From the NCBI GenBank assembly GCA_944320985.1, contig CALUJN010000079.1, forward strand, positions 1 through 64,000: 64,000 nucleotides of DNA, read 5' to 3'. Origin of the DNA: an uncultured Alistipes sp. (GTDB lineage Bacteria; Bacteroidota; Bacteroidia; Bacteroidales; Rikenellaceae). Positions 1-64,000 of the stretch are shown one piece after another. The position numbers and the translations under genes are program-made. How positions within the stretch are numbered: the first letter of the stretch is position 1; each line of letters begins with the position of its first letter. The notes below the pieces were generated by a model that saw only the letters and a list, made by a program, of their open reading frames with translations, made no database searches and was not told where the DNA came from.

Positions 1-590
1 CGTAACTTGCGATAGCGGCTTAACTTGTTCATGATCAATGATTATTTTGTCTGTTTCTGCAAATATAAGCATTTTATCCGCTTATGCAACTTATAATCAG
101 GGATTTAATTTATAGAAGTCCCCTTAATTCTATTTCCCCGAATAAAACGCTTAATGGGAGGGGTTGTTTTGACAATTAAACATCCTTATGAAAAGCTGAT
201 TGCGCAAAACTCCGGGCTATAAACGACTCTTCTTAATCGCTAAAGAATCTTTCTCCGCATCTCTTTCTTACGTTTTGTCCTACAAGTTGAGGCTAATCTC
301 ATATCTCAATAATGTTTCAAAAAGAAGCAGGACAGCAGAAGGTCTTCTTATCAATAACCGTCTTATCCCATCTGCCGGCTCCTCGTTTAATATTGCTCAA
401 TCCATCACGTAGATCGTCGGCTGAATTTTTGCTCCATAGTTCAGATCGGTATGGCTGAACCTTCTCGTAACGTAGTTTTTAGAAATTGTAAACGATCTTG
501 CTTTATTTTTTTCGATGCATTTAAAGTATTGTTTCAAGCAAAATATTTTACAACTTTCAAATAATTGATATTATCTACCACAAGGATGTG
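1..590. other. AT-rich intergenic stretch, no supported gene
   Basis: No reading frame here has a recognisable domain, signal peptide or sensible start. The sequence is AT-rich. On the minus strand around 410-480 a short open frame ends in residues NYGAKIQPTIYVMD, which could be the tail of a decayed gene, but nothing confirms it. The stretch lies just downstream of the hybrid two-component regulator that closes the first utilization locus. Confidence 0.5.
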
Positions 591-3500
591 CTATTCTTTT
601 TTTATATTTTTTATATACTGGCTTGGCGTCATTCCGAACTCTTTTTTAAAACATGTACTGAAATACTTTGCATCCGAAAAACCTACTTTGTATGCCACCT
701 CGGAGATATTACATGTTTTCTGAATCAGAAGTTTACAGGCATATTTGAATCGTATGTTTTTCATATAATCTTTGGGAGACATTCCCGTAAGGCCCTTGAT
801 CTTTCTGTATAATGTCGATTTTGACATATTGAGCAATACATACAAATTTTCATTTGTAAATTCTGGGTTCAGTAGATTCTCTTCTATTGTTCTTGTGATT
901 TTCTCAAGAAACTCTTTGTCCATCTCCGTATTCACCAGACTATTGATCTCGTTGTTATTTCCGGCCTGATAAGCGCGATACAACTTCTCTCTATTGGATA
1001 AGGTGGACTCTATTTGAGCATATAGAACGGAAGGCTCAAACGGCTTGTCGATATACACATCCACTCCGACTCGATAGGATTCGAGTTTCGATTCGACCGC
1101 CAGTTTGGCACTCAGCATGATTACGGGAAGATGAGAGAACGAGAACTCATTTCTTATGTTGCGTATCAGTTCCACTCCGTCCATTTCAGGCATAACATAG
1201 TCTGTAATGACGAGATCTACATTGTCGTTATGCAGAATTTCAAGGGCTCTTACTCCATTTACCGCCGTATGAATATTGTATTTATCCTTGAGGAGTTCCG
1301 TCATAACGGCCAGCAGTTCCATATTGTCATCCACGATCAGCAAGGTGTATTTTGCGCCATCGTTTTTTGTCATTGCGGGGGAATGAATCAGATCCTTGGG
1401 ACAATTCTCAAGTTGCCCGCATAAGGATAGGTCTTCGATTTGCTCCTCCCGATAGACCTTTCTGTCGATGGGCAGGATGACCGTAAATTCCGTACCGACG
1501 CCCTCTTCACTATTGACATTGATACTCCCGGAATGGAGATCGACGAGGTCTTTGGTAAGAGAGAGTCCGATGCCCGTTCCTTTTGTGTTGAAGCGTCTGT
1601 AGTCCCCTTCGTAGAATCTTTTGAACAGATCTTTTTTTCGCTCTTCGGAAATTCCGAATCCAGTGTCTTTTACGGAAAAAGCGACGGAGTCACAATCGTT
1701 GTATACTGCACGGGAGACGGCCACCGTCACTTTTCCGTTTTTCCTGTTGTATTTGTAGGCATTTGAGATGAGGTTATACAATATCTTGTCCAGTTTGTCC
1801 TTATCCACATATCCAAAGATGGATTCTTCGCTGCAGTTGAATTCGATGTGAATGTTTTTATCGGTGATAGCCGGTTCAAAGTTGTCTTTGCATAAGTTTC
1901 TGACGAAAGCCGCTATGTCAATCTTGGATACTTTCAGTTTCAGGTTGGACGTTTCGGCCTTTCTGAATTCGAGCAGCTGCTGGAGCAGACGCATCAGACG
2001 ATTGAGGTTTGATTGGAAGATTCTCATCATGTCCGTGTTCTCCTTCACATCGGCAAAAGCCTTTTCGAGCGTACAGGACATGATGGTGATGGGGGTGAAC
2101 AATTCGTGCGAGACATTGGTAAAGAATGCGAGTTTCGCCTGATTGACCTCATCGGACTTTTGTCGTTCCATTCTTTCGATCTCCAGGGACCGGCGGAACC
2201 TTATCTTGTGCTTGACGGAATACAGGATGGAGACCAGTACAATGATGGATAACATTGCATAAATAGATTTGGCCCAGGATGACAGCCACGGGGAAGGCTT
2301 CACGACAATATTTACAGAAGCGTTTTTTCCGTTCCAGTTTCCGATGTCATCCGCGGCCCTCACGATGAACGTATATTTTCCCGGGGGCAGATTGGAATAG
2401 GTCACGGAGCGATACCTGGAATCGGAGAAATTCCAGGAGATGTCCGCACCATCCAGTTTGTAGGCATAATTGATCATTTCGGACGCCGTATTCCCGGATG
2501 CGGAGAAAACGAACGTTATGCTTTTCTCCTTATGCGTAAGAGTTATGTTCTCCGTATAAGGAGGCAGAAAGTCCAGCATCCGTTTTCTGTGTTCCGGGGC
2601 CTCCTTATAAACCGATCTGTTGTATAACAAAATATCAGAGACAAGGGCAGATACGGGATAGCTCACAAAGCTGTGTCTGGATGTGTTTACCGTACTGAAG
2701 CCCTCATAGCCACCGAAAATTATCTCATAACCATCCGACCAGCATGAATTTTTCAGAAACGAGAGGTTGTATATTCCATCATGGGCGCCAAAATTCTTTA
2801 TCTTGGGATTCTCTTCGAGTGTATTAATACAGATTATACCACTTGATGTTGCCAGCCATAAATTTCCGCGTATATCCTCGGCTATGGAATTTATGACATC
2901 CGATCTGAACAGATTGGGGCTGTAGGCCGTAATGAAGCGATTCTCCTTTCGGTTGTAACGGATCAGTCCATTGCCATAGGTTCCCGCCCATATCCGATTG
3001 CTGGCATCCTCATATAAGGAGAGAATCCGGTCGCTGGGCGTATTTCTGTCGGCTACTCTGTACACTCTGTATGTGTTGATTGTGTCGGTTTCGAGATTGT
3101 AATCCATATTGAAGATTCCATTTTCACGGGTTCCGACCCAGAGACTGCTGTTCGAGTCGATAAGAATTGTCTCGACCGGCACATTTTTTATGAAACTGTT
3201 GAGTCGGTCGGGGACCAGGAGCCTGTACTTGTTTTTCTTGTCACGTCGAAGGATCGTAATTCCGGCCTGTGTTGCCAACCAGATGTTTCCATGAAGATCC
3301 GTTTGAGCCTTGTTGATAAAGTTCTTCCAGGACATTTCTGCCCCTGCGGAGTAGTGTTCAAGCAGTTTGAGTTGTCCCTTTTCGTTCTTTTCAACGAGAT
3401 AGACGCCCCGGTATTTCGTAGCGAGGAACAAGGAGTCTCCGCTGTTGCTTTCAATGAAAGAGGTGACACAATTGCTTTTGATATCGATTTCCGGCACTAT

Positions 3501-4661
3501 CTCCTTCATGAGATCCATTCTGTCACCATCCAGGCGGACAAACCCGTTTCCGCGTATTCCCAGCCACAAAATATGGTCTCTGTCCCGAAATACCGCAGTG
3601 ACCTCCGAGGATATCAGCTTCTTGCCATAGGTGTCGGGATCGCATTCGGCAATGATTCCGGGCAAGACGGAGACAGCGGCCAACCCTTTGCCGTATTCGG
3701 CCAGCCACATGATTCCGTTGTTTCCCTTACAGATTGATTTCACCTCGTGAAAATCGGCATTTTCAGACAACCGGTAGGGGATGAAGCGTCTGTCGGCGAG
3801 CTTGATGATTTTCAGTCCGTATGGTGTAGCGAGCCAGATATTTCCCGTATCGTCTATCTCGATATCGTAGATTATATTCCGGTCTTCCTTTTCTGCGCGG
3901 TTTTCCCAATTTACCGTATACTGTATGGAGGATTTTGCTCCGGACATGTAATTTTCGAGACAGAACAGACCGTTTCCCCAGGTGGAGACATAGATGTTTC
4001 CGGCACGGTCTTCCAGGAACCGGGTCGGAGAAATGTCTTCGGGCAATAAATCGGGCGCAATCTTCTTGACGCTATCCTGTTCCGGGTTCCATACATATAC
4101 CCCTTTATTCCAGGTTCCTAACCAGATCAGGCCTTTGGAGTCCCTGTACATGCTGTTGATATTTCCGAAAGAAGGTGCGACCCGAGAGAAGACAGAGTCT
4201 GCGGAATTGTATTTGAACAGCCCGCTGAACCCTCCGAGAGCCAAAAGATTGTCGGAGATACGGCACAAGGATTTCAAATGGGAAGAATGACTTTCGGGAA
4301 TTTTCAATCTTTCGACCTTCGCGCTTTTTTTATTGAATACGATGACTCCTTTGGGGGTAATCACATCCAGGCTGTCCCGATAGTCTGAGATCTGTATGAT
4401 GGTGTTGCTGGGCAGGTAATCGGTTTTCCCGTATCCGGAACGGAACGATATGAAGTCATATCCGTCAAATCTTGCCAGTCCGTCATTCGTGGCACACCAT
4501 ATCATTCCTTCGTCGTCCTGGCAGATATCATTCACTTCGTTGGAGATCAGCCCGTCTGCGACACTGTATCTCCGTACCGACAGATCGAGCGTCTGCGCGT
4601 GCAAGGTATCCGGACATAAAACAGACAGAAGTAACAGACAGACGAAATGAATGTATTTCAT
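591..4661 (-). CDS. Hybrid two-component system regulator (HTCS)
   Basis: One-protein signalling system that senses a glycan fragment in the periplasm and activates PUL transcription. A signal peptide (about 1-22, ending LHAQ) leads into a periplasmic two-component-regulator propeller (about 30-690) with recurring blades such as GMIWCATNDGLARFDGY and RIWAGTYGNGL. Then come a Y_Y_Y domain (about 720-805), a membrane helix (about 815-835), a HisKA domain with phospho-acceptor His in NVSHELFTPI, a HATPase (NLISNAYKYN; GTGIGLSLTKDLV), a receiver with Asp in LVITDYVMPEMDG and Lys in DKPF, and an intact C-terminal AraC helix-turn-helix (about 1250-1350). At 1356 residues it has the usual HTCS length. 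It sits at the end of the PUL, transcribed in the same direction but with its own -7 box upstream. The natural inference is that it controls the adjacent SusC/SusD operon; the inducer is unknown. Confidence 0.95.
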   Translation of the reverse strand: MKYIHFVCLLLLSVLCPDTLHAQTLDLSVRRYSVADGLISNEVNDICQDDEGMIWCATNDGLARFDGYDFISFRSGYGKTDYLPSNTIIQISDYRDSLDVITPKGVIVFNKKSAKVERLKIPESHSSHLKSLCRISDNLLALGGFSGLFKYNSADSVFSRVAPSFGNINSMYRDSKGLIWLGTWNKGVYVWNPEQDSVKKIAPDLLPEDISPTRFLEDRAGNIYVSTWGNGLFCLENYMSGAKSSIQYTVNWENRAEKEDRNIIYDIEIDDTGNIWLATPYGLKIIKLADRRFIPYRLSENADFHEVKSICKGNNGIMWLAEYGKGLAAVSVLPGIIAECDPDTYGKKLISSEVTAVFRDRDHILWLGIRGNGFVRLDGDRMDLMKEIVPEIDIKSNCVTSFIESNSGDSLFLATKYRGVYLVEKNEKGQLKLLEHYSAGAEMSWKNFINKAQTDLHGNIWLATQAGITILRRDKKNKYRLLVPDRLNSFIKNVPVETILIDSNSSLWVGTRENGIFNMDYNLETDTINTYRVYRVADRNTPSDRILSLYEDASNRIWAGTYGNGLIRYNRKENRFITAYSPNLFRSDVINSIAEDIRGNLWLATSSGIICINTLEENPKIKNFGAHDGIYNLSFLKNSCWSDGYEIIFGGYEGFSTVNTSRHSFVSYPVSALVSDILLYNRSVYKEAPEHRKRMLDFLPPYTENITLTHKEKSITFVFSASGNTASEMINYAYKLDGADISWNFSDSRYRSVTYSNLPPGKYTFIVRAADDIGNWNGKNASVNIVVKPSPWLSSWAKSIYAMLSIIVLVSILYSVKHKIRFRRSLEIERMERQKSDEVNQAKLAFFTNVSHELFTPITIMSCTLEKAFADVKENTDMMRIFQSNLNRLMRLLQQLLEFRKAETSNLKLKVSKIDIAAFVRNLCKDNFEPAITDKNIHIEFNCSEESIFGYVDKDKLDKILYNLISNAYKYNRKNGKVTVAVSRAVYNDCDSVAFSVKDTGFGISEERKKDLFKRFYEGDYRRFNTKGTGIGLSLTKDLVDLHSGSINVNSEEGVGTEFTVILPIDRKVYREEQIEDLSLCGQLENCPKDLIHSPAMTKNDGAKYTLLIVDDNMELLAVMTELLKDKYNIHTAVNGVRALEILHNDNVDLVITDYVMPEMDGVELIRNIRNEFSFSHLPVIMLSAKLAVESKLESYRVGVDVYIDKPFEPSVLYAQIESTLSNREKLYRAYQAGNNNEINSLVNTEMDKEFLEKITRTIEENLLNPEFTNENLYVLLNMSKSTLYRKIKGLTGMSPKDYMKNIRFKYACKLLIQKTCNISEVAYKVGFSDAKYFSTCFKKEFGMTPSQYIKNIKKE

Positions 4662-4693
4662 AATTCAAATGCGACTCACATGTTCAATCTTTC

Positions 4694-4701
4694 CAAAGAT
4701 A
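4694..4701 (-). promoter_or_regulatory. -7 box TATCTTTG upstream of the HTCS
   Basis: Read on the minus strand this is a perfect match to the Bacteroidetes -7 consensus TAnnTTTG, 33 nt before the regulator's ATG. No TTTG-type -33 box is seen at the expected distance. It suggests that the HTCS can be transcribed independently of the PUL genes upstream of it. Confidence 0.5.
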
Positions 4702-4724
4702 GGAAAATTTTTGACATGCCGATT

Positions 4725-6212
4725 TCAGTTTATTTTTATCAGCATGAATGTCCCTGGTTCCAGTGTGACATAGATATCGTTGTTTGAGGAATCGACAACC
4801 GGAGTTATCTTTCTGGCCGATAGTCTGATCAGGTCGCTTTGGAGGGGTGAGTAGGCGGTAGCCGATACTTTTTTTCCGTTGAGGTTGGATTCCAGTTCTA
4901 TTTTAAGAGTCATTTTGGCTTGCAGACTTTTTCCGGAGAGGATCACGGAGCGGTCGTTTCCGGCAACGGATGCAAATACGGGAATGTCCATACCGTTCGG
5001 GCCATCGAATGAACATTTGACCATATTCCCGGAAACGGATGTTCTCAGCGCCTGTACCACATGATATGCATATTGCTCCTCTTTGGTGTTGTAGGCCAGC
5101 AGGCTGTTGTTTTTGTCGGCCTCGGTGCGGTTTCTCAGGGGCCATATGCAGCCGACGTCCACTCCGGAGACGAGCATGCTGCCTATTCCCTCGACCAGCC
5201 CGAGGACTCTGTTTCCTACCTCGTTCGTATTGCAGTTGAACTCACTCATGCACAGCGGCAGCTCCTTTCCGGTTTTGCTTTTCGCATAATTCTTGAGATC
5301 GACCAGCGACTGTTCCATTTTGGATAGGTCGCTTTCGAAGAAATACCAGTGTACGGAAAGCATATCGATATCCTCGGCACACTGATCCAGAACATCCCGC
5401 CACCATTTTCTGTCACCCTCCGTAATGGAAGACTCGGTATTCTTGTCCGCATAGGATTTGTAAGCTTCGTAGTCACTCTTGCTGGAGATATCCAGATACA
5501 TCTGGCGTATTTTTTCATGGAGGTTTTCCGGAATACGCTCTTTTGTGCCAACCATATCGATATTCCAATGACCGTTGGCGCCGATCAGGATATCCGGATT
5601 AACCGCCTTCATGGCTTTGGAGTACAGGCTGACGATTTCGCCGTATTCGGCAGCGGTCATTATCGGTTGCCAATACGTTTCATTGCCAATTTCCCAATAT
5701 TTGACGTTGTATCCCTTTTCCTTACAGTACCTGACCCAGTCTGCGGCCTCCTGAATTCCGCCCTGTATATCCTGTTTGGCATACCAGGACTGCGTATTTA
5801 CGACAAGCAGCGGTTCGGCACCCAGATCGTTGCAGAAATCCATGAACTCGTCGAAATCACTCTCTCCGTCACCGCCCTCATAAGGGTATATGAATTCATT
5901 GTCCAGGGTATTTGATTTCCAATGATAGTTGTCCGCGGCGGTTCCTCCGGGGAATCTGAGCACCGAGCAATTCAGGCCTTTGAGTTCATTCAGGATTTTT
6001 CCATCGGAAAGCGAAGCATCATCTTCAATCCAGAACAGGAAATTGGTCCCCCAGAACGAGTCGCAGACCTTCGACAGTACTTCATTTTCATTAATCGTAA
6101 CACTCGCTGTTGCCTCCGGCAATCTGATCTCCGGGCCAGATGCCTTTTTCTCAGCACATGAAACAGTCAGAAACCAGAAAATCCCCAATATCAATAATTT
6201 GAATACGCTCAT
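4725..6212 (-). CDS. Clan GH-A glycoside hydrolase lipoprotein (alpha-L-arabinofuranosidase-like)
   Basis: Retaining glycosidase exported as a lipoprotein. The ATG at 6212 is preferred because it gives a clean type II signal (MSVFKLLILGIFWFLTVSC, lipid Cys19). The longer open frame runs back into the upstream GH2 gene and has no signal. Residues 81-100 (CSVLRFPGGTAADNYHWK) and the WEIGNE motif (acid/base Glu178) are typical of GH51/GH39/GH79-type TIM barrels. The likely nucleophile is Glu324 in LCMSEFNCN. The last 130 residues look like the C-terminal beta-sandwich of that group. The exact GH family cannot be fixed by eye; arabinofuranosidase is the best guess. It lies in the PUL between the GH2 enzyme and the HTCS. 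An accessory role removing side-chain sugars from a galactan backbone is inferred. Confidence 0.75.
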   Translation of the reverse strand: MSVFKLLILGIFWFLTVSCAEKKASGPEIRLPEATASVTINENEVLSKVCDSFWGTNFLFWIEDDASLSDGKILNELKGLNCSVLRFPGGTAADNYHWKSNTLDNEFIYPYEGGDGESDFDEFMDFCNDLGAEPLLVVNTQSWYAKQDIQGGIQEAADWVRYCKEKGYNVKYWEIGNETYWQPIMTAAEYGEIVSLYSKAMKAVNPDILIGANGHWNIDMVGTKERIPENLHEKIRQMYLDISSKSDYEAYKSYADKNTESSITEGDRKWWRDVLDQCAEDIDMLSVHWYFFESDLSKMEQSLVDLKNYAKSKTGKELPLCMSEFNCNTNEVGNRVLGLVEGIGSMLVSGVDVGCIWPLRNRTEADKNNSLLAYNTKEEQYAYHVVQALRTSVSGNMVKCSFDGPNGMDIPVFASVAGNDRSVILSGKSLQAKMTLKIELESNLNGKKVSATAYSPLQSDLIRLSARKITPVVDSSNNDIYVTLEPGTFMLIKIN

Positions 6213-6316
6213 AATCCGATTGTTTTTAACAGCAATGTTCACATTCATACCTTCGTATAACCCATTCGGGCTGTTGATACCTGCGCGGTCGTCGTGAAGA
6301 CGCGCAATCCGGACAA

Positions 6317-9433
<3,117 letters not shown>

Positions 9434-11914
9434 CTATTTATATTCTAACCAAGTTGTTACTTTGCAATCCGTATCGGTCCTGAATCGGATCCATCTAGCC
9501 TGGAAGGAGTCCGGGAAGAGATGTTCGAAGGCGGTTCCGGGTTCTACGGTGAAGACGGCGTACTTCATCCAGCATCCATCTCCGCTGGGATCAACCTCTA
9601 CCGAGATGTTGACCGGGACGTTTGCGTCATGAGAGAGCGTCAGAGAGCGGTCATCGTACAGGCCGATGAGATACGGATCCGATACGTCACCTTTCTTCAC
9701 CGGGCTCTTCATCCAGGGACCTCCGTGACCGACCGGTTTACCCATCTTCCACAGGTCGTCTATCGCTCCGGCCCAGAGTGCGAATTTTCCGTCTTCGGAT
9801 CTTATGATGTGCGGATTTTCGCTTTTAGAGGCGAGGTCGATTCCGGTCATTACCAGCAAACCTCTGTAAGAAGCATAATCATTTATCAGATAATCATGCG
9901 AGCAGACGGGTCGTATCTTTGCATATCCGTCGGCATTTTCCGCAGGCAGTTCATAGAAGGTGCCGTGGCAGCTGAACAGATCTCTTTCCGTGGCGACTTC
10001 GCGGCATATTCTCAATTTTGCATCCTGGATCAGATCCGTATACTTGCTGTTGCCGAGAGGAAGTCTCCACCGGCGACCGAGGTCGTCTACAACGAGGACG
10101 GAGCCCTCCTCGACCGTAACGGCATCTTTCGGTATGGCAAACTGTTTTTTCATCATCTGAGCCGTCTGCATATCCTCTCCGGCAGTAATATGCATGTTCC
10201 CATCCATTTCCAGATAACAGCAATCGGGACGGTCGTATTCGGACAATATGGCAAGCGCCCTGCGGTTTTCGCCCAGCCCGTATAGCAGACCGTTCGAGTA
10301 GTCCTCGTCGATCCGGGTTGCGATGCCGTCGAACCTGCCGTCGGGCTGTTCCGTGCGCATCTCGTCCGGAGCATAAACAAACGTCAGCGATACCGTGACA
10401 TCCTTGTCCGGTTTCACCCGTATCCACTCTCCGGCATCTGCGGGGTCAAAGGGGATAAATGCCGAGGATTCTCCGTCCACCGTGATCTTTTTGAAGGGGG
10501 TCCAGACATTGTTGCCCGCTTTATCCACTTCGAAAGTAAACTCTACGGCCTCCCCGGCGTCCGTTTTAATCCAGGCGCATCTGTTTTTCCAACCGTTGAA
10601 GAGGAACTGGTCGGAGTATGTTCCGGCTGCGACCTTGTCATTGAGCCATACGGACCCCGTGGCATGAGTCGGTCCGATCTGATCGATGGCCTCGGGCGAG
10701 AGGAACCACAGGTTTGAGTTTGACTGTCCGGGGCCCTTGATATTACCTTTTGCCCGTCTTTTATTCAGAAACTCCTTCTGAGCGGAATCGTCACATCCGA
10801 AAACGACCCTGTCTTTCCATCTGGCGAAATCGCCGATTACTTTCAGGTAGGAGGATCTGGGTCTTATTCCTTTTGTTGCGGACGCGGAGAATGTTTCAGG
10901 GAAATGCCAGAACATTCCGTGCATGGTCATGAGATACTCATTCTCCTTGTCGGTTCCAATATTCCGGATTCTCGGCCATTCTGTATTCCAGCCATGAGCT
11001 CCGTCGTATGTATTGCTTGCCTTGGGGAGTCTGTAGAAGTTCCACTTCCTGTTCTCCATAACGGCGAGGATCAAGGATCTGTTATCCCAACCTATAGACC
11101 AGATCGGGTCCGTTTCAGGTTTTTGATTTCCGTAGATGCCTCCCGGTCCCGTCACCTCGGTAAACTGATTTCTGCGGACGATCACCCAGTCCTTTCCGTC
11201 CCATTGTGCGAGGACCCCCGATGTGACATCGAACTGTTTCAGGGCTCTTTTTGTATTTTCGCCGTTGTTTGCGAACACGGCAACCCCCTGACCGCTGTAG
11301 AAACCTTTGCCATGGCATCCCGGCAGGAGGTTGTTGCCCGGATTGGCCAGCGTATCATTGTGAGGCTTCCTGCGATAAATATTTCCGTCCGTATAGAGGG
11401 TTTTGGTCTTCAGGGTATGGACATCGACTTCATAGAATCCCTCTTCCATTGTGGCAATATACACTTTATTCTTCGGATCGGTCAAGTGTCTGGCGATGCC
11501 GGTATATCTGCCGGGGGCCTCGGCATATTGTATTACACGGACATTTCTGTTTTTATCTATGGCGTATGGTCCGATGAAGAGCTGCTCACTCTCTTTGTGA
11601 ATCATTCGGTCGGCAGGGGTCCCGCCCACACTTTCAGGACGGGTTACGCAGTTGAGATTTTCGTCTATTTCATATAATTTATCGGACGAACCGTTTGCCA
11701 TGTGAGGTGCATAGGTAACGACCCATAGCCTGTCGGCCCAGGGAACGACAGCTCCCGTACCGCACTCCCCTTCGTTATTATAATAGGCAAGATGTGGATA
11801 TATTCCACTGAAACAGGGCTTGTCCGATCCCACTTTATCTCCAGACTGGGAACAGCTTAAGAATGACGTCGCTGCAGCCGCACACAACATGGCCCTCTGC
11901 AAATACCTTTTCAT
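9434..11914 (-). CDS. PUL lipoprotein of unknown family (826 aa)
   Basis: I do not recognise this family. A type II signal peptide ends in TSFLSC (lipid Cys21). The body is rich in aromatic and beta-strand-like repeats (RLWVVTYAP, KVYIATMEEGFYEV, EYLMTMHGMFWHFPET, GLLVMTGID), which suggests a beta-propeller core. Two stretches near residues 400-520 and 715-826 (SVWLNDKVAAGTYSDQF; SVEVDPSGDGCWMKY; ARWIRFRTD) look like small beta-sandwich modules. No nucleophile or acid/base signature of a known GH family is visible. It lies between the GH30-like and GH2 genes and is closely linked to the GH2 (3 nt spacing), so it very probably acts on the same glycan. It could be a surface glycan-binding protein or an uncharacterised glycosidase or lyase with a propeller fold. 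Confidence 0.7.
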   Translation of the reverse strand: MKRYLQRAMLCAAAATSFLSCSQSGDKVGSDKPCFSGIYPHLAYYNNEGECGTGAVVPWADRLWVVTYAPHMANGSSDKLYEIDENLNCVTRPESVGGTPADRMIHKESEQLFIGPYAIDKNRNVRVIQYAEAPGRYTGIARHLTDPKNKVYIATMEEGFYEVDVHTLKTKTLYTDGNIYRRKPHNDTLANPGNNLLPGCHGKGFYSGQGVAVFANNGENTKRALKQFDVTSGVLAQWDGKDWVIVRRNQFTEVTGPGGIYGNQKPETDPIWSIGWDNRSLILAVMENRKWNFYRLPKASNTYDGAHGWNTEWPRIRNIGTDKENEYLMTMHGMFWHFPETFSASATKGIRPRSSYLKVIGDFARWKDRVVFGCDDSAQKEFLNKRRAKGNIKGPGQSNSNLWFLSPEAIDQIGPTHATGSVWLNDKVAAGTYSDQFLFNGWKNRCAWIKTDAGEAVEFTFEVDKAGNNVWTPFKKITVDGESSAFIPFDPADAGEWIRVKPDKDVTVSLTFVYAPDEMRTEQPDGRFDGIATRIDEDYSNGLLYGLGENRRALAILSEYDRPDCCYLEMDGNMHITAGEDMQTAQMMKKQFAIPKDAVTVEEGSVLVVDDLGRRWRLPLGNSKYTDLIQDAKLRICREVATERDLFSCHGTFYELPAENADGYAKIRPVCSHDYLINDYASYRGLLVMTGIDLASKSENPHIIRSEDGKFALWAGAIDDLWKMGKPVGHGGPWMKSPVKKGDVSDPYLIGLYDDRSLTLSHDANVPVNISVEVDPSGDGCWMKYAVFTVEPGTAFEHLFPDSFQARWIRFRTDTDCKVTTWLEYK

Positions 11915-12053
11915 GTCTAAGATTTAATATTTAGCCTCTTTATCGTTCTCTTATTGATGTTTTTGTTCAGGGGCGGGCCATCGGATCCGGATCGCACCAC
12001 GAAAGTCCCGGTTTCACCGCTTGATCCGGCTCGTCCGGCCCGACTCCCGGCAA

Positions 12054-13556
12054 TTATTTCTCTACCCAGAACTGAATACTCCATGGATCGAGACGGACCG
12101 TACATTTGGCTCCACCCTTTATGGGAGAAAGACTCTTGTTGTTGTAGTCCCTGTCATAGAGATATCCATTGAATTCGACATTTGCCGCTGTAAGGTCAAG
12201 GACGAAGTCGAACGTGGCGGCCGATCGGTTCGTCAGCACAAAACCTCTCTTACCCTCCGGGCTTATCCACGCCATGATTCTCTGGTCCGTGCGTGTCGGT
12301 TCCGGCTCTTTGACCTCATATCGTACGGAGTCCCAGGGGAGGTGGTGTGCAAATCCGGCAATGCCGTTGTAATTGACAGGTTGTATCTGCCAGTGTCCCT
12401 CCTGCAGTCCGCCATACTCATCCTGCATGCCGCTATATCCGACCGGTCTGTATACCCCGAGCCCGAATCCCTTGTGATTGCTGTCATTGATCGGTTTCAG
12501 GACATGCAGCCAGTACCAGGTTGGAGCATCCAGAAAAGTCATCCAGTTCATCACATTGTTTGCGATATTCACCATTCTGAACTCATCGGACCAGGCTTCC
12601 ATCTGTTCAGAGAAATACTCGTATTCGTTTGTGTATATCGGTTTTCCGCATCTGTCTTTTGACATGAGTTCCGCTTTTTCGATCATCAGGTCGGCATTTG
12701 ATCCGGTTTTATGGTAGACCCATGTATCCAGCAGTTCGAGTGCTTCGGGATCCTTGCGTATTGCCGATCCGAATTTTCCGAGACAACCGTTCATTGTTTC
12801 GGCAATGATTTCCGCCTCCGGAATTACCTTCTTGATCTTGGGAACGACGGCTTTGAATACCGAGACATAATTTTCGGCCGTGTAATAGACATGCGGATAA
12901 TTCAGGACGTTTGTGGTAGGCTGAGCCGCTTCATTCTGAAGTCCCCAGGCCCTTATCTTGAAACCCTTGTCAAGCATGTACTGTACATCCTTGGCGAGCG
13001 CGTCACCCAACTCATCCAGGAAATCCGGATCGAACTGCTTGATGGATCCGCTAACCAGATGGTTCGAACTTTTCCAGTATGGAGCGACGGACCAGTATTC
13101 ATAGGAGATCGCCTCCATGCCTGCATCATTCATCAGGTTCAGTATATCCTGCGCCTGCCCGGGATATCTTTCAACAATATTTTTCTCATCGTCGGTCAAC
13201 CCCCGGAACCATAGTCCCGAAGCCAGTCTCAGGTATCGGAATCCTTTCAGGACCTCTTTTGACAGGCGGCGCCTTTCGGATACGGTCAGTTCATACGGGA
13301 CCCCTTTTAGAGGATCGTCATTCCGGTAGTTGGGGCCGAAAGCATCGCTTTGCAACTCGACGCCGATCCCTTCGATCGTCTGTTTCGGCGTATCGTAACC
13401 GAGAACATATTCGGCCGTCAACACTTCTCCCGTCTCTTCGCCCCCCGATCCTCCGGGTCTGTGTTCATAAGTTTTGTTTTCGTCTTTTGCACAGGATACA
13501 ACCGCCGAAAACAGCATGGAGAGGGATGCTATCAATATGATTTTACTGTTTAACAT
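12054..13556 (-). CDS. GH30-like glycoside hydrolase lipoprotein
   Basis: Exported retaining hydrolase of clan GH-A. The ATG at 13556 is chosen over an upstream in-frame TTG. It begins MLNSKIILIA and leads to a lipobox SAVVSC (Cys22), 5 nt after the susD stop. The catalytic barrel (about 50-420) has IEGIGVELQSDAF at its start, acid/base Glu209 in WGLQNEAAQ and likely nucleophile Glu311 in PIYTNEYEYF. A short beta-sandwich with an Asp- and Gly-rich pattern closes the protein (ATFDFVLDLT to SIQFWVEK), as in GH30. GH30 members include beta-1,6-galactanases, glucanases and xylanases. With a GH2 beta-galactosidase in the same operon a beta-1,6-galactanase role is attractive but unproven. Placement directly after susD is typical of the surface endo-acting enzyme of a PUL. 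Confidence 0.78.
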   Translation of the reverse strand: MLNSKIILIASLSMLFSAVVSCAKDENKTYEHRPGGSGGEETGEVLTAEYVLGYDTPKQTIEGIGVELQSDAFGPNYRNDDPLKGVPYELTVSERRRLSKEVLKGFRYLRLASGLWFRGLTDDEKNIVERYPGQAQDILNLMNDAGMEAISYEYWSVAPYWKSSNHLVSGSIKQFDPDFLDELGDALAKDVQYMLDKGFKIRAWGLQNEAAQPTTNVLNYPHVYYTAENYVSVFKAVVPKIKKVIPEAEIIAETMNGCLGKFGSAIRKDPEALELLDTWVYHKTGSNADLMIEKAELMSKDRCGKPIYTNEYEYFSEQMEAWSDEFRMVNIANNVMNWMTFLDAPTWYWLHVLKPINDSNHKGFGLGVYRPVGYSGMQDEYGGLQEGHWQIQPVNYNGIAGFAHHLPWDSVRYEVKEPEPTRTDQRIMAWISPEGKRGFVLTNRSAATFDFVLDLTAANVEFNGYLYDRDYNNKSLSPIKGGAKCTVRLDPWSIQFWVEK

Positions 13557-13561
13557 ATGAA

Positions 13562-15268
13562 TCAATAATTATCGTTTTGTCCAAGATTCGGATTCGACAA
13601 TACCTCGTCTGCCGGAATCGGCCAAAGATACTGCCTGGAGGCGTCGAACATTCTCTGAGATGCGATGTCGAGCAAGCCGGCCTTATACAGCGGGGAGAGG
13701 TCGGGGAATCCGTTTTCGTCCACTTCTATCTTGCAGTCGGCGTCCGCGGAGAAGAACCATTTTCCGGGATTCACGACCTTTTCAATCAGGGCATCCTTAG
13801 TGAGCAGTTTGTAATAGGGAGTATTGAAAACCTTCTCGGCCAATCTCCATCGTATGAGGTCTATGTATCTGTTTCCCTCAAAGGCGAGTTCCATTCGTCG
13901 TTCTATTCTGACCGCTTTTCTCAACTCATTCTGATCGGTTGTTGTCACCGCCGGATAGCTGTCCGTTTCGGTATAGTCGACGCCATAGGCCCGCGCGCGG
14001 ACCATGTTGATTGCATCCAATACGGATTGGTCGATCTCTCCGGCCTCGATTTTCGCCTCGGCATAGGTAAGCAGGACCTCCGCATATCGGATATATATCA
14101 GGTCAGCTTCGACCTCAAAGGTTCCGTTGTTCACCCAGGTTTCATCGACCCCTTTTTTCAGGACAAGTCCGGTATAGGAGGCATACTTGTCTCCGCCGAA
14201 ACAGTCTTTGTTCGTGATTTCGCCTCCATGGACCTTGCTGTATACCTTCGTAACCAGGGGATTCGGGTCATATATGACACTGAGGTGCTCGGTTTCGAAC
14301 TCGACGATCGTAGCCGTGCATCTGGGATCCCTGTTTTCGAACGGTTTGTTGGGATTGAACAGCGGAGACTCGTCGATAGGCAGACCGTCCGTGCATAAAT
14401 AGGAGCACAGCAGCTCCAGGGATGGGAACGAAGAGGCATATCCGCCTCTGTTTCTGGTGACAAAACCTTTGATGGATCCGGTATCCCTGTAGAGGAATCC
14501 GTATTCGATTGATCCGGGGAATACGAGGATGCTTTCTACCGAATTCCGGGTTTTCGAGAGGAACAATTCCGAGTAATCGGGATACAATTCATATACATTG
14601 AGATCCATACAGGCCTTGGCGGCCTTGTAAGCGATCTCCCAGTCCCCGTTGTATAGCGCATATCTGGCCTTGAGAGCATAAACGACCCCTTTGTTGGCCC
14701 GGTTTTCGGTCTCTTTGGGCAAGACTTCGGCCGCGATGTCAAAATCTCTGTATACATTTTCCAGTATGGTCTCCTTGTCGGTTCTTCCGATGTGTTTTGC
14801 CTCTTCGATGGAGAGCGGGGTCTCCGTGTATACGACATCCCCGAAATAGGTCACGAGCATGGCATATTCTGCCGCTCGGACAAAGAGGGCCTCGGCTATA
14901 TAAAGATCGATTTTGTCCTGAGGGATTTCCGAATTTTCGTTATGCTGCAGATTGTATATGATCGTATTGGCTCTTGCGATGGCTTTATAGCAGTTGGACC
15001 ATCGGGTGGCGACATCGCTGTTCTGGCTGTTCAACGTCCCACCGGTCATGGGCCCGGCCGTATTTCTCGTCTGGACGTCATCCGTCCAACTGAGGGCGTC
15101 CACATCCCAAAACTCCTCTCTATAGAGATTCTTCAGCGACATTTCCACCTCCTCTTCCGTAGAATACCAGGAGTCGCTGGATCCGGTGTAGAGCGGGAAT
15201 CTGTCGAGTTTATAGCAGGAGGCAAGCCCCACAGCCATCAGCAGTGAAAATAATATCCGCGATTTCAT
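13562..15268 (-). CDS. SusD/RagB-family nutrient-binding lipoprotein
   Basis: Outer-membrane lipoprotein that caps the SusC porin and binds the glycan at the cell surface. The signal peptide ends in GLASC (Cys18). SusD features are the N-terminal DRFPLYTGSSDSWYSTEEEV region, tetratricopeptide-like helices (VRAAEYAMLVTYFGDV; KARYALYNGDWEIAYKAAKA) and the C-terminal RYAEVLLTYAEAKIEAG and RRMELAFEGNRYIDLIRW motifs, ending YLWPIPADEVLSNPNLGQN. Length 568 is normal. It follows susC by 11 nt and precedes the GH30-like gene by 5 nt, so the genes are co-transcribed. It is intact, unlike several genes elsewhere in the window. Confidence 0.96.
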   Translation of the reverse strand: MKSRILFSLLMAVGLASCYKLDRFPLYTGSSDSWYSTEEEVEMSLKNLYREEFWDVDALSWTDDVQTRNTAGPMTGGTLNSQNSDVATRWSNCYKAIARANTIIYNLQHNENSEIPQDKIDLYIAEALFVRAAEYAMLVTYFGDVVYTETPLSIEEAKHIGRTDKETILENVYRDFDIAAEVLPKETENRANKGVVYALKARYALYNGDWEIAYKAAKACMDLNVYELYPDYSELFLSKTRNSVESILVFPGSIEYGFLYRDTGSIKGFVTRNRGGYASSFPSLELLCSYLCTDGLPIDESPLFNPNKPFENRDPRCTATIVEFETEHLSVIYDPNPLVTKVYSKVHGGEITNKDCFGGDKYASYTGLVLKKGVDETWVNNGTFEVEADLIYIRYAEVLLTYAEAKIEAGEIDQSVLDAINMVRARAYGVDYTETDSYPAVTTTDQNELRKAVRIERRMELAFEGNRYIDLIRWRLAEKVFNTPYYKLLTKDALIEKVVNPGKWFFSADADCKIEVDENGFPDLSPLYKAGLLDIASQRMFDASRQYLWPIPADEVLSNPNLGQNDNY

Positions 15269-15279
15269 AAATATTCGTC

Positions 15280-18200
15280 TTAAAAGTTAATATTGGCACC
15301 GAGATTTACCGATTTCATGATGGGATAGCCATTTGACGCCATTTCAGGATCCCAGCCGTCTGGGAATTTGCTGAAGCAGAAGAAGTCATTCAGACTCACG
15401 TAGACTCTTACTTTATTCAGCTTGATCTTGCTTATCAGGGACTCGGGCAGGGAGTATCCGATGGTTATGTTCTTGACACGGAGGTAAGCCCCGTTGAAAA
15501 GCCAGAAATCGGACATGGCATAATTGCTGCTGCTGTTTGCTCTGGTCAATCTGGGGTATTCAGCGGCAAGGTTCTGTTCGGGAGAGTTGTAGTTGCTCCA
15601 GTATTTGCCGTCTATTATTGCCGGGATGTTACCCCAGTCAGACCGGAGCGGAGCCACCATTTCGGTAGTTTTTCTCACCCATTGTTTTCCGATACCCTGC
15701 AGAACGAGCTGGAAATCGATCCCCTTCCAGTCCATGCTGATGTTTGCCCCGTATTCGAATCTGGGGAGCGATCCGCCCAGGAACGTTCTGTCGTATTCGG
15801 GAGATATGATTCCGTCGGGTTTTCCGTCCGGGCCGCTGATGTCCTTGTACTTTATGTCTCCGGGCTGGGTATTGGCATTCAGCGTCGGCGAGGCTTCCAC
15901 CTCTTCATAGGTCTGGAATATTCCTTCCGAGACATATCCATACCATTCGTTGTATTCGCTACGCATCATTTTCACCTGTTCGCCGAGAAACTGTGACCCG
16001 GCCATATAACCCATTTTGGTTTTGGAGTCGGAGAGGTTGAACGAGACCGAATAGTTCAGGTCGCCAATGTGATCTCTCCAGTTAACCTCGAATTCATATC
16101 CTGTCGTCAGCATCTTGGCGGCATTCTGCACGGGGTCCGAGAAACCGACATAGGCCGGAATCTTTACATTGAGCAGCATGTCGGTGGTGAACTTTCTGTA
16201 GTAATCGGCCGTGAACTGGAGCCTGTTGTCGAATAGCGCAAGATCGACCGCGACATCGAAGGTTTTCGTGGTTTCCCAGGTAATATCCCGCACCGCGTAT
16301 TGATTTTGCGCGGCCGTTATGTCCGGTTTCACCGTATCCCCGTAATAGAACAGGGCGGTAGGGTATGTCATTACGGAGATATAGGGATAATACTCTCTCA
16401 TGATATCACCATTGGAGTTTACGACCTTCAGCCTTTCGTTACCCAACACACCATATGCGGCCCTGAGTTTCAGGAACGAGACGGTCGGGACATTGTTCTT
16501 GAAAAAGGGCTCCTCGGAAATCACCCATCCTGCAGAAACCGAGGGAAAGAATCCCCATCGATTTCCCTTTGCGAATCGGGAAGAACCGTCGTATCTCATA
16601 TTGGCCTGTACCAGATACTTGTTCTTGTAGTTGTACATGATGCGTCCGAAGAGAGAGTTCAGGGCGGATTCATAGGCATTTCCGCCGGACGAGAGAGCAT
16701 CCTTGGGTGCCCGGTCCATATAGGGGAACGAAGAGATTTCGAAATTGTCACCCGAAACATTCAACGATTCAACAAACGTATAGTTCTCCTCATATCCGGC
16801 CGTAAGATTCAGGTTGTGATCACCGAATGATTTGCTGTAGTTTGCAAAAAACTGGAGGTTGTTGAAGAAGCTGTCGCCTCTGACCTCATACAGCGAGGTT
16901 GCGGCATGTCCGTTTATCGTACCCAGGAGGGTCGAAGGCGAATCCGCGGCGTAGTATTCGATTTTCTTAGTGAACTTCTTTGTTTTGTCGAAATTGTAGG
17001 TAGGTGCGACTATAGCCGTGATCTTGAGGCCCTCAAGAGGGGTAATATCCAGAGCGATCTTGCCCGAAACCCTGTTGTACCAGTCCTGTTTGTTGCCGCC
17101 GTACAGCATGGCGGCATAGGGGTTCTCTCCGGACTTTCCTTCGGCAATTCTGCCGTCCTGCCATACCGCAGGATAGACGGCCGGGGCGAGGCGCATGCTG
17201 TTGATCGGAGACGAAACGGGGTTTACCGTACGATTGTGTCTGAAATTCAGGTCGGCAGAAGCCGATATCCACTTGTTGAATTTGATATCGTTGTTCAATC
17301 TGACGGTAAGGCGCTGATAGCTTCTGTTGACATGGAGTCCGTCGATGTCGTCATATGCTATGCTTGCCTTGGTTCTTACTTTTCCGAATCCACCCGAGAT
17401 CGACAGGATGTGTTTCTGATGCGTGGAATATTTATTCATGATCAGCTCCTGCCAGTCCGTATTCGGATAGAGGTCTGGATTTTCCGCATTCAGCTGCCAG
17501 TAATCTTCGATGGTCTGTTTGGGATAGGTGGGGTATTCGTTTCCGATGTTTCCCGCATCATTCCATCTGAGCTCATTGGTCATCTCCATAAAGCGGATGA
17601 CATCCACATATTCCGGGTTGTCTGTCGGGATATCGATACCGTATTCGTAAATGTAATCGACATTCACATTGTCGGAGGCTCCTCTTTTTGTCGTGACAAG
17701 GATTACTCCGGCCGCGGCTCTGGCCCCGTAGATTGCAGCCGAGGCGGCATCTTTCAGGACCGAAATGCTTTCGACATCGTTGGGGTTTACGTCATTCAGC
17801 CCGCCACCCGGCACGCCGTCGATCAGCACCAGCGGATCGCTGTTTCCAATGGTCGTTATACCTCTCACTTTAATTGTCCCGGCGGCTCCGGGGGCACCGT
17901 TTGTTCTGGATAACGTAACACCTGGGAGGAGCCCCTGGAGGGAAGTTGAGAGCATCTGGTTGTTCCGGCTAGCTATTCTGTCGCCCTTGACGGCACTTAC
18001 CGCACCGGTAAGATCGGCCTTTTTTACCGATCCATATCCGATGACGACGGTTTCGTCGATCATGAACGAATCCTCTTCGAGAATTACATCAATCCGGCTT
18101 CTTCCCGCGGATGTTACGCGTTGTGAGACATATCCGAGGCAGGATAATTCGATCGTGTCGTCATCTGCCACCTTGATTTCGAGACGTCCGTTCCCGTCGC

Positions 18201-18375
18201 TGACGGCTCCTGTTCCGGAACTTTTTACGAAAGCCGTCACACCTGCAACCGGTTGTTGGGAATTATCTGTGAGCTGAATCACCACAGTCTTTTTATCTGC
18301 AGGATTTTCTGCCTTGAGATCTGCATTCATGCCCATCAGTATGAGACTGATAAACATCAGAGACAATTTATACAT
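15280..18375 (-). CDS. SusC/RagA-family TonB-dependent outer-membrane transporter
   Basis: TonB-driven importer of glycan fragments across the outer membrane. A signal peptide (about 1-22) precedes a carboxypeptidase-like regulatory domain (about 28-105, VVIQLTDNSQQPVAGVTAF). Next come the TonB-box region (VVIGYGSVKKADLTGAV), a plug domain (SLQGLLPGVTLSR; IRGITTIG-like KVRGITTIGNSDPLVLIDG; VESISVLKDAASAAIYGARA) and a 22-strand barrel ending NLGANINF. At 1031 residues it is complete and in one frame. Its start lies 20 nt after the stop of the 302-residue fimbrillin-like gene. It has no STN domain, which fits control by the HTCS instead of a sigma/anti-sigma pair. Confidence 0.96.
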   Translation of the reverse strand: MYKLSLMFISLILMGMNADLKAENPADKKTVVIQLTDNSQQPVAGVTAFVKSSGTGAVSDGNGRLEIKVADDDTIELSCLGYVSQRVTSAGRSRIDVILEEDSFMIDETVVIGYGSVKKADLTGAVSAVKGDRIASRNNQMLSTSLQGLLPGVTLSRTNGAPGAAGTIKVRGITTIGNSDPLVLIDGVPGGGLNDVNPNDVESISVLKDAASAAIYGARAAAGVILVTTKRGASDNVNVDYIYEYGIDIPTDNPEYVDVIRFMEMTNELRWNDAGNIGNEYPTYPKQTIEDYWQLNAENPDLYPNTDWQELIMNKYSTHQKHILSISGGFGKVRTKASIAYDDIDGLHVNRSYQRLTVRLNNDIKFNKWISASADLNFRHNRTVNPVSSPINSMRLAPAVYPAVWQDGRIAEGKSGENPYAAMLYGGNKQDWYNRVSGKIALDITPLEGLKITAIVAPTYNFDKTKKFTKKIEYYAADSPSTLLGTINGHAATSLYEVRGDSFFNNLQFFANYSKSFGDHNLNLTAGYEENYTFVESLNVSGDNFEISSFPYMDRAPKDALSSGGNAYESALNSLFGRIMYNYKNKYLVQANMRYDGSSRFAKGNRWGFFPSVSAGWVISEEPFFKNNVPTVSFLKLRAAYGVLGNERLKVVNSNGDIMREYYPYISVMTYPTALFYYGDTVKPDITAAQNQYAVRDITWETTKTFDVAVDLALFDNRLQFTADYYRKFTTDMLLNVKIPAYVGFSDPVQNAAKMLTTGYEFEVNWRDHIGDLNYSVSFNLSDSKTKMGYMAGSQFLGEQVKMMRSEYNEWYGYVSEGIFQTYEEVEASPTLNANTQPGDIKYKDISGPDGKPDGIISPEYDRTFLGGSLPRFEYGANISMDWKGIDFQLVLQGIGKQWVRKTTEMVAPLRSDWGNIPAIIDGKYWSNYNSPEQNLAAEYPRLTRANSSSNYAMSDFWLFNGAYLRVKNITIGYSLPESLISKIKLNKVRVYVSLNDFFCFSKFPDGWDPEMASNGYPIMKSVNLGANINF

Positions 18376-18395
18376 AAGCTAAGGTTATTAAATTA

Positions 18396-19304
18396 TCAGT
18401 TTATCACTCCATTTTCTTCATCAATCACCCAGTCTTTGATTCCTCCGGGCGTTATTTCTATCCCTTTTGGAGAGACTAACACCTCGAAGAGGTATATTTT
18501 TCCGGACTGGAATTTGATATCGGCAGGGATTTCATAGGAATAATCGATCTCGGGAGCCGTAACGGTTATTTTTCTGCCGTTTGTATCGTTTGTCGTGGGG
18601 ATGACAAACGCGGTAGCCGTATCCCCGACTCTGTTGATACTCAATGTTCCGGATGAAGACGCATCAATTGCGCCTTGAGTCAGCGAAAAGTCCGACTCGA
18701 GGTTCACCTTGTGCAGCATTATTTCGGCCTCGGACAACTCCTCCTCGGACAGTCCGCCACTGTATTCAAACTTCAGCTGGATTGCGGCGACAGCCGGGAC
18801 AAACTTGAGCAGCACGGCGGACGTAGTCTTGTATTTTCCTTTTGCGTTGTTACTTATCAGCAGGTCGTAGTCATCAACCTTACTCTGGTCCGATACGTCC
18901 AGATGGAACAAGTAGTCCTCCTTGAGCTGTTCGTCGTAAGGGGCATATGCCAGAAAATCGACCTTTGTTGCGCCGGGCATGAATGTCATGTTCTGGGACG
19001 GGTCTCCCGGAGCAAGTGCCCCGTTCTCCTTCGCGATAAATTTTCTGTTGGCGTATGAAGCCAGGATATTTTCCGGAGCCAGTTCCGTCCCATTCGTATT
19101 CATGAATACCCCGACCGCCGTTCCTTTATCCAGGAGGTCATCGGAGGTCTGTCCGTTTACATACCTCAGCAGGGAGGAGGAGAAGGTAACATTCACCACT
19201 TTTTCTTCGGTATCCTCCCCGTCACCTTCATACAGATTTTCGCAGGCCCCGCACAGGACGGCCGCAACGGCAAGGAGCATGTAGGTTATATATTTTGTTT
19301 TCAT
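18396..19304 (-). CDS. Fimbrillin-like (Mfa_like_1) surface lipoprotein
   Basis: Lipoprotein with signal peptide ending CGAC (Cys21). The body resembles Bacteroidales fimbrillin/Mfa-like proteins: residues KVVNVTFSSSLLRYV, GTAVGVFMNTNGTELA, NMTFMPGATKVDFLAYAPYDEQL and KITVTAPEIDYSYEIPADIKFQSGKIYLFEVLV form the usual two-sheet pattern with a pseudo-periodic Tyr-Pro-Tyr segment. Its ATG overlaps the stop of the upstream 633-residue gene by 4 nt (ATGA), implying translational coupling, and susC follows 20 nt later. In a PUL the slot next to SusC/SusD is normally filled by SusE/SusF-type glycan-binding proteins. I infer that this protein fills that role using a fimbrillin scaffold. A true fimbrial subunit is possible but no fimbrial assembly genes are nearby. 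Confidence 0.75.
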   Translation of the reverse strand: MKTKYITYMLLAVAAVLCGACENLYEGDGEDTEEKVVNVTFSSSLLRYVNGQTSDDLLDKGTAVGVFMNTNGTELAPENILASYANRKFIAKENGALAPGDPSQNMTFMPGATKVDFLAYAPYDEQLKEDYLFHLDVSDQSKVDDYDLLISNNAKGKYKTTSAVLLKFVPAVAAIQLKFEYSGGLSEEELSEAEIMLHKVNLESDFSLTQGAIDASSSGTLSINRVGDTATAFVIPTTNDTNGRKITVTAPEIDYSYEIPADIKFQSGKIYLFEVLVSPKGIEITPGGIKDWVIDEENGVIN

Positions 19305-21202
19305 AATCCCGAGTTATCTTGTTTTACACATCTGACGTTCATACCGCTGGCTATTCCGTAGTTGTTTTCAGCCGCTTTTTTGCCCGAGAAACCGATCTGC
19401 AGGATCTTGGCCTTTTTATTCGAAGTGTCGTAATGCCCGTTCCATAACATGGCTATGGCCGTATTGTCCACTTTGTTCTCTTTGAAATTGATTCTTCCGC
19501 TTAACGGATAATATCCGAAATCGGTCCATTCCAGGCCATAATTGACTCCGGACTCCGAAATGCCGTTTCCGGATACAGCCGACAGTTGAGCCCATGCAAA
19601 AGTGCCGTTCTTGTATACAGGGATCATCCAACCTTCCGGACAAGGATCGTATATGGATTTCTGGGGTGCGGCGGATGTGGCCCACAACTCGGAGCTGTAC
19701 TCTCCGGTCTGATAATACCAGTCGTTGACGCCCGATGGACTGGAAATGAATACAAGCGGATTTTCGATGGAATTTACCAGATTGGTTTTGATATCCGTTG
19801 TGGGGGTTCCCGTATATTCCGTCTGTTGCAGAGTGACCCGGAGTTCGGTCCCGTCCAGGGAATACACCGGTGCGATTTCGTTTTTGGCATTGACGGTCAA
19901 AGACATCGGTTTGGGGAACGGGTCTTTTCTTCCCCACTGATAATAGAGACCGAGATTATCTATGGTTTTCAGTTCACCTGTCGAACCCAGGTTTCTGTCC
20001 ATAAAGATATAATCTGTAATACCGTCTCCGTTATTGTCATATTCAAACAGGCCATTGCCTTCCGATGCCGTATCCGGATCGTAATCGGTAATCCAGAGAT
20101 GCCAGCTCCATCTTACCGCTCCATCCTCTTTCAGAGCGATGACGGCATTTCCGACCATTCCGGCAGCTACCGCCACCGAAATTTTTGCCGTCCGCCCCTC
20201 TCCCTCCAGCGATACGGATTCAATCAGATTGACTCTGTCCTGCCAGATGAGTTCGGCGCTGAGCGCACCTTCGAATGTCACACTCTTCGCCTGGAGTTCG
20301 GGAACCTGCTTCCAGATTTCGAACGCCTTCACCACGGGAATCTCCAACGTGGTTCCCGGGGCCACGATGTAGCAGTTCGGCAGGGCGGACAGATCTACAG
20401 CAGTATTCGTGAGATTGAAAGCTCTTCCGTATCCCGGTTTCAAGTCGAGGGCGCTGGACAGAAGGTAATTTGCGGTGTGTATTCCAGTCTTGATTGTAAA
20501 CAGCTCCTTGATATCTATATGTTGGGAGGGCAGGAAGACTGCATATCGACTGTTTCCGATTCTGCTCATTTCAATATCGTGGGGTTCCTCTTGAATGACC
20601 AACCTTTGGGCGTCTTCGGGCTGGGACAAGTCGAGCTGGGCCGAGGTGAATACATCGAGCATGGTCACACCGGACGACTGTCCGTCAATATCTACGATCA
20701 CCACGCCTAACTCGTGACTGAACGACAGATTGACTCTGCTTTCGGAGCAATCGATGCATTTTGCAGACATCAGATCCACGGAGTTGACCGCAGCGTCGTA
20801 TTGCAAAGAGGTTGGATCGGCCTCCTCACGATAGGGATAATATGCATAAAAATCCAGAAGTTCCCCATTGCCCGGGTATAGCAGGGGCATTCCCTGACAT
20901 ACCCATTTTCCATCCGTCATTCTGAATTTCACATTATCCGCATAGTTTCCCGAAGGTTTCAGCACCCCTTCGGTCTCTGCGCCGTGCGACACGGCAAAGA
21001 CTCCGATTTCGTCCCCGTTTTCAAAAAGGCATTTGAAATCCTCGGTCATGGCGACTCTTGACTTCGGGGAGATCATACAGTTAAGACTGACCGTTCCGTG
21101 ATTGTCCACACAATCGCCGGAAGACACTTCGTCATTCATCTTGTCGCAGGAATAAAATAGGCACAACAAGAAGAAAAGACTTTTTGATACCTTATTTTTC
21201 AT
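19301..21202 (-). CDS. Fimbrillin-like / FISUMP-domain surface lipoprotein
   Basis: Two-part lipoprotein; the signal peptide ends in LFYSC (Cys19). Residues about 35-270 repeat the fimbrillin-like pattern of the following gene (GDEIGVFAVSHGAE, LLDFYAYYPYREEADP, RVNLSFSHELGVVIVDI). A bridging beta domain (about 280-375) follows. The last 250 residues carry a C-terminal module of the Fibrobacter major-paralogous (FISUMP) type: DYIFMDRNLGSTGELKT, GLYYQWGRKDPFP, DPCPEGWMIPVYKNG and YGIASGMNVRCVKQDN. Such modules are usually cell-surface adhesion or binding domains. It is the first gene of the PUL operon and overlaps the next gene by 4 nt. It is inferred to be a surface glycan-binding protein. Confidence 0.72.
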   Translation of the reverse strand: MKNKVSKSLFFLLCLFYSCDKMNDEVSSGDCVDNHGTVSLNCMISPKSRVAMTEDFKCLFENGDEIGVFAVSHGAETEGVLKPSGNYADNVKFRMTDGKWVCQGMPLLYPGNGELLDFYAYYPYREEADPTSLQYDAAVNSVDLMSAKCIDCSESRVNLSFSHELGVVIVDIDGQSSGVTMLDVFTSAQLDLSQPEDAQRLVIQEEPHDIEMSRIGNSRYAVFLPSQHIDIKELFTIKTGIHTANYLLSSALDLKPGYGRAFNLTNTAVDLSALPNCYIVAPGTTLEIPVVKAFEIWKQVPELQAKSVTFEGALSAELIWQDRVNLIESVSLEGEGRTAKISVAVAAGMVGNAVIALKEDGAVRWSWHLWITDYDPDTASEGNGLFEYDNNGDGITDYIFMDRNLGSTGELKTIDNLGLYYQWGRKDPFPKPMSLTVNAKNEIAPVYSLDGTELRVTLQQTEYTGTPTTDIKTNLVNSIENPLVFISSPSGVNDWYYQTGEYSSELWATSAAPQKSIYDPCPEGWMIPVYKNGTFAWAQLSAVSGNGISESGVNYGLEWTDFGYYPLSGRINFKENKVDNTAIAMLWNGHYDTSNKKAKILQIGFSGKKAAENNYGIASGMNVRCVKQDNSGL

Positions 21203-21702
21203 CTTATTAGAATTATGTAGTTAGGGTTGATTCAAGCAAGAGATTAGGACTAATATTAGGCAATCCAAGGTTTGACAATTGGTGGGAGGCAAAGTAATTG
21301 CTGATTCCGGAATATTATGAATAAATGTGTGTTATTGTTAATACAAATGTACCTGAAATTAACTTCCTGCATGGCATAAATCCAGTTCAGAAAAGTAGTG
21401 AAAAGGGCTCAATAAACACATATAGTGATCATATTAGGACTATATTAACAATTCAAAAACAGAGAAGTTAATATGACTATGGATTTGTGTCACCTTTATC
21501 TCAATATTACGATCCAATGATGAAGACCGAACCTTTCTATTTAAGTAAAATTTTGATCTCCTTGCCGATCACGACATCTCTTCAAAAACATCATTACGAG
21601 TTGTTGAGATTACAACTAGTCAGACCGTCTATACGTATAAAAGTCGTATTTTTACATCAGAGGTTCGATCGCAAATAACATAACCCTTCTTTCATATCCA
21701 GT
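21203..21702. other. Intergenic region with probable PUL promoter
   Basis: AT-rich 500-bp gap between the first PUL gene and the stop of a GH2 gene. On the minus strand, 21344-21351 reads TACATTTG, a match to the Bacteroidetes -7 box, about 140 nt before the first start codon. No good -33 box lies at the expected distance, which is common for promoters that depend on an activator such as an HTCS. I see no coding frame or RNA gene in the remaining part (about 21400-21700). Confidence 0.4.
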
Positions 21703-24502
21703 TCAATTGATTGTGAAGGATCTGATTTTGGGGCTTATGCCATTGGGCACACTTACGGTGATCCGATTGGCTCCCGCACGTATCCGGCAGGGAACTGACA
21801 GGGTCAACGCCTGGTTTGCGGGCGACTCCGCGGAGACGGTGCAGAGCGTCGGTTTCTGTTCATTCACGGAGACGAGGAGGGTCGACTCCTTACCCGTCGC
21901 ATAACAATGGATCGCGAGCTCCGCATCGAAAGCTCCTCCGTCGTTCTCCTGATACCACTCCAAGCGACCTTCCGGCCGGAGCATGACACAGGCGTCATCA
22001 CCGACATTCACATACTCGCCGCCTTCCACGTCGGCCATCAGTACGGAGGTCGCATGGGACGAGATAATGGCCGTCTCGGGAGCTCCCCAATAGATGCCAT
22101 CCGCATATCCGAATCGTTCGGACATTCGGAGAACGGAGGCTCCGTCGAGATAAGCAACGGCTTTGACTTCGGCTTTGCCATCCAGCCGAATCGGCCCGTC
22201 GTAGAGCGCAGAGGTGGGGCCGGGTTCTCTGCCGTCCAGCGTATAGCGTATTTCGAGGCCTTGCGGGGTAAGGGCCTCCATCGCCGACTCCGGATCGAGC
22301 CGACGGACACAAATCGCAATGGTGTCGGATTGTTTGAACGACTTGTCCCCGCAAATGGCCCCGGCCCAAACTTTACAGCCCGGCTCCTTGTAGCGGACAA
22401 AGGCCCGGGCGAGTCCGAAGAAGAGTCTTCGGTCCGTAGCCCGGAAGTTCGTCTGCGTATCGACGGGACTTCCATTCTCAAAGGAGAGGACCTCGGCGCG
22501 TCCATCCATCGAGAGCCAGATCCGGTTCTCCCCGAAGGGATGGAACCATCCTAAACGATCGTGCATGCTGAAATCGACCACAAACAGCGAGTCGGCGGCA
22601 AACCGGTCGGAGATCTCCATCCGGAAGGCTGCGGGACTCGAAGCCGTGCGGAGGGTTGTCTCCGCGATTTTCCGGCCGTTCCGGTAGGCCGTGGCCTTCA
22701 GCTCTCCCGGGCGGTACGGAACACGCCACTCGCACTGCATTTCATGCCAGGCCTTTCCCTTCTTCCTGCGACCGAGCGACTCCCCGTTCAGAAAGAGTTC
22801 GGCCTCATCGCCCGTGGTATATACCCACACCGGGATTAGGGTGCCCTCCGTCATGTCGGGATGCGTCCAATGCGGAAGGAGGTGGACCATGTCGAGATCC
22901 TCCTCGCGCCACTGGCTCTGGTAGAGATAGTAATGATCCTTCCGAAAGCCCGCCAGGTCGAGGACGCCGCCCATGAAGGCCCGGAACGGCCAACCGCCAT
23001 GTACGTATCCCGCCTCCCCCGGATAATCGAAGCCGGTCCATCGAAAATGGCCCGAATACCAGGAGGAATCACGAAGGATTTCCAGATTGTGACGCGCCGT
23101 CAGACGAACCGTCGCATTATCGTAGGATGAGTTGAAGAGTTGTTTGCTGTTTGTCTTTTTCCGCGGGTCTGTCCAGTCATAGCCGAAGACATTCATGAAG
23201 GAAGAGCCGGAATGTCCCGAGGTGACCATCCGATCCGGATCCTCCTCGTGGCAAACCCGAACCAGATCGGCTGCAACGGCACCGCCGGTCTCATTCCCCA
23301 CGCTGTAAAGGAATACCGACGGGTGGTTCCGGTCCCGACGGATCGTTGCCCGGAGATCCCGCTCCCACCACTCGGCAAAAGCCTGGGCGCCATAGTCGTG
23401 TGCGGCCTTTCGGCTCCAACCGTCGAAGAACTCGTCCAGAACCAGGATGCCCAGTTCGTCGCAGAGGTCATAAAAGACCGGCAGTTGGGGGTTATGCGCC
23501 GTGCGGATGGCATTGCACCCCATCTCTTTCAGCAGGCGGAGTTTCCACGCCAGGAGGCTTTTGTTCCACATCGCACCGACCGGGCCGCCTTCCAGATGTT
23601 CACAGACGCCCCGGAGTTTCAGATTCTCGCCGTTGAGGAAGAATCCCCGCTCCGCATCCCAGTCGATCGTCCGGAACCCGAAACGGATCTCTTCACGATC
23701 GGAGAGCCGCCCTTCCGCGTCGATGAGTTCCAGTTGCAGCAGATAGAGTTCCGGAGTATCCGGGCTCCAAAGGTGCGGTTGCGCAACCGACATGCGCAGC
23801 GTCGGTGTCGAGTCCGCTTCCGCCTGGCTCACGGTTTTCCCGTCCCTGACAATGCGGGCACAGAGTCGGAATGGCTGCTGTTCTTCCGACAATTCGCAAT
23901 GGACCAGAACCGAGGCTTGTCCGGATCCGATCTCCGGCGTACGGACATGAATGCCGTCCCGGACGAAAAACAGGTCGTTTTCCATCCGCAAATGAACCTC
24001 CCCGTATATGCCGCAACCATGATACCACCGGGCGCTGGGGTCCAGCGAATTGTCGGCGCGCACGCTCACGACGTTCTCGCCCGGGCTGACATAATCGGTG
24101 ATCTCATAGCTGAAACTCACATATCCGTAGGGGCGTTTGCCCAGCTTGTGACCGTTGATCCACACCTCGCTGTTCATGTATACCGCGTCGAAATCGAGGA
24201 ACAGACGCCTCCCGGTCTGATCCGGCGGAAGCGTGAAGTGTTTCCGGTACCAGCCCACACCGCCCATGGCATAACCGCCCTTGTCACCTTGTGCTCCCTG
24301 CGGGGAATACCCGTTTTCGAAAGCCCAGTCATGCGGGACGTCCAGGTTTCTCCAGTGCGCATCGTCGTAGGCCGGATCCGACGCCGACGGAACGTCTGCC
24401 AGCACAAACAGCCAGCCCTTGTTGAAAGGGATCGACTGTGCCTCCACCTCCACATTCAGCATCAAATGGATGTGACAAAGTAGAATAACAAAAAATTTTC
24501 AT
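21703..24502 (-). CDS. GH2 beta-galactosidase-like enzyme with out-of-frame signal peptide
   Basis: Multidomain GH2 enzyme. The mature protein (921 codons from 24465) has the GH2 jelly roll (about 10-165, VPHDWAFENGY; GVGWYRKHF), Ig-like domain, TIM barrel (about 275-560) with IRTAHNPQLPVFYDLCDELG and acid/base Glu392 in LYSVGNETGG, and a DUF4982-type module. A chitobiase-like C-terminal element (IRYTLDGREPGPTSALYDGP) and a CBM6/35-like tail follow. The nucleophile could not be assigned with confidence. The only in-frame start is a TTG inside what should be a signal peptide. The ATG at 24502 (ATGAAAATTTTTTG) is one base out of frame. Removing one base from the A4T6 run at 24490-24499 yields MKFFVILLCHIH... 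leading to VEAQS, a normal signal peptide, and a 932-residue protein. This is a real frameshift, a polymorphic run or a sequencing error. GC is clearly higher than in the next GH2. Confidence 0.82.
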
Positions 24503-24592
24503 CTTTTTTAGAAATCGATTGATGTGCTGAAAAATAATTCAGAGAATAATTATAAGCATATCAAAAGTCAAAGTAACGAGTATGTTACACTT

Positions 24593-27082
24593 CTACAATG
24601 TTGGATTTTTTGTCTTGTTTTTACATTCCATCAAGGGGCTCATAATATCAATATCAATAGAAGTTCGATGCAAATGCCCTCCATATACATGCAGGCGAAC
24701 CTTACCAGGACGGTCTCCGGATTCTATAACAAGCATTAATTTTCCGTTGAAGGTTCTCATATATGAAGAGTTGAATGATGTTTGATCAGTAGGATCACCA
24801 TTGCATGCTGCCCGAATACGTGCTGGGCCCTCAATATCAAAAAACAGCAGGTTGTCGGTCCTAGGGCAAAGATTGCCTTTTTCATCAAGGATCTCAACCG
24901 TTACAAAGGACAAATCTTTGCAATTAGCCTCAATTTGATTCCGATCTGCCGTTAACCGAATATGAGAACTCGGGCCGGCGGTTTTAATTACACGAACGTC
25001 TGCAATATTCCCTTTGTCATTATAAGCTACGACCTTTATTTCGCCAGGACAATAAACCACATCGTCCCACATCATGCGATAACGCTCATAACGATTCCCC
25101 GTAAGTTTTTTTTCACGTAATCCATGACTTTTCCCATTGACGAAAAGTTCTACTTTCGAATAATTCGTATAACAATAGACTGGAATATGTTGGCCCAACC
25201 GGTCTTCCCAGTTCCAATGCGGCAACAAATGGAGTACTGGTTTATCACTCCATTTGCTTTGATAAAGATAGAACCGATCTTTCTTCATACCAGCCAGATC
25301 CACTATCCCAAAGTAGGAACTTTTAGCTGGGGTTCCTTCATTGTAAGGTGTTGGTTCACCCAAGTAATCGAATCCAGTCCAAACAAACTCCCCCAGAATA
25401 TGCTCACAGTTGTCTTGCTGCTCAAATTCCGTATCAGGCGTGGATGCCCAATGGGGGTATTCCAAGTCGAACGACGAAACCTGGTAATCTTCATAGTAAG
25501 GATTACTCTTTTCTTCTGCCGGGAACTTATAGACACCTCGAGAACTGACTGTAGATGCGGTTTCACTTCCATACAATATCAAATCCGGATATTCCCGATG
25601 AATATTTTCATAATCCCAAGGCTTATAATTAAAGCCAACTAGATCAACTGCATCAGCCAGGCCGTGTTTGATAGCTTGTCTATGAGCGCTGAATCCTGCG
25701 GTAACAGGTCGTGAGGGATCTTCCTTTCGGCAAATTTCAGCCAACATACGTGCCGTTGAGCCTCCGTTCTTGTTCCACTGTTCTCGGACCTCATTACCGA
25801 TACTCCACATGATAACCGAAGGGTGATTACGATCTCGACGGATCATAGCTTGCAAATCTCGTTCAGCCCACTCGTCAAAATAAAGGTGATATCCATTGGC
25901 ATTTTTCCCCATTCTCCATTCGTCGAAAGCTTCGACTTGCACTAAAAAGCCCATTTTATCACACAGATCAAGCAATTCAGGAGCGGGTGGATTATGAGAC
26001 GTACGAATGGCATTGCATCCCATCTCTTGCATAATCTGTAGCTGGCGCTCCAATGCTCGTATATTAATGGCAGCACCCAAAGGCCCAAGATCATGATGCA
26101 AACATACCCCCTTTAGTTTAACAGGTCGATCGTTTAAGAAGAATCCTTTGTCTGCATCAAAACGGATAGACCTGAAACCCATGGTCGTTTCATAGGTATC
26201 ACATAGATTACCACTCGCAAAAACCTTAGATACAACTGTATACAGATTCGGAGAATCGGGACTCCACAATCGGGGCGAATCGATAATCAGATTCTGCTTA
26301 AAGAGAAAGCCTCCAACAGGAACAGTTTCTGTCGTATTTATAGTTTTTACAATTTTGTTGCATGAATCCAAAAGTATTGTTTCCAGGCGAACTTTTTGAC
26401 TTCGTCCGGTAAAATTGTCGATTTGAGTCTGTATATGCATGAGTCCAGATTCAGGATGTACTTGTGGCGTAGAGATAGCGGTTCCCCAGTGGGCGACACA
26501 TATGGAGTCCGTCACCACTAATCTGGCATTTCTATACAAACCAGCTCCAGAGTACCACCGGGATGATTCCGGTTTATTCTCCAGTCGAACCAGAATTACA
26601 TTGCTCCCATTGTAGTTCCACTTATCGGACAGGTCGAAAGCAAAAGAGACATATCCATAAGGCTGTTCTCCAATGTATTCTCCATTCAGAAAAACTTTTG
26701 CCAGACTCATGGCTCCATCAAATTCTATCCGAATCCTTTTCCCTTGCATTTCTGGCGTTGAATCAATCTCGATATGATAATATCCAACTCCAAAGATGGG
26801 TAAAGCTCCGGTACGTCCAGTTCTCAATTTGGGAACCAAATCTCCATCCTCAAGGACTTGAACCATTTGCATGTCTAAACGCAAATCAAAAGGCTGGTCG
26901 ATAGCCCAGTCATGGGGAATACAAACCGAGGTCCATTGTATAGCTTGTAAATCCTTCAGTTTACATTGCTCAATTTCTCCCAAATGGAATTTCCAATGAT
27001 CAAGAGATAAGACCGTACGAGCAATTGTTATGGGACTATTGGCCAGCAATAACAATAAGAAGAAATTAAATATTTTAATCAT
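24593..27082 (-). CDS. GH2 beta-galactosidase-like enzyme (AT-rich gene)
   Basis: Exported GH2 glycosidase. The signal peptide is MIKIFNFFLLLLLANSPITIA. Domains are a jelly roll (about 25-190, CIPHDWAIDQPFD; FGVGYYHIEI), Ig-like (about 200-305), TIM barrel (about 310-600) and a C-terminal DUF4982/Ig pair (HIPVYCYTNYSKVELFVNGKS). Catalytic residues are acid/base Glu431 in MWSIGNEVREQ and likely nucleophile Glu507 in LYGSETAS. HILGEFVWTGFDYLGEP is also present, as in the beta-galactosidases of this subgroup. At 829 residues it is complete. It lies about 90 nt upstream of the other GH2 in the same direction. Codon use is strikingly AT-rich compared with the genes on either side, which suggests separate acquisition. 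Confidence 0.9.
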   Translation of the reverse strand: MIKIFNFFLLLLLANSPITIARTVLSLDHWKFHLGEIEQCKLKDLQAIQWTSVCIPHDWAIDQPFDLRLDMQMVQVLEDGDLVPKLRTGRTGALPIFGVGYYHIEIDSTPEMQGKRIRIEFDGAMSLAKVFLNGEYIGEQPYGYVSFAFDLSDKWNYNGSNVILVRLENKPESSRWYSGAGLYRNARLVVTDSICVAHWGTAISTPQVHPESGLMHIQTQIDNFTGRSQKVRLETILLDSCNKIVKTINTTETVPVGGFLFKQNLIIDSPRLWSPDSPNLYTVVSKVFASGNLCDTYETTMGFRSIRFDADKGFFLNDRPVKLKGVCLHHDLGPLGAAINIRALERQLQIMQEMGCNAIRTSHNPPAPELLDLCDKMGFLVQVEAFDEWRMGKNANGYHLYFDEWAERDLQAMIRRDRNHPSVIMWSIGNEVREQWNKNGGSTARMLAEICRKEDPSRPVTAGFSAHRQAIKHGLADAVDLVGFNYKPWDYENIHREYPDLILYGSETASTVSSRGVYKFPAEEKSNPYYEDYQVSSFDLEYPHWASTPDTEFEQQDNCEHILGEFVWTGFDYLGEPTPYNEGTPAKSSYFGIVDLAGMKKDRFYLYQSKWSDKPVLHLLPHWNWEDRLGQHIPVYCYTNYSKVELFVNGKSHGLREKKLTGNRYERYRMMWDDVVYCPGEIKVVAYNDKGNIADVRVIKTAGPSSHIRLTADRNQIEANCKDLSFVTVEILDEKGNLCPRTDNLLFFDIEGPARIRAACNGDPTDQTSFNSSYMRTFNGKLMLVIESGDRPGKVRLHVYGGHLHRTSIDIDIMSPLMECKNKTKNPTL

Positions 27083-27269
27083 GATTTTTATAATTATTTA
27101 TTAAAAATATTACGCACTTAATTTCTAAATCATATGCATCGATTCAGTGCTAATTGCTAGTCCCGACGTTTTTTCGTTTCCGTCTCGAGGCCATAGCCCC
27201 CTCCTTGATTTGAGCCCACCCGTAAGCATGGGCAGCAGCGCAACACAACCAATTGCAACTCTTCGCATA

Positions 27270-28091
27270 TCATTCCAGATAACCATGTTTTTTCAGGAAC
27301 CGTTCCGCTTCGAGCATCGTGGTCTGTTTGTACTCCTTGCGATTGAAGAATCCGTGCCCGACACCGGGATAGATATGGAGTTCACACTCCGAGCCCTTTT
27401 GCTCCACAGCCGTTTTGAAGCGTTCCGCCGCCTGAACCGTGAACAGAGTGTCCTTCTCACCCTGGAAGATAATGGAATGAGGAACACCGCGACGTACATT
27501 ATACGAGGGCGAAAAACGCTTGTAATTCTTACCGATCCGCTCGTAGCCATACCCTCCGGGGCCATTGTCCAACACCGGATTGAACAAAACCAGAAGATTA
27601 GCCTCCGGCGAAATCCGTCGATCGTCCGAAGGATCGTCATACCCCTTCACCATCGCCGTAGCAGCGGCAATGTGGCCGCCGGCCGATCCGCCCGAGGCGG
27701 CAATCCGGTCGGGATCCACGCCGAATTCCGCCGCATGCGAACGTACATAACGAATGGCCGACTTGGCATCCGCCACACAATCGTAGGGAGACGTTCCTTC
27801 GGTCTTCTTAACCCGATAGTCCGCAACAAAGCAGACCATGCCCCGCTCGGCAAAATAACGAGCCTGCGTCTCGAACTGACCCAGGGAGCGGGTAATCCAG
27901 CCTCCGCCGAAAAAGAAAACGATGGCGGGCCGACGATCCGACAGCCGAAGTGAATCGGGTGCAAAGACCTTCATGGTAAGATCCAGTTCGTCGGTATGCT
28001 TATACTGAACCGTGGATACCTTCACGGCATAGGCCGGAGCCAATGCGACAACTGCCGCACAGGCAATGACAAGTTTTTTGAAAAGTTCCAT
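27270..28091 (-). CDS. Secreted alpha/beta-hydrolase (carbohydrate esterase/lipase-like)
   Basis: Serine esterase of the acetyl-esterase/BD-FAE type, probably removing acyl groups from glycans in the periplasm. A signal peptide (about 1-22, ending PAYA) precedes an alpha/beta-hydrolase fold. The oxyanion-hole motif is FFFGGGW (about 58-64), the nucleophile Ser lies in ASGGSAGG (about 133-140), the acid Asp is likely in FQGEKDTLF, and the catalytic His is in YPGVGHGFF. Length 273 is normal. It sits between a truncated sulfatase gene and the AT-rich GH2, all in one direction, so it is probably part of the same glycan-degrading cluster. The specific ester substrate is unknown. Confidence 0.85.
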   Translation of the reverse strand: MELFKKLVIACAAVVALAPAYAVKVSTVQYKHTDELDLTMKVFAPDSLRLSDRRPAIVFFFGGGWITRSLGQFETQARYFAERGMVCFVADYRVKKTEGTSPYDCVADAKSAIRYVRSHAAEFGVDPDRIAASGGSAGGHIAAATAMVKGYDDPSDDRRISPEANLLVLFNPVLDNGPGGYGYERIGKNYKRFSPSYNVRRGVPHSIIFQGEKDTLFTVQAAERFKTAVEQKGSECELHIYPGVGHGFFNRKEYKQTTMLEAERFLKKHGYLE

Positions 28092-28170
28092 CGTTCAAGG
28101 GGTATTGTTTCCAACCAGGGTAATTTCTTTTCGTTTTCGTTTTTCTAGGTCAAGTCCAAGCGCTACGACT

Positions 28171-29034
28171 TCACTGGAGGTCCAGAACTTTCCCACTCTT
28201 CGGGGATTTCGCTGCCAATGATACTGGCCTCGGTATCCCAAAAGCCATCGACGCATAGGCCGCCTTGGGTTTGAGCTGGGTTTTGAACCCCCGGCCCGAC
28301 TCGTTGACAAACGGGGTCTCCGGAAAGGCGTGTTCGTAGGCGCTCAAATCCGGATAGTCAAGATCGGCATGGGGCCGCGTAATGGCAAAATAGGCGAAAA
28401 AGGGACGGTCGGCATGTCGGTCTATGAATTCCAGCCCCTTTTCCATGATCAGGAAATGGCTGTAAACCGTACCATCAAGTTCGACCTTTCGTTCGTTTTC
28501 GTAGAGATGATCCGGATAGCAACGGTGCGCTGCGCCCTGTCCCAGATAGCCGAAGAAGTCGTCGCCCCCCTGATTGATCGGACTTCCCGTGGTTCCGGGG
28601 CCGCCGAGGCCCCATTTGCCGACACACATCGTGGCATAGCCTTTGGTTTTCAGCAATTCGGCGACGGTGACCACCTCATCCGGCAGGGAAAGATCGAACG
28701 ATCCGGCAGCACTCCGCACGGCACGGTTTCCACGAATGGCCGAATGACCGGTATGCTTTCCGGTCAGCAGACAACAGCGTGACGGCGCACTGACCGTCGA
28801 CCCGGCATAGTGATGGGTGAAACGCAGCGAATGAGCGGCCAGTGAATCAATATGCGGCGTACGGATCTTCTGCTGTCCGTAACAGCCCAGATCTCCGATT
28901 CCCATGTCATCCGCGAGCACGAAGACGATATTGGGCAGGGCTTGTTTCCACGCCGCAGTCTTTCGCTCTGCGGCAAGCGATGTCAGCGACGAGACCATGG
29001 CCGTCCCGACAATCAGTGAGGTTCGCAGTATCAT
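28171..29034 (-). pseudogene. C-terminally truncated sulfatase
   Basis: N-terminal part of an S1-family (alkaline-phosphatase fold) sulfatase. The ATG at 29034 gives a signal peptide (MILRTSLIVGTAMVSSL...LAA). Metal ligands in FVLADDMGIGDLGCYG and the formylglycine motif S-A-P-S-R (in TVSAPSRCCLLTGKHTG, Ser type) are intact. Similarity to the neighbouring full-length sulfatase stops at KAAYASM (about codon 264), where the intact paralogue continues HAAFAAMVSLLDRQVG. After that only 24 unrelated codons follow before the stop. The missing 180-200 residues include the SDNG metal-binding segment and the C-terminal subdomain, so activity is not expected. I could not find the missing part in another frame before the esterase gene. 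The 3' end appears deleted. Confidence 0.82.
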
Positions 29035-29093
29035 AAGGTTAGGTTCAATCGACAATTGCAGAGAAGACGCACAAAAATTGCCCGTCAACCGGA

Positions 29094-30931
29094 TTATTCA
29101 AGATAGTTCAACCGCCAGTCGGTACCGTTGCATTTGCGCACGACATCCGCAGGCTTCAAGCCAAAGGCACACCTCAGGTTCTCCTTCGCCCAGGCCATAT
29201 CGTTGAGCACAAGGAGCGATTCGGGGCCCGATGCCGCCATCTGCAACGCCGACTTCATGTCCCCAACCGGATCCAGCCCCGCACAGATCGACAAGGCTAC
29301 AGCTGCCCGGCTGCGGACATAGGCCCGCGGATCCGCAAGCAGCGCCTGCAAGTCTCCGGACAGAGCTTCCGAAGGCTCCCCGAACGACGCGCAAAGCGTG
29401 GCTCCCCAGTAACGATCAACCGGATCCTCCGAGTGCAGTGCCCGACGGATCCCCTCGCGGGCCTCGTCGAACGGAAGCAGTTGCAGATCGGCCAGATCCG
29501 AATAACGACGGATATCTTCGGCGTGCCGTTTGCCGAATCCGGTCGGATCGGCGGCCCCTTTCAGCCACTCGCATTCGGGATAGAAGCCCAGGTCGTGCAT
29601 GTCGACCAACTTCTGCTTCAAGGCTGCACGCATCTCACGGAGCTGCTCCGCATAGCAGGGATCGCCGGCCAGATTCACCAGTTCATGCGGATCCTTCGAC
29701 AAATCGTAGAGTTCTTCGGCGCCCTGCGGCTCGAAAAAGCGGGATTGCGCCGCATCGAGTTCTCCCGCCTCATACATTCGGGCCCACTCCCGGAAGGCAG
29801 CCTGTTTGTAGCGGTAGAAGGCATACAGCGATTTGGAATGGTAGGGCTGGAAGTTCCGTGAATACTTGTAGGTACCCCGCCGCAGCGTGCGATTGAAGGC
29901 ATACAGCTCATCAAAACGGTCCCCATAGCAACAGACATCGCGCTTGACAAGCTCCTCCTCGGTCACATCTTCGCCCAGAATGGGGGCGCCGTCCATCTCC
30001 TCCGGAAGTTCGATCCCGGCCAGGTGCAGCAACGTCGGCCCAAGATCCATGAAGCTGACCAGGCCGTGGTTCACGCTCCCGGCCCCGACATGCAGACGCT
30101 CCCGCCATTTCTCGGGGACATAGACCACCAGCGGGACCTGTACGCCCGGTTCGGTCGTATAGCCCTTCGTGCCGGGCAACGCCCCGCCGTTGTCTCCGAA
30201 ATAGAAGATAAAGGTATCATCCAGCAGACCGTCCTCTTCGAGCATCGCCATCAACTGCCCCAGCTCCCGGTCCGACTCTTCGATCCGGTCGAAAAAGCGG
30301 GCATACGTATAGCGGAACAGCTCCGTATCGGGATGATAGGGCGCCACGCGGACATCCCGGGGATCGTAACTCGTCGCCACGGAATCCATCTCGGAGGCCT
30401 TGAAATGGAGTTTCCCTTCGTGGGTGCGGTCGTTCGTACGAACGAAGAAGAACGGCATATCCTTGTCGGGACGGTTCCGCCACTCGCCCATCTTGCCGGC
30501 AACCACATCCCACGCCTCCTTGTCCAGCATGCAGTTGTAATCGGTCTTGGCGACATTCGACGTATGGTAGCCGGCCTTGCGGAGGTAGTACGGAAACATG
30601 TTCAACCCTTCGGGCATCGGGACAACCCACAACCTGCGGTGAAAACTGCCGCCCAGCCGCGGGGCATAACAACCCGTTATCAACGTCGTGCGTGCGGCCG
30701 AGCTCACCGGGGCATTCGAGTAGGCATTGGCAAAGACGACCCCTTCGGCCGCCAGCCGCTCCACGTTGGGAGTTGACGCGCCGTACGCCCCGTCATTGTA
30801 TAGGCTCAAATAGTGTTTCGACACGTCTTCGGTCATAAACCACACAAAATTGGGCGGCGGTCCCGGGCTACCGCAGAAACGGCCAAACCTCCGGAGACGA
30901 GTATCGTCAGGACTTTCTTCGTATTTTTCAT
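29094..30931 (-). CDS. Sulfatase (S1 family) with frameshift after the signal peptide
   Basis: Sulfatase acting on sulfated sugars. The catalytic part contains VWFMTEDVSKHYLSLYND (metal site), the formylglycine-type motif S-S-A-A-R (in APVSSAARTTLITG), FYFGDNGGALPGTKG and a C-terminal extension with HEAT-like helices (about the last 120 residues: YWGATLCASFGE; YVRSRAAVALSI). The open frame extends upstream to a start at 30989 without any signal peptide. However, the ATG at 30931 in another frame encodes MKNTKKVLTILVSGGLA, a perfect signal peptide, and runs out of frame in the GC-rich stretch 30852-30870. Adding one C to the GGG run (30852-30854 on the plus strand) joins both into a 612-residue exported sulfatase. 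Either the gene is frameshifted or the base is missing from the assembly. Confidence 0.82.
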
Positions 30932-31040
30932 AAATGATTCGATTGGTTTCAACAAATTCACGGGTCCAAATCCGACAATAGCTTCTCAAGCTCCCTTATC
31001 CCGGAAGCCACAGCAGTGCCGGCTGTCATTTTTCCGGACA

Positions 31041-32510
31041 TCATTCACCGGACGGCCGATCGTTCCGGCCAAACCGGAAAAGGTCCGACTCGGTGCGAGA
31101 TACCCGCATCAGGGAATCAAACATCTTCACTTTTTCGGGATAGTCAACAGCCAGGTTTCGGGTCTCTCCAATATCCTCTTTCAAATTGTACAATTGAATG
31201 CGGCCCCCTTTGGAGATATTATATCGAACAGCCTTCCAATCACCCTGGCGAACAGCCTGACGCCCGCCGGCCTCATGAAACTCCCAGTAAAGGCAGTCAT
31301 GCTCCACCTGCCGGCCCTGGCCGGTTAACGTAGGCAGATAAGAGATTCCATCCGTTGCTATTGCCGTGTTGTCTTCCAGCAACTCGGCCATCGTCGGCAA
31401 GAAATCCCAAAAAGCGGAAATGTGATCGGTCCGCGATCCGGCCTCCACAACGCCCGGCCAACAAATCAGGAACGGAACTCGGATACCACCCTCATACAAG
31501 TCGCGCTTGAAGCCTCGGAAGGCCCCGTTGCTGTTGAAGAACCCGGGATCGGCTCCGCCCGCCCGGTGAGGTCCGTTGTCGGAGGAGAAAATAACAATGG
31601 TATTCTCCGCCAGTCCCAGGCTGTCGAGACGGGCACACAGTTCGCCCACCTGCCGGTCGAGCAGCGAGACCATCGCGGCAAAGGCCGCATGGGTATGCTC
31701 CTGCGAACCGTAGCCGCCGTTCTTGTAGGCGGGGCCGCTGTCGCAACCCTGGAACGAACGCTCCTTCTCCAGTTCGGGACGCCCGATGAACGGGTCGATC
31801 TCGGAATCGGGCAACCGAAGTTCGGCGTGGGGAATCGTCGTCGTGTACCACAGGAAGAAGGGCTTCGTGCGGTTCTCCACCATGAACCGAAGGGCTGCCG
31901 CATGGATCAGATAGGGGGCATACTCCCCTTCGGCCGTTCCCCGGTTCCCTTCGAGCATCACCTTCTCCTCGTTGTGCCACAGATGATAGGGATAATAGTT
32001 GTGAGCCAGACGCTGGCAGTTGTAGCCATAGAACTCATCCACCCCCTGGGCATTCGGAGCGCCGACCGTCTGCGGAGCGCCGAGGCCCCATTTCCCGAAG
32101 ACCCCCGTCGCGTAGCCGTGCTCCTTGAACAGCTGGAAAACGGTATATATATCCCGGGGCAAAGGCTGCTGACCCTCGCCCGGCATCTCCTTGTTCCCGC
32201 GAATCGGCGTGTGGCCCGTATGCTGGCCGGTGACGAGGCACGACCGCGACGGTGCGCTCACCGACGAGCCGGCGTAATGCTGCGTGAAGATCTTCCCCCG
32301 GGCTGCCAAGCGGTCGATGTTCGGCGTCGGGATCTTCTCCTGGCCCAAGCATCCGACATCGCCGTATCCGAGATCATCCGCCAGAATGAAGACAATATTG
32401 GGTGTTTTCGTCCGGAGAGATGTCTGGGAAGACTGGGCCTGCGCATCAACCGAACTCAAAAGCGAAGTCATCGAAGCTCCGAACAACAAGGATCTGTTTC
32501 GATTATTCAT
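31041..32510 (-). CDS. Sulfatase (S1 family), intact
   Basis: Exported sulfatase that removes sulfate esters from a glycan. A signal peptide (about 1-25, ending VDAQA) precedes the alkaline-phosphatase-like fold. Metal ligands lie in FILADDLGYGDVGC (Asp45/Asp46). The formylglycine residue is Ser85 in S-A-P-S-R followed by SCLVTG, so it needs an anaerobic sulfatase-maturing enzyme, which is not in this window. VIFSSDNGPHRAGG is the second metal motif. Length 489 is normal and the C-terminal subdomain is present (LYNLKEDIGETRNLAVDYPEKV). It is the closest relative in the window of the truncated sulfatase at 28.2-29.0 kb and shows what that gene has lost. It is first in a minus-strand run of three sulfatase genes and one esterase. 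Confidence 0.93.
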   Translation of the reverse strand: MNNRNRSLLFGASMTSLLSSVDAQAQSSQTSLRTKTPNIVFILADDLGYGDVGCLGQEKIPTPNIDRLAARGKIFTQHYAGSSVSAPSRSCLVTGQHTGHTPIRGNKEMPGEGQQPLPRDIYTVFQLFKEHGYATGVFGKWGLGAPQTVGAPNAQGVDEFYGYNCQRLAHNYYPYHLWHNEEKVMLEGNRGTAEGEYAPYLIHAAALRFMVENRTKPFFLWYTTTIPHAELRLPDSEIDPFIGRPELEKERSFQGCDSGPAYKNGGYGSQEHTHAAFAAMVSLLDRQVGELCARLDSLGLAENTIVIFSSDNGPHRAGGADPGFFNSNGAFRGFKRDLYEGGIRVPFLICWPGVVEAGSRTDHISAFWDFLPTMAELLEDNTAIATDGISYLPTLTGQGRQVEHDCLYWEFHEAGGRQAVRQGDWKAVRYNISKGGRIQLYNLKEDIGETRNLAVDYPEKVKMFDSLMRVSRTESDLFRFGRNDRPSGE

Positions 32511-32767
32511 AAGGGTGTAGTTTTATCATGCCTGCCGTAGTGCCGGCCTCTCTTTTTCTGCAAAGAAAATAAGATTCCGAAGACGAAAAATCCAATATTA
32601 GATCAAAAAAAGGGTATAAATGGTTGATCTGGCAAACATATTACTCATTGGGCAACATAGTTTTTTTGCTGACATATTATCATACATTAAGTTTTCCTAG
32701 AATTTTGTCTATAGAAACCAAATGTGGTACATCCTTTATAGCTCGAATAAAATTAATAATCTCTCGA

Positions 32768-35428
32768 TTACATCTTCTCATAAAAGGATTTATGCGTCAC
32801 ATGAAGCCGGTCGCAAAGCAGCTGAATGTCGAGATTCTCGTTTCGGATCTCTTCCGTAATCAGCTTGACAACCTGATCCAAAAACGAATCTTGATCCGTT
32901 CGGGGTTCCGGCATCTCCTCCAAACGTTTCTCGCTTGCGACTGTGCGCGTGTGCGCAGCCATGTATTGCAGGTAATATTCCCGCTGTCGGGCCTGCTCGT
33001 CTTGAAGTTTCCGAATCCGGAGATGGACGAACCGCCAGACACTCCAGACAATCGCCCCGACAATCAGGAAATAGAGACACCACGCGACTCGTGTCGCCCA
33101 CCAGGCCGGCGTCACGACGATTTGCATCGAAACGGCTTCATTCCGCGGACCCGCAGGCAGGGCGGCATTCCGGACCTGAAACAGATAGTTTCCCGGAGCA
33201 AGATTGATATACGATACCGAATTGCGGGAACCGGTATGCCAGGCATCATCAACCCCCTTCAACCGATACGAATAGAGATTGTTCCCGAACAGGTTGCCCA
33301 TATTCGAAAATGAGATCCGGATACTGTTCTGATTGTAGCGCAGACGAATATCCCGCATCGGTGCAGAGGGCAGATCGACCCATTGCGAATCGGACGAAAG
33401 CAATTCAACCCCCGTAACCTGCAAACGGGAAGTCTCGTTTGCTGCCGGGAGGTGTTCGGGGTCGATACGCAACCATCCCGACGAATATCCGGCTCGGAGA
33501 CTGCCGTCGTCATCGATCCGGAGAGCCTCTTTCAAGAACCTGGATTTCGACAGGAACGTTTCAAAGTTCCAGAGGTGCAGCTCCTCCTCCGGGGACAGCC
33601 GGGCCAATCCCGTTTCATACAGAATCCAGATATTGTTTGCTGCATCCATCCGGCATGCCTGGATGTAGGAGCAATCGAAACCGTCGGCCGGCAACCGGTT
33701 CAAGAAACGGTCGGCAGCGGGGTCATACCGGTAAATGCCCGAATCGGTCGCCACATGCAGAACGCCATGCCGATCCTCAAAGAAACATTTCACCCGTAGA
33801 CTTGCAAGCCCGCAACCCTGCGAAGGATCATACCATTCCGAACGGCCGGAATCCGGATCATATCGGCAGATCCGATCACTTCCGACCCCGGCCCATATCC
33901 GCCCGTTCCGATCCGAATACAGGGTAGACACTCCTTCCGACGTATTGGGCAAGGGTATTCTTTTCGATTCGAGTTTCAGCGCATTACGGGACTTGGCCTC
34001 CGTCACGTGTATGCGATGGATACATCCGGTTCCCGTCACCCAAAGATCCCCCGATTCATCTTCGACAATCGCGTTGATGAACCGACTCTCCGGGCCTCCC
34101 GACCGAGCTGTTGCGGGATGAAACCGATCCGTTGCCGCATCGTGATACCACAATCCGTTTTTACTGCCGGCCCAGACTATTCCCCGGCTGTCGACAAAAA
34201 AAGTCTGGATACCCATAATCGGATAGTCAGAATGGTACCTGCGGATACTGCCGTCCTTTTCGGACAGGGCCATTATTTCACCGTCGACAGCCAACCAACA
34301 GACTCCCGCCGGAGTCCATGCCATACATACAGGGGCTCCGGATTCATTGGTCCAGGACAGCTCCTTTTTCAGATCAAAAATATCGATACAATCTCCGAAA
34401 GGGCTGATCCGGGATATGCCGTTGCGGGTCGCGAGCCACCGGATACCGTTCGAATCCTGATAGAGCTGATCAATCCGGTTATCCGCAAGGCTCCACGCAT
34501 CGGACGTATCGTGCAGATAAGACGAATTTACACCTCCGGTCTTCGTATCGAACACATTCAGCCCCCTGTCGGTTCCGAGCAACAGCAATCCGTTCTCCGT
34601 CGGGAGCATACATTTGATAACGTTGTTCGAAAACGGCGTGTGTGTTTCCGTCCGATAGGTAACGAACTGATTCGTCTTCCAATTCAAACGATGCAGCCCG
34701 GTTTCCGTCCCGACCCAGACAATGGAATCTTCATCCGCGTCCCGGACAACACTCAGAATCATATTGTTCTGCGGGTCATGCTGAAATCGGTCTCCCAAAG
34801 GATATTCCCGGATTTTCCCGGTAGCGGGATCAAGCAACAGCAGCCCGTCATACGTACAAATCCATAATCGTCCGTCAGCTCCGGGACAAATATTTACAAT
34901 GATGTTCCGATCGCCATATTCACCATTCGGGAGCTGATATCTGTACAAATTCTTTTGCCGCGGATCATATCTGTAAAGCCCGGATTGGGTTCCGACAAAC
35001 AAATTGCCGGAATCATCCTCATGGAGCGCCCGAATGATGCTGTTGGCCAACACCCGCATGGAGTCATTCCCAGCCTCCGGGACATGAAAGGTATCGCTTG
35101 CCGCATTATAACAGTTTAAGCCCCGTCCTGTTCCGCACCACAATCAGCCCGACCGGTCCAAAAGCATACATTTAATCAAGGAGTTGGACAACGATCCCTC
35201 GGGATTCTCCGCATTGCGGCGATAGATTCGGAATGCATATCCATCAAACCGGTTCAGTCCGTCTTCCGTTCCGAACCACAAATATCCGCATGTATCCTGA
35301 ACCATACAATGCACGATCGGAGAGGAGAGTCCGTCCCGGATCGACAGTGTCTCAAACAAGAGATGCTGATTCCGGGCCAGGACGGACGATGCCAGCAACA
35401 GGAAAAGAATGACAATATATTTTTTCAT
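32768..35428 (-). pseudogene. Propeller sensor / AraC-type regulator with in-frame TGA and truncated HTH
   Basis: Membrane-spanning one-component regulator. A signal peptide (MKKYIVILFLLLASSVLA, ATG 35428), two-component-regulator propeller blades (YLWFGTEDGLNRFDGYAF; NLFVGTQSGLYRYD; LLLLGTDRGLNVFD), a Y_Y_Y domain, a membrane helix (WCLYFLIVGAIVWSV) and the start of an AraC domain follow one another with no kinase between. An in-frame TGA at 35144-35146 splits the gene after LLDRSG; codons resume at once with LWCGTGRG, so TGG (Trp) to TGA is the simplest change. At the 3' end the reading stops after HKSFYEKM, inside the first helix-turn-helix. About 50 residues are missing, though the adjacent frame reads REIINFIRAIK, which looks like the expected continuation. 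The gene is therefore doubly damaged. It lies upstream of three sulfatase genes. Confidence 0.82.
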
Positions 35429-36042
35429 TTCAGGATCCGTCGACAATTCGCAAACTTATAAAAGACCGGAATTGCCCATTCCGTTCAGTCTTCTTTACAT
35501 TACATTTCTCAAACAGCAGTCATCGAATCGACGTCCGAAAGTTTTCGGAGTCTGTCTTCTCGGAGTGCTTTCTGAACTCCGCAGATATGCAAATTTAGCA
35601 TTTTTTATTACTTACCGGCTCACCCCGATATGCCAAACCTTTTTTTCATCCGGGACCCTTGATACAGCCACATCCGGTCCGATACCATGAACCTGTTTTT
35701 AAGAGGACGGGCCTTGCATCTCCCGTCCATAACAAAATCCATATCATTTGGACAAGCGCCCCACATACGGACCGTTCTGCAACATTTTTCAGTCCGAGTT
35801 CGATCCACATGATCCCGACCTCAAAGTTCGAGCGCTACGAATAAAGCTCTTCGGGGCACAGAATCTCCGGGCGATTTTCCGGTTGAAGATTCCAGACTCC
35901 TTATACATAACGGATTTTTTGCACGAGGCAAACATGAACCCGGGAAGCCCTTCAGGGAAACAGCTCCAAAGAAGAGTAGGAATCGGTTTTCAATTACCGT
36001 TTTTTTCGTAAATTTGCTCCCAAAACATAAACCGTTTTTCAT
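35429..36042. other. Intergenic region between the decayed regulator and the flavodiiron gene
   Basis: About 600 bp between divergently oriented genes. Short open frames on both strands show no recognisable domain or signal. The only feature I can support is a probable promoter for the plus-strand genes at its right end. Base composition changes here from the mixed glycan cluster to the GC-rich core, so this may be the boundary of an acquired segment. Confidence 0.45.
36009..36016 (+). promoter_or_regulatory. -7 box TAAATTTG upstream of the flavodiiron gene
   Basis: Matches the Bacteroidetes -7 consensus TAnnTTTG. A T-rich stretch ending TTTTC lies about where a -33 box is expected. Transcription would begin about 20 nt before the ATG at 36043. 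Confidence 0.45.
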
Positions 36043-37239
36043 ATGGCCATCTCTGAAATACTCCCCGGCATCCACTATGTCGGTGTAAACGACCGGACCA
36101 CAACCCGTTTCGAAGGTCTCTGGTCGCTTCCCCAAGGGGTTTCCTACAATGCCTATCTGGTCGTAGGCGAAAAGATCGCCCTGATCGACACCGTCGAAGA
36201 GTCCTTCGGCAGCCGCCTCGAAGCCAATATCCGCGAAGCCATCGGCGACCGCAAGATCGATTACCTGGTCATCAACCATATGGAACCCGACCATTCGTCA
36301 TCGATCGCCGCCCTGCGACGCATCTATCCCGACATGCAGATCGTCTCCAATGCCAAAGCACTCCAGATGGTCGAAGGATTCTACGGAGTAACAGGTGCTT
36401 CGCTCGAGGTCAAGGAGGGCGACACGCTCGATCTGGGAGGCAAGCACCTCTCGTTCCATCTCATTCCGATGGTCCACTGGCCCGAAACGATGGTCACGTG
36501 GTGTCCCGAAGAGCAGGCGCTCTTTTCGGGCGACGCCCTGGGCTGTTTCGGAGCCCTGGATGGCGGCATCACCGACTCGCAGGTCGATCCTGAACGTTAT
36601 TGGGACGAAATGCGGCGCTACTACGCCGCGATCGTCGGAAAATACGGCGCTCCGGTGCAGAAGGCGCTGCAGAAACTCGCGAATCTTCCCGTAAAGAGCG
36701 TCTGCCCGACCCACGGTCCCGTCTGGCAGCAGCAAATCGCCCGGGTCCTCGACCTCTACGACCGCATGAGCCGCTACGAAGGAGAACCGGGCGTGGTGAT
36801 CGCCTATGCCTCGATGTACGGCAACACCGAACAACTGGCCGAGCGCATCGCCCGCGAACTCGCCGCCGAGGGGGTTCGCAACATCCGTCTCTACAACCTC
36901 TCCTATGCCGATCCGTCGGTCGTGCTGCGCGACATCTTCCGGTTCGACACGCTGCTCGTCGGCGGCCCGACCTACAACGCCGGGCTCTTCCCGCCCGTGG
37001 CCGAGCTGCTCGACAAACTCGCCGCACGCTGCATCCCTCAACGCCGCTTCGGATGGTTCGGATCCTTCACCTGGGCCGGGGCCTCGGTGCGTCTTTTGGG
37101 TGAGTTTGCCCACAAGATGAAGTGGGAGACCGTATGCGAACCCGTCGAAATGAAGCAGGGTTTCTCCTCAAAGACGGTCGAGGCGTGCCGGACGCTGGCA
37201 CGGAACGTGGCCGAGAAGATCCGTAACAACGCCGAGTGA
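36043..37239 (+). CDS. Flavodiiron protein (FprA/A-type flavoprotein)
   Basis: Cytoplasmic enzyme that reduces O2 and/or NO to protect an anaerobe. The N-terminal metallo-beta-lactamase-like domain (about 1-245) holds the diiron ligands in H79-x-E81-x-D83-H84 (INHMEPDHS), a His in MVHWPET, Asp in FSGDALG and His in CPTHGPVW. The C-terminal flavodoxin domain (about 254-390) has the FMN loop in AYASMYGNTEQLAERIA and LLVGGPTYNAG. At 398 residues it has the two-domain length without a rubredoxin extension. Its TGA stop overlaps the ATG of the next gene by one base, so the two are co-transcribed even though their functions are unrelated. Confidence 0.95.
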   Translation: MAISEILPGIHYVGVNDRTTTRFEGLWSLPQGVSYNAYLVVGEKIALIDTVEESFGSRLEANIREAIGDRKIDYLVINHMEPDHSSSIAALRRIYPDMQIVSNAKALQMVEGFYGVTGASLEVKEGDTLDLGGKHLSFHLIPMVHWPETMVTWCPEEQALFSGDALGCFGALDGGITDSQVDPERYWDEMRRYYAAIVGKYGAPVQKALQKLANLPVKSVCPTHGPVWQQQIARVLDLYDRMSRYEGEPGVVIAYASMYGNTEQLAERIARELAAEGVRNIRLYNLSYADPSVVLRDIFRFDTLLVGGPTYNAGLFPPVAELLDKLAARCIPQRRFGWFGSFTWAGASVRLLGEFAHKMKWETVCEPVEMKQGFSSKTVEACRTLARNVAEKIRNNAE

Positions 37240-38552
37240 TGAAGATTGCAATCGTCGGTACGGGGTATGTCGGACTGGTGTCGGGGGCCTGCTTTGCGGA
37301 GATGGGCCTCGACATCACCTGTGTGGATACCAACCGGCGGAAGATCGAGGCGCTGAAGGATGGAAAGATTCCCATCTACGAGCCCGGTCTCGAGGAGCTT
37401 GTACGCCGCAACACTGCAGCCGGAAGGCTCCACTTCACGACCGACCTGGCGGAGTGTCTCGATCGGGTCGAGGTGGTCTTTTCGGCCGTCGGAACCCCTC
37501 CGGGGCCTGACGGAGCGGCCGATCTGAGTCAGGTGATGGCCGTAGCCCGCACCTTCGGACAGCACATCTCCAGATATACCCTGCTCGTCACGAAAAGCAC
37601 CGTCCCGGTCGGCACGGCCCGGCAAATCCGCAGCGTGATCGACGAGGAGCTGCGCAAACGGGGGTGTCAGGTGCCGTTCGACGTCGCCTCGAATCCCGAA
37701 TTCCTCAAGGAGGGGGCCGCGATCAAGGATTTCATGTCACCCGACCGCGTGGTGGTGGGCGTCGACAGCCCGCGGGCCCGCGATCTGATGGCCCGGCTCT
37801 ACCGCCCCTTCCTGATCAACAACTTCCGCGTGCTCTTCATGGACATCGCCTCGGCCGAGATGACCAAATATGCCGCCAATGCCATGTTGGCGACCCGGAT
37901 CTCGTTCATCAACGACATCGCCAACCTCTGCGACCGCGTGGGCGCCGACGTCGAGATGGTCCGCAAAGGGATTGGATCCGATGCCCGTATCGGCAACAAG
38001 TTCCTCTATCCGGGGTGCGGATACGGCGGGTCGTGCTTCCCGAAGGATGTCAAGGCCCTGGCACGCACGGCTCGGGAACACGGCTACACGATGCAGATCA
38101 TCGAGGCCGTGGAGCGCGTCAACGAGGCGCAGAAAAGCATCGTCTTCGAGAAGCTGCAACGCGCACTGGGCAATCTCGAAGGCTGTCGTGTGGCCATCTG
38201 GGGCGTCGCCTTCAAACCCGAGACGGACGACATCCGCGAAGCCCCGGCCACGGAGGTGATCACGCGTTTGCTGGAAGCCGGCGCCGAGGTGTGCATCTGC
38301 GATCCGGTGGCGGTTCCCGAATTCCTCCGACAGCGGAACGACCTGCAGGTCTTCACGGCCCACACGATGTACGATGCGGCCAGGGGTGCCGATGCCGTGG
38401 CGCTGCTCACCGAATGGAAGGCGTTCCGCATGCCCGACTGGAACCGCCTGCGGGAGACGATGCGCGGCGACGTCGTGGTCGACGGTCGCAACATCTACGA
38501 CAAGGAGGAGGTCCGCACGGCCGGATTCCGCTACTTCGGAATCGGCAAGTGA
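37239..38552 (+). CDS. ugd: UDP-glucose 6-dehydrogenase
   Basis: NAD-dependent enzyme converting UDP-glucose to UDP-glucuronate for capsule or other surface polysaccharides. The ATG at 37239 is preferred to an in-frame GTG just before it. The Rossmann fold opens with IAIVGTGYVGLVSGACFAEMG; KSTVPVGTA, NPEFLKEGAAIKDF and the catalytic Cys266 in GYGGSCFPKDVKAL are all present. The C-terminal UDP-binding domain (about 315-437) has WGVAFKPETDDIREAP. Length 437 is normal. It overlaps the flavodiiron gene by one base and is followed by a strong hairpin, so the pair forms a two-gene unit. Confidence 0.95.
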   Translation: MKIAIVGTGYVGLVSGACFAEMGLDITCVDTNRRKIEALKDGKIPIYEPGLEELVRRNTAAGRLHFTTDLAECLDRVEVVFSAVGTPPGPDGAADLSQVMAVARTFGQHISRYTLLVTKSTVPVGTARQIRSVIDEELRKRGCQVPFDVASNPEFLKEGAAIKDFMSPDRVVVGVDSPRARDLMARLYRPFLINNFRVLFMDIASAEMTKYAANAMLATRISFINDIANLCDRVGADVEMVRKGIGSDARIGNKFLYPGCGYGGSCFPKDVKALARTAREHGYTMQIIEAVERVNEAQKSIVFEKLQRALGNLEGCRVAIWGVAFKPETDDIREAPATEVITRLLEAGAEVCICDPVAVPEFLRQRNDLQVFTAHTMYDAARGADAVALLTEWKAFRMPDWNRLRETMRGDVVVDGRNIYDKEEVRTAGFRYFGIGK

Positions 38553-38583
38553 CGCAGCCAGGCCAACTTGTTCCGAAAACAAC

Positions 38584-38612
38584 GATCCCGGGTCACGTAC
38601 AGGCCCGGGATC
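38584..38612 (+). terminator. Hairpin terminator after ugd
   Basis: Perfect 9-bp inverted repeat GATCCCGGG / CCCGGGATC with an 11-nt loop, starting 32 nt after the ugd stop. The following T-tract is weak (TTGCATT), so the termination may be partial. Confidence 0.6.
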
Positions 38613-38680
38613 TTGCATTCCGTTCCGAAAATCAACAAAACCCGGCAACAAACGACCACCTCCGAGGAGAAAATCCGCCG

Positions 38681-38688
38681 TACTTTTG
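38681..38688 (+). promoter_or_regulatory. -7 box TACTTTTG upstream of the exporter gene
   Basis: Matches TAnnTTTG, 20 nt before the ATG of the Bcr/CflA-type transporter. No clear -33 box is visible. It supports the start at 38708 and a separate transcript from ugd. Confidence 0.5.
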
Positions 38689-38707
38689 CGACAGAAAAAT
38701 CCTCGAG

Positions 38708-39889
38708 ATGAACAACAACAGCAAAACCTTTCTGCTTCTACTGCTGGGCATGCTCACCGCATTCGGCCCCTTTGTCACGGACATGTACCTGCCGACGCTT
38801 CCCGCCATGACGGACTACTTCCACACCACCTCGTCCATGGTCCAGATGGGATTGACGACCAGCATGATCGGACTGGCCGTCGGGCAGCTGCTGTTCGGTC
38901 CGCTGAGCGACAAATACGGACGTCGCGGACCGCTGCTCACGGCCCTGTGGCTCTTCATCGCCGCCACACTGCTCTGCATTCTCTCCACCAACATCGTGCA
39001 GTTTGTCACCATGCGGTTTCTCCAGGGAATAGCCGGAGCCGGCGGCATCGTCATTTCGCGATCGGTCGCCACGGATCGCTTCGCCGGACAGGATCTGACC
39101 CGCATGCTGGCGTTGATCGGCGCCGTAAACGGCATCGCTCCGGTCGTCGCGCCGATCATCGGCGGAACATGCAGCGATTCGATCGGGTGGCGCGGGATCT
39201 TCTGCATCCTGCTCGTACTGGGCTGTCTGCTTCTGGCCGGAGGCTACCGGCTGCGCGAAACTCTTCCGCAGGAGCGCCGCAACCACATCGGCTGGAGCGA
39301 CCTGCTGCGGAGTTTCGGAACCGTATTCCGCCTGCGCCGCTACCGCGCCTGCATGCTCCAGCTGGGATTCGCGCAGGGCGTGCTCTTCGCCTACATCGCC
39401 TCATCGCCCTTCATCGTTCAGCAGCACTTCGGCTTCTCGGCCTTCGAGTTCAGCGTCTGCTTTGCCATCAACGCGATTGCCATCGGCACGGCTGCCGCCC
39501 TTTCCGTCCGGTTCCGCTCACCCGAACAATGCACCCGCACGGGATGTATCGGCATGATGATCTTTGCCGCAGCCGAAGCCGTGGCATTGGCTTCGGGATG
39601 CGGATTCTGGCTCTATGAGTCGTTGCTTTTCGCACTGCTCTTCGCCATGGGACTCACCTTTACCTCCTCGACGGCCCTGGCCATGGAGGCCGCACGCGAG
39701 CAGGCCGGAACCGCCTCGGCGCTTCTGGGTGCCGTCTGCTTTGCCTGCGGAGGTCTGGTCTCGCCGCTCGTGGGCATGGGCGACACGCTCCTTTCGACCG
39801 GTACGGTCTTCGTGGTATGCGCCCTCTGCTCGTGGCTCTGCATCCGTTTCGGACTCCGCCACACGCACCGTCCCGCCGTCGCAGCCTGA
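38708..39889 (+). CDS. Bcr/CflA-family multidrug efflux MFS transporter
   Basis: Inner-membrane proton-driven drug exporter with 12 predicted helices. The ATG at 38708 (MNNNSKTFLLLLLGMLTAFG) is chosen because it gives the canonical N-terminus FGPFVTDMYLPTLPAM. The same frame stays open far upstream but only through the ugd gene in an unused frame. Family motifs are LLFGPLSDKYGRRGPLL (motif A), RFLQGIAGAGGIVISRSVATD (motif C region) and IAPVVAPIIGG. Length 393 is normal. It has its own -7 box and is followed by a strong bidirectional terminator. The substrate is not predictable. Confidence 0.92.
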   Translation: MNNNSKTFLLLLLGMLTAFGPFVTDMYLPTLPAMTDYFHTTSSMVQMGLTTSMIGLAVGQLLFGPLSDKYGRRGPLLTALWLFIAATLLCILSTNIVQFVTMRFLQGIAGAGGIVISRSVATDRFAGQDLTRMLALIGAVNGIAPVVAPIIGGTCSDSIGWRGIFCILLVLGCLLLAGGYRLRETLPQERRNHIGWSDLLRSFGTVFRLRRYRACMLQLGFAQGVLFAYIASSPFIVQQHFGFSAFEFSVCFAINAIAIGTAAALSVRFRSPEQCTRTGCIGMMIFAAAEAVALASGCGFWLYESLLFALLFAMGLTFTSSTALAMEAAREQAGTASALLGAVCFACGGLVSPLVGMGDTLLSTGTVFVVCALCSWLCIRFGLRHTHRPAVAA

Positions 39890-40045
39890 GTCCCGACACT
39901 CTCCAGCGCTCTTGCTGTCTTGCCGCACTATCCGGGCCGGAAGAGGCCTCTCACACCTTCCGCGTGCACTCCGCATACAACACCCCATGTAGAGAGAGAT
40001 CAACCCATCGGGAAAAGTCCGGAGCTCCCCACCCGTCTCGCAAAC

Positions 40046-40082
40046 AAAAATCCCTGCTGCCCACAGGCAACAGGGGTTTTTG
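40046..40082. terminator. Bidirectional terminator between convergent genes
   Basis: Hairpin with stem AAAAATCCCTG-TGCC / GGCA-CAGGGGTTTTT around a short loop. It is followed by T5 on the plus strand and by ATTTTTG on the minus strand. It sits between the Bcr/CflA gene (plus) and the YhcH gene (minus), so it can end transcription from both sides. Confidence 0.8.
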
Positions 40083-40168
40083 CATAAGGGTTGGTCTTCA
40101 ACCGGCGTTACGGTCCCGAGGTCCTTCACACCCGCAGACCGAAACTTTCGGACCCGTTCCGTATCGAA

Positions 40169-40618
40169 CTACAGACGCACCTTGACGATGATCTTACGCA
40201 CCGTGCCTTCGCCGACCATCGGAGCGTGCCCGTCTTCGGGAAGCAGGATCGTGAACTGTCCCGGACGCAGCGTATAGTAGGTCTGGGGTTCATCGTCGAA
40301 TAACTGGATATCCTTCTCCTTGTCGAACTCCGACTGCGGTTTGCAGAGGTTCTTGCGTTCGCTCCAGCCGAAACTCTCCTCCTTGCCGCTGATGAGCACC
40401 TGGATGTCGATGTACTCGTTGTGGACCTCGAGTTTGGCATCCTTCTTCAGCTTGAGCTCCCGCTCCATCACGTTGACATAGATATCCTTGCCGTCGAGTT
40501 CATGGATACCCGGCTCCATCTTCATCCAATCGGTCGAGGCGATCAGTTCGAAAGCCCTCTTCATGCGCGGATTAACACCATAGTAAAGCGCGCCGTTCTT
40601 CAATGAATCCAAAATCAT
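40169..40618 (-). CDS. YhcH/YjgK/YiaL (DUF386) family protein
   Basis: Small cytoplasmic cupin-like beta-barrel protein of the TabA/YhcH group, associated in other bacteria with sugar-acid or sialic-acid metabolism and biofilm traits; the reaction is not settled. Family signatures are ELDGKDIYVNVMERELK, LEVHNEYIDIQVLISGKE (His and Glu likely metal ligands), FTILLPEDGHAPMVGEG and the C-terminal VRKIIVKVRL. Length 149 is typical. It is the last gene of the MutL-rhomboid-EEP run, 25 nt after the EEP gene. Confidence 0.92.
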   Translation of the reverse strand: MILDSLKNGALYYGVNPRMKRAFELIASTDWMKMEPGIHELDGKDIYVNVMERELKLKKDAKLEVHNEYIDIQVLISGKEESFGWSERKNLCKPQSEFDKEKDIQLFDDEPQTYYTLRPGQFTILLPEDGHAPMVGEGTVRKIIVKVRL

Positions 40619-40643
40619 AACTCTTCTATTTTAAGGTTGCAAA

Positions 40644-41792
40644 TCAGTCTTTCTCCGTTTTTTTCAGCCGCACGACCACCGGATGATGGTCCGAAAACTC
40701 CACGGGCAGGGTCTCGTAGGAGATCGGTTCGAGGCCGCCGGAAAGCACGTAATCGATGCGCAGCGTATTGAAAAAGCCGCGGAACGTATGCGAATAGCCC
40801 GAGCCACAGGTCCGGAAAGCATCGCGAAGCCCGCGGGCCATCGTTCGATAGACGTACGAGACAGGCGTATCGTTGAAGTCGCCGCAGACGATGCGCCGCG
40901 TAGGGGTGGCGTCGATCACCCGGGCGATGCTGTCGACCTGGGCGGCCCGCAGCACGCTGTTTTCACGCAGTCGTTCGACAATGCTGCGGATCTTCGTCTC
41001 GCGGGCCGTATCCGACAGGAAACGGTGTTCGGTGATGTAGTCGTTATCGGCGGCATTGATGGCCGTCGAGCGCAGGTGGTTGTTGAAAACCCGCACCGTA
41101 TCGTCGCCCACCATCAGATCGACCCACACAGCCGAGGAGCGTGTCAGTACCGTTCCCGAGCGCAGAATCCGGAATTTGCTCAACACGGCCAGCGGCGCCT
41201 CATAGACCGAATCGGGAGCCGCCGTACGTCCGAATCCCGCACTTTCGTAGCGCTCCTCGAGCAGCGAGAACTCCTCGGAACGGGCCGCCAGACGGGCGTT
41301 GAACTCCTGCAGGCAGATGATGTCGGGATCCTGCTCATCGATCAGCCGCAGGACATCCTCGACGCTGCTGTGGCCGTTCTCGCCGTAGAAACTGCGCACA
41401 TTATAGGTCATCACCTTGAAGGCTCCGCGGTCAGGGCTCTGTGCTTCGTCATAGGCCCGGCGGATTTCGGGGCGCCAGAAGAGCGAGACCTTGAAACATC
41501 CGATTACAACGATGAAGATCATCACCCCGGCACGCAACCATCTCCAGCGGATGATCCAATAGAGCATCAGCAGAAACCCGGCCACATAGGTGATCGGCGC
41601 AGCGAGCCCCAGCACGGGAAAAAACCACACGCGGGAGGGGTTGACATAGGGAACGAGATAGGTCAGCAGCAACGTGACGGCGACCAGCAGCGTCAACAGC
41701 GTCAACACGCCGTCGAGCAGCCACATTACCCAACTGCGCCGGCGTTTGCCCGCGGGCCGCTCCCCGTATTCGCTATAGTAGTCGGAAGCCAT
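40644..41792 (-). CDS. Membrane-anchored endonuclease/exonuclease/phosphatase (EEP) family protein
   Basis: Three N-terminal membrane helices (about 18-105: LLDGVLTLLTLLVAVTLLLTY; VLGLAAPITYVAGFLLMLYWI; AGVMIFIVVIGCF) anchor a C-terminal EEP phosphoesterase domain (about 125-382). That domain carries MTYNVRSFYG, IICLQEFNA, FNNHLRSTA, VCGDFNDTP and FSDHHPVVVRL, which hold the metal and catalytic residues. The enzyme should cleave a phosphodiester or phosphomonoester outside the cytoplasmic face; the substrate is unknown. Its start lies 3 nt after the rhomboid stop, so both are in the MutL operon. Confidence 0.9.
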   Translation of the reverse strand: MASDYYSEYGERPAGKRRRSWVMWLLDGVLTLLTLLVAVTLLLTYLVPYVNPSRVWFFPVLGLAAPITYVAGFLLMLYWIIRWRWLRAGVMIFIVVIGCFKVSLFWRPEIRRAYDEAQSPDRGAFKVMTYNVRSFYGENGHSSVEDVLRLIDEQDPDIICLQEFNARLAARSEEFSLLEERYESAGFGRTAAPDSVYEAPLAVLSKFRILRSGTVLTRSSAVWVDLMVGDDTVRVFNNHLRSTAINAADNDYITEHRFLSDTARETKIRSIVERLRENSVLRAAQVDSIARVIDATPTRRIVCGDFNDTPVSYVYRTMARGLRDAFRTCGSGYSHTFRGFFNTLRIDYVLSGGLEPISYETLPVEFSDHHPVVVRLKKTEKD

Positions 41793-41795
41793 CGC

Positions 41796-42410
41796 CTAAA
41801 AACGGATCATGCCGCGGCGTTTCCACCACTGCAGCAGCAGATATCCCCAGAGCATGCCGCCGACGTGGGCGAAATGGGCGACGTTGCCCACACCGCGCCA
41901 TCCGAGGAAGAGTTCGATGACAGCATAGATGATGACGAACCATTTGGCCTTCATCGGAATGGGAGGAATCAGCAGCATGATCGTGGCATTGGGATACATC
42001 ACGCCGAAGGCCAGCAACAGTCCCATTATGGCTCCGGAGGCTCCGACCAGGGCCATGGGCTGCCCCATGCCCCAGGCTATGGCAGACTGAATCAAGGCGG
42101 CACCCACCCCGCAGGCCATGTAGTAGATCAGAAAGCGCCGCGAGCCCAGATCGTATTCCAACGTGCGTCCGAACATCCACAGGGCGAACATGTTGAAGAA
42201 GATATGCTCGAAATTGGCATGCAGGAACATGTAGGTGACGAACTGGTAGGTGTGGAACTCGTAGCCCAACATCCGGGGTCCGATCTGAAGGGCACCGAAA
42301 TGGTTCAGGAAGCGGTAAGCCTCGGGAATCAGAGCCATCGCCAGATAGACGAGCAGATTAATGATTATCAGATTCTTGACAACCGGAGGCGTCTGAAAAT
42401 AACGATTCAT
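41796..42410 (-). CDS. Rhomboid-family intramembrane serine protease
   Basis: Six-helix membrane protease. The catalytic dyad is Ser125 in LVGASGAIMG and His182 in VAHFAHVGGMLWG. The preceding H64...N73 pair in MFLHANFEHIFFNMFALW fits the oxyanion site. Length 204 is the compact bacterial form. It starts 41 nt after mutL and is directly followed by the EEP gene. A substrate cannot be predicted. Confidence 0.93.
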   Translation of the reverse strand: MNRYFQTPPVVKNLIIINLLVYLAMALIPEAYRFLNHFGALQIGPRMLGYEFHTYQFVTYMFLHANFEHIFFNMFALWMFGRTLEYDLGSRRFLIYYMACGVGAALIQSAIAWGMGQPMALVGASGAIMGLLLAFGVMYPNATIMLLIPPIPMKAKWFVIIYAVIELFLGWRGVGNVAHFAHVGGMLWGYLLLQWWKRRGMIRF

Positions 42411-42451
42411 GCAGATTCAAATTTTTACAAAAGTAACTTTTTTCTGCCGGA

Positions 42452-44473
42452 TTATCCCAACCGGGACCTTAAATCTTCCGGAGTGATCTCGGCAAGGATG
42501 GTTTTGCCCGAAGGCGAGAAACTCACGTGTCCGGTTTCGGCCAGTCGTTCGAGCAACGCCGCGGCCTCCTCGCGGGAAAGGTTCCGCACGGGACACCGCG
42601 ATCCCGAGAGCGCCATCACCGCAGCGATCTTCTCGCGCCGCACGTCGGCCAGCGACACGGGGGTTGTAAAGGCCTGCAGCAGATCGAACAACAGTTGATC
42701 CACCGAGTCGGCGGGCAAATCGGCCGGCGTACCCTTCACCTCCACGGCTCCGGCACCGCAAAACTCGATATCGAAACCCAGGGCAGCGAACTCCACGGCA
42801 TTCTCCTCCAGGAGGTTGTACTCGTCCTGCGAGAGGATCAGCCGCTCGGGGAAGAGCAGCTGCTGGCTCACGGCCGACCCGTGTCCCAATATCCGCAGAT
42901 ACTCTTCGTAAAGGATCCGCTCCCGGGCCCGGCGTACATCAACCACGACGAAACGTCCACCCAGAAGCGCCGCCACGTAACCGCCCGGCAACGGCAACGA
43001 ATCGCTGAACTTCAACTGTCCGGGCATGTCAAGTTGCTGTTGTTCGGGCTCCACGGACGAAGGAATGAACTCCAGCGAGCTGTCGTCAAAGGTCTCCGCA
43101 CCGTTCTGCGAAGCCACGATCTCAAACTCTTCGCCCGAAGAGAGATCCCCTGCCAGGTCACTGCCCGACGCGAAATCCTCGAACTCGTCGGATTGGGACG
43201 AAGCCAGGGTTCCGGGACGCAGAAACGACGCTCCCCGGCTGCCTCGACTCGGGGCTCCGGAGGATCCGGACGACACGCTCCCCACAGCATCCGCATCGCT
43301 GTAGGGCACATCAAACCCCGTAAAATCGACCGTCGGTTCCGGAGCCGACGGATCAATGTACTCCTCACGGAACGGGTTGTAGTCCCGGTTCGACATGGCG
43401 GCCGGTTCGGTATAAACCGCCCCCTTCTGCAACACGGGAATCTCCATGGTGCCCTCGCGGTCAAAATCCATCAGCGGAACGGCTCCCGTTTTGGCCAAGG
43501 TCTCACGCACGGCAGCATGAACGATCTGCCACACGGCATCCTCATCCGCAAAACGCACCTCGGTTTTCTGGGGATGCACGTTCACGTCGATGCGCGCGGG
43601 ATCAATCGTCAGATAGAGGAAATAAGAGGGTTGGCAGTTCTCCGGAATGAGTTTCTCGTACGCCTTCAAAATAGCGCTCGTCAGATAGGTGCTCTTGAAA
43701 AAGCGGCCGTTGACAAAGAGATACTGTTCCGTATTGCGTTTCTTGGCGGCGGCAGGACGTCCGATGAATCCCTCGAGTCGGGCGATTGTCGTGTCGGCCT
43801 CGACATCCAGCAGATTCTGCTTGATGTGGCGTCCCACCACATCGACAATTCGCCCGGCCAGCGAAGTCGGTTGCAGGTTGTAAAGCGGGGCATCGTTGGC
43901 ATAGAGTTCGAAGCTCACCTGCGGATAGCAGAGCGCAATACGCTGGAATTCGCTTCGGATCTGCGACGCCGACGTGGTACTCTTTTCCAGGAAGCGGCGA
44001 CGGGCCGGGACATTGTAGAAAAGATTGCGCACGAAAAACTGCGTCCCCACGGGACACATCACCGGCGTCTGCGCAACAAACTGCCCGCCGTTGATCTCGG
44101 TCTGCGTACCCATCTCGTCGCCCTCCTGACGCGTACGGAGTTCGACCTGGGCCACCGCAGCAATCGATGCCAGAGCCTCACCCCGGAAGCCGAAGGTATG
44201 CAGATCGTAAATATCCTCCACGGCACCGATCTTGCTCGTGGCGTGCCGGTCGAAGGCCAAGCGGGCATCGATGGGCGACATGCCGCATCCGTCGTCGACA
44301 ATCTGTATGAGCTCCTTGCCTCCGTCGCGGAAGTTGACCTTCACGGACCGGGCCCCCGCATCGAGCGAGTTCTCCATCATCTCCTTCACCACCGAAGCCG
44401 GCCGGTTGACCACCTCGCCCGCCGCAATCTGATTGGCGACGACTTCGGGCAACAATCTGATTCTGTCTGCCAC
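42452..44473 (-). CDS. mutL: DNA mismatch repair protein MutL
   Basis: Mismatch-repair ATPase that links MutS recognition to strand removal. The GHKL ATPase domain (about 1-330) is intact: VVANQIAAGEVVNRPASVVK, MENSLDAGA, IVDDGCGM, HATSK and THTFGFRGEALASI-like DLHTFGFRGEALASIA. A long acidic linker (about 345-495) leads to the C-terminal dimerisation domain. There the usual DQHA-x-x-E endonuclease motif reads VDVRRARERILYEE, so Gln and His are replaced. The start is GTG, placed immediately after the TAG of the upstream gene. An AGGAGG-like sequence lies a few bases ahead of it, which is unusual for this phylum but falls within the upstream coding sequence. Confidence 0.96.
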   Translation of the reverse strand: MADRIRLLPEVVANQIAAGEVVNRPASVVKEMMENSLDAGARSVKVNFRDGGKELIQIVDDGCGMSPIDARLAFDRHATSKIGAVEDIYDLHTFGFRGEALASIAAVAQVELRTRQEGDEMGTQTEINGGQFVAQTPVMCPVGTQFFVRNLFYNVPARRRFLEKSTTSASQIRSEFQRIALCYPQVSFELYANDAPLYNLQPTSLAGRIVDVVGRHIKQNLLDVEADTTIARLEGFIGRPAAAKKRNTEQYLFVNGRFFKSTYLTSAILKAYEKLIPENCQPSYFLYLTIDPARIDVNVHPQKTEVRFADEDAVWQIVHAAVRETLAKTGAVPLMDFDREGTMEIPVLQKGAVYTEPAAMSNRDYNPFREEYIDPSAPEPTVDFTGFDVPYSDADAVGSVSSGSSGAPSRGSRGASFLRPGTLASSQSDEFEDFASGSDLAGDLSSGEEFEIVASQNGAETFDDSSLEFIPSSVEPEQQQLDMPGQLKFSDSLPLPGGYVAALLGGRFVVVDVRRARERILYEEYLRILGHGSAVSQQLLFPERLILSQDEYNLLEENAVEFAALGFDIEFCGAGAVEVKGTPADLPADSVDQLLFDLLQAFTTPVSLADVRREKIAAVMALSGSRCPVRNLSREEAAALLERLAETGHVSFSPSGKTILAEITPEDLRSRLG

Positions 44474-44884
44474 CTACTCCTCCTGGTAATCATTCGGGAC
44501 CACAACGATCGGAGCATAGGGATTGAACTCCCCTTCGGCCTGCGCCGCCGGGACCGGCCGCTGCACGGGCTGCCGCAACTGCAGCACCCAGTTGGCCAGC
44601 CGCGGATAGAGCAGATAGATGAAGAGCATCATCAGAACCGCCGCTCCGGCGATCTTGAACACCCGCATCCGTCCCCGTTCCTCCGTTCCGGCACGTCGGG
44701 CCGCCCGCGCATCGCGCTGAGTGCGGATATATTGTCCGGGGACGTATTCGCGCCCGGCATCCTCGGCACGTTCACCGCGCAGCTCCGCACGGCGCTGTTC
44801 CCGAGCCTCCTTTTCGGGGTCGTAATAGCGCGGAATATAGTTGAACTTGTTCGCGTGTCTCTTGAACGGGGTAAAGCCTAACAT
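44474..44884 (-). CDS. Small single-pass membrane protein upstream of mutL
   Basis: Protein of 136 residues of unknown function. It has a basic N-terminal half beginning FTPFKRHANKFNYIPRYYDP, rich in Arg and Glu. One membrane helix follows (about 88-106, VFKIAGAAVLMMLFIYLLY), then a short Pro-rich tail ending VVVPNDYQEE. The stop codon abuts the GTG of mutL, so translation is probably coupled. Proteins with this start motif are, from memory, often found next to mutL in Bacteroidales, but I cannot name a function. Confidence 0.8.
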   Translation of the reverse strand: MLGFTPFKRHANKFNYIPRYYDPEKEAREQRRAELRGERAEDAGREYVPGQYIRTQRDARAARRAGTEERGRMRVFKIAGAAVLMMLFIYLLYPRLANWVLQLRQPVQRPVPAAQAEGEFNPYAPIVVVPNDYQEE

Positions 44885-45014
44885 GGTCGTTCTCTTTTTC
44901 GGTAAAGATACGAATATTTTTGCAATTTATTGCATGGTTTCACGCATTTCGGCCGCGGACAACCGATTCGCGCAGGTGTTGCTCCGGGTTTCTGCGCCCC
45001 CATCATGCGAAAGC

Positions 45015-45030
45015 CCCTCCCGAAGGAGGG
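45015..45030 (-). terminator. UUCG-loop hairpin after dnaJ
   Basis: Minus-strand transcript reads CCCTCC-TTCG-GGAGGG followed by GCTTTC: a stem of six G:C pairs closed by the very stable C(UUCG)G tetraloop, 15 nt after the dnaJ stop. It most likely ends the grpE-dnaJ transcript. Confidence 0.7.
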
Positions 45031-45045
45031 ATTTTCGTGGCATGG

Positions 45046-46212
45046 CTACCGGAAGAAGCTCTTCATGCGTTCGAAGATATTCTGATTCTTGGTCGATTCG
45101 GCCCGCTGGAACGACGGCTGCGCCGCCAACTGCTCGACCAGCCGTTTCTCCTCGGAGGTCAGCTTCGAGGGGATCGTGATGTCGACAACGATCAACTCAT
45201 CGCCACGGCCGTAGCCGTTCACCTCGGGAAGCCCCTTGCCGCCCAGCCGCAACACCTTGCCGGCATGCGTTCCCGGCGCGATCTTGATCTTGGCCCGTCC
45301 GTCGACCGTCGGAACCTCCACCGTACCGCCCAGCAGCGCCGTCGTCACCGTGATGTTCAGGTTATGGATCAGGTCGTTTCCGTCACGGATCAGGTCGGGA
45401 TTGGGCTCCTCCTCGATGACAACCTGCAGGTCGCCGTTCACGCCGCCCTGCCGGGCCGCATTTCCCTTGCCCGTAACCGTGAGGACCATTCCTTCGCCTA
45501 CGCCGGCCGGGATCTGGATCTCGACGACCTCCTGTCCGCGCAACGTCCCTTCGCCCTTGCACTTGTCGCAGGGCGAGGTGATCACCTTGCCCGTTCCGCC
45601 GCACGTCGGGCAGACGCACTGCGTCTGCATCCTCCCGAAGAAGGTATTCTCCACGCGGGTGACATATCCCGTTCCGTTGCAGGTCGAGCAGGTCGAGTAG
45701 GCATTGGCATCCCGGGCACCCGTTCCGCCGCACTTGTCGCAGGCTACGGTCTTGTTGATCTTGAGTTTCTTCGTCACGCCCGAGGCGATCTCGGCCAGGG
45801 TCAGCCGGACCCGAACGCGAATATCCGAACCGCGGTTGACGCGCCGTCCGCCGCCCGTTGACGAGCGGAACCCGCCGCCGAAATGGCCTCCGAAGATGTC
45901 ACCGAACTGCGAGAAGATATCCTCCATGGAGAATCCTCCGCCGCCGAAACCGCCGAAACCGCCGGCTCCGCCACCCGCCGCACCGCTCATTCCGGCATGT
46001 CCGAACTGGTCGTAACGGGCCCGTTTGTCGGGATTCGACAGCACGTCATAGGCTTCGGCCGCCTCCTTGAACTTCTCCTCGGCCTCCTTGTCCCCGGGGT
46101 TCTTGTCCGGGTGGTATTTGATGGCCGCCTTGCGGTAGGCCTTCTTTATCTCGTCGGCGTTGGCATTGCGCTCGACGCCGAGCACCTCGTAATAATCTCT
46201 TTTCTCTGCCAT
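45046..46212 (-). CDS. dnaJ: Chaperone protein DnaJ
   Basis: Hsp40 co-chaperone that stimulates DnaK. The J domain (1-70) has His34-Pro35-Asp36 in [10 protein letters not shown] Gly/Phe-rich region (about 73-125) follows, then four zinc-binding repeats [24 protein letters not shown] and CDKCKGEG (about 155-230), and a C-terminal substrate-binding domain. Length 388 is normal. It follows grpE by 4 nt. DnaK itself is not in the window. Confidence 0.98.
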
Positions 46213-46216
46213 GGCA

Positions 46217-46861
46217 TTACTCTCCTACGACAACTTTGGCAAAGCGCAGCACCTTGTCGCCCAGCATATAACCCGTCTGCACGATATCGATGACCTTGCC
46301 CTTCATCTCTTCGCCGGCCGCGAATATGGCCACCGCCTCCTCCACGTCGGCATCAAACTCCTTCTCCTTGAGCTCCATCTCCGTAACCCCCTTCTGGCGC
46401 AGCGCCTCGGTGAACTTCTGCGAGATGAGCCGCACACCCTGTCGCAGCGCCTCCACGTCGTCGCTCTTCTCCATGGCTCCCATGGCGCGCTGCACGTCGT
46501 CACGAACCGGAAGCATGGCCAGCAGCACGTCGCGGCCGCCCGTCTGGACAAGATCCATCTTCTCCTTGAGCGTGCGTTTGCGGTAGTTGTCGAACTCGGC
46601 CTGCAGACGCAGGAACTTATCCTTCCATTCGGCCACCGCAGCCTCCACGGCCTGAGCCGTCTGCTCCGAAAGAGCACCCTCTTCAAGGGCGCCGTCGTCG
46701 ACGGGACCCTCGGTCTCATTTTCTGCCATTTTGGCAGTCGCCGATGCGGCATCATCTGCCATCTTGGCATCCGCAGCCTCTTCACGCGAAGGATTTCCGT
46801 CGCCGGAGTCGACCGTCTTACGGTCCTTAACCTCCTCGTTATAAGCCTTTTTCTCTTTCAT
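46217..46861 (-). CDS. grpE: Nucleotide exchange factor GrpE
   Basis: Releases ADP from DnaK. The ATG at 46861 ([17 protein letters not shown]) is chosen since the longer frame adds a basic segment unlike the family. A long acidic low-complexity N-terminus leads into the coiled coil ([19 protein letters not shown]) and the beta-domain ([18 protein letters not shown]...[18 protein letters not shown]). It is followed by dnaJ after 4 nt; the pair is a heat-shock unit. Confidence 0.97.
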
Positions 46862-46915
46862 ATCTGGTATATTTTTCAGTTTCCGAAGAATCTTTCGCAC
46901 AAATTGCATACCATG

Positions 46916-47629
46916 CTATCCGATGATGAAAATAGCCGGGCGTTTGTTCAGTTCGGGTCGCGGGCTCCGGCGCCACTCCCCCACCGTACGGGTTGCGATG
47001 TTCTCCCCGGGCGCCGTCAGATCCACGGCAACGGTCAATCGCGTCTCGGGCGCCAGCGTCTGCAAGAGCTGTTCGACGAGCTTTCCGTTGCGGTACGGCG
47101 CCTCGATAAAGAGTTGCGACTGCCCCTCGCTGCGGGCTCTCCGCTCGAAAAAACGGATCGCCCGGCTCCGTTCGGGCTCCTTGACGGGCAGGTAGCCGTT
47201 GAAGGCGAACGACTGTCCGTTGAGTCCCGACGCCATCATGGCGAGAATGATCGACGAAGGGCCCACGAGCGGCACCACGCGGATGCCCCGCCTGTGGCAG
47301 GCCTCGACGACCAACGCCCCGGGATCGGCCACCCCCGGCACACCGGCTTCGGAAATCACCCCGGCCGAACGCCCCGCAACGACCGGCGCCACGAGCTCCT
47401 CGACCTCGCGCCCCGCCACCGTATGTTCGTTCAGCTCGCGGAATTCCAACTCCTCGATGGGGCGTGCCACCCCGGCCCGCGAGAGGAAACGCCGGGCCGA
47501 ACGGGTGTTTTCGACGATGAAATAGTCCAGAGCGTCCATCACCGCACGGTTGGCGGCGGGCAGGACCTCCCAGGGTGCCGTTTCGTCCGAGATCGGACAC
47601 GGGATCAGATAAAGGGTTCCGGCATTCAT
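46916..47629 (-). CDS. RsmI-family SAM-dependent methyltransferase (tetrapyrrole methylase fold)
   Basis: Tetrapyrrole-methylase-fold protein of the 16S rRNA (cytidine-2'-O)-methyltransferase RsmI group. Motifs are the N-terminal LYLIPCPISD, GVISEAGVPGVADPGALVV and LVGPSSIILAMMASGLNGQSF and the late QLFIEAPYRN. RsmI is usually about 280 residues with a C-terminal extension. This one is 237 residues and ends with the methylase domain, so it is a shortened relative whose rRNA target should be confirmed. It lies between murF-alr (17 nt) and grpE (54 nt) on the same strand. Confidence 0.88.
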   Translation of the reverse strand: MNAGTLYLIPCPISDETAPWEVLPAANRAVMDALDYFIVENTRSARRFLSRAGVARPIEELEFRELNEHTVAGREVEELVAPVVAGRSAGVISEAGVPGVADPGALVVEACHRRGIRVVPLVGPSSIILAMMASGLNGQSFAFNGYLPVKEPERSRAIRFFERRARSEGQSQLFIEAPYRNGKLVEQLLQTLAPETRLTVAVDLTAPGENIATRTVGEWRRSPRPELNKRPAIFIIG

Positions 47630-47646
47630 GCGTTCCGAGAAAAAGG

Positions 47647-50016
47647 TTACTCCTTGAGGTAAATGCGTTTGACACGGTTCGAAACCGAAGTCATGATCTC
47701 ATAGGGGATCGTATCCAGCACGCGGGCCATCGTTTCGAGGTCATTGCCCTCGGCAGCCGAGAAGACAACGGCCTCGTCGCCCTCCTCGACACCCGGAATG
47801 TCCGTGATGTCGATCATGCAGCTGTCCATGCAGACCCTCCCGACGATCGGAGCAGGCCGTCCGGCCACAAGCATCGACCAGCGGCCGCAACCGAGGTGGC
47901 GGTCCAGCCCGTCGGCATAGCCGATGGGCATCGTCGCCGTAACGGTCGGACGCGTCAACCGCCCGGCCCGTCCGTAGCCGACCGCATCGCCGGCCTCGAG
48001 GTGTTTGATCTGCACGATGCGGGTCTTCAGCGCCGAGACAGGGCGCAGCGACGGATTGTGCTGCCAGCCGAAGCCGTAGAGCCCCAGTCCGAGGCGGCAC
48101 ATGTCGAACTGCGCCTCGGGGAAGCGCTCGATGGCCGCCGAATTGGCCGTATGGCGGATCACGGGATAGGACAACGCCTCAACGAGCGCCGTACTCATGC
48201 GGTCGAAGCGTTCGATCTGCGCCCGGGTGTAGGTATCCTCCTCGGGCATGTCGGCACAGTTCAGATGCGAGAAGATCGTGGCAACCTTCACGGCCGGCAA
48301 CTCTTTCAGCCGCTCGCACAACGCCGCAATCTCCCCCTCCATGAATCCCAGCCGGTGCATCCCGGTATCGAGTTTCAGATGGATCGGATAGCGGATCTCA
48401 CCGGCGTGGGTCACGGCATCGGCGAAATCCTTCAGCGAATGGAAGCTGTAGATTTCGGGTTCGAGGCGGTTGGCAATCATCAGGTCGAAGCTGTCGGCAT
48501 CGGCATTCAGCACCACGATCGGCATCGTGATACCCCGTTCCCGGAGCAGGACCCCCTCGTCGGCAAAGGCCACGGCCAGGTAGTCGACCCCCTGATGCTG
48601 AAGCATCTGCGCCACCTCGAAATCCCCGGCTCCGTACGATCCGGCCTTGACCATGGCGACGAGTTTCGTGCGGAAATCCAGTTTCGAACGGAAATAATTG
48701 AGGTTGTGAATCATGGCGTCGAGATCCACCTCAAGCACCGTCGTATGGCTCTTGCGCGAGAGGGCGTGGGCCAGCTTCTCGAAACGGAAATCCCGGGCGC
48801 CCTTGAGCAGGACGGCCCGTCCGGCCACAGCCCGGCGTCCGAGCCGCGCGATGCACTCGTCGGTCGACGGATAGAACTCCCGGGCGCAGTCGAAGAGCGC
48901 GGCGTAACGTTTCAGCTTCGGACCGATGCCGACGAGCGTATCCACCCCGGCCCGCGAGACCATGCCGGCCACCCGGCTGTAGAGTTCGTCGTCCGAGAGG
49001 CCGCTCTGGGCGATATCCGACAGTATGAGGGTCTTGCGGCGCGTCAGAGCCACGCTGTGCAGGTAGTCCAGAGCCAGGGCCAGCGAATTGAGATCGAGGT
49101 TGTAGGCGTCGTTGATCAGCACCGAGTCGTTGATCCCGTCCTTGACCTCGAGGCGCATGGCCACCTCCGGAGCCCCGGAAAACGACGGAGCCGGAAAGCC
49201 CATCGCCGTACAGAAGGCCTCGACAAGCTGCGCATTGCGCCGCGAGGCTTCGTTGCCGATCACCGTCTCGGGGACTTGCGGCGCCGCGGCCGCATCGTAG
49301 AGTTTGCGTTCGGCCAGGCGCGTGGCGATGAGATGTCCCAGCGGTTCGTAATAACTGTGGTAGATGATCGTGCGGGCCCGGTGAGCCAGCACCATCTTCT
49401 CGAGACACTTCTGCTCGAGATTGAGAAAGTTCTCCTGATGGGCGTCACCGATCGAGGTGAAGACCACCACATCGGGACGGATGATGCGCTCCAGACGCTC
49501 CATTTCACCGGGCTGCGAGATCCCCGCCTCGATCAGCGCCAGCTGTTCGTCCCCTTCGATCATCAATACCGACAGGGGTACGCCCAACTGCGAGTTGTAA
49601 CTCTTGGGCGAGCGGTAGCACTTCATGCCGGCGGGCAGCTCCTCGGCGATCCACTCCTTGATGACGGTCTTTCCGTTCGAGCCGGTGATCCCGACGACCG
49701 TGCCCTTGAAATGGGCGCGATGGTATGCCGCCAGGCTCTGCAAGGCGGCGATGGCGCTCTTCACGACCACATAGCCGCTCCCGGGCAGCTCCTCGACCGG
49801 ATGCTCGACCAGAAAGGCCCGCACCCCGCGGCCGTACATCTGTGCAATGAAATCGTGCGAGTCGTGATTGGCCCCGCACATGGCAACGAACATCGGATTG
49901 CATCCCAATTCGCACGTAAGCGACCGGCTGTCCGTAACGACAGCCTGCACCTCGTGATCCGAGCCCGAAAAACGGCCGCCGACAACGGCCGCGATCTGCG
50001 AAAGTTTGTAATTCAT
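47647..50016 (-). CDS. Bifunctional MurF ligase / alanine racemase
   Basis: Fusion that supplies D-alanine and adds D-Ala-D-Ala to the peptidoglycan precursor in the cytoplasm. The ATG at 50016 starts MNYKLSQIAAVVGGRFSG, the usual MurF N-terminus; longer frames run into the promoter. The MurF half (about 1-420) has the P-loop GITGSNGKTVIKEW and DAYNLDLNSL. The Alr half (about 425-789) has the PLP lysine in LVAMVKAGSYGAG and the later TIFSHLNCADMP, DAVGYGRAG and GRVCMDSCMIDI. Such MurF-Alr fusions are a known trait of Bacteroidetes. Length 789 is typical. A well-formed promoter lies upstream. Confidence 0.96.
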   Translation of the reverse strand: MNYKLSQIAAVVGGRFSGSDHEVQAVVTDSRSLTCELGCNPMFVAMCGANHDSHDFIAQMYGRGVRAFLVEHPVEELPGSGYVVVKSAIAALQSLAAYHRAHFKGTVVGITGSNGKTVIKEWIAEELPAGMKCYRSPKSYNSQLGVPLSVLMIEGDEQLALIEAGISQPGEMERLERIIRPDVVVFTSIGDAHQENFLNLEQKCLEKMVLAHRARTIIYHSYYEPLGHLIATRLAERKLYDAAAAPQVPETVIGNEASRRNAQLVEAFCTAMGFPAPSFSGAPEVAMRLEVKDGINDSVLINDAYNLDLNSLALALDYLHSVALTRRKTLILSDIAQSGLSDDELYSRVAGMVSRAGVDTLVGIGPKLKRYAALFDCAREFYPSTDECIARLGRRAVAGRAVLLKGARDFRFEKLAHALSRKSHTTVLEVDLDAMIHNLNYFRSKLDFRTKLVAMVKAGSYGAGDFEVAQMLQHQGVDYLAVAFADEGVLLRERGITMPIVVLNADADSFDLMIANRLEPEIYSFHSLKDFADAVTHAGEIRYPIHLKLDTGMHRLGFMEGEIAALCERLKELPAVKVATIFSHLNCADMPEEDTYTRAQIERFDRMSTALVEALSYPVIRHTANSAAIERFPEAQFDMCRLGLGLYGFGWQHNPSLRPVSALKTRIVQIKHLEAGDAVGYGRAGRLTRPTVTATMPIGYADGLDRHLGCGRWSMLVAGRPAPIVGRVCMDSCMIDITDIPGVEEGDEAVVFSAAEGNDLETMARVLDTIPYEIMTSVSNRVKRIYLKE

Positions 50017-50138
50017 GACATACCGATTGTTAACGGCATCGGCCATTCCGGTGCTGTATGTCCGGATCCGGGAGCGGCGAGGCGTAGGGTCTCTCCGGCT
50101 GCGGGGATGCGGATTCGGGGCCCAAGGTCCCGAAGGTG

Positions 50139-50169
50139 CAAAGGTAGCCAAATTTGTCGGAAATACAAA
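50139..50169 (-). promoter_or_regulatory. Bacteroidetes-type promoter of murF-alr
   Basis: On the minus strand: TTTG (-33) - 19 nt - TACCTTTG (-7). Both boxes and the spacing fit the consensus of the phylum's primary sigma factor. Transcription should start near 50131, leaving an untranslated leader of about 115 nt. This is the best promoter match in the window. Confidence 0.75.
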
Positions 50170-50188
50170 GTCGCGGAGGGGCTTCTCC

Positions 50189-50238
50189 CCCTGCAACAAG
50201 ACGGGCCGCGGAGAACTTTCCGCAGCCCGTCCGCAGGG
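50189..50238 (-). terminator. Terminator of the phosphodiester-utilization operon
   Basis: Nested inverted repeat: inner GACGGGC...GCCCGTC with CGCGGA/TCCGC arms (50200-50231) and outer CCCTGC / GCAGGG. It starts 12 nt after the stop of the GlpT-like gene on the minus strand. The T-tract is weak (TTGTTG). Confidence 0.6.
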
Positions 50239-50250
50239 TCATTGTCCGGT

Positions 50251-51624
50251 TCAGCGACGGGATCCCCGGGCAACGAACAGGGCAAGGATGAACGACAGTG
50301 CCGACGCCGTGATCCAGAAGATGATGGCGGTGCCGAAATCGTAACGGGTGATCCCGTCGACGACCGTCTTGCCCGAATCAATGAGCCAACCGCTGACGAT
50401 GTCCTGCAACCCGGCGCCCACGTAGCTGGCCATACCGACGATGCCGAGTGCGGCGCCCGTGGCTTCGCGCGGCACGATATCGATGGCCATCAGCCCTCCG
50501 AGGAAGCAGATCAGCACGCCGATGGCCATGCCGAACAGCACCATCGAGAGCAGGTTGACGAACATGCCGTTGCCCGAATAGAGGAAGAGGGCCAGGGCCA
50601 GGGTGTTCAGCACGCCGAATCCAAAAGCCAGGACGTTGCGCCGTCCGTGGAAGAGACGGTCCGAGAGCCATCCCGAGAAGACCGTTCCGACAATTCCCAG
50701 CAGGGCATTCACCGAGATGACCTGCGTGGCCGTCGCCAGCGAGTACCCCTTGACCTCCTGGAGGAAGAGCACGCCCCAGCCGTTGATCGCATAGCGGCTC
50801 ACATACATGAAGGCGCTCGACAGGGCCAGGATCCACACGAACGGATTCCGGATCACGGAGCGTTGCAGTTCGGAGGTGGTGCCGTGTTTACGGCTCTGCT
50901 CCTCGGACTCCTCGCCGGTCAGCACCCCGATCGGAGGCAGCCCCTTCGATTCGGGGGTGTCGTGTAACAGAAAGAGGATAATCACTACGCCAACAGCCCC
51001 GGCTACCGAGGAGCCGACGAATCCCCACTGCCAGCCGAAGATTCCCACAACGGCGCCCACGAAGAGAAACGAGAGGAATTCGCCGAGGTTGTGGCTGGCG
51101 CTGAAAAAGCCGTAATAGGTGCCGCGGATGCTCAACGGATACCAACGCGAGAGGGCGATGATGGCCGGAGGTGCGCCCATCGACTGCGCCCAGCCGTTGA
51201 TCCCCCACATCACGGCAAAGGCCACGAAGAGGGTCATGTTACCCACGAACCCGCCGCCGTTGGCAAAGCCCAGCAGTCCGACCAGCAGGTTCGCCACCGT
51301 CGAGACGCAGAGTCCCGCGGCCATGAAGCGTTTGATGTTGCTGTGGTCGGCGAGGAAGCCGTTAACGAACTTTCCGATGGCATAGGCGAAGAGCAGGGCC
51401 GAGCCGATCAGACCGAGTTGCGAGGCATCGAGCGCCCCGCTTTCGAGGATGGGCTTCTTCACCACGTTGAGACTCGTACGACAGACGTAGTAGAGGCTGT
51501 ATCCGACGGTTCCGGCCACAAAGCTCTGGAAACGAAGCCTGCGATAGAGTTTCATGCGGGCCTCGTCGTCACCCGTGAACGGAGCCGAGGGTTCGCTTTT
51601 ACGAAAAAAGGATATGACAGACAT
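50251..51624 (-). CDS. GlpT-like organophosphate:phosphate antiporter (MFS)
   Basis: Inner-membrane transporter of the OPA family, probably exchanging sn-glycerol-3-phosphate for phosphate. Twelve helices are evident. The N-terminus FVAGTVGYSLYYVCRTSLNVVKKPI, the AYAIGKFVNGFLADHSNIKRFM loop and WGINGWAQSMGAPPAIIALSRWYP are characteristic of GlpT/UhpT-type carriers. Length 457 is normal. It is the last gene of the operon, with only 2 nt between it and the secreted EEP gene. It therefore completes the pathway by bringing the glycerol-3-phosphate released by the two phosphodiesterases into the cytoplasm. Hexose-phosphate specificity is the alternative, but the neighbours favour glycerol-3-phosphate. 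Confidence 0.88.
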   Translation of the reverse strand: MSVISFFRKSEPSAPFTGDDEARMKLYRRLRFQSFVAGTVGYSLYYVCRTSLNVVKKPILESGALDASQLGLIGSALLFAYAIGKFVNGFLADHSNIKRFMAAGLCVSTVANLLVGLLGFANGGGFVGNMTLFVAFAVMWGINGWAQSMGAPPAIIALSRWYPLSIRGTYYGFFSASHNLGEFLSFLFVGAVVGIFGWQWGFVGSSVAGAVGVVIILFLLHDTPESKGLPPIGVLTGEESEEQSRKHGTTSELQRSVIRNPFVWILALSSAFMYVSRYAINGWGVLFLQEVKGYSLATATQVISVNALLGIVGTVFSGWLSDRLFHGRRNVLAFGFGVLNTLALALFLYSGNGMFVNLLSMVLFGMAIGVLICFLGGLMAIDIVPREATGAALGIVGMASYVGAGLQDIVSGWLIDSGKTVVDGITRYDFGTAIIFWITASALSFILALFVARGSRR

Positions 51625-51626
51625 GA

Positions 51627-52514
51627 TTATTCCACAAATTCAAGTTGAACCAATACCGGGAAATGATCCGACGGCGTACGGGCCCGATAACGGAGTTCGC
51701 CGTCGGAGGACTCTTCCGAGCGGTAGGTGTCGGTCAGAATGCCGTAGCGCAGGACACGGAATCCCGGGCTCACGAAGAGGTGGTCGATCCGCCGGAAGTT
51801 CCGAATATCGGGATCAAACCAGTTCTCCGTGCCGGTCATGGCATAACGAATCCCGGCCTGTTCGAAAGCATCCGCAAGGAATCCCGAGTCGTGCAGGATG
51901 GCGTAACTCTCGCTCGTCTCCCCGACATTGAAGTCGCCGGTCAGGATCACATGTTCCGAGCCGCACATTTCGCGGATCTTCGCCAGCACCAACCGACAGC
52001 TTTCGATCTGCGCCTGCGTTCCCTTGTGATCCATATGCAGGTTGAAAAACCAGAAGCGGTGCTGCGTCTGCCGGTCGAGGAAACGACCCCAGCAACAGAT
52101 CCGGACATACCTGGCATCCCAGCCCAGGGCCGGCCGCGCAGGGTCCTCGGCGAGCCAGAAATGGCCCTCGTCAAGCAGTTCGAAACGGTCACGTTTGTAG
52201 AAGACGACGCAATATTCACCCGCTTGGGCGCCATCGTCACGCCCCACGCCCGTCCAGCCGTACCCGGGCAGTGCTGCCGCGAGATCCTCCAACTGACTGT
52301 GGAACACCTCCTGGGCGCCGAAGATCTCAAAGTCGTGGAAGCGCACGAGCTGGGCAATCACGGGACACCGAACCGCCCAGCCGTCGCCTCGGGCATCATC
52401 CTCGGCGTTCAGCTGGCGGATATTGTAGGTGCCAGTCCGGAGCGTCTGTCCGTGCACGGTCCCTGCTCCCGCAACCGCGGTGAGCCAGAGGCCAATCAAC
52501 AAAAGCCTTCTCAT
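51627..52514 (-). CDS. Secreted EEP-family phosphodiesterase
   Basis: Exported enzyme of the endonuclease/exonuclease/phosphatase superfamily. A signal peptide (1-22, ending TVHGQ) precedes the single catalytic domain. TYNIRQLNAED, FGAQEVFHSQLEDL (metal Glu), NLHMDHKGTQA, LTGDFNVGETSE, RRIDHLFVSP and TPSDHFPVLVQL supply the expected Asn, Glu, His, Asp, Asn and final His residues. There is no lipobox, so the protein is probably periplasmic. The superfamily covers DNases, sphingomyelinases and inositol-phosphate phosphatases. Next to two glycerophosphodiesterases and a GlpT-like carrier, cleavage of a phospholipid or polyol-phosphate headgroup is inferred. It lies 13 nt after the GDPD gene. Confidence 0.88.
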   Translation of the reverse strand: MRRLLLIGLWLTAVAGAGTVHGQTLRTGTYNIRQLNAEDDARGDGWAVRCPVIAQLVRFHDFEIFGAQEVFHSQLEDLAAALPGYGWTGVGRDDGAQAGEYCVVFYKRDRFELLDEGHFWLAEDPARPALGWDARYVRICCWGRFLDRQTQHRFWFFNLHMDHKGTQAQIESCRLVLAKIREMCGSEHVILTGDFNVGETSESYAILHDSGFLADAFEQAGIRYAMTGTENWFDPDIRNFRRIDHLFVSPGFRVLRYGILTDTYRSEESSDGELRYRARTPSDHFPVLVQLEFVE

Positions 52515-52527
52515 CGTTGCAGACCTG

Positions 52528-53439
52528 TTACGGACGACGTCCTTTGGATTCGAGATAGCGGATCAGAAACTCCGGACGGTCGGTCTGGATGATCGTCGCC
52601 CCCAGGTCGAGCAAACGCCCGTAGACGGCCTCCGTCTCACCGCGGAAGGCCCGGTCATCGTCCAGTCCGCCACAGAGCGACGGCCAGAGCGAGTTGACCC
52701 AAAGCTTCGAACCTCCGTCGACGACCTGCCGCATGCACGCCTCCACCTCGGGGGTCAGCGTATCCCAGCAAATCTCGTAGGCCAGCGGCTGCTCCTCGCA
52801 GGCGCGGTAAGCCTCGAAGAGCTCGCGCCCCTGGGGTTTAAGGATGTCGCTGATCGGCATGTACATCATGTTGTGGGGATACTCGGCGAACTTCGCGGCC
52901 ACGACTTCGGCGGGACGCTTGCCCTTGATGAGGACCTGATCGGTCATGCCGAGCTCCTCGGTAACGGCCAGCGCCAGGTCATAGTATTCGTACCCCTGGT
53001 CGATGTTGACCACGATGCGGTCCTTGCAGACTTCGAGCGCCTCGCGGAGCGTGGGCATGCGCAGCGCGGTCTTCACGCCGTGGCCGGTCCGCAGCACGCA
53101 CCGGCAGATCGAATCATAGGTGATGTCGCACACCTGTCCGTGACCGTTGGTCGTGCGGTCGATCGTCTTGTCGTGACAGAGCACCAGCACGCTGTCGCTC
53201 GTCAGTTTGAGGTCAAGCTCCATGATATCGACCCCCATGTCAATCACCGACTCGATGGCGTCGATCGAGTTTTCGGGCCAGTTCCGCCAGTCGCCGCGGT
53301 GCGAGACGACCAGCACGTTCCTCGACGTCGGGTTACGAAGTTCGGCGAGGATCCGGTCGGTTGTACGGAGCGCGGCCGGATCGGATTGCGCGGTGCACGA
53401 GCAGAGCGCCGCCGCAAACAGAAATAAAATACGGTTCAT
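52528..53439 (-). CDS. Glycerophosphodiester phosphodiesterase lipoprotein
   Basis: GlpQ/UgpQ-like enzyme that hydrolyses glycerophosphodiesters to glycerol-3-phosphate and an alcohol. A short lipoprotein signal MNRILFLFAAALCSC (Cys15) precedes the GDPD barrel. The first catalytic His is in VVSHRGDWRNWPENS, the metal pair in MELDLKLTSDSVLV, and the second His in LCHDKTIDRTTNGHGQV. RMPTLREALEVCKDRIVVNID closes the pattern. Length 303 is normal. It sits between the two EEP genes in the same operon. With a lipid anchor but no extra binding domains it is more likely a periplasm-facing enzyme, in contrast to the PKD-carrying GDPD upstream. Confidence 0.93.
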   Translation of the reverse strand: MNRILFLFAAALCSCTAQSDPAALRTTDRILAELRNPTSRNVLVVSHRGDWRNWPENSIDAIESVIDMGVDIMELDLKLTSDSVLVLCHDKTIDRTTNGHGQVCDITYDSICRCVLRTGHGVKTALRMPTLREALEVCKDRIVVNIDQGYEYYDLALAVTEELGMTDQVLIKGKRPAEVVAAKFAEYPHNMMYMPISDILKPQGRELFEAYRACEEQPLAYEICWDTLTPEVEACMRQVVDGGSKLWVNSLWPSLCGGLDDDRAFRGETEAVYGRLLDLGATIIQTDRPEFLIRYLESKGRRP

Positions 53440-53507
53440 TTTTCAAAAAAGGTTAAAAGCCGGCGGGAAGCACACCTTGCGGAGCGGCTTCCCGCCGAAG
53501 CCACGGT

Positions 53508-55523
53508 TTATTCCAGGACCGGATAGCTTTCCGACGCCACCCAGCGGCGGACGGCCGTTTCGGGTTTGGTCGGGAGCGTTTCGCCGGTCAGCTCCGTATA
53601 GAGTTCGGCACCGGCATTCAGCGCCTCGACGAACGACGCACACTCCTCCTGGGACGAAGGAACCGTCACGGCGCCCGTCTTCATCACGTCAAGGCTCAAC
53701 AGCGCCCCGGCACTCTTTTTCCAGACCGTACCGGCTTCCTTGTCGTTGCCGACGATCCAGTTGGTATTGTTCGTTCCCGACGGGCAGGCCACGTTGCCGT
53801 AGACGTTCCAGATGTTGCCCACCTTGCTGTAACCCACGGCCGAGGCGAACGAGCCGTTCTGCGAGACATCGGCCAACGTCGCGTAGCAGTTGATGACAAA
53901 GCTGTCGGAGCTGACGATTCCGACAATGCCACCGATGTTGTTGTTGCTCGAAACGATGCGCTCGAGCCAACTGTAACAGTTGATAATGTAGGCTCCGTCG
54001 GAGACCTGACCGACAATTCCGCCGAGGTTCTCACTCTTGGTGGCCTCGCCGGCCTCGATCACCCCGCCGCGGTTGCCGCAGTTGATCACCACGCCGGTGC
54101 TCTGGTTCTGGCCTGCGATGCAGCCCAGCACGGAGGCCGCACCCGATCCCGTGATCGTTCCCTGGAAGGTCACGCCGTCGATTACGCCGAGGTTCGTCCC
54201 GACGACACCGCCGGCGGTTTTGTAGGCGGTCGAGAGCGAGAGGTTCTCCACGACCAGATCGCGGATCGTGCCCTCATTGCCGCCGAAGAGGCCGAAGGAG
54301 GATCCCGAAGCGGAGGTCTTCACGTTGCGAATCGCATGGCCGCGGCCGTCGAACTGACCTTGGAAATAGACCAGGCTCTCGGTATTGAACGAGATGGGTA
54401 CGGCAGCCTGATTCTTGAAGTCGATGTCGGCCGTCAGGACATAGTAGTGCTCCGAGAGATAGCGGGCATCGTCCGCAGCGCCGTTGATCGACTCGGCGAC
54501 GGCATTCCAGTCGGCCGAGGAGTTGATCTGCCAGGGATCGGCCTCGGTGCCGGCGCCCTCGATCTGGGGAGCCTCCGGCGCATCGTAGTTGAAATCGGCC
54601 TGAATGGTCACCGGGCAGTGGTCCGAAGGATAGATATTCCCGAAGACCGAATTGTCAACCTTGTAGGATTTCAATGCGAGTGCCCCGCGCGTATGGATGT
54701 AGTCGATGCGTGCGGTCTCCACCGAGAGGTCTGCCGTGATCTTGTGCCCGTTGAAGGTTCCGACGGGTCCGCTGACAAAGCGCGCATCCACGGCCTCGCG
54801 AGCATCCTCCCAATAGGAGCGGAACGAGCTCGACGCAGCGTCGTCGGGCGTGGCGTTCATGTCGCCGACCAGCACCGAAGGCATCCCCTTCGTATTGTAC
54901 ATCTGCTCGCGTTCGATGATCAGTTTGGCAGCCTCCGAGCGGGCCATGTCGGCCTTCGGCATATGAGTCACCGTCAGGAAGAATTGCTTGCCGTGGAGTT
55001 TGTCGGTCACAACGGCGCAGCAGGCGATGCGGTGATACCCCACCTCGTCCCATCCGTAGCTCACCTCGTCGGGGGTTGCGGAGAGCCAGTAGAAATGCTG
55101 CTCGCTCAGTTCGAAGCGATCCGGATTGTAGGCGATGCCGATGGCTTCGCCGCTCCTGCCATCCTGCGAATCACGCCCGACGAACCACCACTTGTAATTG
55201 CCGCCCTTGTCGGCCACGAGTGTCGGGAGTTCGGACTGAATCGTGGTGTTGGCCTCCTGAAACCCGAAGATATCCCAGCCGTTGTTGACGATCGACTGTG
55301 CAAGCACATTGCGACGATTCGTCCAGTCGTAGTCCCCGGTACCCTTGTTCGAGATCCAGAGGTTGTAGGTTCCGAGGCTGACGGTCTGCTCCGTGATGTC
55401 GGGCTCGGCCGGGGGCGTATCGTCCCCGTAATAGTGATGGTTCAGTTGGGTCGGGAAATCCTCGGCGCAGCCCGCCAGAAGAGTGGCGGCCACGCACAAG
55501 GAAAAAAACAGAGATCGTTTCAT
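53508..55523 (-). CDS. Surface EEP-family phosphodiesterase lipoprotein with GLUG-type repeats
   Basis: Two-part lipoprotein. A signal peptide ending LLAGC (about Cys19) precedes an EEP catalytic domain (about 45-345) with LGTYNLWISNKG, IFGFQEANTT, LTVTHMPKADMA, LVGDMNATPDDA, RIDYIHTRG and YPSDHCPVTIQ. The C-terminal half (about 350-640) is a right-handed beta-helix built of GLUG-like repeats, such as FGLFGGNEGTIRDLVVENL, GGVVGTNLGVIDGVTFQG and GGIVGIVSSDSFVINCYA, which usually mediate surface binding. The combination suggests a cell-surface enzyme making the first cut in a phosphate-containing polymer or lipid headgroup. It lies 68 nt before the small GDPD gene and 24 nt after the PKD/propeller gene. 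Confidence 0.88.
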   Translation of the reverse strand: MKRSLFFSLCVAATLLAGCAEDFPTQLNHHYYGDDTPPAEPDITEQTVSLGTYNLWISNKGTGDYDWTNRRNVLAQSIVNNGWDIFGFQEANTTIQSELPTLVADKGGNYKWWFVGRDSQDGRSGEAIGIAYNPDRFELSEQHFYWLSATPDEVSYGWDEVGYHRIACCAVVTDKLHGKQFFLTVTHMPKADMARSEAAKLIIEREQMYNTKGMPSVLVGDMNATPDDAASSSFRSYWEDAREAVDARFVSGPVGTFNGHKITADLSVETARIDYIHTRGALALKSYKVDNSVFGNIYPSDHCPVTIQADFNYDAPEAPQIEGAGTEADPWQINSSADWNAVAESINGAADDARYLSEHYYVLTADIDFKNQAAVPISFNTESLVYFQGQFDGRGHAIRNVKTSASGSSFGLFGGNEGTIRDLVVENLSLSTAYKTAGGVVGTNLGVIDGVTFQGTITGSGAASVLGCIAGQNQSTGVVINCGNRGGVIEAGEATKSENLGGIVGQVSDGAYIINCYSWLERIVSSNNNIGGIVGIVSSDSFVINCYATLADVSQNGSFASAVGYSKVGNIWNVYGNVACPSGTNNTNWIVGNDKEAGTVWKKSAGALLSLDVMKTGAVTVPSSQEECASFVEALNAGAELYTELTGETLPTKPETAVRRWVASESYPVLE

Positions 55524-55547
55524 TTCAGTGTCGGTATTTTTCGGTTG

Positions 55548-57147
55548 TTACTTCTGGTAGTTGATGTGTCGGGCACTGCCGCCGTACTGCGACCAGGAGG
55601 AATCCGCAGCGGATGTCACACCCGGCAGAGCCACGGCGTAGACCACCGACGGCGTCACGGCATCGGCCACGATGTAGAGGGTCTGGCCGCCGGCGCTCAA
55701 CGAGGCTCCGGTCTGTTTGAAGCCGCCGTCGAGAGCAACGCTCCACTTGGGCGTCTTCGACGAAGAGGCGGTCAGGTTCGTACAGTCGAAAGCGGCGAGG
55801 TTCCACGTGCCGCTGCCATTGATCGTACCGGCCAGATAGAGGACATTGTCAGAACCGACACACGGCTGGCACTGGTTCGACGAGAGGTTGTCTCCCGGCG
55901 TGAAACCGTTGTCTTTGGAGACAGCCGCCCAGCCGGACAGGTTGTCGGGCACCATCAGACCATATCCGTGCGTTCCCGATGCGGTATAGATGGCAGCTCC
56001 GCTTTTGAGGACGATTGTTCCGGCACTGATACCGCCGTTCGCGGGTTTCACCGTCGCAGTATTGCGCCCCGAAGCCTTGTCGAAGCGGCGCAGCATACCC
56101 GACGTACCGCGGTTTCCAACCACCAGCATCTCCGGCGTGATACACGGCGTGGAGTAAGCGATCCGGTCTTCGCTGACATAGGCGGTCTGGTTCTTCCAGA
56201 GTACCGAACCCATGGAGCCATCGAAGGCGTAGACGGTCGGTGCGGCCGATTTATCGCCGTAGGCATGGGCAGCCCAATAGACCGTACCGTCGGCATCCAC
56301 CGAGGTATAGGCGATCTCCTTTGTCAGCAGCACCTTGTCCTGCGCGGTGGCATCGTACTCCCAGGCCACCTCACCGGCAGCATCCAGCGCTACGAGCTTG
56401 CCTTCGCCCGTCACGGCGTAGATGTATCCCAGATCGCTCACCGTAACGACATTGCCCGCACAGAGTGCCTCGGCCGCCGCAACCTCCTTGCTCCACAGCA
56501 CGGTGAACTCCTCGACGTCACCCTCGCGAACGTTGACCGACTTGGTTACGCTGTTTTCACCGCCGCGGTCGTCGGTAACAGAGAGCGTCACGCGGAACAT
56601 GCCCTGGGCGGAAAAGGTATAGGTGGGGCTTTCGTCCGTGGAGGTCGAGCCGTCGGGGAAGGTCCACTTGCGCGAGACGATCTCACCGTCGGAATCGGAC
56701 GACTTGTCGGTAAAGGTCACCTCGTCGCCGACGTTGACCATCATCGGGGCATAGGAGAAGTCGGCCGTCGGCAGCACGTTGTCGGCCAGGACGGTCACGA
56801 TCTTCTTCACCGTGGCGCGGTTGCCGTCGGCCCCCCCAGGCCGTCAGAGTCACCGTGTACTCCCCGGCCTGGGCGTAGACCACCGGATCGGGCTGCGCCT
56901 CTTCCGACCAGTTGCCTTCGCCCGAGAATCCGAAGTGCCAGAAGTAGTCCGCAATGGTCGTACCTTCGACGGTCGTGAGATTGGTAAAGGTCACCGGCGT
57001 GGTGCCGGCCACGATCTCGCCCTCGGAGATGGAGAAATCGGGCGTGATGACCGAATCATATACGTTGTTCATGTCGTCGTTGCCGTCCGTACAGGCACCC
57101 AGCGCGAGGAGCGACACGACGCTCAATAAGGAAATGAATCGTTTCAT
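55548..57147 (-). pseudogene. PKD-domain / PQQ-like propeller lipoprotein, frameshifted at a G7 run
   Basis: The N-terminal part is a lipoprotein signal (MKRFISLLSVVSLLALGAC, Cys19) plus a first PKD domain (TPVTFTNLTTVEGTTI...YTVTLTAWGG). The rest continues in another frame: a second PKD domain (ADFSYAPMMVNVGDEVTF...FRVTLSVTDDRG) and a PQQ-like beta-propeller (YIYAVTGEGKLVALDAAGEV; VYAFDGSMGSVLW; TLYIVADAV). The frames meet at a run of seven G on the coding strand (C7 at 56831-56837). Removing one G reads TAWGADGNRATVKKIV and restores a 532-residue protein. No catalytic motif is visible; in the SusE/SusF slot of the operon it is likely a surface substrate-binding protein. The frameshift may be a true mutation, slippage variation or a sequencing error. 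Confidence 0.82.
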
Positions 57148-57173
57148 GGTGTTCGTTTAGTCGTTTTAAGGTT

Positions 57174-58598
57174 TTAGCGTTTTCCTTTGCCGCGGAGGTA
57201 TTCGTCCATTTCGGCGGGATAATCGCACTGGATCATGCGCACGCCGGCCGCGACGAAGGAGTCCATCAGCGCCGTATTGCCGTTGTAGAAGTTCTGTCCG
57301 TTGTCATCGAGCAGGTTTGAAACCGCGAGGGCCCGGGCATTGATGGCGGCGATCCAGGACGAGGTGACATACTCCGTGGAGGTTTGCACCATGTATACCG
57401 GTTCGTAGGCCGTCATCAGGGTCAGCGCCGACTCCTTGTTGGCGTGCGGTGCGAGGATTCCGGGAATCTCCTGGCTGGAGAGCCAGTCGGCACGGTCGGT
57501 GTTGTCGGAGATGTAGAACTGCACGCGGTCGAGACATCCGCAGCGTTTGACCACGTCGTAGACCTTCTCGATGTTGACATCGCTCTCCATGCACTTGTCG
57601 AGGTTGAACCACACCTTCCCGCGGAACTCCGTGAGGACCTCCTCCAGCGTGGGGATCTTCTCCTCGGAGACCTTCCCGTCGGAGGTCTTCAGCCGGAACT
57701 GGCCCAGCTCCTCGAACGTAAAGTCGGCGACCATACCCTTTCCCGCATAGTAGTTGTTGTAGTCGGTAAAGCGGCTCAGATAGTTGTCGTGCAGACAGAT
57801 GACCACTCCGTCACGGGTAATCTGCACGTCGGTTTCGATGAAATCCACGCATCCCAGTTCGACGCATCGGCGGAAGGCCGCCATCGAGTTCGGGGGCAGT
57901 TCATATCCGTTCTTCGTATTGCCGCGATGGGCCATGATCCACATCTTCGAGCGGTCGAAATTGCGGCAGGCCCAGCTCAACGAGAGCCCCTCCACCTCGA
58001 CCGTGCGTTGCAGCGTCTGGGTCTCGCCGCCGGCAAAGGCGACATCGGCCCGCACCGTATAGGATCCCTCCCCGGCAAAGCTGTGCGTCAGCTGCTGCGT
58101 CGCGGAAGAGGTGGTTTCGGGCTCGCTTCCGTCGCCGAAGTCCCAGGTCACGCCCGTAACATCGGAGAGGCGGTTGAGCGAGAAGCGAACCTCCTCCATC
58201 CGGGCGGGGAAGTCGTTGCTGACGACCATGCCGGCCTGCGTGTCGTTCACGGAGATCGTGCACGACAACTCGCTCATCGCCCCGGAGAGCGGCGTGAGGA
58301 CCGCCTTGACGAAATACTCTCCGGCTGCAGCATAGGCGTGCTCCACGGATTCCGAGGGCTGTGCCGAGGCGGTTTTGCCGTCGCCGAACATCCACAGCAC
58401 GCTGCGGAGCGCCGAGACGTCACCGTCGAGCGAGAAGCTCACGAGCTGATCCACCGTCGGGGAGGCGGGCTCCCAGCGGATCGCCGTCTCCGAACCCGTT
58501 TCCGGTCCCGAGGCCTCCCCATCCTCCTTCGAGCAGGCGGCAAGGAGAAGCGCCCCGACCAGACCGAAAAACGCAAATATTCGTTTCAAACGTTCCAT
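57174..58598 (-). CDS. PKD-domain glycerophosphodiester phosphodiesterase lipoprotein
   Basis: Surface-type GDPD. The ATG at 58598 gives a lipoprotein signal (MERLKRIFAFFGLVG... LAAC). Two PKD/Ig-like domains follow (about 35-110: VDQLVSFSLDGDVSALRS...YFVKAVLTPL; about 120-205: FPARMEEVRFSLNRL...YTVRADVAF). A C-terminal GDPD barrel (about 215-474) has MAHRGNTKNGYELPPNS, FIETDVQITRDGVVI, CLHDNYLSRFTDY and KVWFNLDKC. The PKD arms suggest that the enzyme stands away from the outer membrane and captures substrate outside the cell. It starts 10 nt after susD, the position normally held by the surface endo-enzyme of a PUL. Confidence 0.92.
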   Translation of the reverse strand: MERLKRIFAFFGLVGALLLAACSKEDGEASGPETGSETAIRWEPASPTVDQLVSFSLDGDVSALRSVLWMFGDGKTASAQPSESVEHAYAAAGEYFVKAVLTPLSGAMSELSCTISVNDTQAGMVVSNDFPARMEEVRFSLNRLSDVTGVTWDFGDGSEPETTSSATQQLTHSFAGEGSYTVRADVAFAGGETQTLQRTVEVEGLSLSWACRNFDRSKMWIMAHRGNTKNGYELPPNSMAAFRRCVELGCVDFIETDVQITRDGVVICLHDNYLSRFTDYNNYYAGKGMVADFTFEELGQFRLKTSDGKVSEEKIPTLEEVLTEFRGKVWFNLDKCMESDVNIEKVYDVVKRCGCLDRVQFYISDNTDRADWLSSQEIPGILAPHANKESALTLMTAYEPVYMVQTSTEYVTSSWIAAINARALAVSNLLDDNGQNFYNGNTALMDSFVAAGVRMIQCDYPAEMDEYLRGKGKR

Positions 58599-58608
58599 GT
58601 TCCGCAGA

Positions 58609-60075
58609 TCAATCAACATTGTAACCCGGGTTCTGATAGAGTCCGCTCGGATTAAGGATCCGCTCGTTGTAGGGGATCGGCAGGAGCAGGTCCTTGACCG
58701 AGAAGTTGGAATTCAGTGCGTTATAGTGCTCGATCATCTCCTGGTTCGAGTACATGCGGCGCACGTCCTGCCAGCGCAGCCCCTCCTGCATGAACTCGAA
58801 GAGGCGCTCGTCGTAGATTCCCTGCCGCAGGTCGCTGCCCGACCAGTCGGCCAGCCCGGCCCGCTTGCGGACCATGTTCAGGTAGTTCTTCGCGGTGGCT
58901 TCGGTGCCCTGCCAATAGTAGGCCTCGGCCAGCATCAGCGCCACATCGGCATAACGCAGCACGATCCAGTTGTTGCCACCGTAGCCGTTGGCGCCGCATT
59001 CCAGATCGGCATACTTCATCGTGTGGTAATAGGTCACACCGGCCACGGTCGTCTCCCGCAGATAGTTCCGGCGCACGTCGCTCGGGTCGAACGAAGCGTA
59101 CACTTCCGGGGTAGTCATATTATGCATCTGACCAATCTTGTAGGAGGTGATTCCCGTCGTGCTGGGTCCGAACTGAAAGTTCCAGATCGACCCCAGATCG
59201 GCATTCCCCTGCACGTAGTTGATCTGGAAAATACTCTCGGGGCAGGACTTCTGCGTGGAGAGGTCCCAGAGCTGGTTGTAGGGAATGTCGGCAAGCTCGC
59301 CGAAGGGACGCATGTCCCATACCTGGGTCAACTTCTCGATAGCCGTTGTCAGATAGGTGCTCTTGTCGGCCGCAAAGTCCTCGTCACAGGCACATTGCAG
59401 GGCCACCTTGCCATAGAGGGCGATGGCCGCAGCCTTGCTGGCGCGTCCGCACTCGGAGGCCGGCTGGAAATCGGCCAGCGGACTGCCGAGAACGAAATCC
59501 AGATCGTCGAAGATCGCCTTGTAAACCTCCTTTTTGGGGCGTCGGTAGTTGTTGGCCTCAACCTCATCCTTGGTCTCCAGGCGCTTGAGCACCAGCGGCA
59601 CGTCGCCCCACTCGGTCACCAGATGGAAGTAGGTCAGCGCACGGATGAAACGCGCCTCGGCCTCGTAGGTGTTCCGGGAATCGGGATTGGCATAGCTCAC
59701 GTCGTCGAGGTGCGCCAGCAGCGTATTGGCCCGCGAGATGCTCTTGAAGAGCTGCGTGTAACGGTTGTAGACATACTGGTTCTCCTCGGTGAGCGTATAG
59801 TTGTAGAACTGGTAGGGAATACCGCTGCTGGCACCGCTGTCGGTCACCACGGTAACATGTGCCCGCACATCGGTGAAGTAGTAGTTGTACTGATAGTAGT
59901 AATCCTGTGTCAGCGACTGGTAGACGCCGTTGAGCGAAGTTACGATGTCGGCCTCCGACGTATAGAAGTTCCCGGCCGTGGTGGCGTTGGGGTCGTATTC
60001 ATCGAGGAAGTTGCACGACATCAACGCCGCAGAGGCGGTCAAAGCTGCAAATATCTGTTTGATTTTCATATTCAT
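58609..60075 (-). CDS. SusD/RagB-family substrate-binding lipoprotein
   Basis: Outer-membrane lipoprotein partner of the SusC directly upstream (6 nt). A signal peptide ending LMSC (Cys21) precedes the DEYDPNATTAGNFYTSEADI region. TPR-like helices (EARFIRALTYFHLVTEWGDV; KAAAIALYGKVALQ) and the SusD C-terminal motifs RYADVALMLAEAYYWQG, DERLFEFMQEGLRWQDVRR and LLLPIPYNERILNPSGLYQNPGY follow. At 488 residues it is a compact but complete SusD. Everything downstream in the operon concerns phosphodiesters, so its ligand is probably a glycerophosphodiester or teichoic-acid fragment, not a plain glycan (inference). Confidence 0.95.
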   Translation of the reverse strand: MNMKIKQIFAALTASAALMSCNFLDEYDPNATTAGNFYTSEADIVTSLNGVYQSLTQDYYYQYNYYFTDVRAHVTVVTDSGASSGIPYQFYNYTLTEENQYVYNRYTQLFKSISRANTLLAHLDDVSYANPDSRNTYEAEARFIRALTYFHLVTEWGDVPLVLKRLETKDEVEANNYRRPKKEVYKAIFDDLDFVLGSPLADFQPASECGRASKAAAIALYGKVALQCACDEDFAADKSTYLTTAIEKLTQVWDMRPFGELADIPYNQLWDLSTQKSCPESIFQINYVQGNADLGSIWNFQFGPSTTGITSYKIGQMHNMTTPEVYASFDPSDVRRNYLRETTVAGVTYYHTMKYADLECGANGYGGNNWIVLRYADVALMLAEAYYWQGTEATAKNYLNMVRKRAGLADWSGSDLRQGIYDERLFEFMQEGLRWQDVRRMYSNQEMIEHYNALNSNFSVKDLLLPIPYNERILNPSGLYQNPGYNVD

Positions 60076-60081
60076 CCGAGT

Positions 60082-63000
60082 TTAGAAGGTAAGATTCAGT
60101 CCGACCGAATAGATCCGTGAGAGCGGGTAGCAACCCCAGTCGAATCCGGGCATCAGGTTGCTGCTCTTGTAGGATACCTCCGGGTTGTAGCCGCGGTACG
60201 GGGTGATGGTGAAGAGGTTGTCACCACTGAAATAGACGCGGCACGAGGCGATATGGAGCTTGTTCATCCAGCGCTGGGGCAGCGTATAGCCCAGGGTGAT
60301 GTTCGCACAGCGGAAGAACGAGGCATCCTCGACATAGTAGGACGAGAGTTTGAGCGACGTATTGGGCGTCGAGATACGCGAAGCGATGGGGACGTTGTTG
60401 CGTCCGGGCTGCTCGTCGGAGATGTAACGGTCGGCGACGATGGCGTACTGGTTGCCCGAGCCCTCCATGTTGTAGAGATAGTAGTCCTGGAAGTTGATGA
60501 CCTCGCCGCCATAGGAGTAGGCGAAGCTGGCGCTGAAATCAATGCCTTTCCACGAAAGACTGGTCGAGAACCCGCCCGTGAAATCGGGATAGGCGTCACC
60601 GATGATGGTCTTGTCGTCGGTGGTGATCAGACCGTCACCGTTGACATCCTCCCAGATGACGTTTCCGTAGGAGAGCGCGTCGAGCGAATAGGACGACACG
60701 GCCGGACCTTTCAGCTCGTAGCCTTCGGGGAACTTGTTGCCGTTTTGGAGATAGATTTCACGGTCGAGGAGCGCATTGGCGTAGTCGGCCTTCGACATGA
60801 TGCCGATGGCGTTGTATCCGTAGAACGACCCGATCGGATAGCCCTCCTTGGTGATGTGCGAACCCACGGAGCGCTCCGACGTGGAGATGATGTCGTCGAG
60901 TCCGCCCATGCTGACCACCTTGTTGCGGTTGACCGAGATGTTGGTGCTGAAATTCCAGTTGACCTTTCCGGTGAGCAGGCGGGCATCGAGCTGGAGGTCG
61001 AAACCGCGGTTGCGGATCTTCGCGGCGCTGAGGTTCGTCTTGGTGGAGGTGGCGCCGGAGATCGAGGAGATGGGATAGTCGTAGAGAATATCCGAAGAGA
61101 TCGAGTTGTAGTAGTTTCCGATGATGTTCAACCGGCCGTTGAAGAATCCGAGGTCGATACCGAGGGGAAGTATCCCCAGCGGCTGTCGACGCCGAAGCGC
61201 GAGGAGCCATCGGCGCGGAACGATGCGGTGAACGTATACCGGTCGTCGAAGGAATAGTTCAGACGGGTGAGGAACGACATCATCGACCAGGCGGCCTTCC
61301 GCGTATCGTAGAGTTTGATATCCGTGGCCTCGGAGCCGTGAGCCGTGACCTCATGGATGCGGTCATCGGCAAAGCCCGTAGCCTCGACACCCAACCGGTC
61401 GTAGGTCTTCTTTTGGAGCGTATATCCGGCCAGGGCGTCGAAATGGTGGCGTCCGAAATCCTTCTTGTAGCTGAGCGTGAACTCACCCAGGCGGTCAACA
61501 TCGTAGGTCGAGGTCGTGCGGGCGATGTTGTAGGGCTTCAGGGCGTCGCTGTACGCCACGGCGGAATCGCGTCCGAGGCTCATCGGACGGTAGTAGAAAT
61601 AGCGATAGTTGTACCACTGCTGTCCGAGCCGTGCCGAAAGTTTCAGATCGGGAATGATCTCGTAAACCAGATTGGCATTGAGGTTGTGCCGCGACATTTT
61701 CTCCTGAATGTCGAGTTCATGGGCGATGGCCAGCGGGTTTTCAGGGAAGTTGATGCCCCAGTCATTCTTCATGGCGATCATGGCACTGCGGGCATAGTCA
61801 CCGTTCTCATCATAGGCGGGGAAGTTCGGCAGATACATCAGGGCACTCTGGATCACGCCATCGTTGATCATGCGGCCTTCGGCCTGTACGACGCGGTTCT
61901 TGGCATCATACATCGAGTAGCTCAGGCTCACCGAGAAACGTTTCGTGATCTGGGCATCGAGGTTCAGCCGGGCATTGATCCGGTTGTGGTTCGACGGCGA
62001 GATGATACCGTCCTGATCCATGTAGCCGACGCTGGCCATGTAGCGGATGGCTTTCGTACCGCCCGTGACGGAGATGTTGTGGCGCATGATGCCGGCATTG
62101 GAGAAGAGTTCATCCTGCCAGTCGGTATCGTATTGCGGAGTGACGGGCGTCCGGGTCGTGAAGTCGTAGAACATCTCGGGGATTCCGACTTCAGCCAGGG
62201 AGAAACCTTTGGCGGCACGTACCGAATTGTCGTCATAAGGGCTCCACGACACGCCGGCAGCCGTGGCACGCAGCCGGTAGGAGTTGTTGCGGGCGTCGAT
62301 TAACAGATCGCGAAACTGCGTGGCGTTCAACAGATCAACCTTGTGATCGAGCTGCTGGATACCATACGAGAAGTCATATTGGTGGTGATCAGCACGACAC
62401 CCGAGACACCACGCGAGCCGTAGATTGCGGCCGAAGCGGCGTCTTTGAGGATGTCGATCGACTCAATGTCGTTCGGGTTGATGTAGACATCCTCCGAAGC
62501 GGGATAACCGTCGATCACATAGAGCGGGTCGCTGCTGGCCGAGAGGGAGTTGACACCGCGGACGCGGATCGTCACCCCATCACCGGGGGCACCGCTGGTC
62601 TGATGCACCTCGACACCGGCGACCTTTCCGACGAGCGACTGTCCGACGGTGGGCGCCGTCACGGAGAGTTCACTGGCCTTGACGCTGGCGATCGAGCCCG
62701 TAAAGTCGCTCTTACGCATGGGCGTGTAACCGACGACCACCACTTCGGAGATCTGCTTGTTGTCCTCTTCGAGGGTGATGTCGATGACCGCCCGGGTTCC
62801 GACCTTCACCTCGCGGGTATTGTAGCCGAGGAAGGCGAACGATAGGGTCTGCCCGGGCTCTGCAGCGATCGAATAGTCGCCGTCGAGACCGGTGACATTA
62901 CCGCTGCCGGTCTCCTTGACGATCACGCTGGCTCCGACAACGGGGTCGCCGGCCGCAGTGGTCACCCGACCGGTGATCATGCCCTTCTGCGACTTTTCGG

Positions 63001-63361
63001 CACGGGCGGCTGCGGTCCCGTTGCTGACGGCGGGAGCAAGGATCACGCGGTTGCCCTCGATCCGGGCTTTGAGATGCTGGGGTCCGAGCACCCGGTCGAC
63101 AATCGAGACGATATCCTCGGATTCGGCCTTGATGCTCACGATCGCCATAAGGTCGATCTCGGCATTGTTATAAGCAAAGGTGTAGTTGCTGCGGGACTCC
63201 ACTTCGGCGAGGAAGGTCTTCACCGAAACATTCCGCAAATCAATTGAAATTGTCCGGGTCTGTGCGACGGCGATCACCACGCTCAACGACAAGACCAACG
63301 AGACAAGGATTTTCGGGACAAGGGACTTGCGCCCAAACTGATTGGGTCCTTCATGTTTCAT
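60082..63361 (-). pseudogene. SusC/RagA TonB-dependent transporter with STN domain, broken by two deletions
   Basis: The N-terminus has a signal-anchor segment, an STN domain (ISIDLRNVSVKTFLAEVES, about 38-105), a carboxypeptidase-like domain and a plug (VGYTPMRKSDFTGSIASV; IDILKDAASAAIYGSRG). After VVLITTN the frame is lost near 62375-62380. The continuing barrel sequence (YDFSYGIQQLDHKVDLL) is in another frame and the expected Lys/Gly-rich link of about 8-10 residues is missing. A second break near 61150-61160 joins WGYFPSVS directly to IDLGFFNGRLNI, skipping about 110-130 residues normally found in the barrel. The remainder runs to the canonical end IYSVGLNLTF. Both junctions are deletions, not single-base slips. 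The STN domain and the adjacent FecR imply sigma/anti-sigma control. Without these deletions the protein would be about 1,200 residues. Confidence 0.88.
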
Positions 63362-63458
63362 AGGTAAATAAGGTTTAAATTCAGACAGTAGTTTTTTCGA
63401 AAATCGTTTTCCGGCGAGGCCGGAGATCAGGCGGATGATTCCATAGATTGGTTCATGT

Positions 63459-64000
63459 TTATTTGTGAATGATTATGTGATGTCGGTCGATTTGCCGGCA
63501 ATGGTAACGGGTGAGGTTTTCGATGATGCGGAGTGTTTCATCGAGGGTTTCGGGGCGCAGGGTGAAGGAGAGGCGCACCGAGGCATCAACGTCGGGAGCA
63601 ATCTGAATCCGGATATTGTACCAGTGCTCCAGATTAACGGCAATCTCTTCAAGGGTTTTGTTCTCGAAGACGATCGAATCGCCGGTCCAACTGCAATAGT
63701 TGTCGGCAGCGACATTGCGGACGGTCATGCGACCGGTCGCGGCATCGAACGAGCAGTTTTGATCGGGACGGAGTCTCACGCTTTTTTCCAGCCGGGTATG
63801 TTCGACCTCGACGGACCCTGACTGAAGAGTCACCTCTTCCACCCCGAGTTTGACGATATGGCTGGCATTGAAGCGGGTTCCGAGGACCCGGACGCGGAGA
63901 TCGCCCATCTCGACTTCGAAGGGAGCCAGCGTGTCGCGCTTCACGTCGAAGAAGGCTTCGCCCTCGAGCCGGACGTGGCGGACGCCGCCGTCGGCGAAGG
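63459..64000 (-). CDS. FecR-family anti-sigma factor (5' end outside the window)
   Basis: The C-terminal part of a FecR-type protein runs off the right edge. The visible frame contains VRHVRLEGEAFFDVKRD and FEVEMGDLRVRVLGTRFNAS, the classic FecR core. LQSGSVEVEH and VRLRPDQNCSFDAATGRM follow, then a C-terminal STN-like tail (LEEIAVNLEHWYNIRIQIAP...ETLDETLRIIENLTRYHCRQI). FecR proteins sit in the inner membrane and hold an ECF sigma factor until the STN domain of a loaded transporter signals. Here it lies 97 nt upstream of an STN-bearing SusC. The sigma-factor gene is expected just beyond the edge. Confidence 0.9.
   Translation of the reverse strand, partial: FADGGVRHVRLEGEAFFDVKRDTLAPFEVEMGDLRVRVLGTRFNASHIVKLGVEEVTLQSGSVEVEHTRLEKSVRLRPDQNCSFDAATGRMTVRNVAADNYCSWTGDSIVFENKTLEEIAVNLEHWYNIRIQIAPDVDASVRLSFTLRPETLDETLRIIENLTRYHCRQIDRHHIIIHK

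Follow-up and report, generated by a model that had tools for sequence, protein, structure and literature searches.

A minus-strand operon in a 64,000-nucleotide stretch of an uncultured Alistipes sp. contig (hereafter, the window) likely serves to import not sugars but glycerophosphodiesters, as a source of glycerol-3-phosphate, a reading to which we assign a probability of roughly 0.65. SusCD pairs are normally interpreted as sugar importers. Here, the SusC and SusD genes lie beside two predicted glycerophosphodiesterases (GDPDs) and a GlpT-like carrier, and the operon therefore likely feeds on glycerol-phosphate compounds. Judged by gene content, it is the fullest version, among the loci compared here, of a recurring SusC–SusD–GDPD set.

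Composition of the operon

Pfam or NCBIfam matches support the gene order of the first-pass annotation, which runs from FecR through SusC, SusD, PKD-GDPD, PKD/propeller, EEP-GLUG, DUF4996-GDPD and EEP to MFS (Table 1), except that SusC consists of three ORFs and the PKD/propeller gene of two. Intergenic gaps from FecR to MFS are, in order, 97, 6, −11, 26, 24, 68, 13 and 2 nt. The operon starts beyond the window: on the same contig, the FecR gene runs on past position 64,000, and an ECF sigma factor ORF lies beyond it.

Table 1. Features of the operon (window positions, unless marked as contig positions).
Feature	Position	Strand	Support
ECF sigma factor ORF	contig 64654-65277		sigma Pfam match checked in An66 copy only
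Complete FecR, 327 aa	contig 63459-64442	(-)	
FecR-type anti-sigma regulator, 3' part	63459..64000	(-)	PF16344, PF04773; full FecR in An66; orthologues aligned
SusC-like TonB-dependent transporter, three ORFs	60082..63361	(-)	TIGR04056 across pieces, TIGR04057 signature, Plug, CarbopepD_reg
SusC ORF pieces	62327-63361, 61128-62330, 60082-61131	(-)	
SusD-like surface lipoprotein	58609..60075	(-)	PF07980, PF14322
PKD-GDPD lipoprotein	57174..58619	(-)	PF03009 and two PKD domains
PKD/beta-propeller lipoprotein, two ORFs	55548..57147	(-)	PKD, PQQ_2 matches
PKD/propeller ORF pieces	56683-57147, 55548-56810	(-)	
EEP1, exo-endo-phosphatase domain and C-terminal GLUG-type region, lipoprotein	53508..55523	(-)	PF03372
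DUF4996-type GDPD lipoprotein	52528..53439	(-)	PF03009, PF16387
EEP2, secreted exo-endo-phosphatase	51627..52514	(-)	PF03372
MFS carrier, organophosphate:phosphate antiporter type (PgtP/UhpC/GlpT-like)	50251..51624	(-)	TIGR00881, glpT models below cut-offs

SusC and SusD lie next to each other and are accompanied by surface lipoproteins and degradative enzymes, which makes the operon a SusCD-type, PUL-like nutrient locus. A Pfam/NCBIfam scan of its proteins returned no GH, PL or CE family match, which bears out the earlier claim that it encodes no glycoside hydrolase; lacking carbohydrate-active enzymes among the proteins scanned, it does not class as a sugar polysaccharide utilisation locus.

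Both GDPDs match PF03009 above the cut-off and carry the HR, ExD and H motifs; the simple HRG pattern is unmatched in two of 18 compared GDPDs (L027_b and L047). The model of the PKD-GDPD has a pLDDT of 90.5 and its structure matches are to the GDPD fold. Because acidic residues follow its lipid cysteine, this enzyme is likely displayed on the cell surface, as predicted from its sequence; it occurs in only 7 of 180 genomes of the genus. The DUF4996-type GDPD matches 3I10 over its whole length and likely faces the periplasm. One weak DUF4996 match (G355) lies below the cut-off. For the propeller protein, a predicted model of the copy from the isolate Alistipes sp. An66 (pLDDT 88.4) matches BamB-type propellers, and the PKD/propeller lipoprotein is likely a surface binding protein.

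The carrier can be placed among the organophosphate:phosphate antiporters by its MFS family and by four GlpT-site residues kept in all nine carriers compared, at positions that we take to be the substrate-site arginines, lysine and histidine of GlpT. It matches 1PW4 at 9.6e-46. Its scores (244 bits for TIGR00881, 208 for glpT) all fall short of the NCBIfam cut-offs, with the PgtP/UhpC models scoring a little above glpT; at 208 of 632.55 bits it is not a GlpT equivalog.

The regulatory genes bear on what switches the operon on. FecR matches its family, and the ECF sigma factor was matched in An66, with an orthologous ORF on the window contig; for the STN domain, SusC scores under the Pfam cut-off of 28.4 bits (26.9 in the window, 23.5 in An66). 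Sigma and FecR genes adjoin SusC not only in the window operon but also in L026, L052, L073, L075 and L077, an arrangement that suggests control by substrate. This argues against scavenging under phosphate starvation, by which any small phosphodiester would be taken for its phosphate under PhoB-like control. Such a role would be in keeping with the PusCD loci, in which phosphodiesterases accompany SusCD and whose expression is induced in F. johnsoniae when phosphate is depleted (excerpt of PMC8115612), and with a phosphate-selective porin O/P family gene that follows the MFS gene in L052, but given the sigma/FecR pairs we consider it unlikely.

Recurrence and variable parts of the gene set

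The gene set extends beyond Alistipes. In L052, from another Bacteroidales family, the same order is found (sigma, FecR, SusC, SusD, PKD-GDPD, PKD/propeller, DUF4996-GDPD, MFS) without EEP genes, and shorter SusC–SusD–GDPD sets recur in other Bacteroidia; we thus rejected an Alistipes-only system. Closer to the window, the whole operon is kept in L010 and also in L024, there with EEP2 interrupted by an early stop. Outside the window operon, 12 of 16 DUF4996-GDPDs lie close to a SusC/SusD pair and on its strand, against an expectation from random points of which 14.6% have a SusD within 10 kb; the remaining four have no nearby same-strand SusCD. The GDPD directly follows SusD in 8 of the 16 neighbourhoods, and this position is a usable predictor when annotating non-sugar SusCD systems. 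A GlpT-like MFS gene is nearby in five and absent from the stretch read in 11.

The window SusD falls within a clade of nine SusDs (support 100/100), all of them GDPD-linked and other families included, and does not group with the seven paralogues from its own genome that we tested. A single clade of all GDPD-linked SusDs was rejected: the tree requires six label changes, and 22 of 500 shuffles were as low.

The EEP genes are less constant. EEP1, whose GLUG match is marginal (20.9 bits against a cut-off of 20.5), is present in five of seven related Alistipes loci (window, L010, L011, L012, L024), and EEP2 is intact in only two (window, L010), being partly deleted (~760 bp) in L011. EEP2 was not found in the L012, L026 and L027 stretches; those of L012 and L026 break off within the MFS gene, and an EEP2 lying past it would have escaped the search. 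Neither EEP gene was detected in L052 by tblastn; the L043 locus does contain an EEP gene. We therefore rejected the EEP enzymes as part of the operon core, and class them by this distribution as accessory, lineage-specific extras. Conserved co-occurrence had been anticipated for SusCD, GDPDs, EEPs and carrier together; it holds for the GDPDs with SusCD and, less widely, for the MFS gene, but only in part for the EEP enzymes. The label 'phosphodiesterase' given to EEP2 is also doubtful: among its nearest relatives of solved structure, 4C1R ('mannosyl-6-phosphatase') and 3MPR match at ~1e-90, and EEP2 is likely a phosphomonoesterase acting as a sugar-phosphate phosphatase.

This resemblance raises the question of whether the cargo is a glycan bearing glycerol-phosphate or other phosphate groups, such as yeast phosphomannan, a GPI-like glycan or a capsule, from which GDPD and EEP would strip the phosphates while enzymes encoded elsewhere handle the sugars. 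Some GDPD–SusCD loci do have sugar-active neighbours: in L048 a GH92 comes after the GDPD, and the L043 locus includes both a GH3 and a GDSL esterase. With a sulfatase present in L012 as well, a phosphoglycan is a possible cargo; NanU, the NCBIfam model nearest to the window SusD, reaches 81 bits against a cut-off of 425. We nonetheless regard this reading as quite improbable, since no glycoside hydrolase was found in the window operon or among the L052 genes scanned, sigma through MFS; five of the seven Alistipes loci lack EEP2 or carry it in broken form; and SusD is immediately followed by the GDPD in 8 of 16 neighbourhoods.

Broken SusC and propeller genes in the window's assembly

SusC, taken as intact in the first-pass annotation, is in three reading-frame pieces in the window's assembly. 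It is intact (1185 aa) in L010 and L011, and both SusC and the PKD/propeller gene are intact in An66. Relative to the An66 locus, the window SusC lacks ~35 bp at one site and ~244 bp at another; in the propeller gene, one base is inserted and ~258 bp are deleted. Both large deletions terminate at short direct repeats of ~9 bp. With these two genes broken, the window copy would be unable to import in its present state.

We compared 55 An66 gene calls with the contig, leaving out 28 without a match above 70% identity; the 27 matched calls represent 26 distinct genes (one called twice), and the comparison registers a break only where it splits the alignment. Just two of the 26 are split, SusC and the propeller gene, so general assembly noise is not supported. 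Two lesions in each of these genes beside 24 unsplit orthologues, together with the EEP2 lesions in L011 and L024, are what would be expected of a decaying leftover, whose importer is already lost in this genome and whose remaining genes have no present use. However, the six unsplit operon genes that lie downstream of FecR retain full frames at 88–98% identity to An66, and since the assembly behind the window is a draft of 90 contigs, a misassembly confined to these two variable surface genes is possible. Decay is accordingly a tentative and somewhat doubtful explanation, and with intact copies of all genes in An66 it would concern the window copy and not the system. An66, being an isolate, offers a cultured strain for testing.

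Proposed pathway and relation to known systems

We propose that a glycerophosphodiester, either a phospholipid headgroup (such as glycerophosphocholine, -ethanolamine or -inositol) or a polymer of glycerol phosphate, is bound and trimmed at the surface by the PKD-GDPD together with the propeller lipoprotein. The pieces would then enter through SusC/SusD with TonB energy, the DUF4996-type GDPD would free glycerol-3-phosphate in the periplasm, and the GlpT-like antiporter would move it inward in exchange for phosphate. Substrate binding would switch the operon on through SusC, whose STN match is weak, together with FecR and the ECF sigma factor. Of the route originally outlined, from surface cleavage through SusCD import and periplasmic hydrolysis to uptake, the steps assigned to SusCD, both GDPDs and MFS find support in their conservation in L052 and in the class-wide SusC–SusD–GDPD linkage.

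B. subtilis GlpQ frees glycerol phosphate from wall teichoic acid (excerpt of PMC7086022). Lipid headgroups, teichoic acids and phosphoglycans are not distinguishable as cargo at the level of sequence. More broadly, we give even odds to SusC–SusD–GDPD being an unnamed outer-membrane nutrient system across the class Bacteroidia, with a lipid headgroup or a poly-glycerol-phosphate (for example, the teichoic acid of a Gram-positive neighbour) as its glycerophosphodiester cargo and the Alistipes operon as its complete form, equipped with a dedicated sensor, a binder on the surface, a GDPD in each of two compartments and a glycerol-3-phosphate carrier. If the set is conserved in this sense, some gut Bacteroidia would obtain phosphorus and glycerol-3-phosphate from phospholipid headgroups or from polymers of the cell wall.

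E. coli couples GlpQ and GlpT in glycerophosphodiester uptake. As in the E. coli and B. subtilis systems, a GDPD here would make the glycerol-3-phosphate that a GlpT-type antiporter imports; unlike them, the window operon combines this pair with a SusCD importer of the outer membrane and with a GDPD that bears PKD domains and likely sits on the surface, and its second GDPD is marked by a DUF4996 domain. An EEP2 relative within a SusCD locus is 4C1R, which presumably derives from the yeast-mannan PUL of B. thetaiotaomicron; that PUL is, we assume, built around mannosidases, whereas the window operon has none.

No gut SusCD locus with a GDPD was found in the open-licence literature, as judged by titles and abstract beginnings. 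The view that no named system has this composition needs qualification, because the loci named PUS/PusCD in Flavobacterium combine SusCD not with CAZymes but with phosphodiesterases or phosphatases (excerpt of PMC8115612). The window operon fits the composition given there, with SusCD co-located with phosphodiesterases/phosphomonoesterases and without CAZymes, and the likeness extends to the proposed import of organic phosphorus and to SusDs of several lineages. The named PUS enzymes are, however, PhoA-type, CpdA-like and phospholipase-C-like, and the terms 'GDPD' and 'GlpT' are absent from the main text of that source. PUS are also defined there by induction on phosphate depletion; in the window operon, sigma/FecR genes adjoin. 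On the content of that excerpt, the low-phosphate PusCD/PUS loci of Flavobacterium are the nearest named kind, from which the window operon is set apart by its GDPDs, GlpT-like carrier and sigma/FecR genes.

A conserved operon with two split genes

The window covers positions 1–64000 of contig C79 in a 2.66-Mb draft genome of 90 contigs, and the nearest named relative at the operon is Alistipes sp. An66 (L010), with 94% identity in PKD-GDPD. The SusC and propeller genes are each interrupted in the assembly (see table); the intact An66 copies encode proteins of 1185 and 619 aa, respectively. Relative to An66, SusC has lost two stretches, of about 35 and 244 bp, whereas the propeller gene has gained one base and lost about 258 bp. 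Direct repeats of about 9 bp stand at the ends of both large deletions. When 55 An66 gene calls were compared, orthologues on the contig were identified for 27 (26 distinct), of which SusC and the propeller gene alone were split, a pattern that may reflect either strain decay or misassembly limited to two variable surface genes.

PKD-GDPD is present in 7 of 180 genus genomes, including the window's own. In L024, a related Alistipes locus, the order from SusC to the carrier is unchanged at 62–86% identity, with an early stop in EEP2. L026 retains sigma, FecR, SusC, SusD, a GDPD and two propeller genes, together with a divergent DUF4996-type GDPD and MFS; no EEP was found in this locus. In L027, a distant SusCD accompanies a PKD-propeller and two BACON-GDPDs. 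Across the seven Alistipes loci, EEP1 occurs in five and EEP2 is intact in two.

Genes of the operon, in order on the minus strand, and further features at this and related loci
Feature	Coordinates	Gap to next gene (nt)	Observation
FecR		97	Runs past window end; ECF sigma factor ORF beyond
SusC	window 60082-63361	6	Three ORFs in assembly
SusD		-11	
PKD-GDPD		26	
PKD/propeller lipoprotein	window 55548-57147	24	Two ORFs in assembly
EEP-GLUG (EEP1)		68	
DUF4996-GDPD		13	
EEP (EEP2)		2	
MFS carrier			
SusD-like match	window 14651-15268		Another match, away from operon
EEP2, Alistipes locus	L011:16353-16491		Cut to last stretch by deletion of about 760 bp
Sulfatase (PF00884), Alistipes locus	L012:8369-9973		Between EEP1 and DUF4996-GDPD
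One-strand cluster, another family	L043:1022-11579		SusC-SusD-EEP-DUF5689-GH3-GDSL esterase-GDPD-MFS
GDPD cluster	L045:5388-13772		Multiple GDPD genes and a ricin-type lectin-domain protein near SusCD pair
SusC-SusD-GDPD	L048:9296-12200		Directly followed by GH92 gene
Second DUF4996-GDPD of window's genome	L050:3404-5690 (G000:C31)		Directly followed by GlpT-like MFS
Phosphate-selective porin O/P family (PF07396)	L052:4521-5537		After MFS gene

Predicted enzymes and carrier

Both window GDPDs have a PF03009 match in which the HR, ExD and H motifs are intact. The PKD-GDPD model (pLDDT 90.5) matches the structures 3I10 and 3MZ2, the phi812 spike and B. subtilis GlpQ, and residues 34 to 300 of DUF4996-GDPD align to 3I10. 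The An66 propeller protein model (pLDDT 88.4) resembles BamB-type propellers, a likeness that is silent on ligand. Surface lipoproteins in Bacteroidota have acidic residues shortly behind the lipid cysteine; PKD-GDPD, the propeller protein and EEP1 share this trait, which DUF4996-GDPD lacks.

The MFS carrier scores 244 bits against TIGR00881 and 208 bits against glpT, missing all cut-offs, and aligns to GlpT (1PW4) at 9.6e-46. With substrate-site residues placed by GlpT residue numbers, the two arginines, lysine and histidine are kept in all nine carriers compared, a set that excludes those of L012 and L026, which are cut by sequence ends. Because EEP2 matches 4C1R, a 'mannosyl-6-phosphatase', and 3MPR (both about 1e-90), phosphomonoesterase activity would be no less likely than diesterase activity. 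The first-pass annotation read the operon as a phosphodiester importer; we regard the location of cleavage, the substrate and the regulation of the operon as predictions.

Recurrence beyond Alistipes

With scoring limited to four candidates in each genome, no strong PKD-GDPD match was found among 392 other order genomes, and four had a weaker GDPD match (L052, L046, L048 and L051; best 1.4e-27). L052, from a different family, shares the gene order of the window, with sigma, FecR, SusC, SusD, PKD-GDPD, PKD/propeller, DUF4996-GDPD and MFS; no EEP was found in this locus. The L051 GDPD lies near GH28 and GH57 genes, and SusCD was not matched near it with the queries used.

We also surveyed DUF4996-GDPD (PF16387) in 247 order genomes (eight with a match, seven above cut-off) and 395 class genomes (ten with a match), two overlapping sets. 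Excluding a below-cut-off match in genome G355 and the window's own left 16 neighbourhoods (L043–L050, L052 and L072–L078). Same-strand SusC/SusD accompanies the GDPD in 12 of these; a SusD is expected within 10 kb of 14.6% of random points, a figure based on the density of one genome (21 SusD loci across the 2.66-Mb genome G000, the window's source), and the 16 neighbourhoods are not all independent. The remaining four are L044, L049, L074 and L050, the last being the stretch around the second DUF4996-GDPD of G000, where same-strand SusCD was not found and a SusD lies on the opposite strand about 9.5 kb off. The GDPD is directly 3' of SusD in half of the neighbourhoods (L046, L048, L072, L073 and L075–L078), a GlpT-like MFS is nearby in five (L043, L045, L047, L050 and L052), and sigma and FecR matches adjoin SusC in four (L052, L073, L075 and L077).

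In a tree of 28 SusD sequences with several long branches, the window SusD belongs to a 100/100 clade of nine sequences, each of them GDPD-linked: the window, L010, L012, L024 and L026, and, from outside the genus, L046, L048, L072 and L078. Seven paralogues from its own genome, drawn from the 21 SusD loci, fall outside this clade. Other GDPD-linked groups comprise L045/L047/L073, L043/L052, and L075/L076/L077 with the tandem SusD of L076; the GDPD-link label requires six changes across the tree, and a count this low arose in 22 of 500 shuffles. Because GDPD-linked SusDs form several groups, their phylogeny suggests that the linkage is either old or repeatedly arisen.

Cargo and relation to known systems

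A phosphoglycan cargo is possible, because some loci have GH92, GH3/GDSL or sulfatase neighbours. Wall teichoic acid is degraded by GlpQ, starting at the free end (PMC7086022). In F. johnsoniae, PUS/PusCD loci combine SusCD with phosphodiesterases or phosphatases, and phosphate depletion induces them (PMC8115612). Judged by titles and the beginnings of abstracts, no gut SusCD-GDPD system was found in the literature searched. SusCD loci for non-sugar organophosphates are thus a kind already known; what is new here is the form with GDPD, a GlpT-like carrier and sigma/FecR, together with its minimal version across the class.
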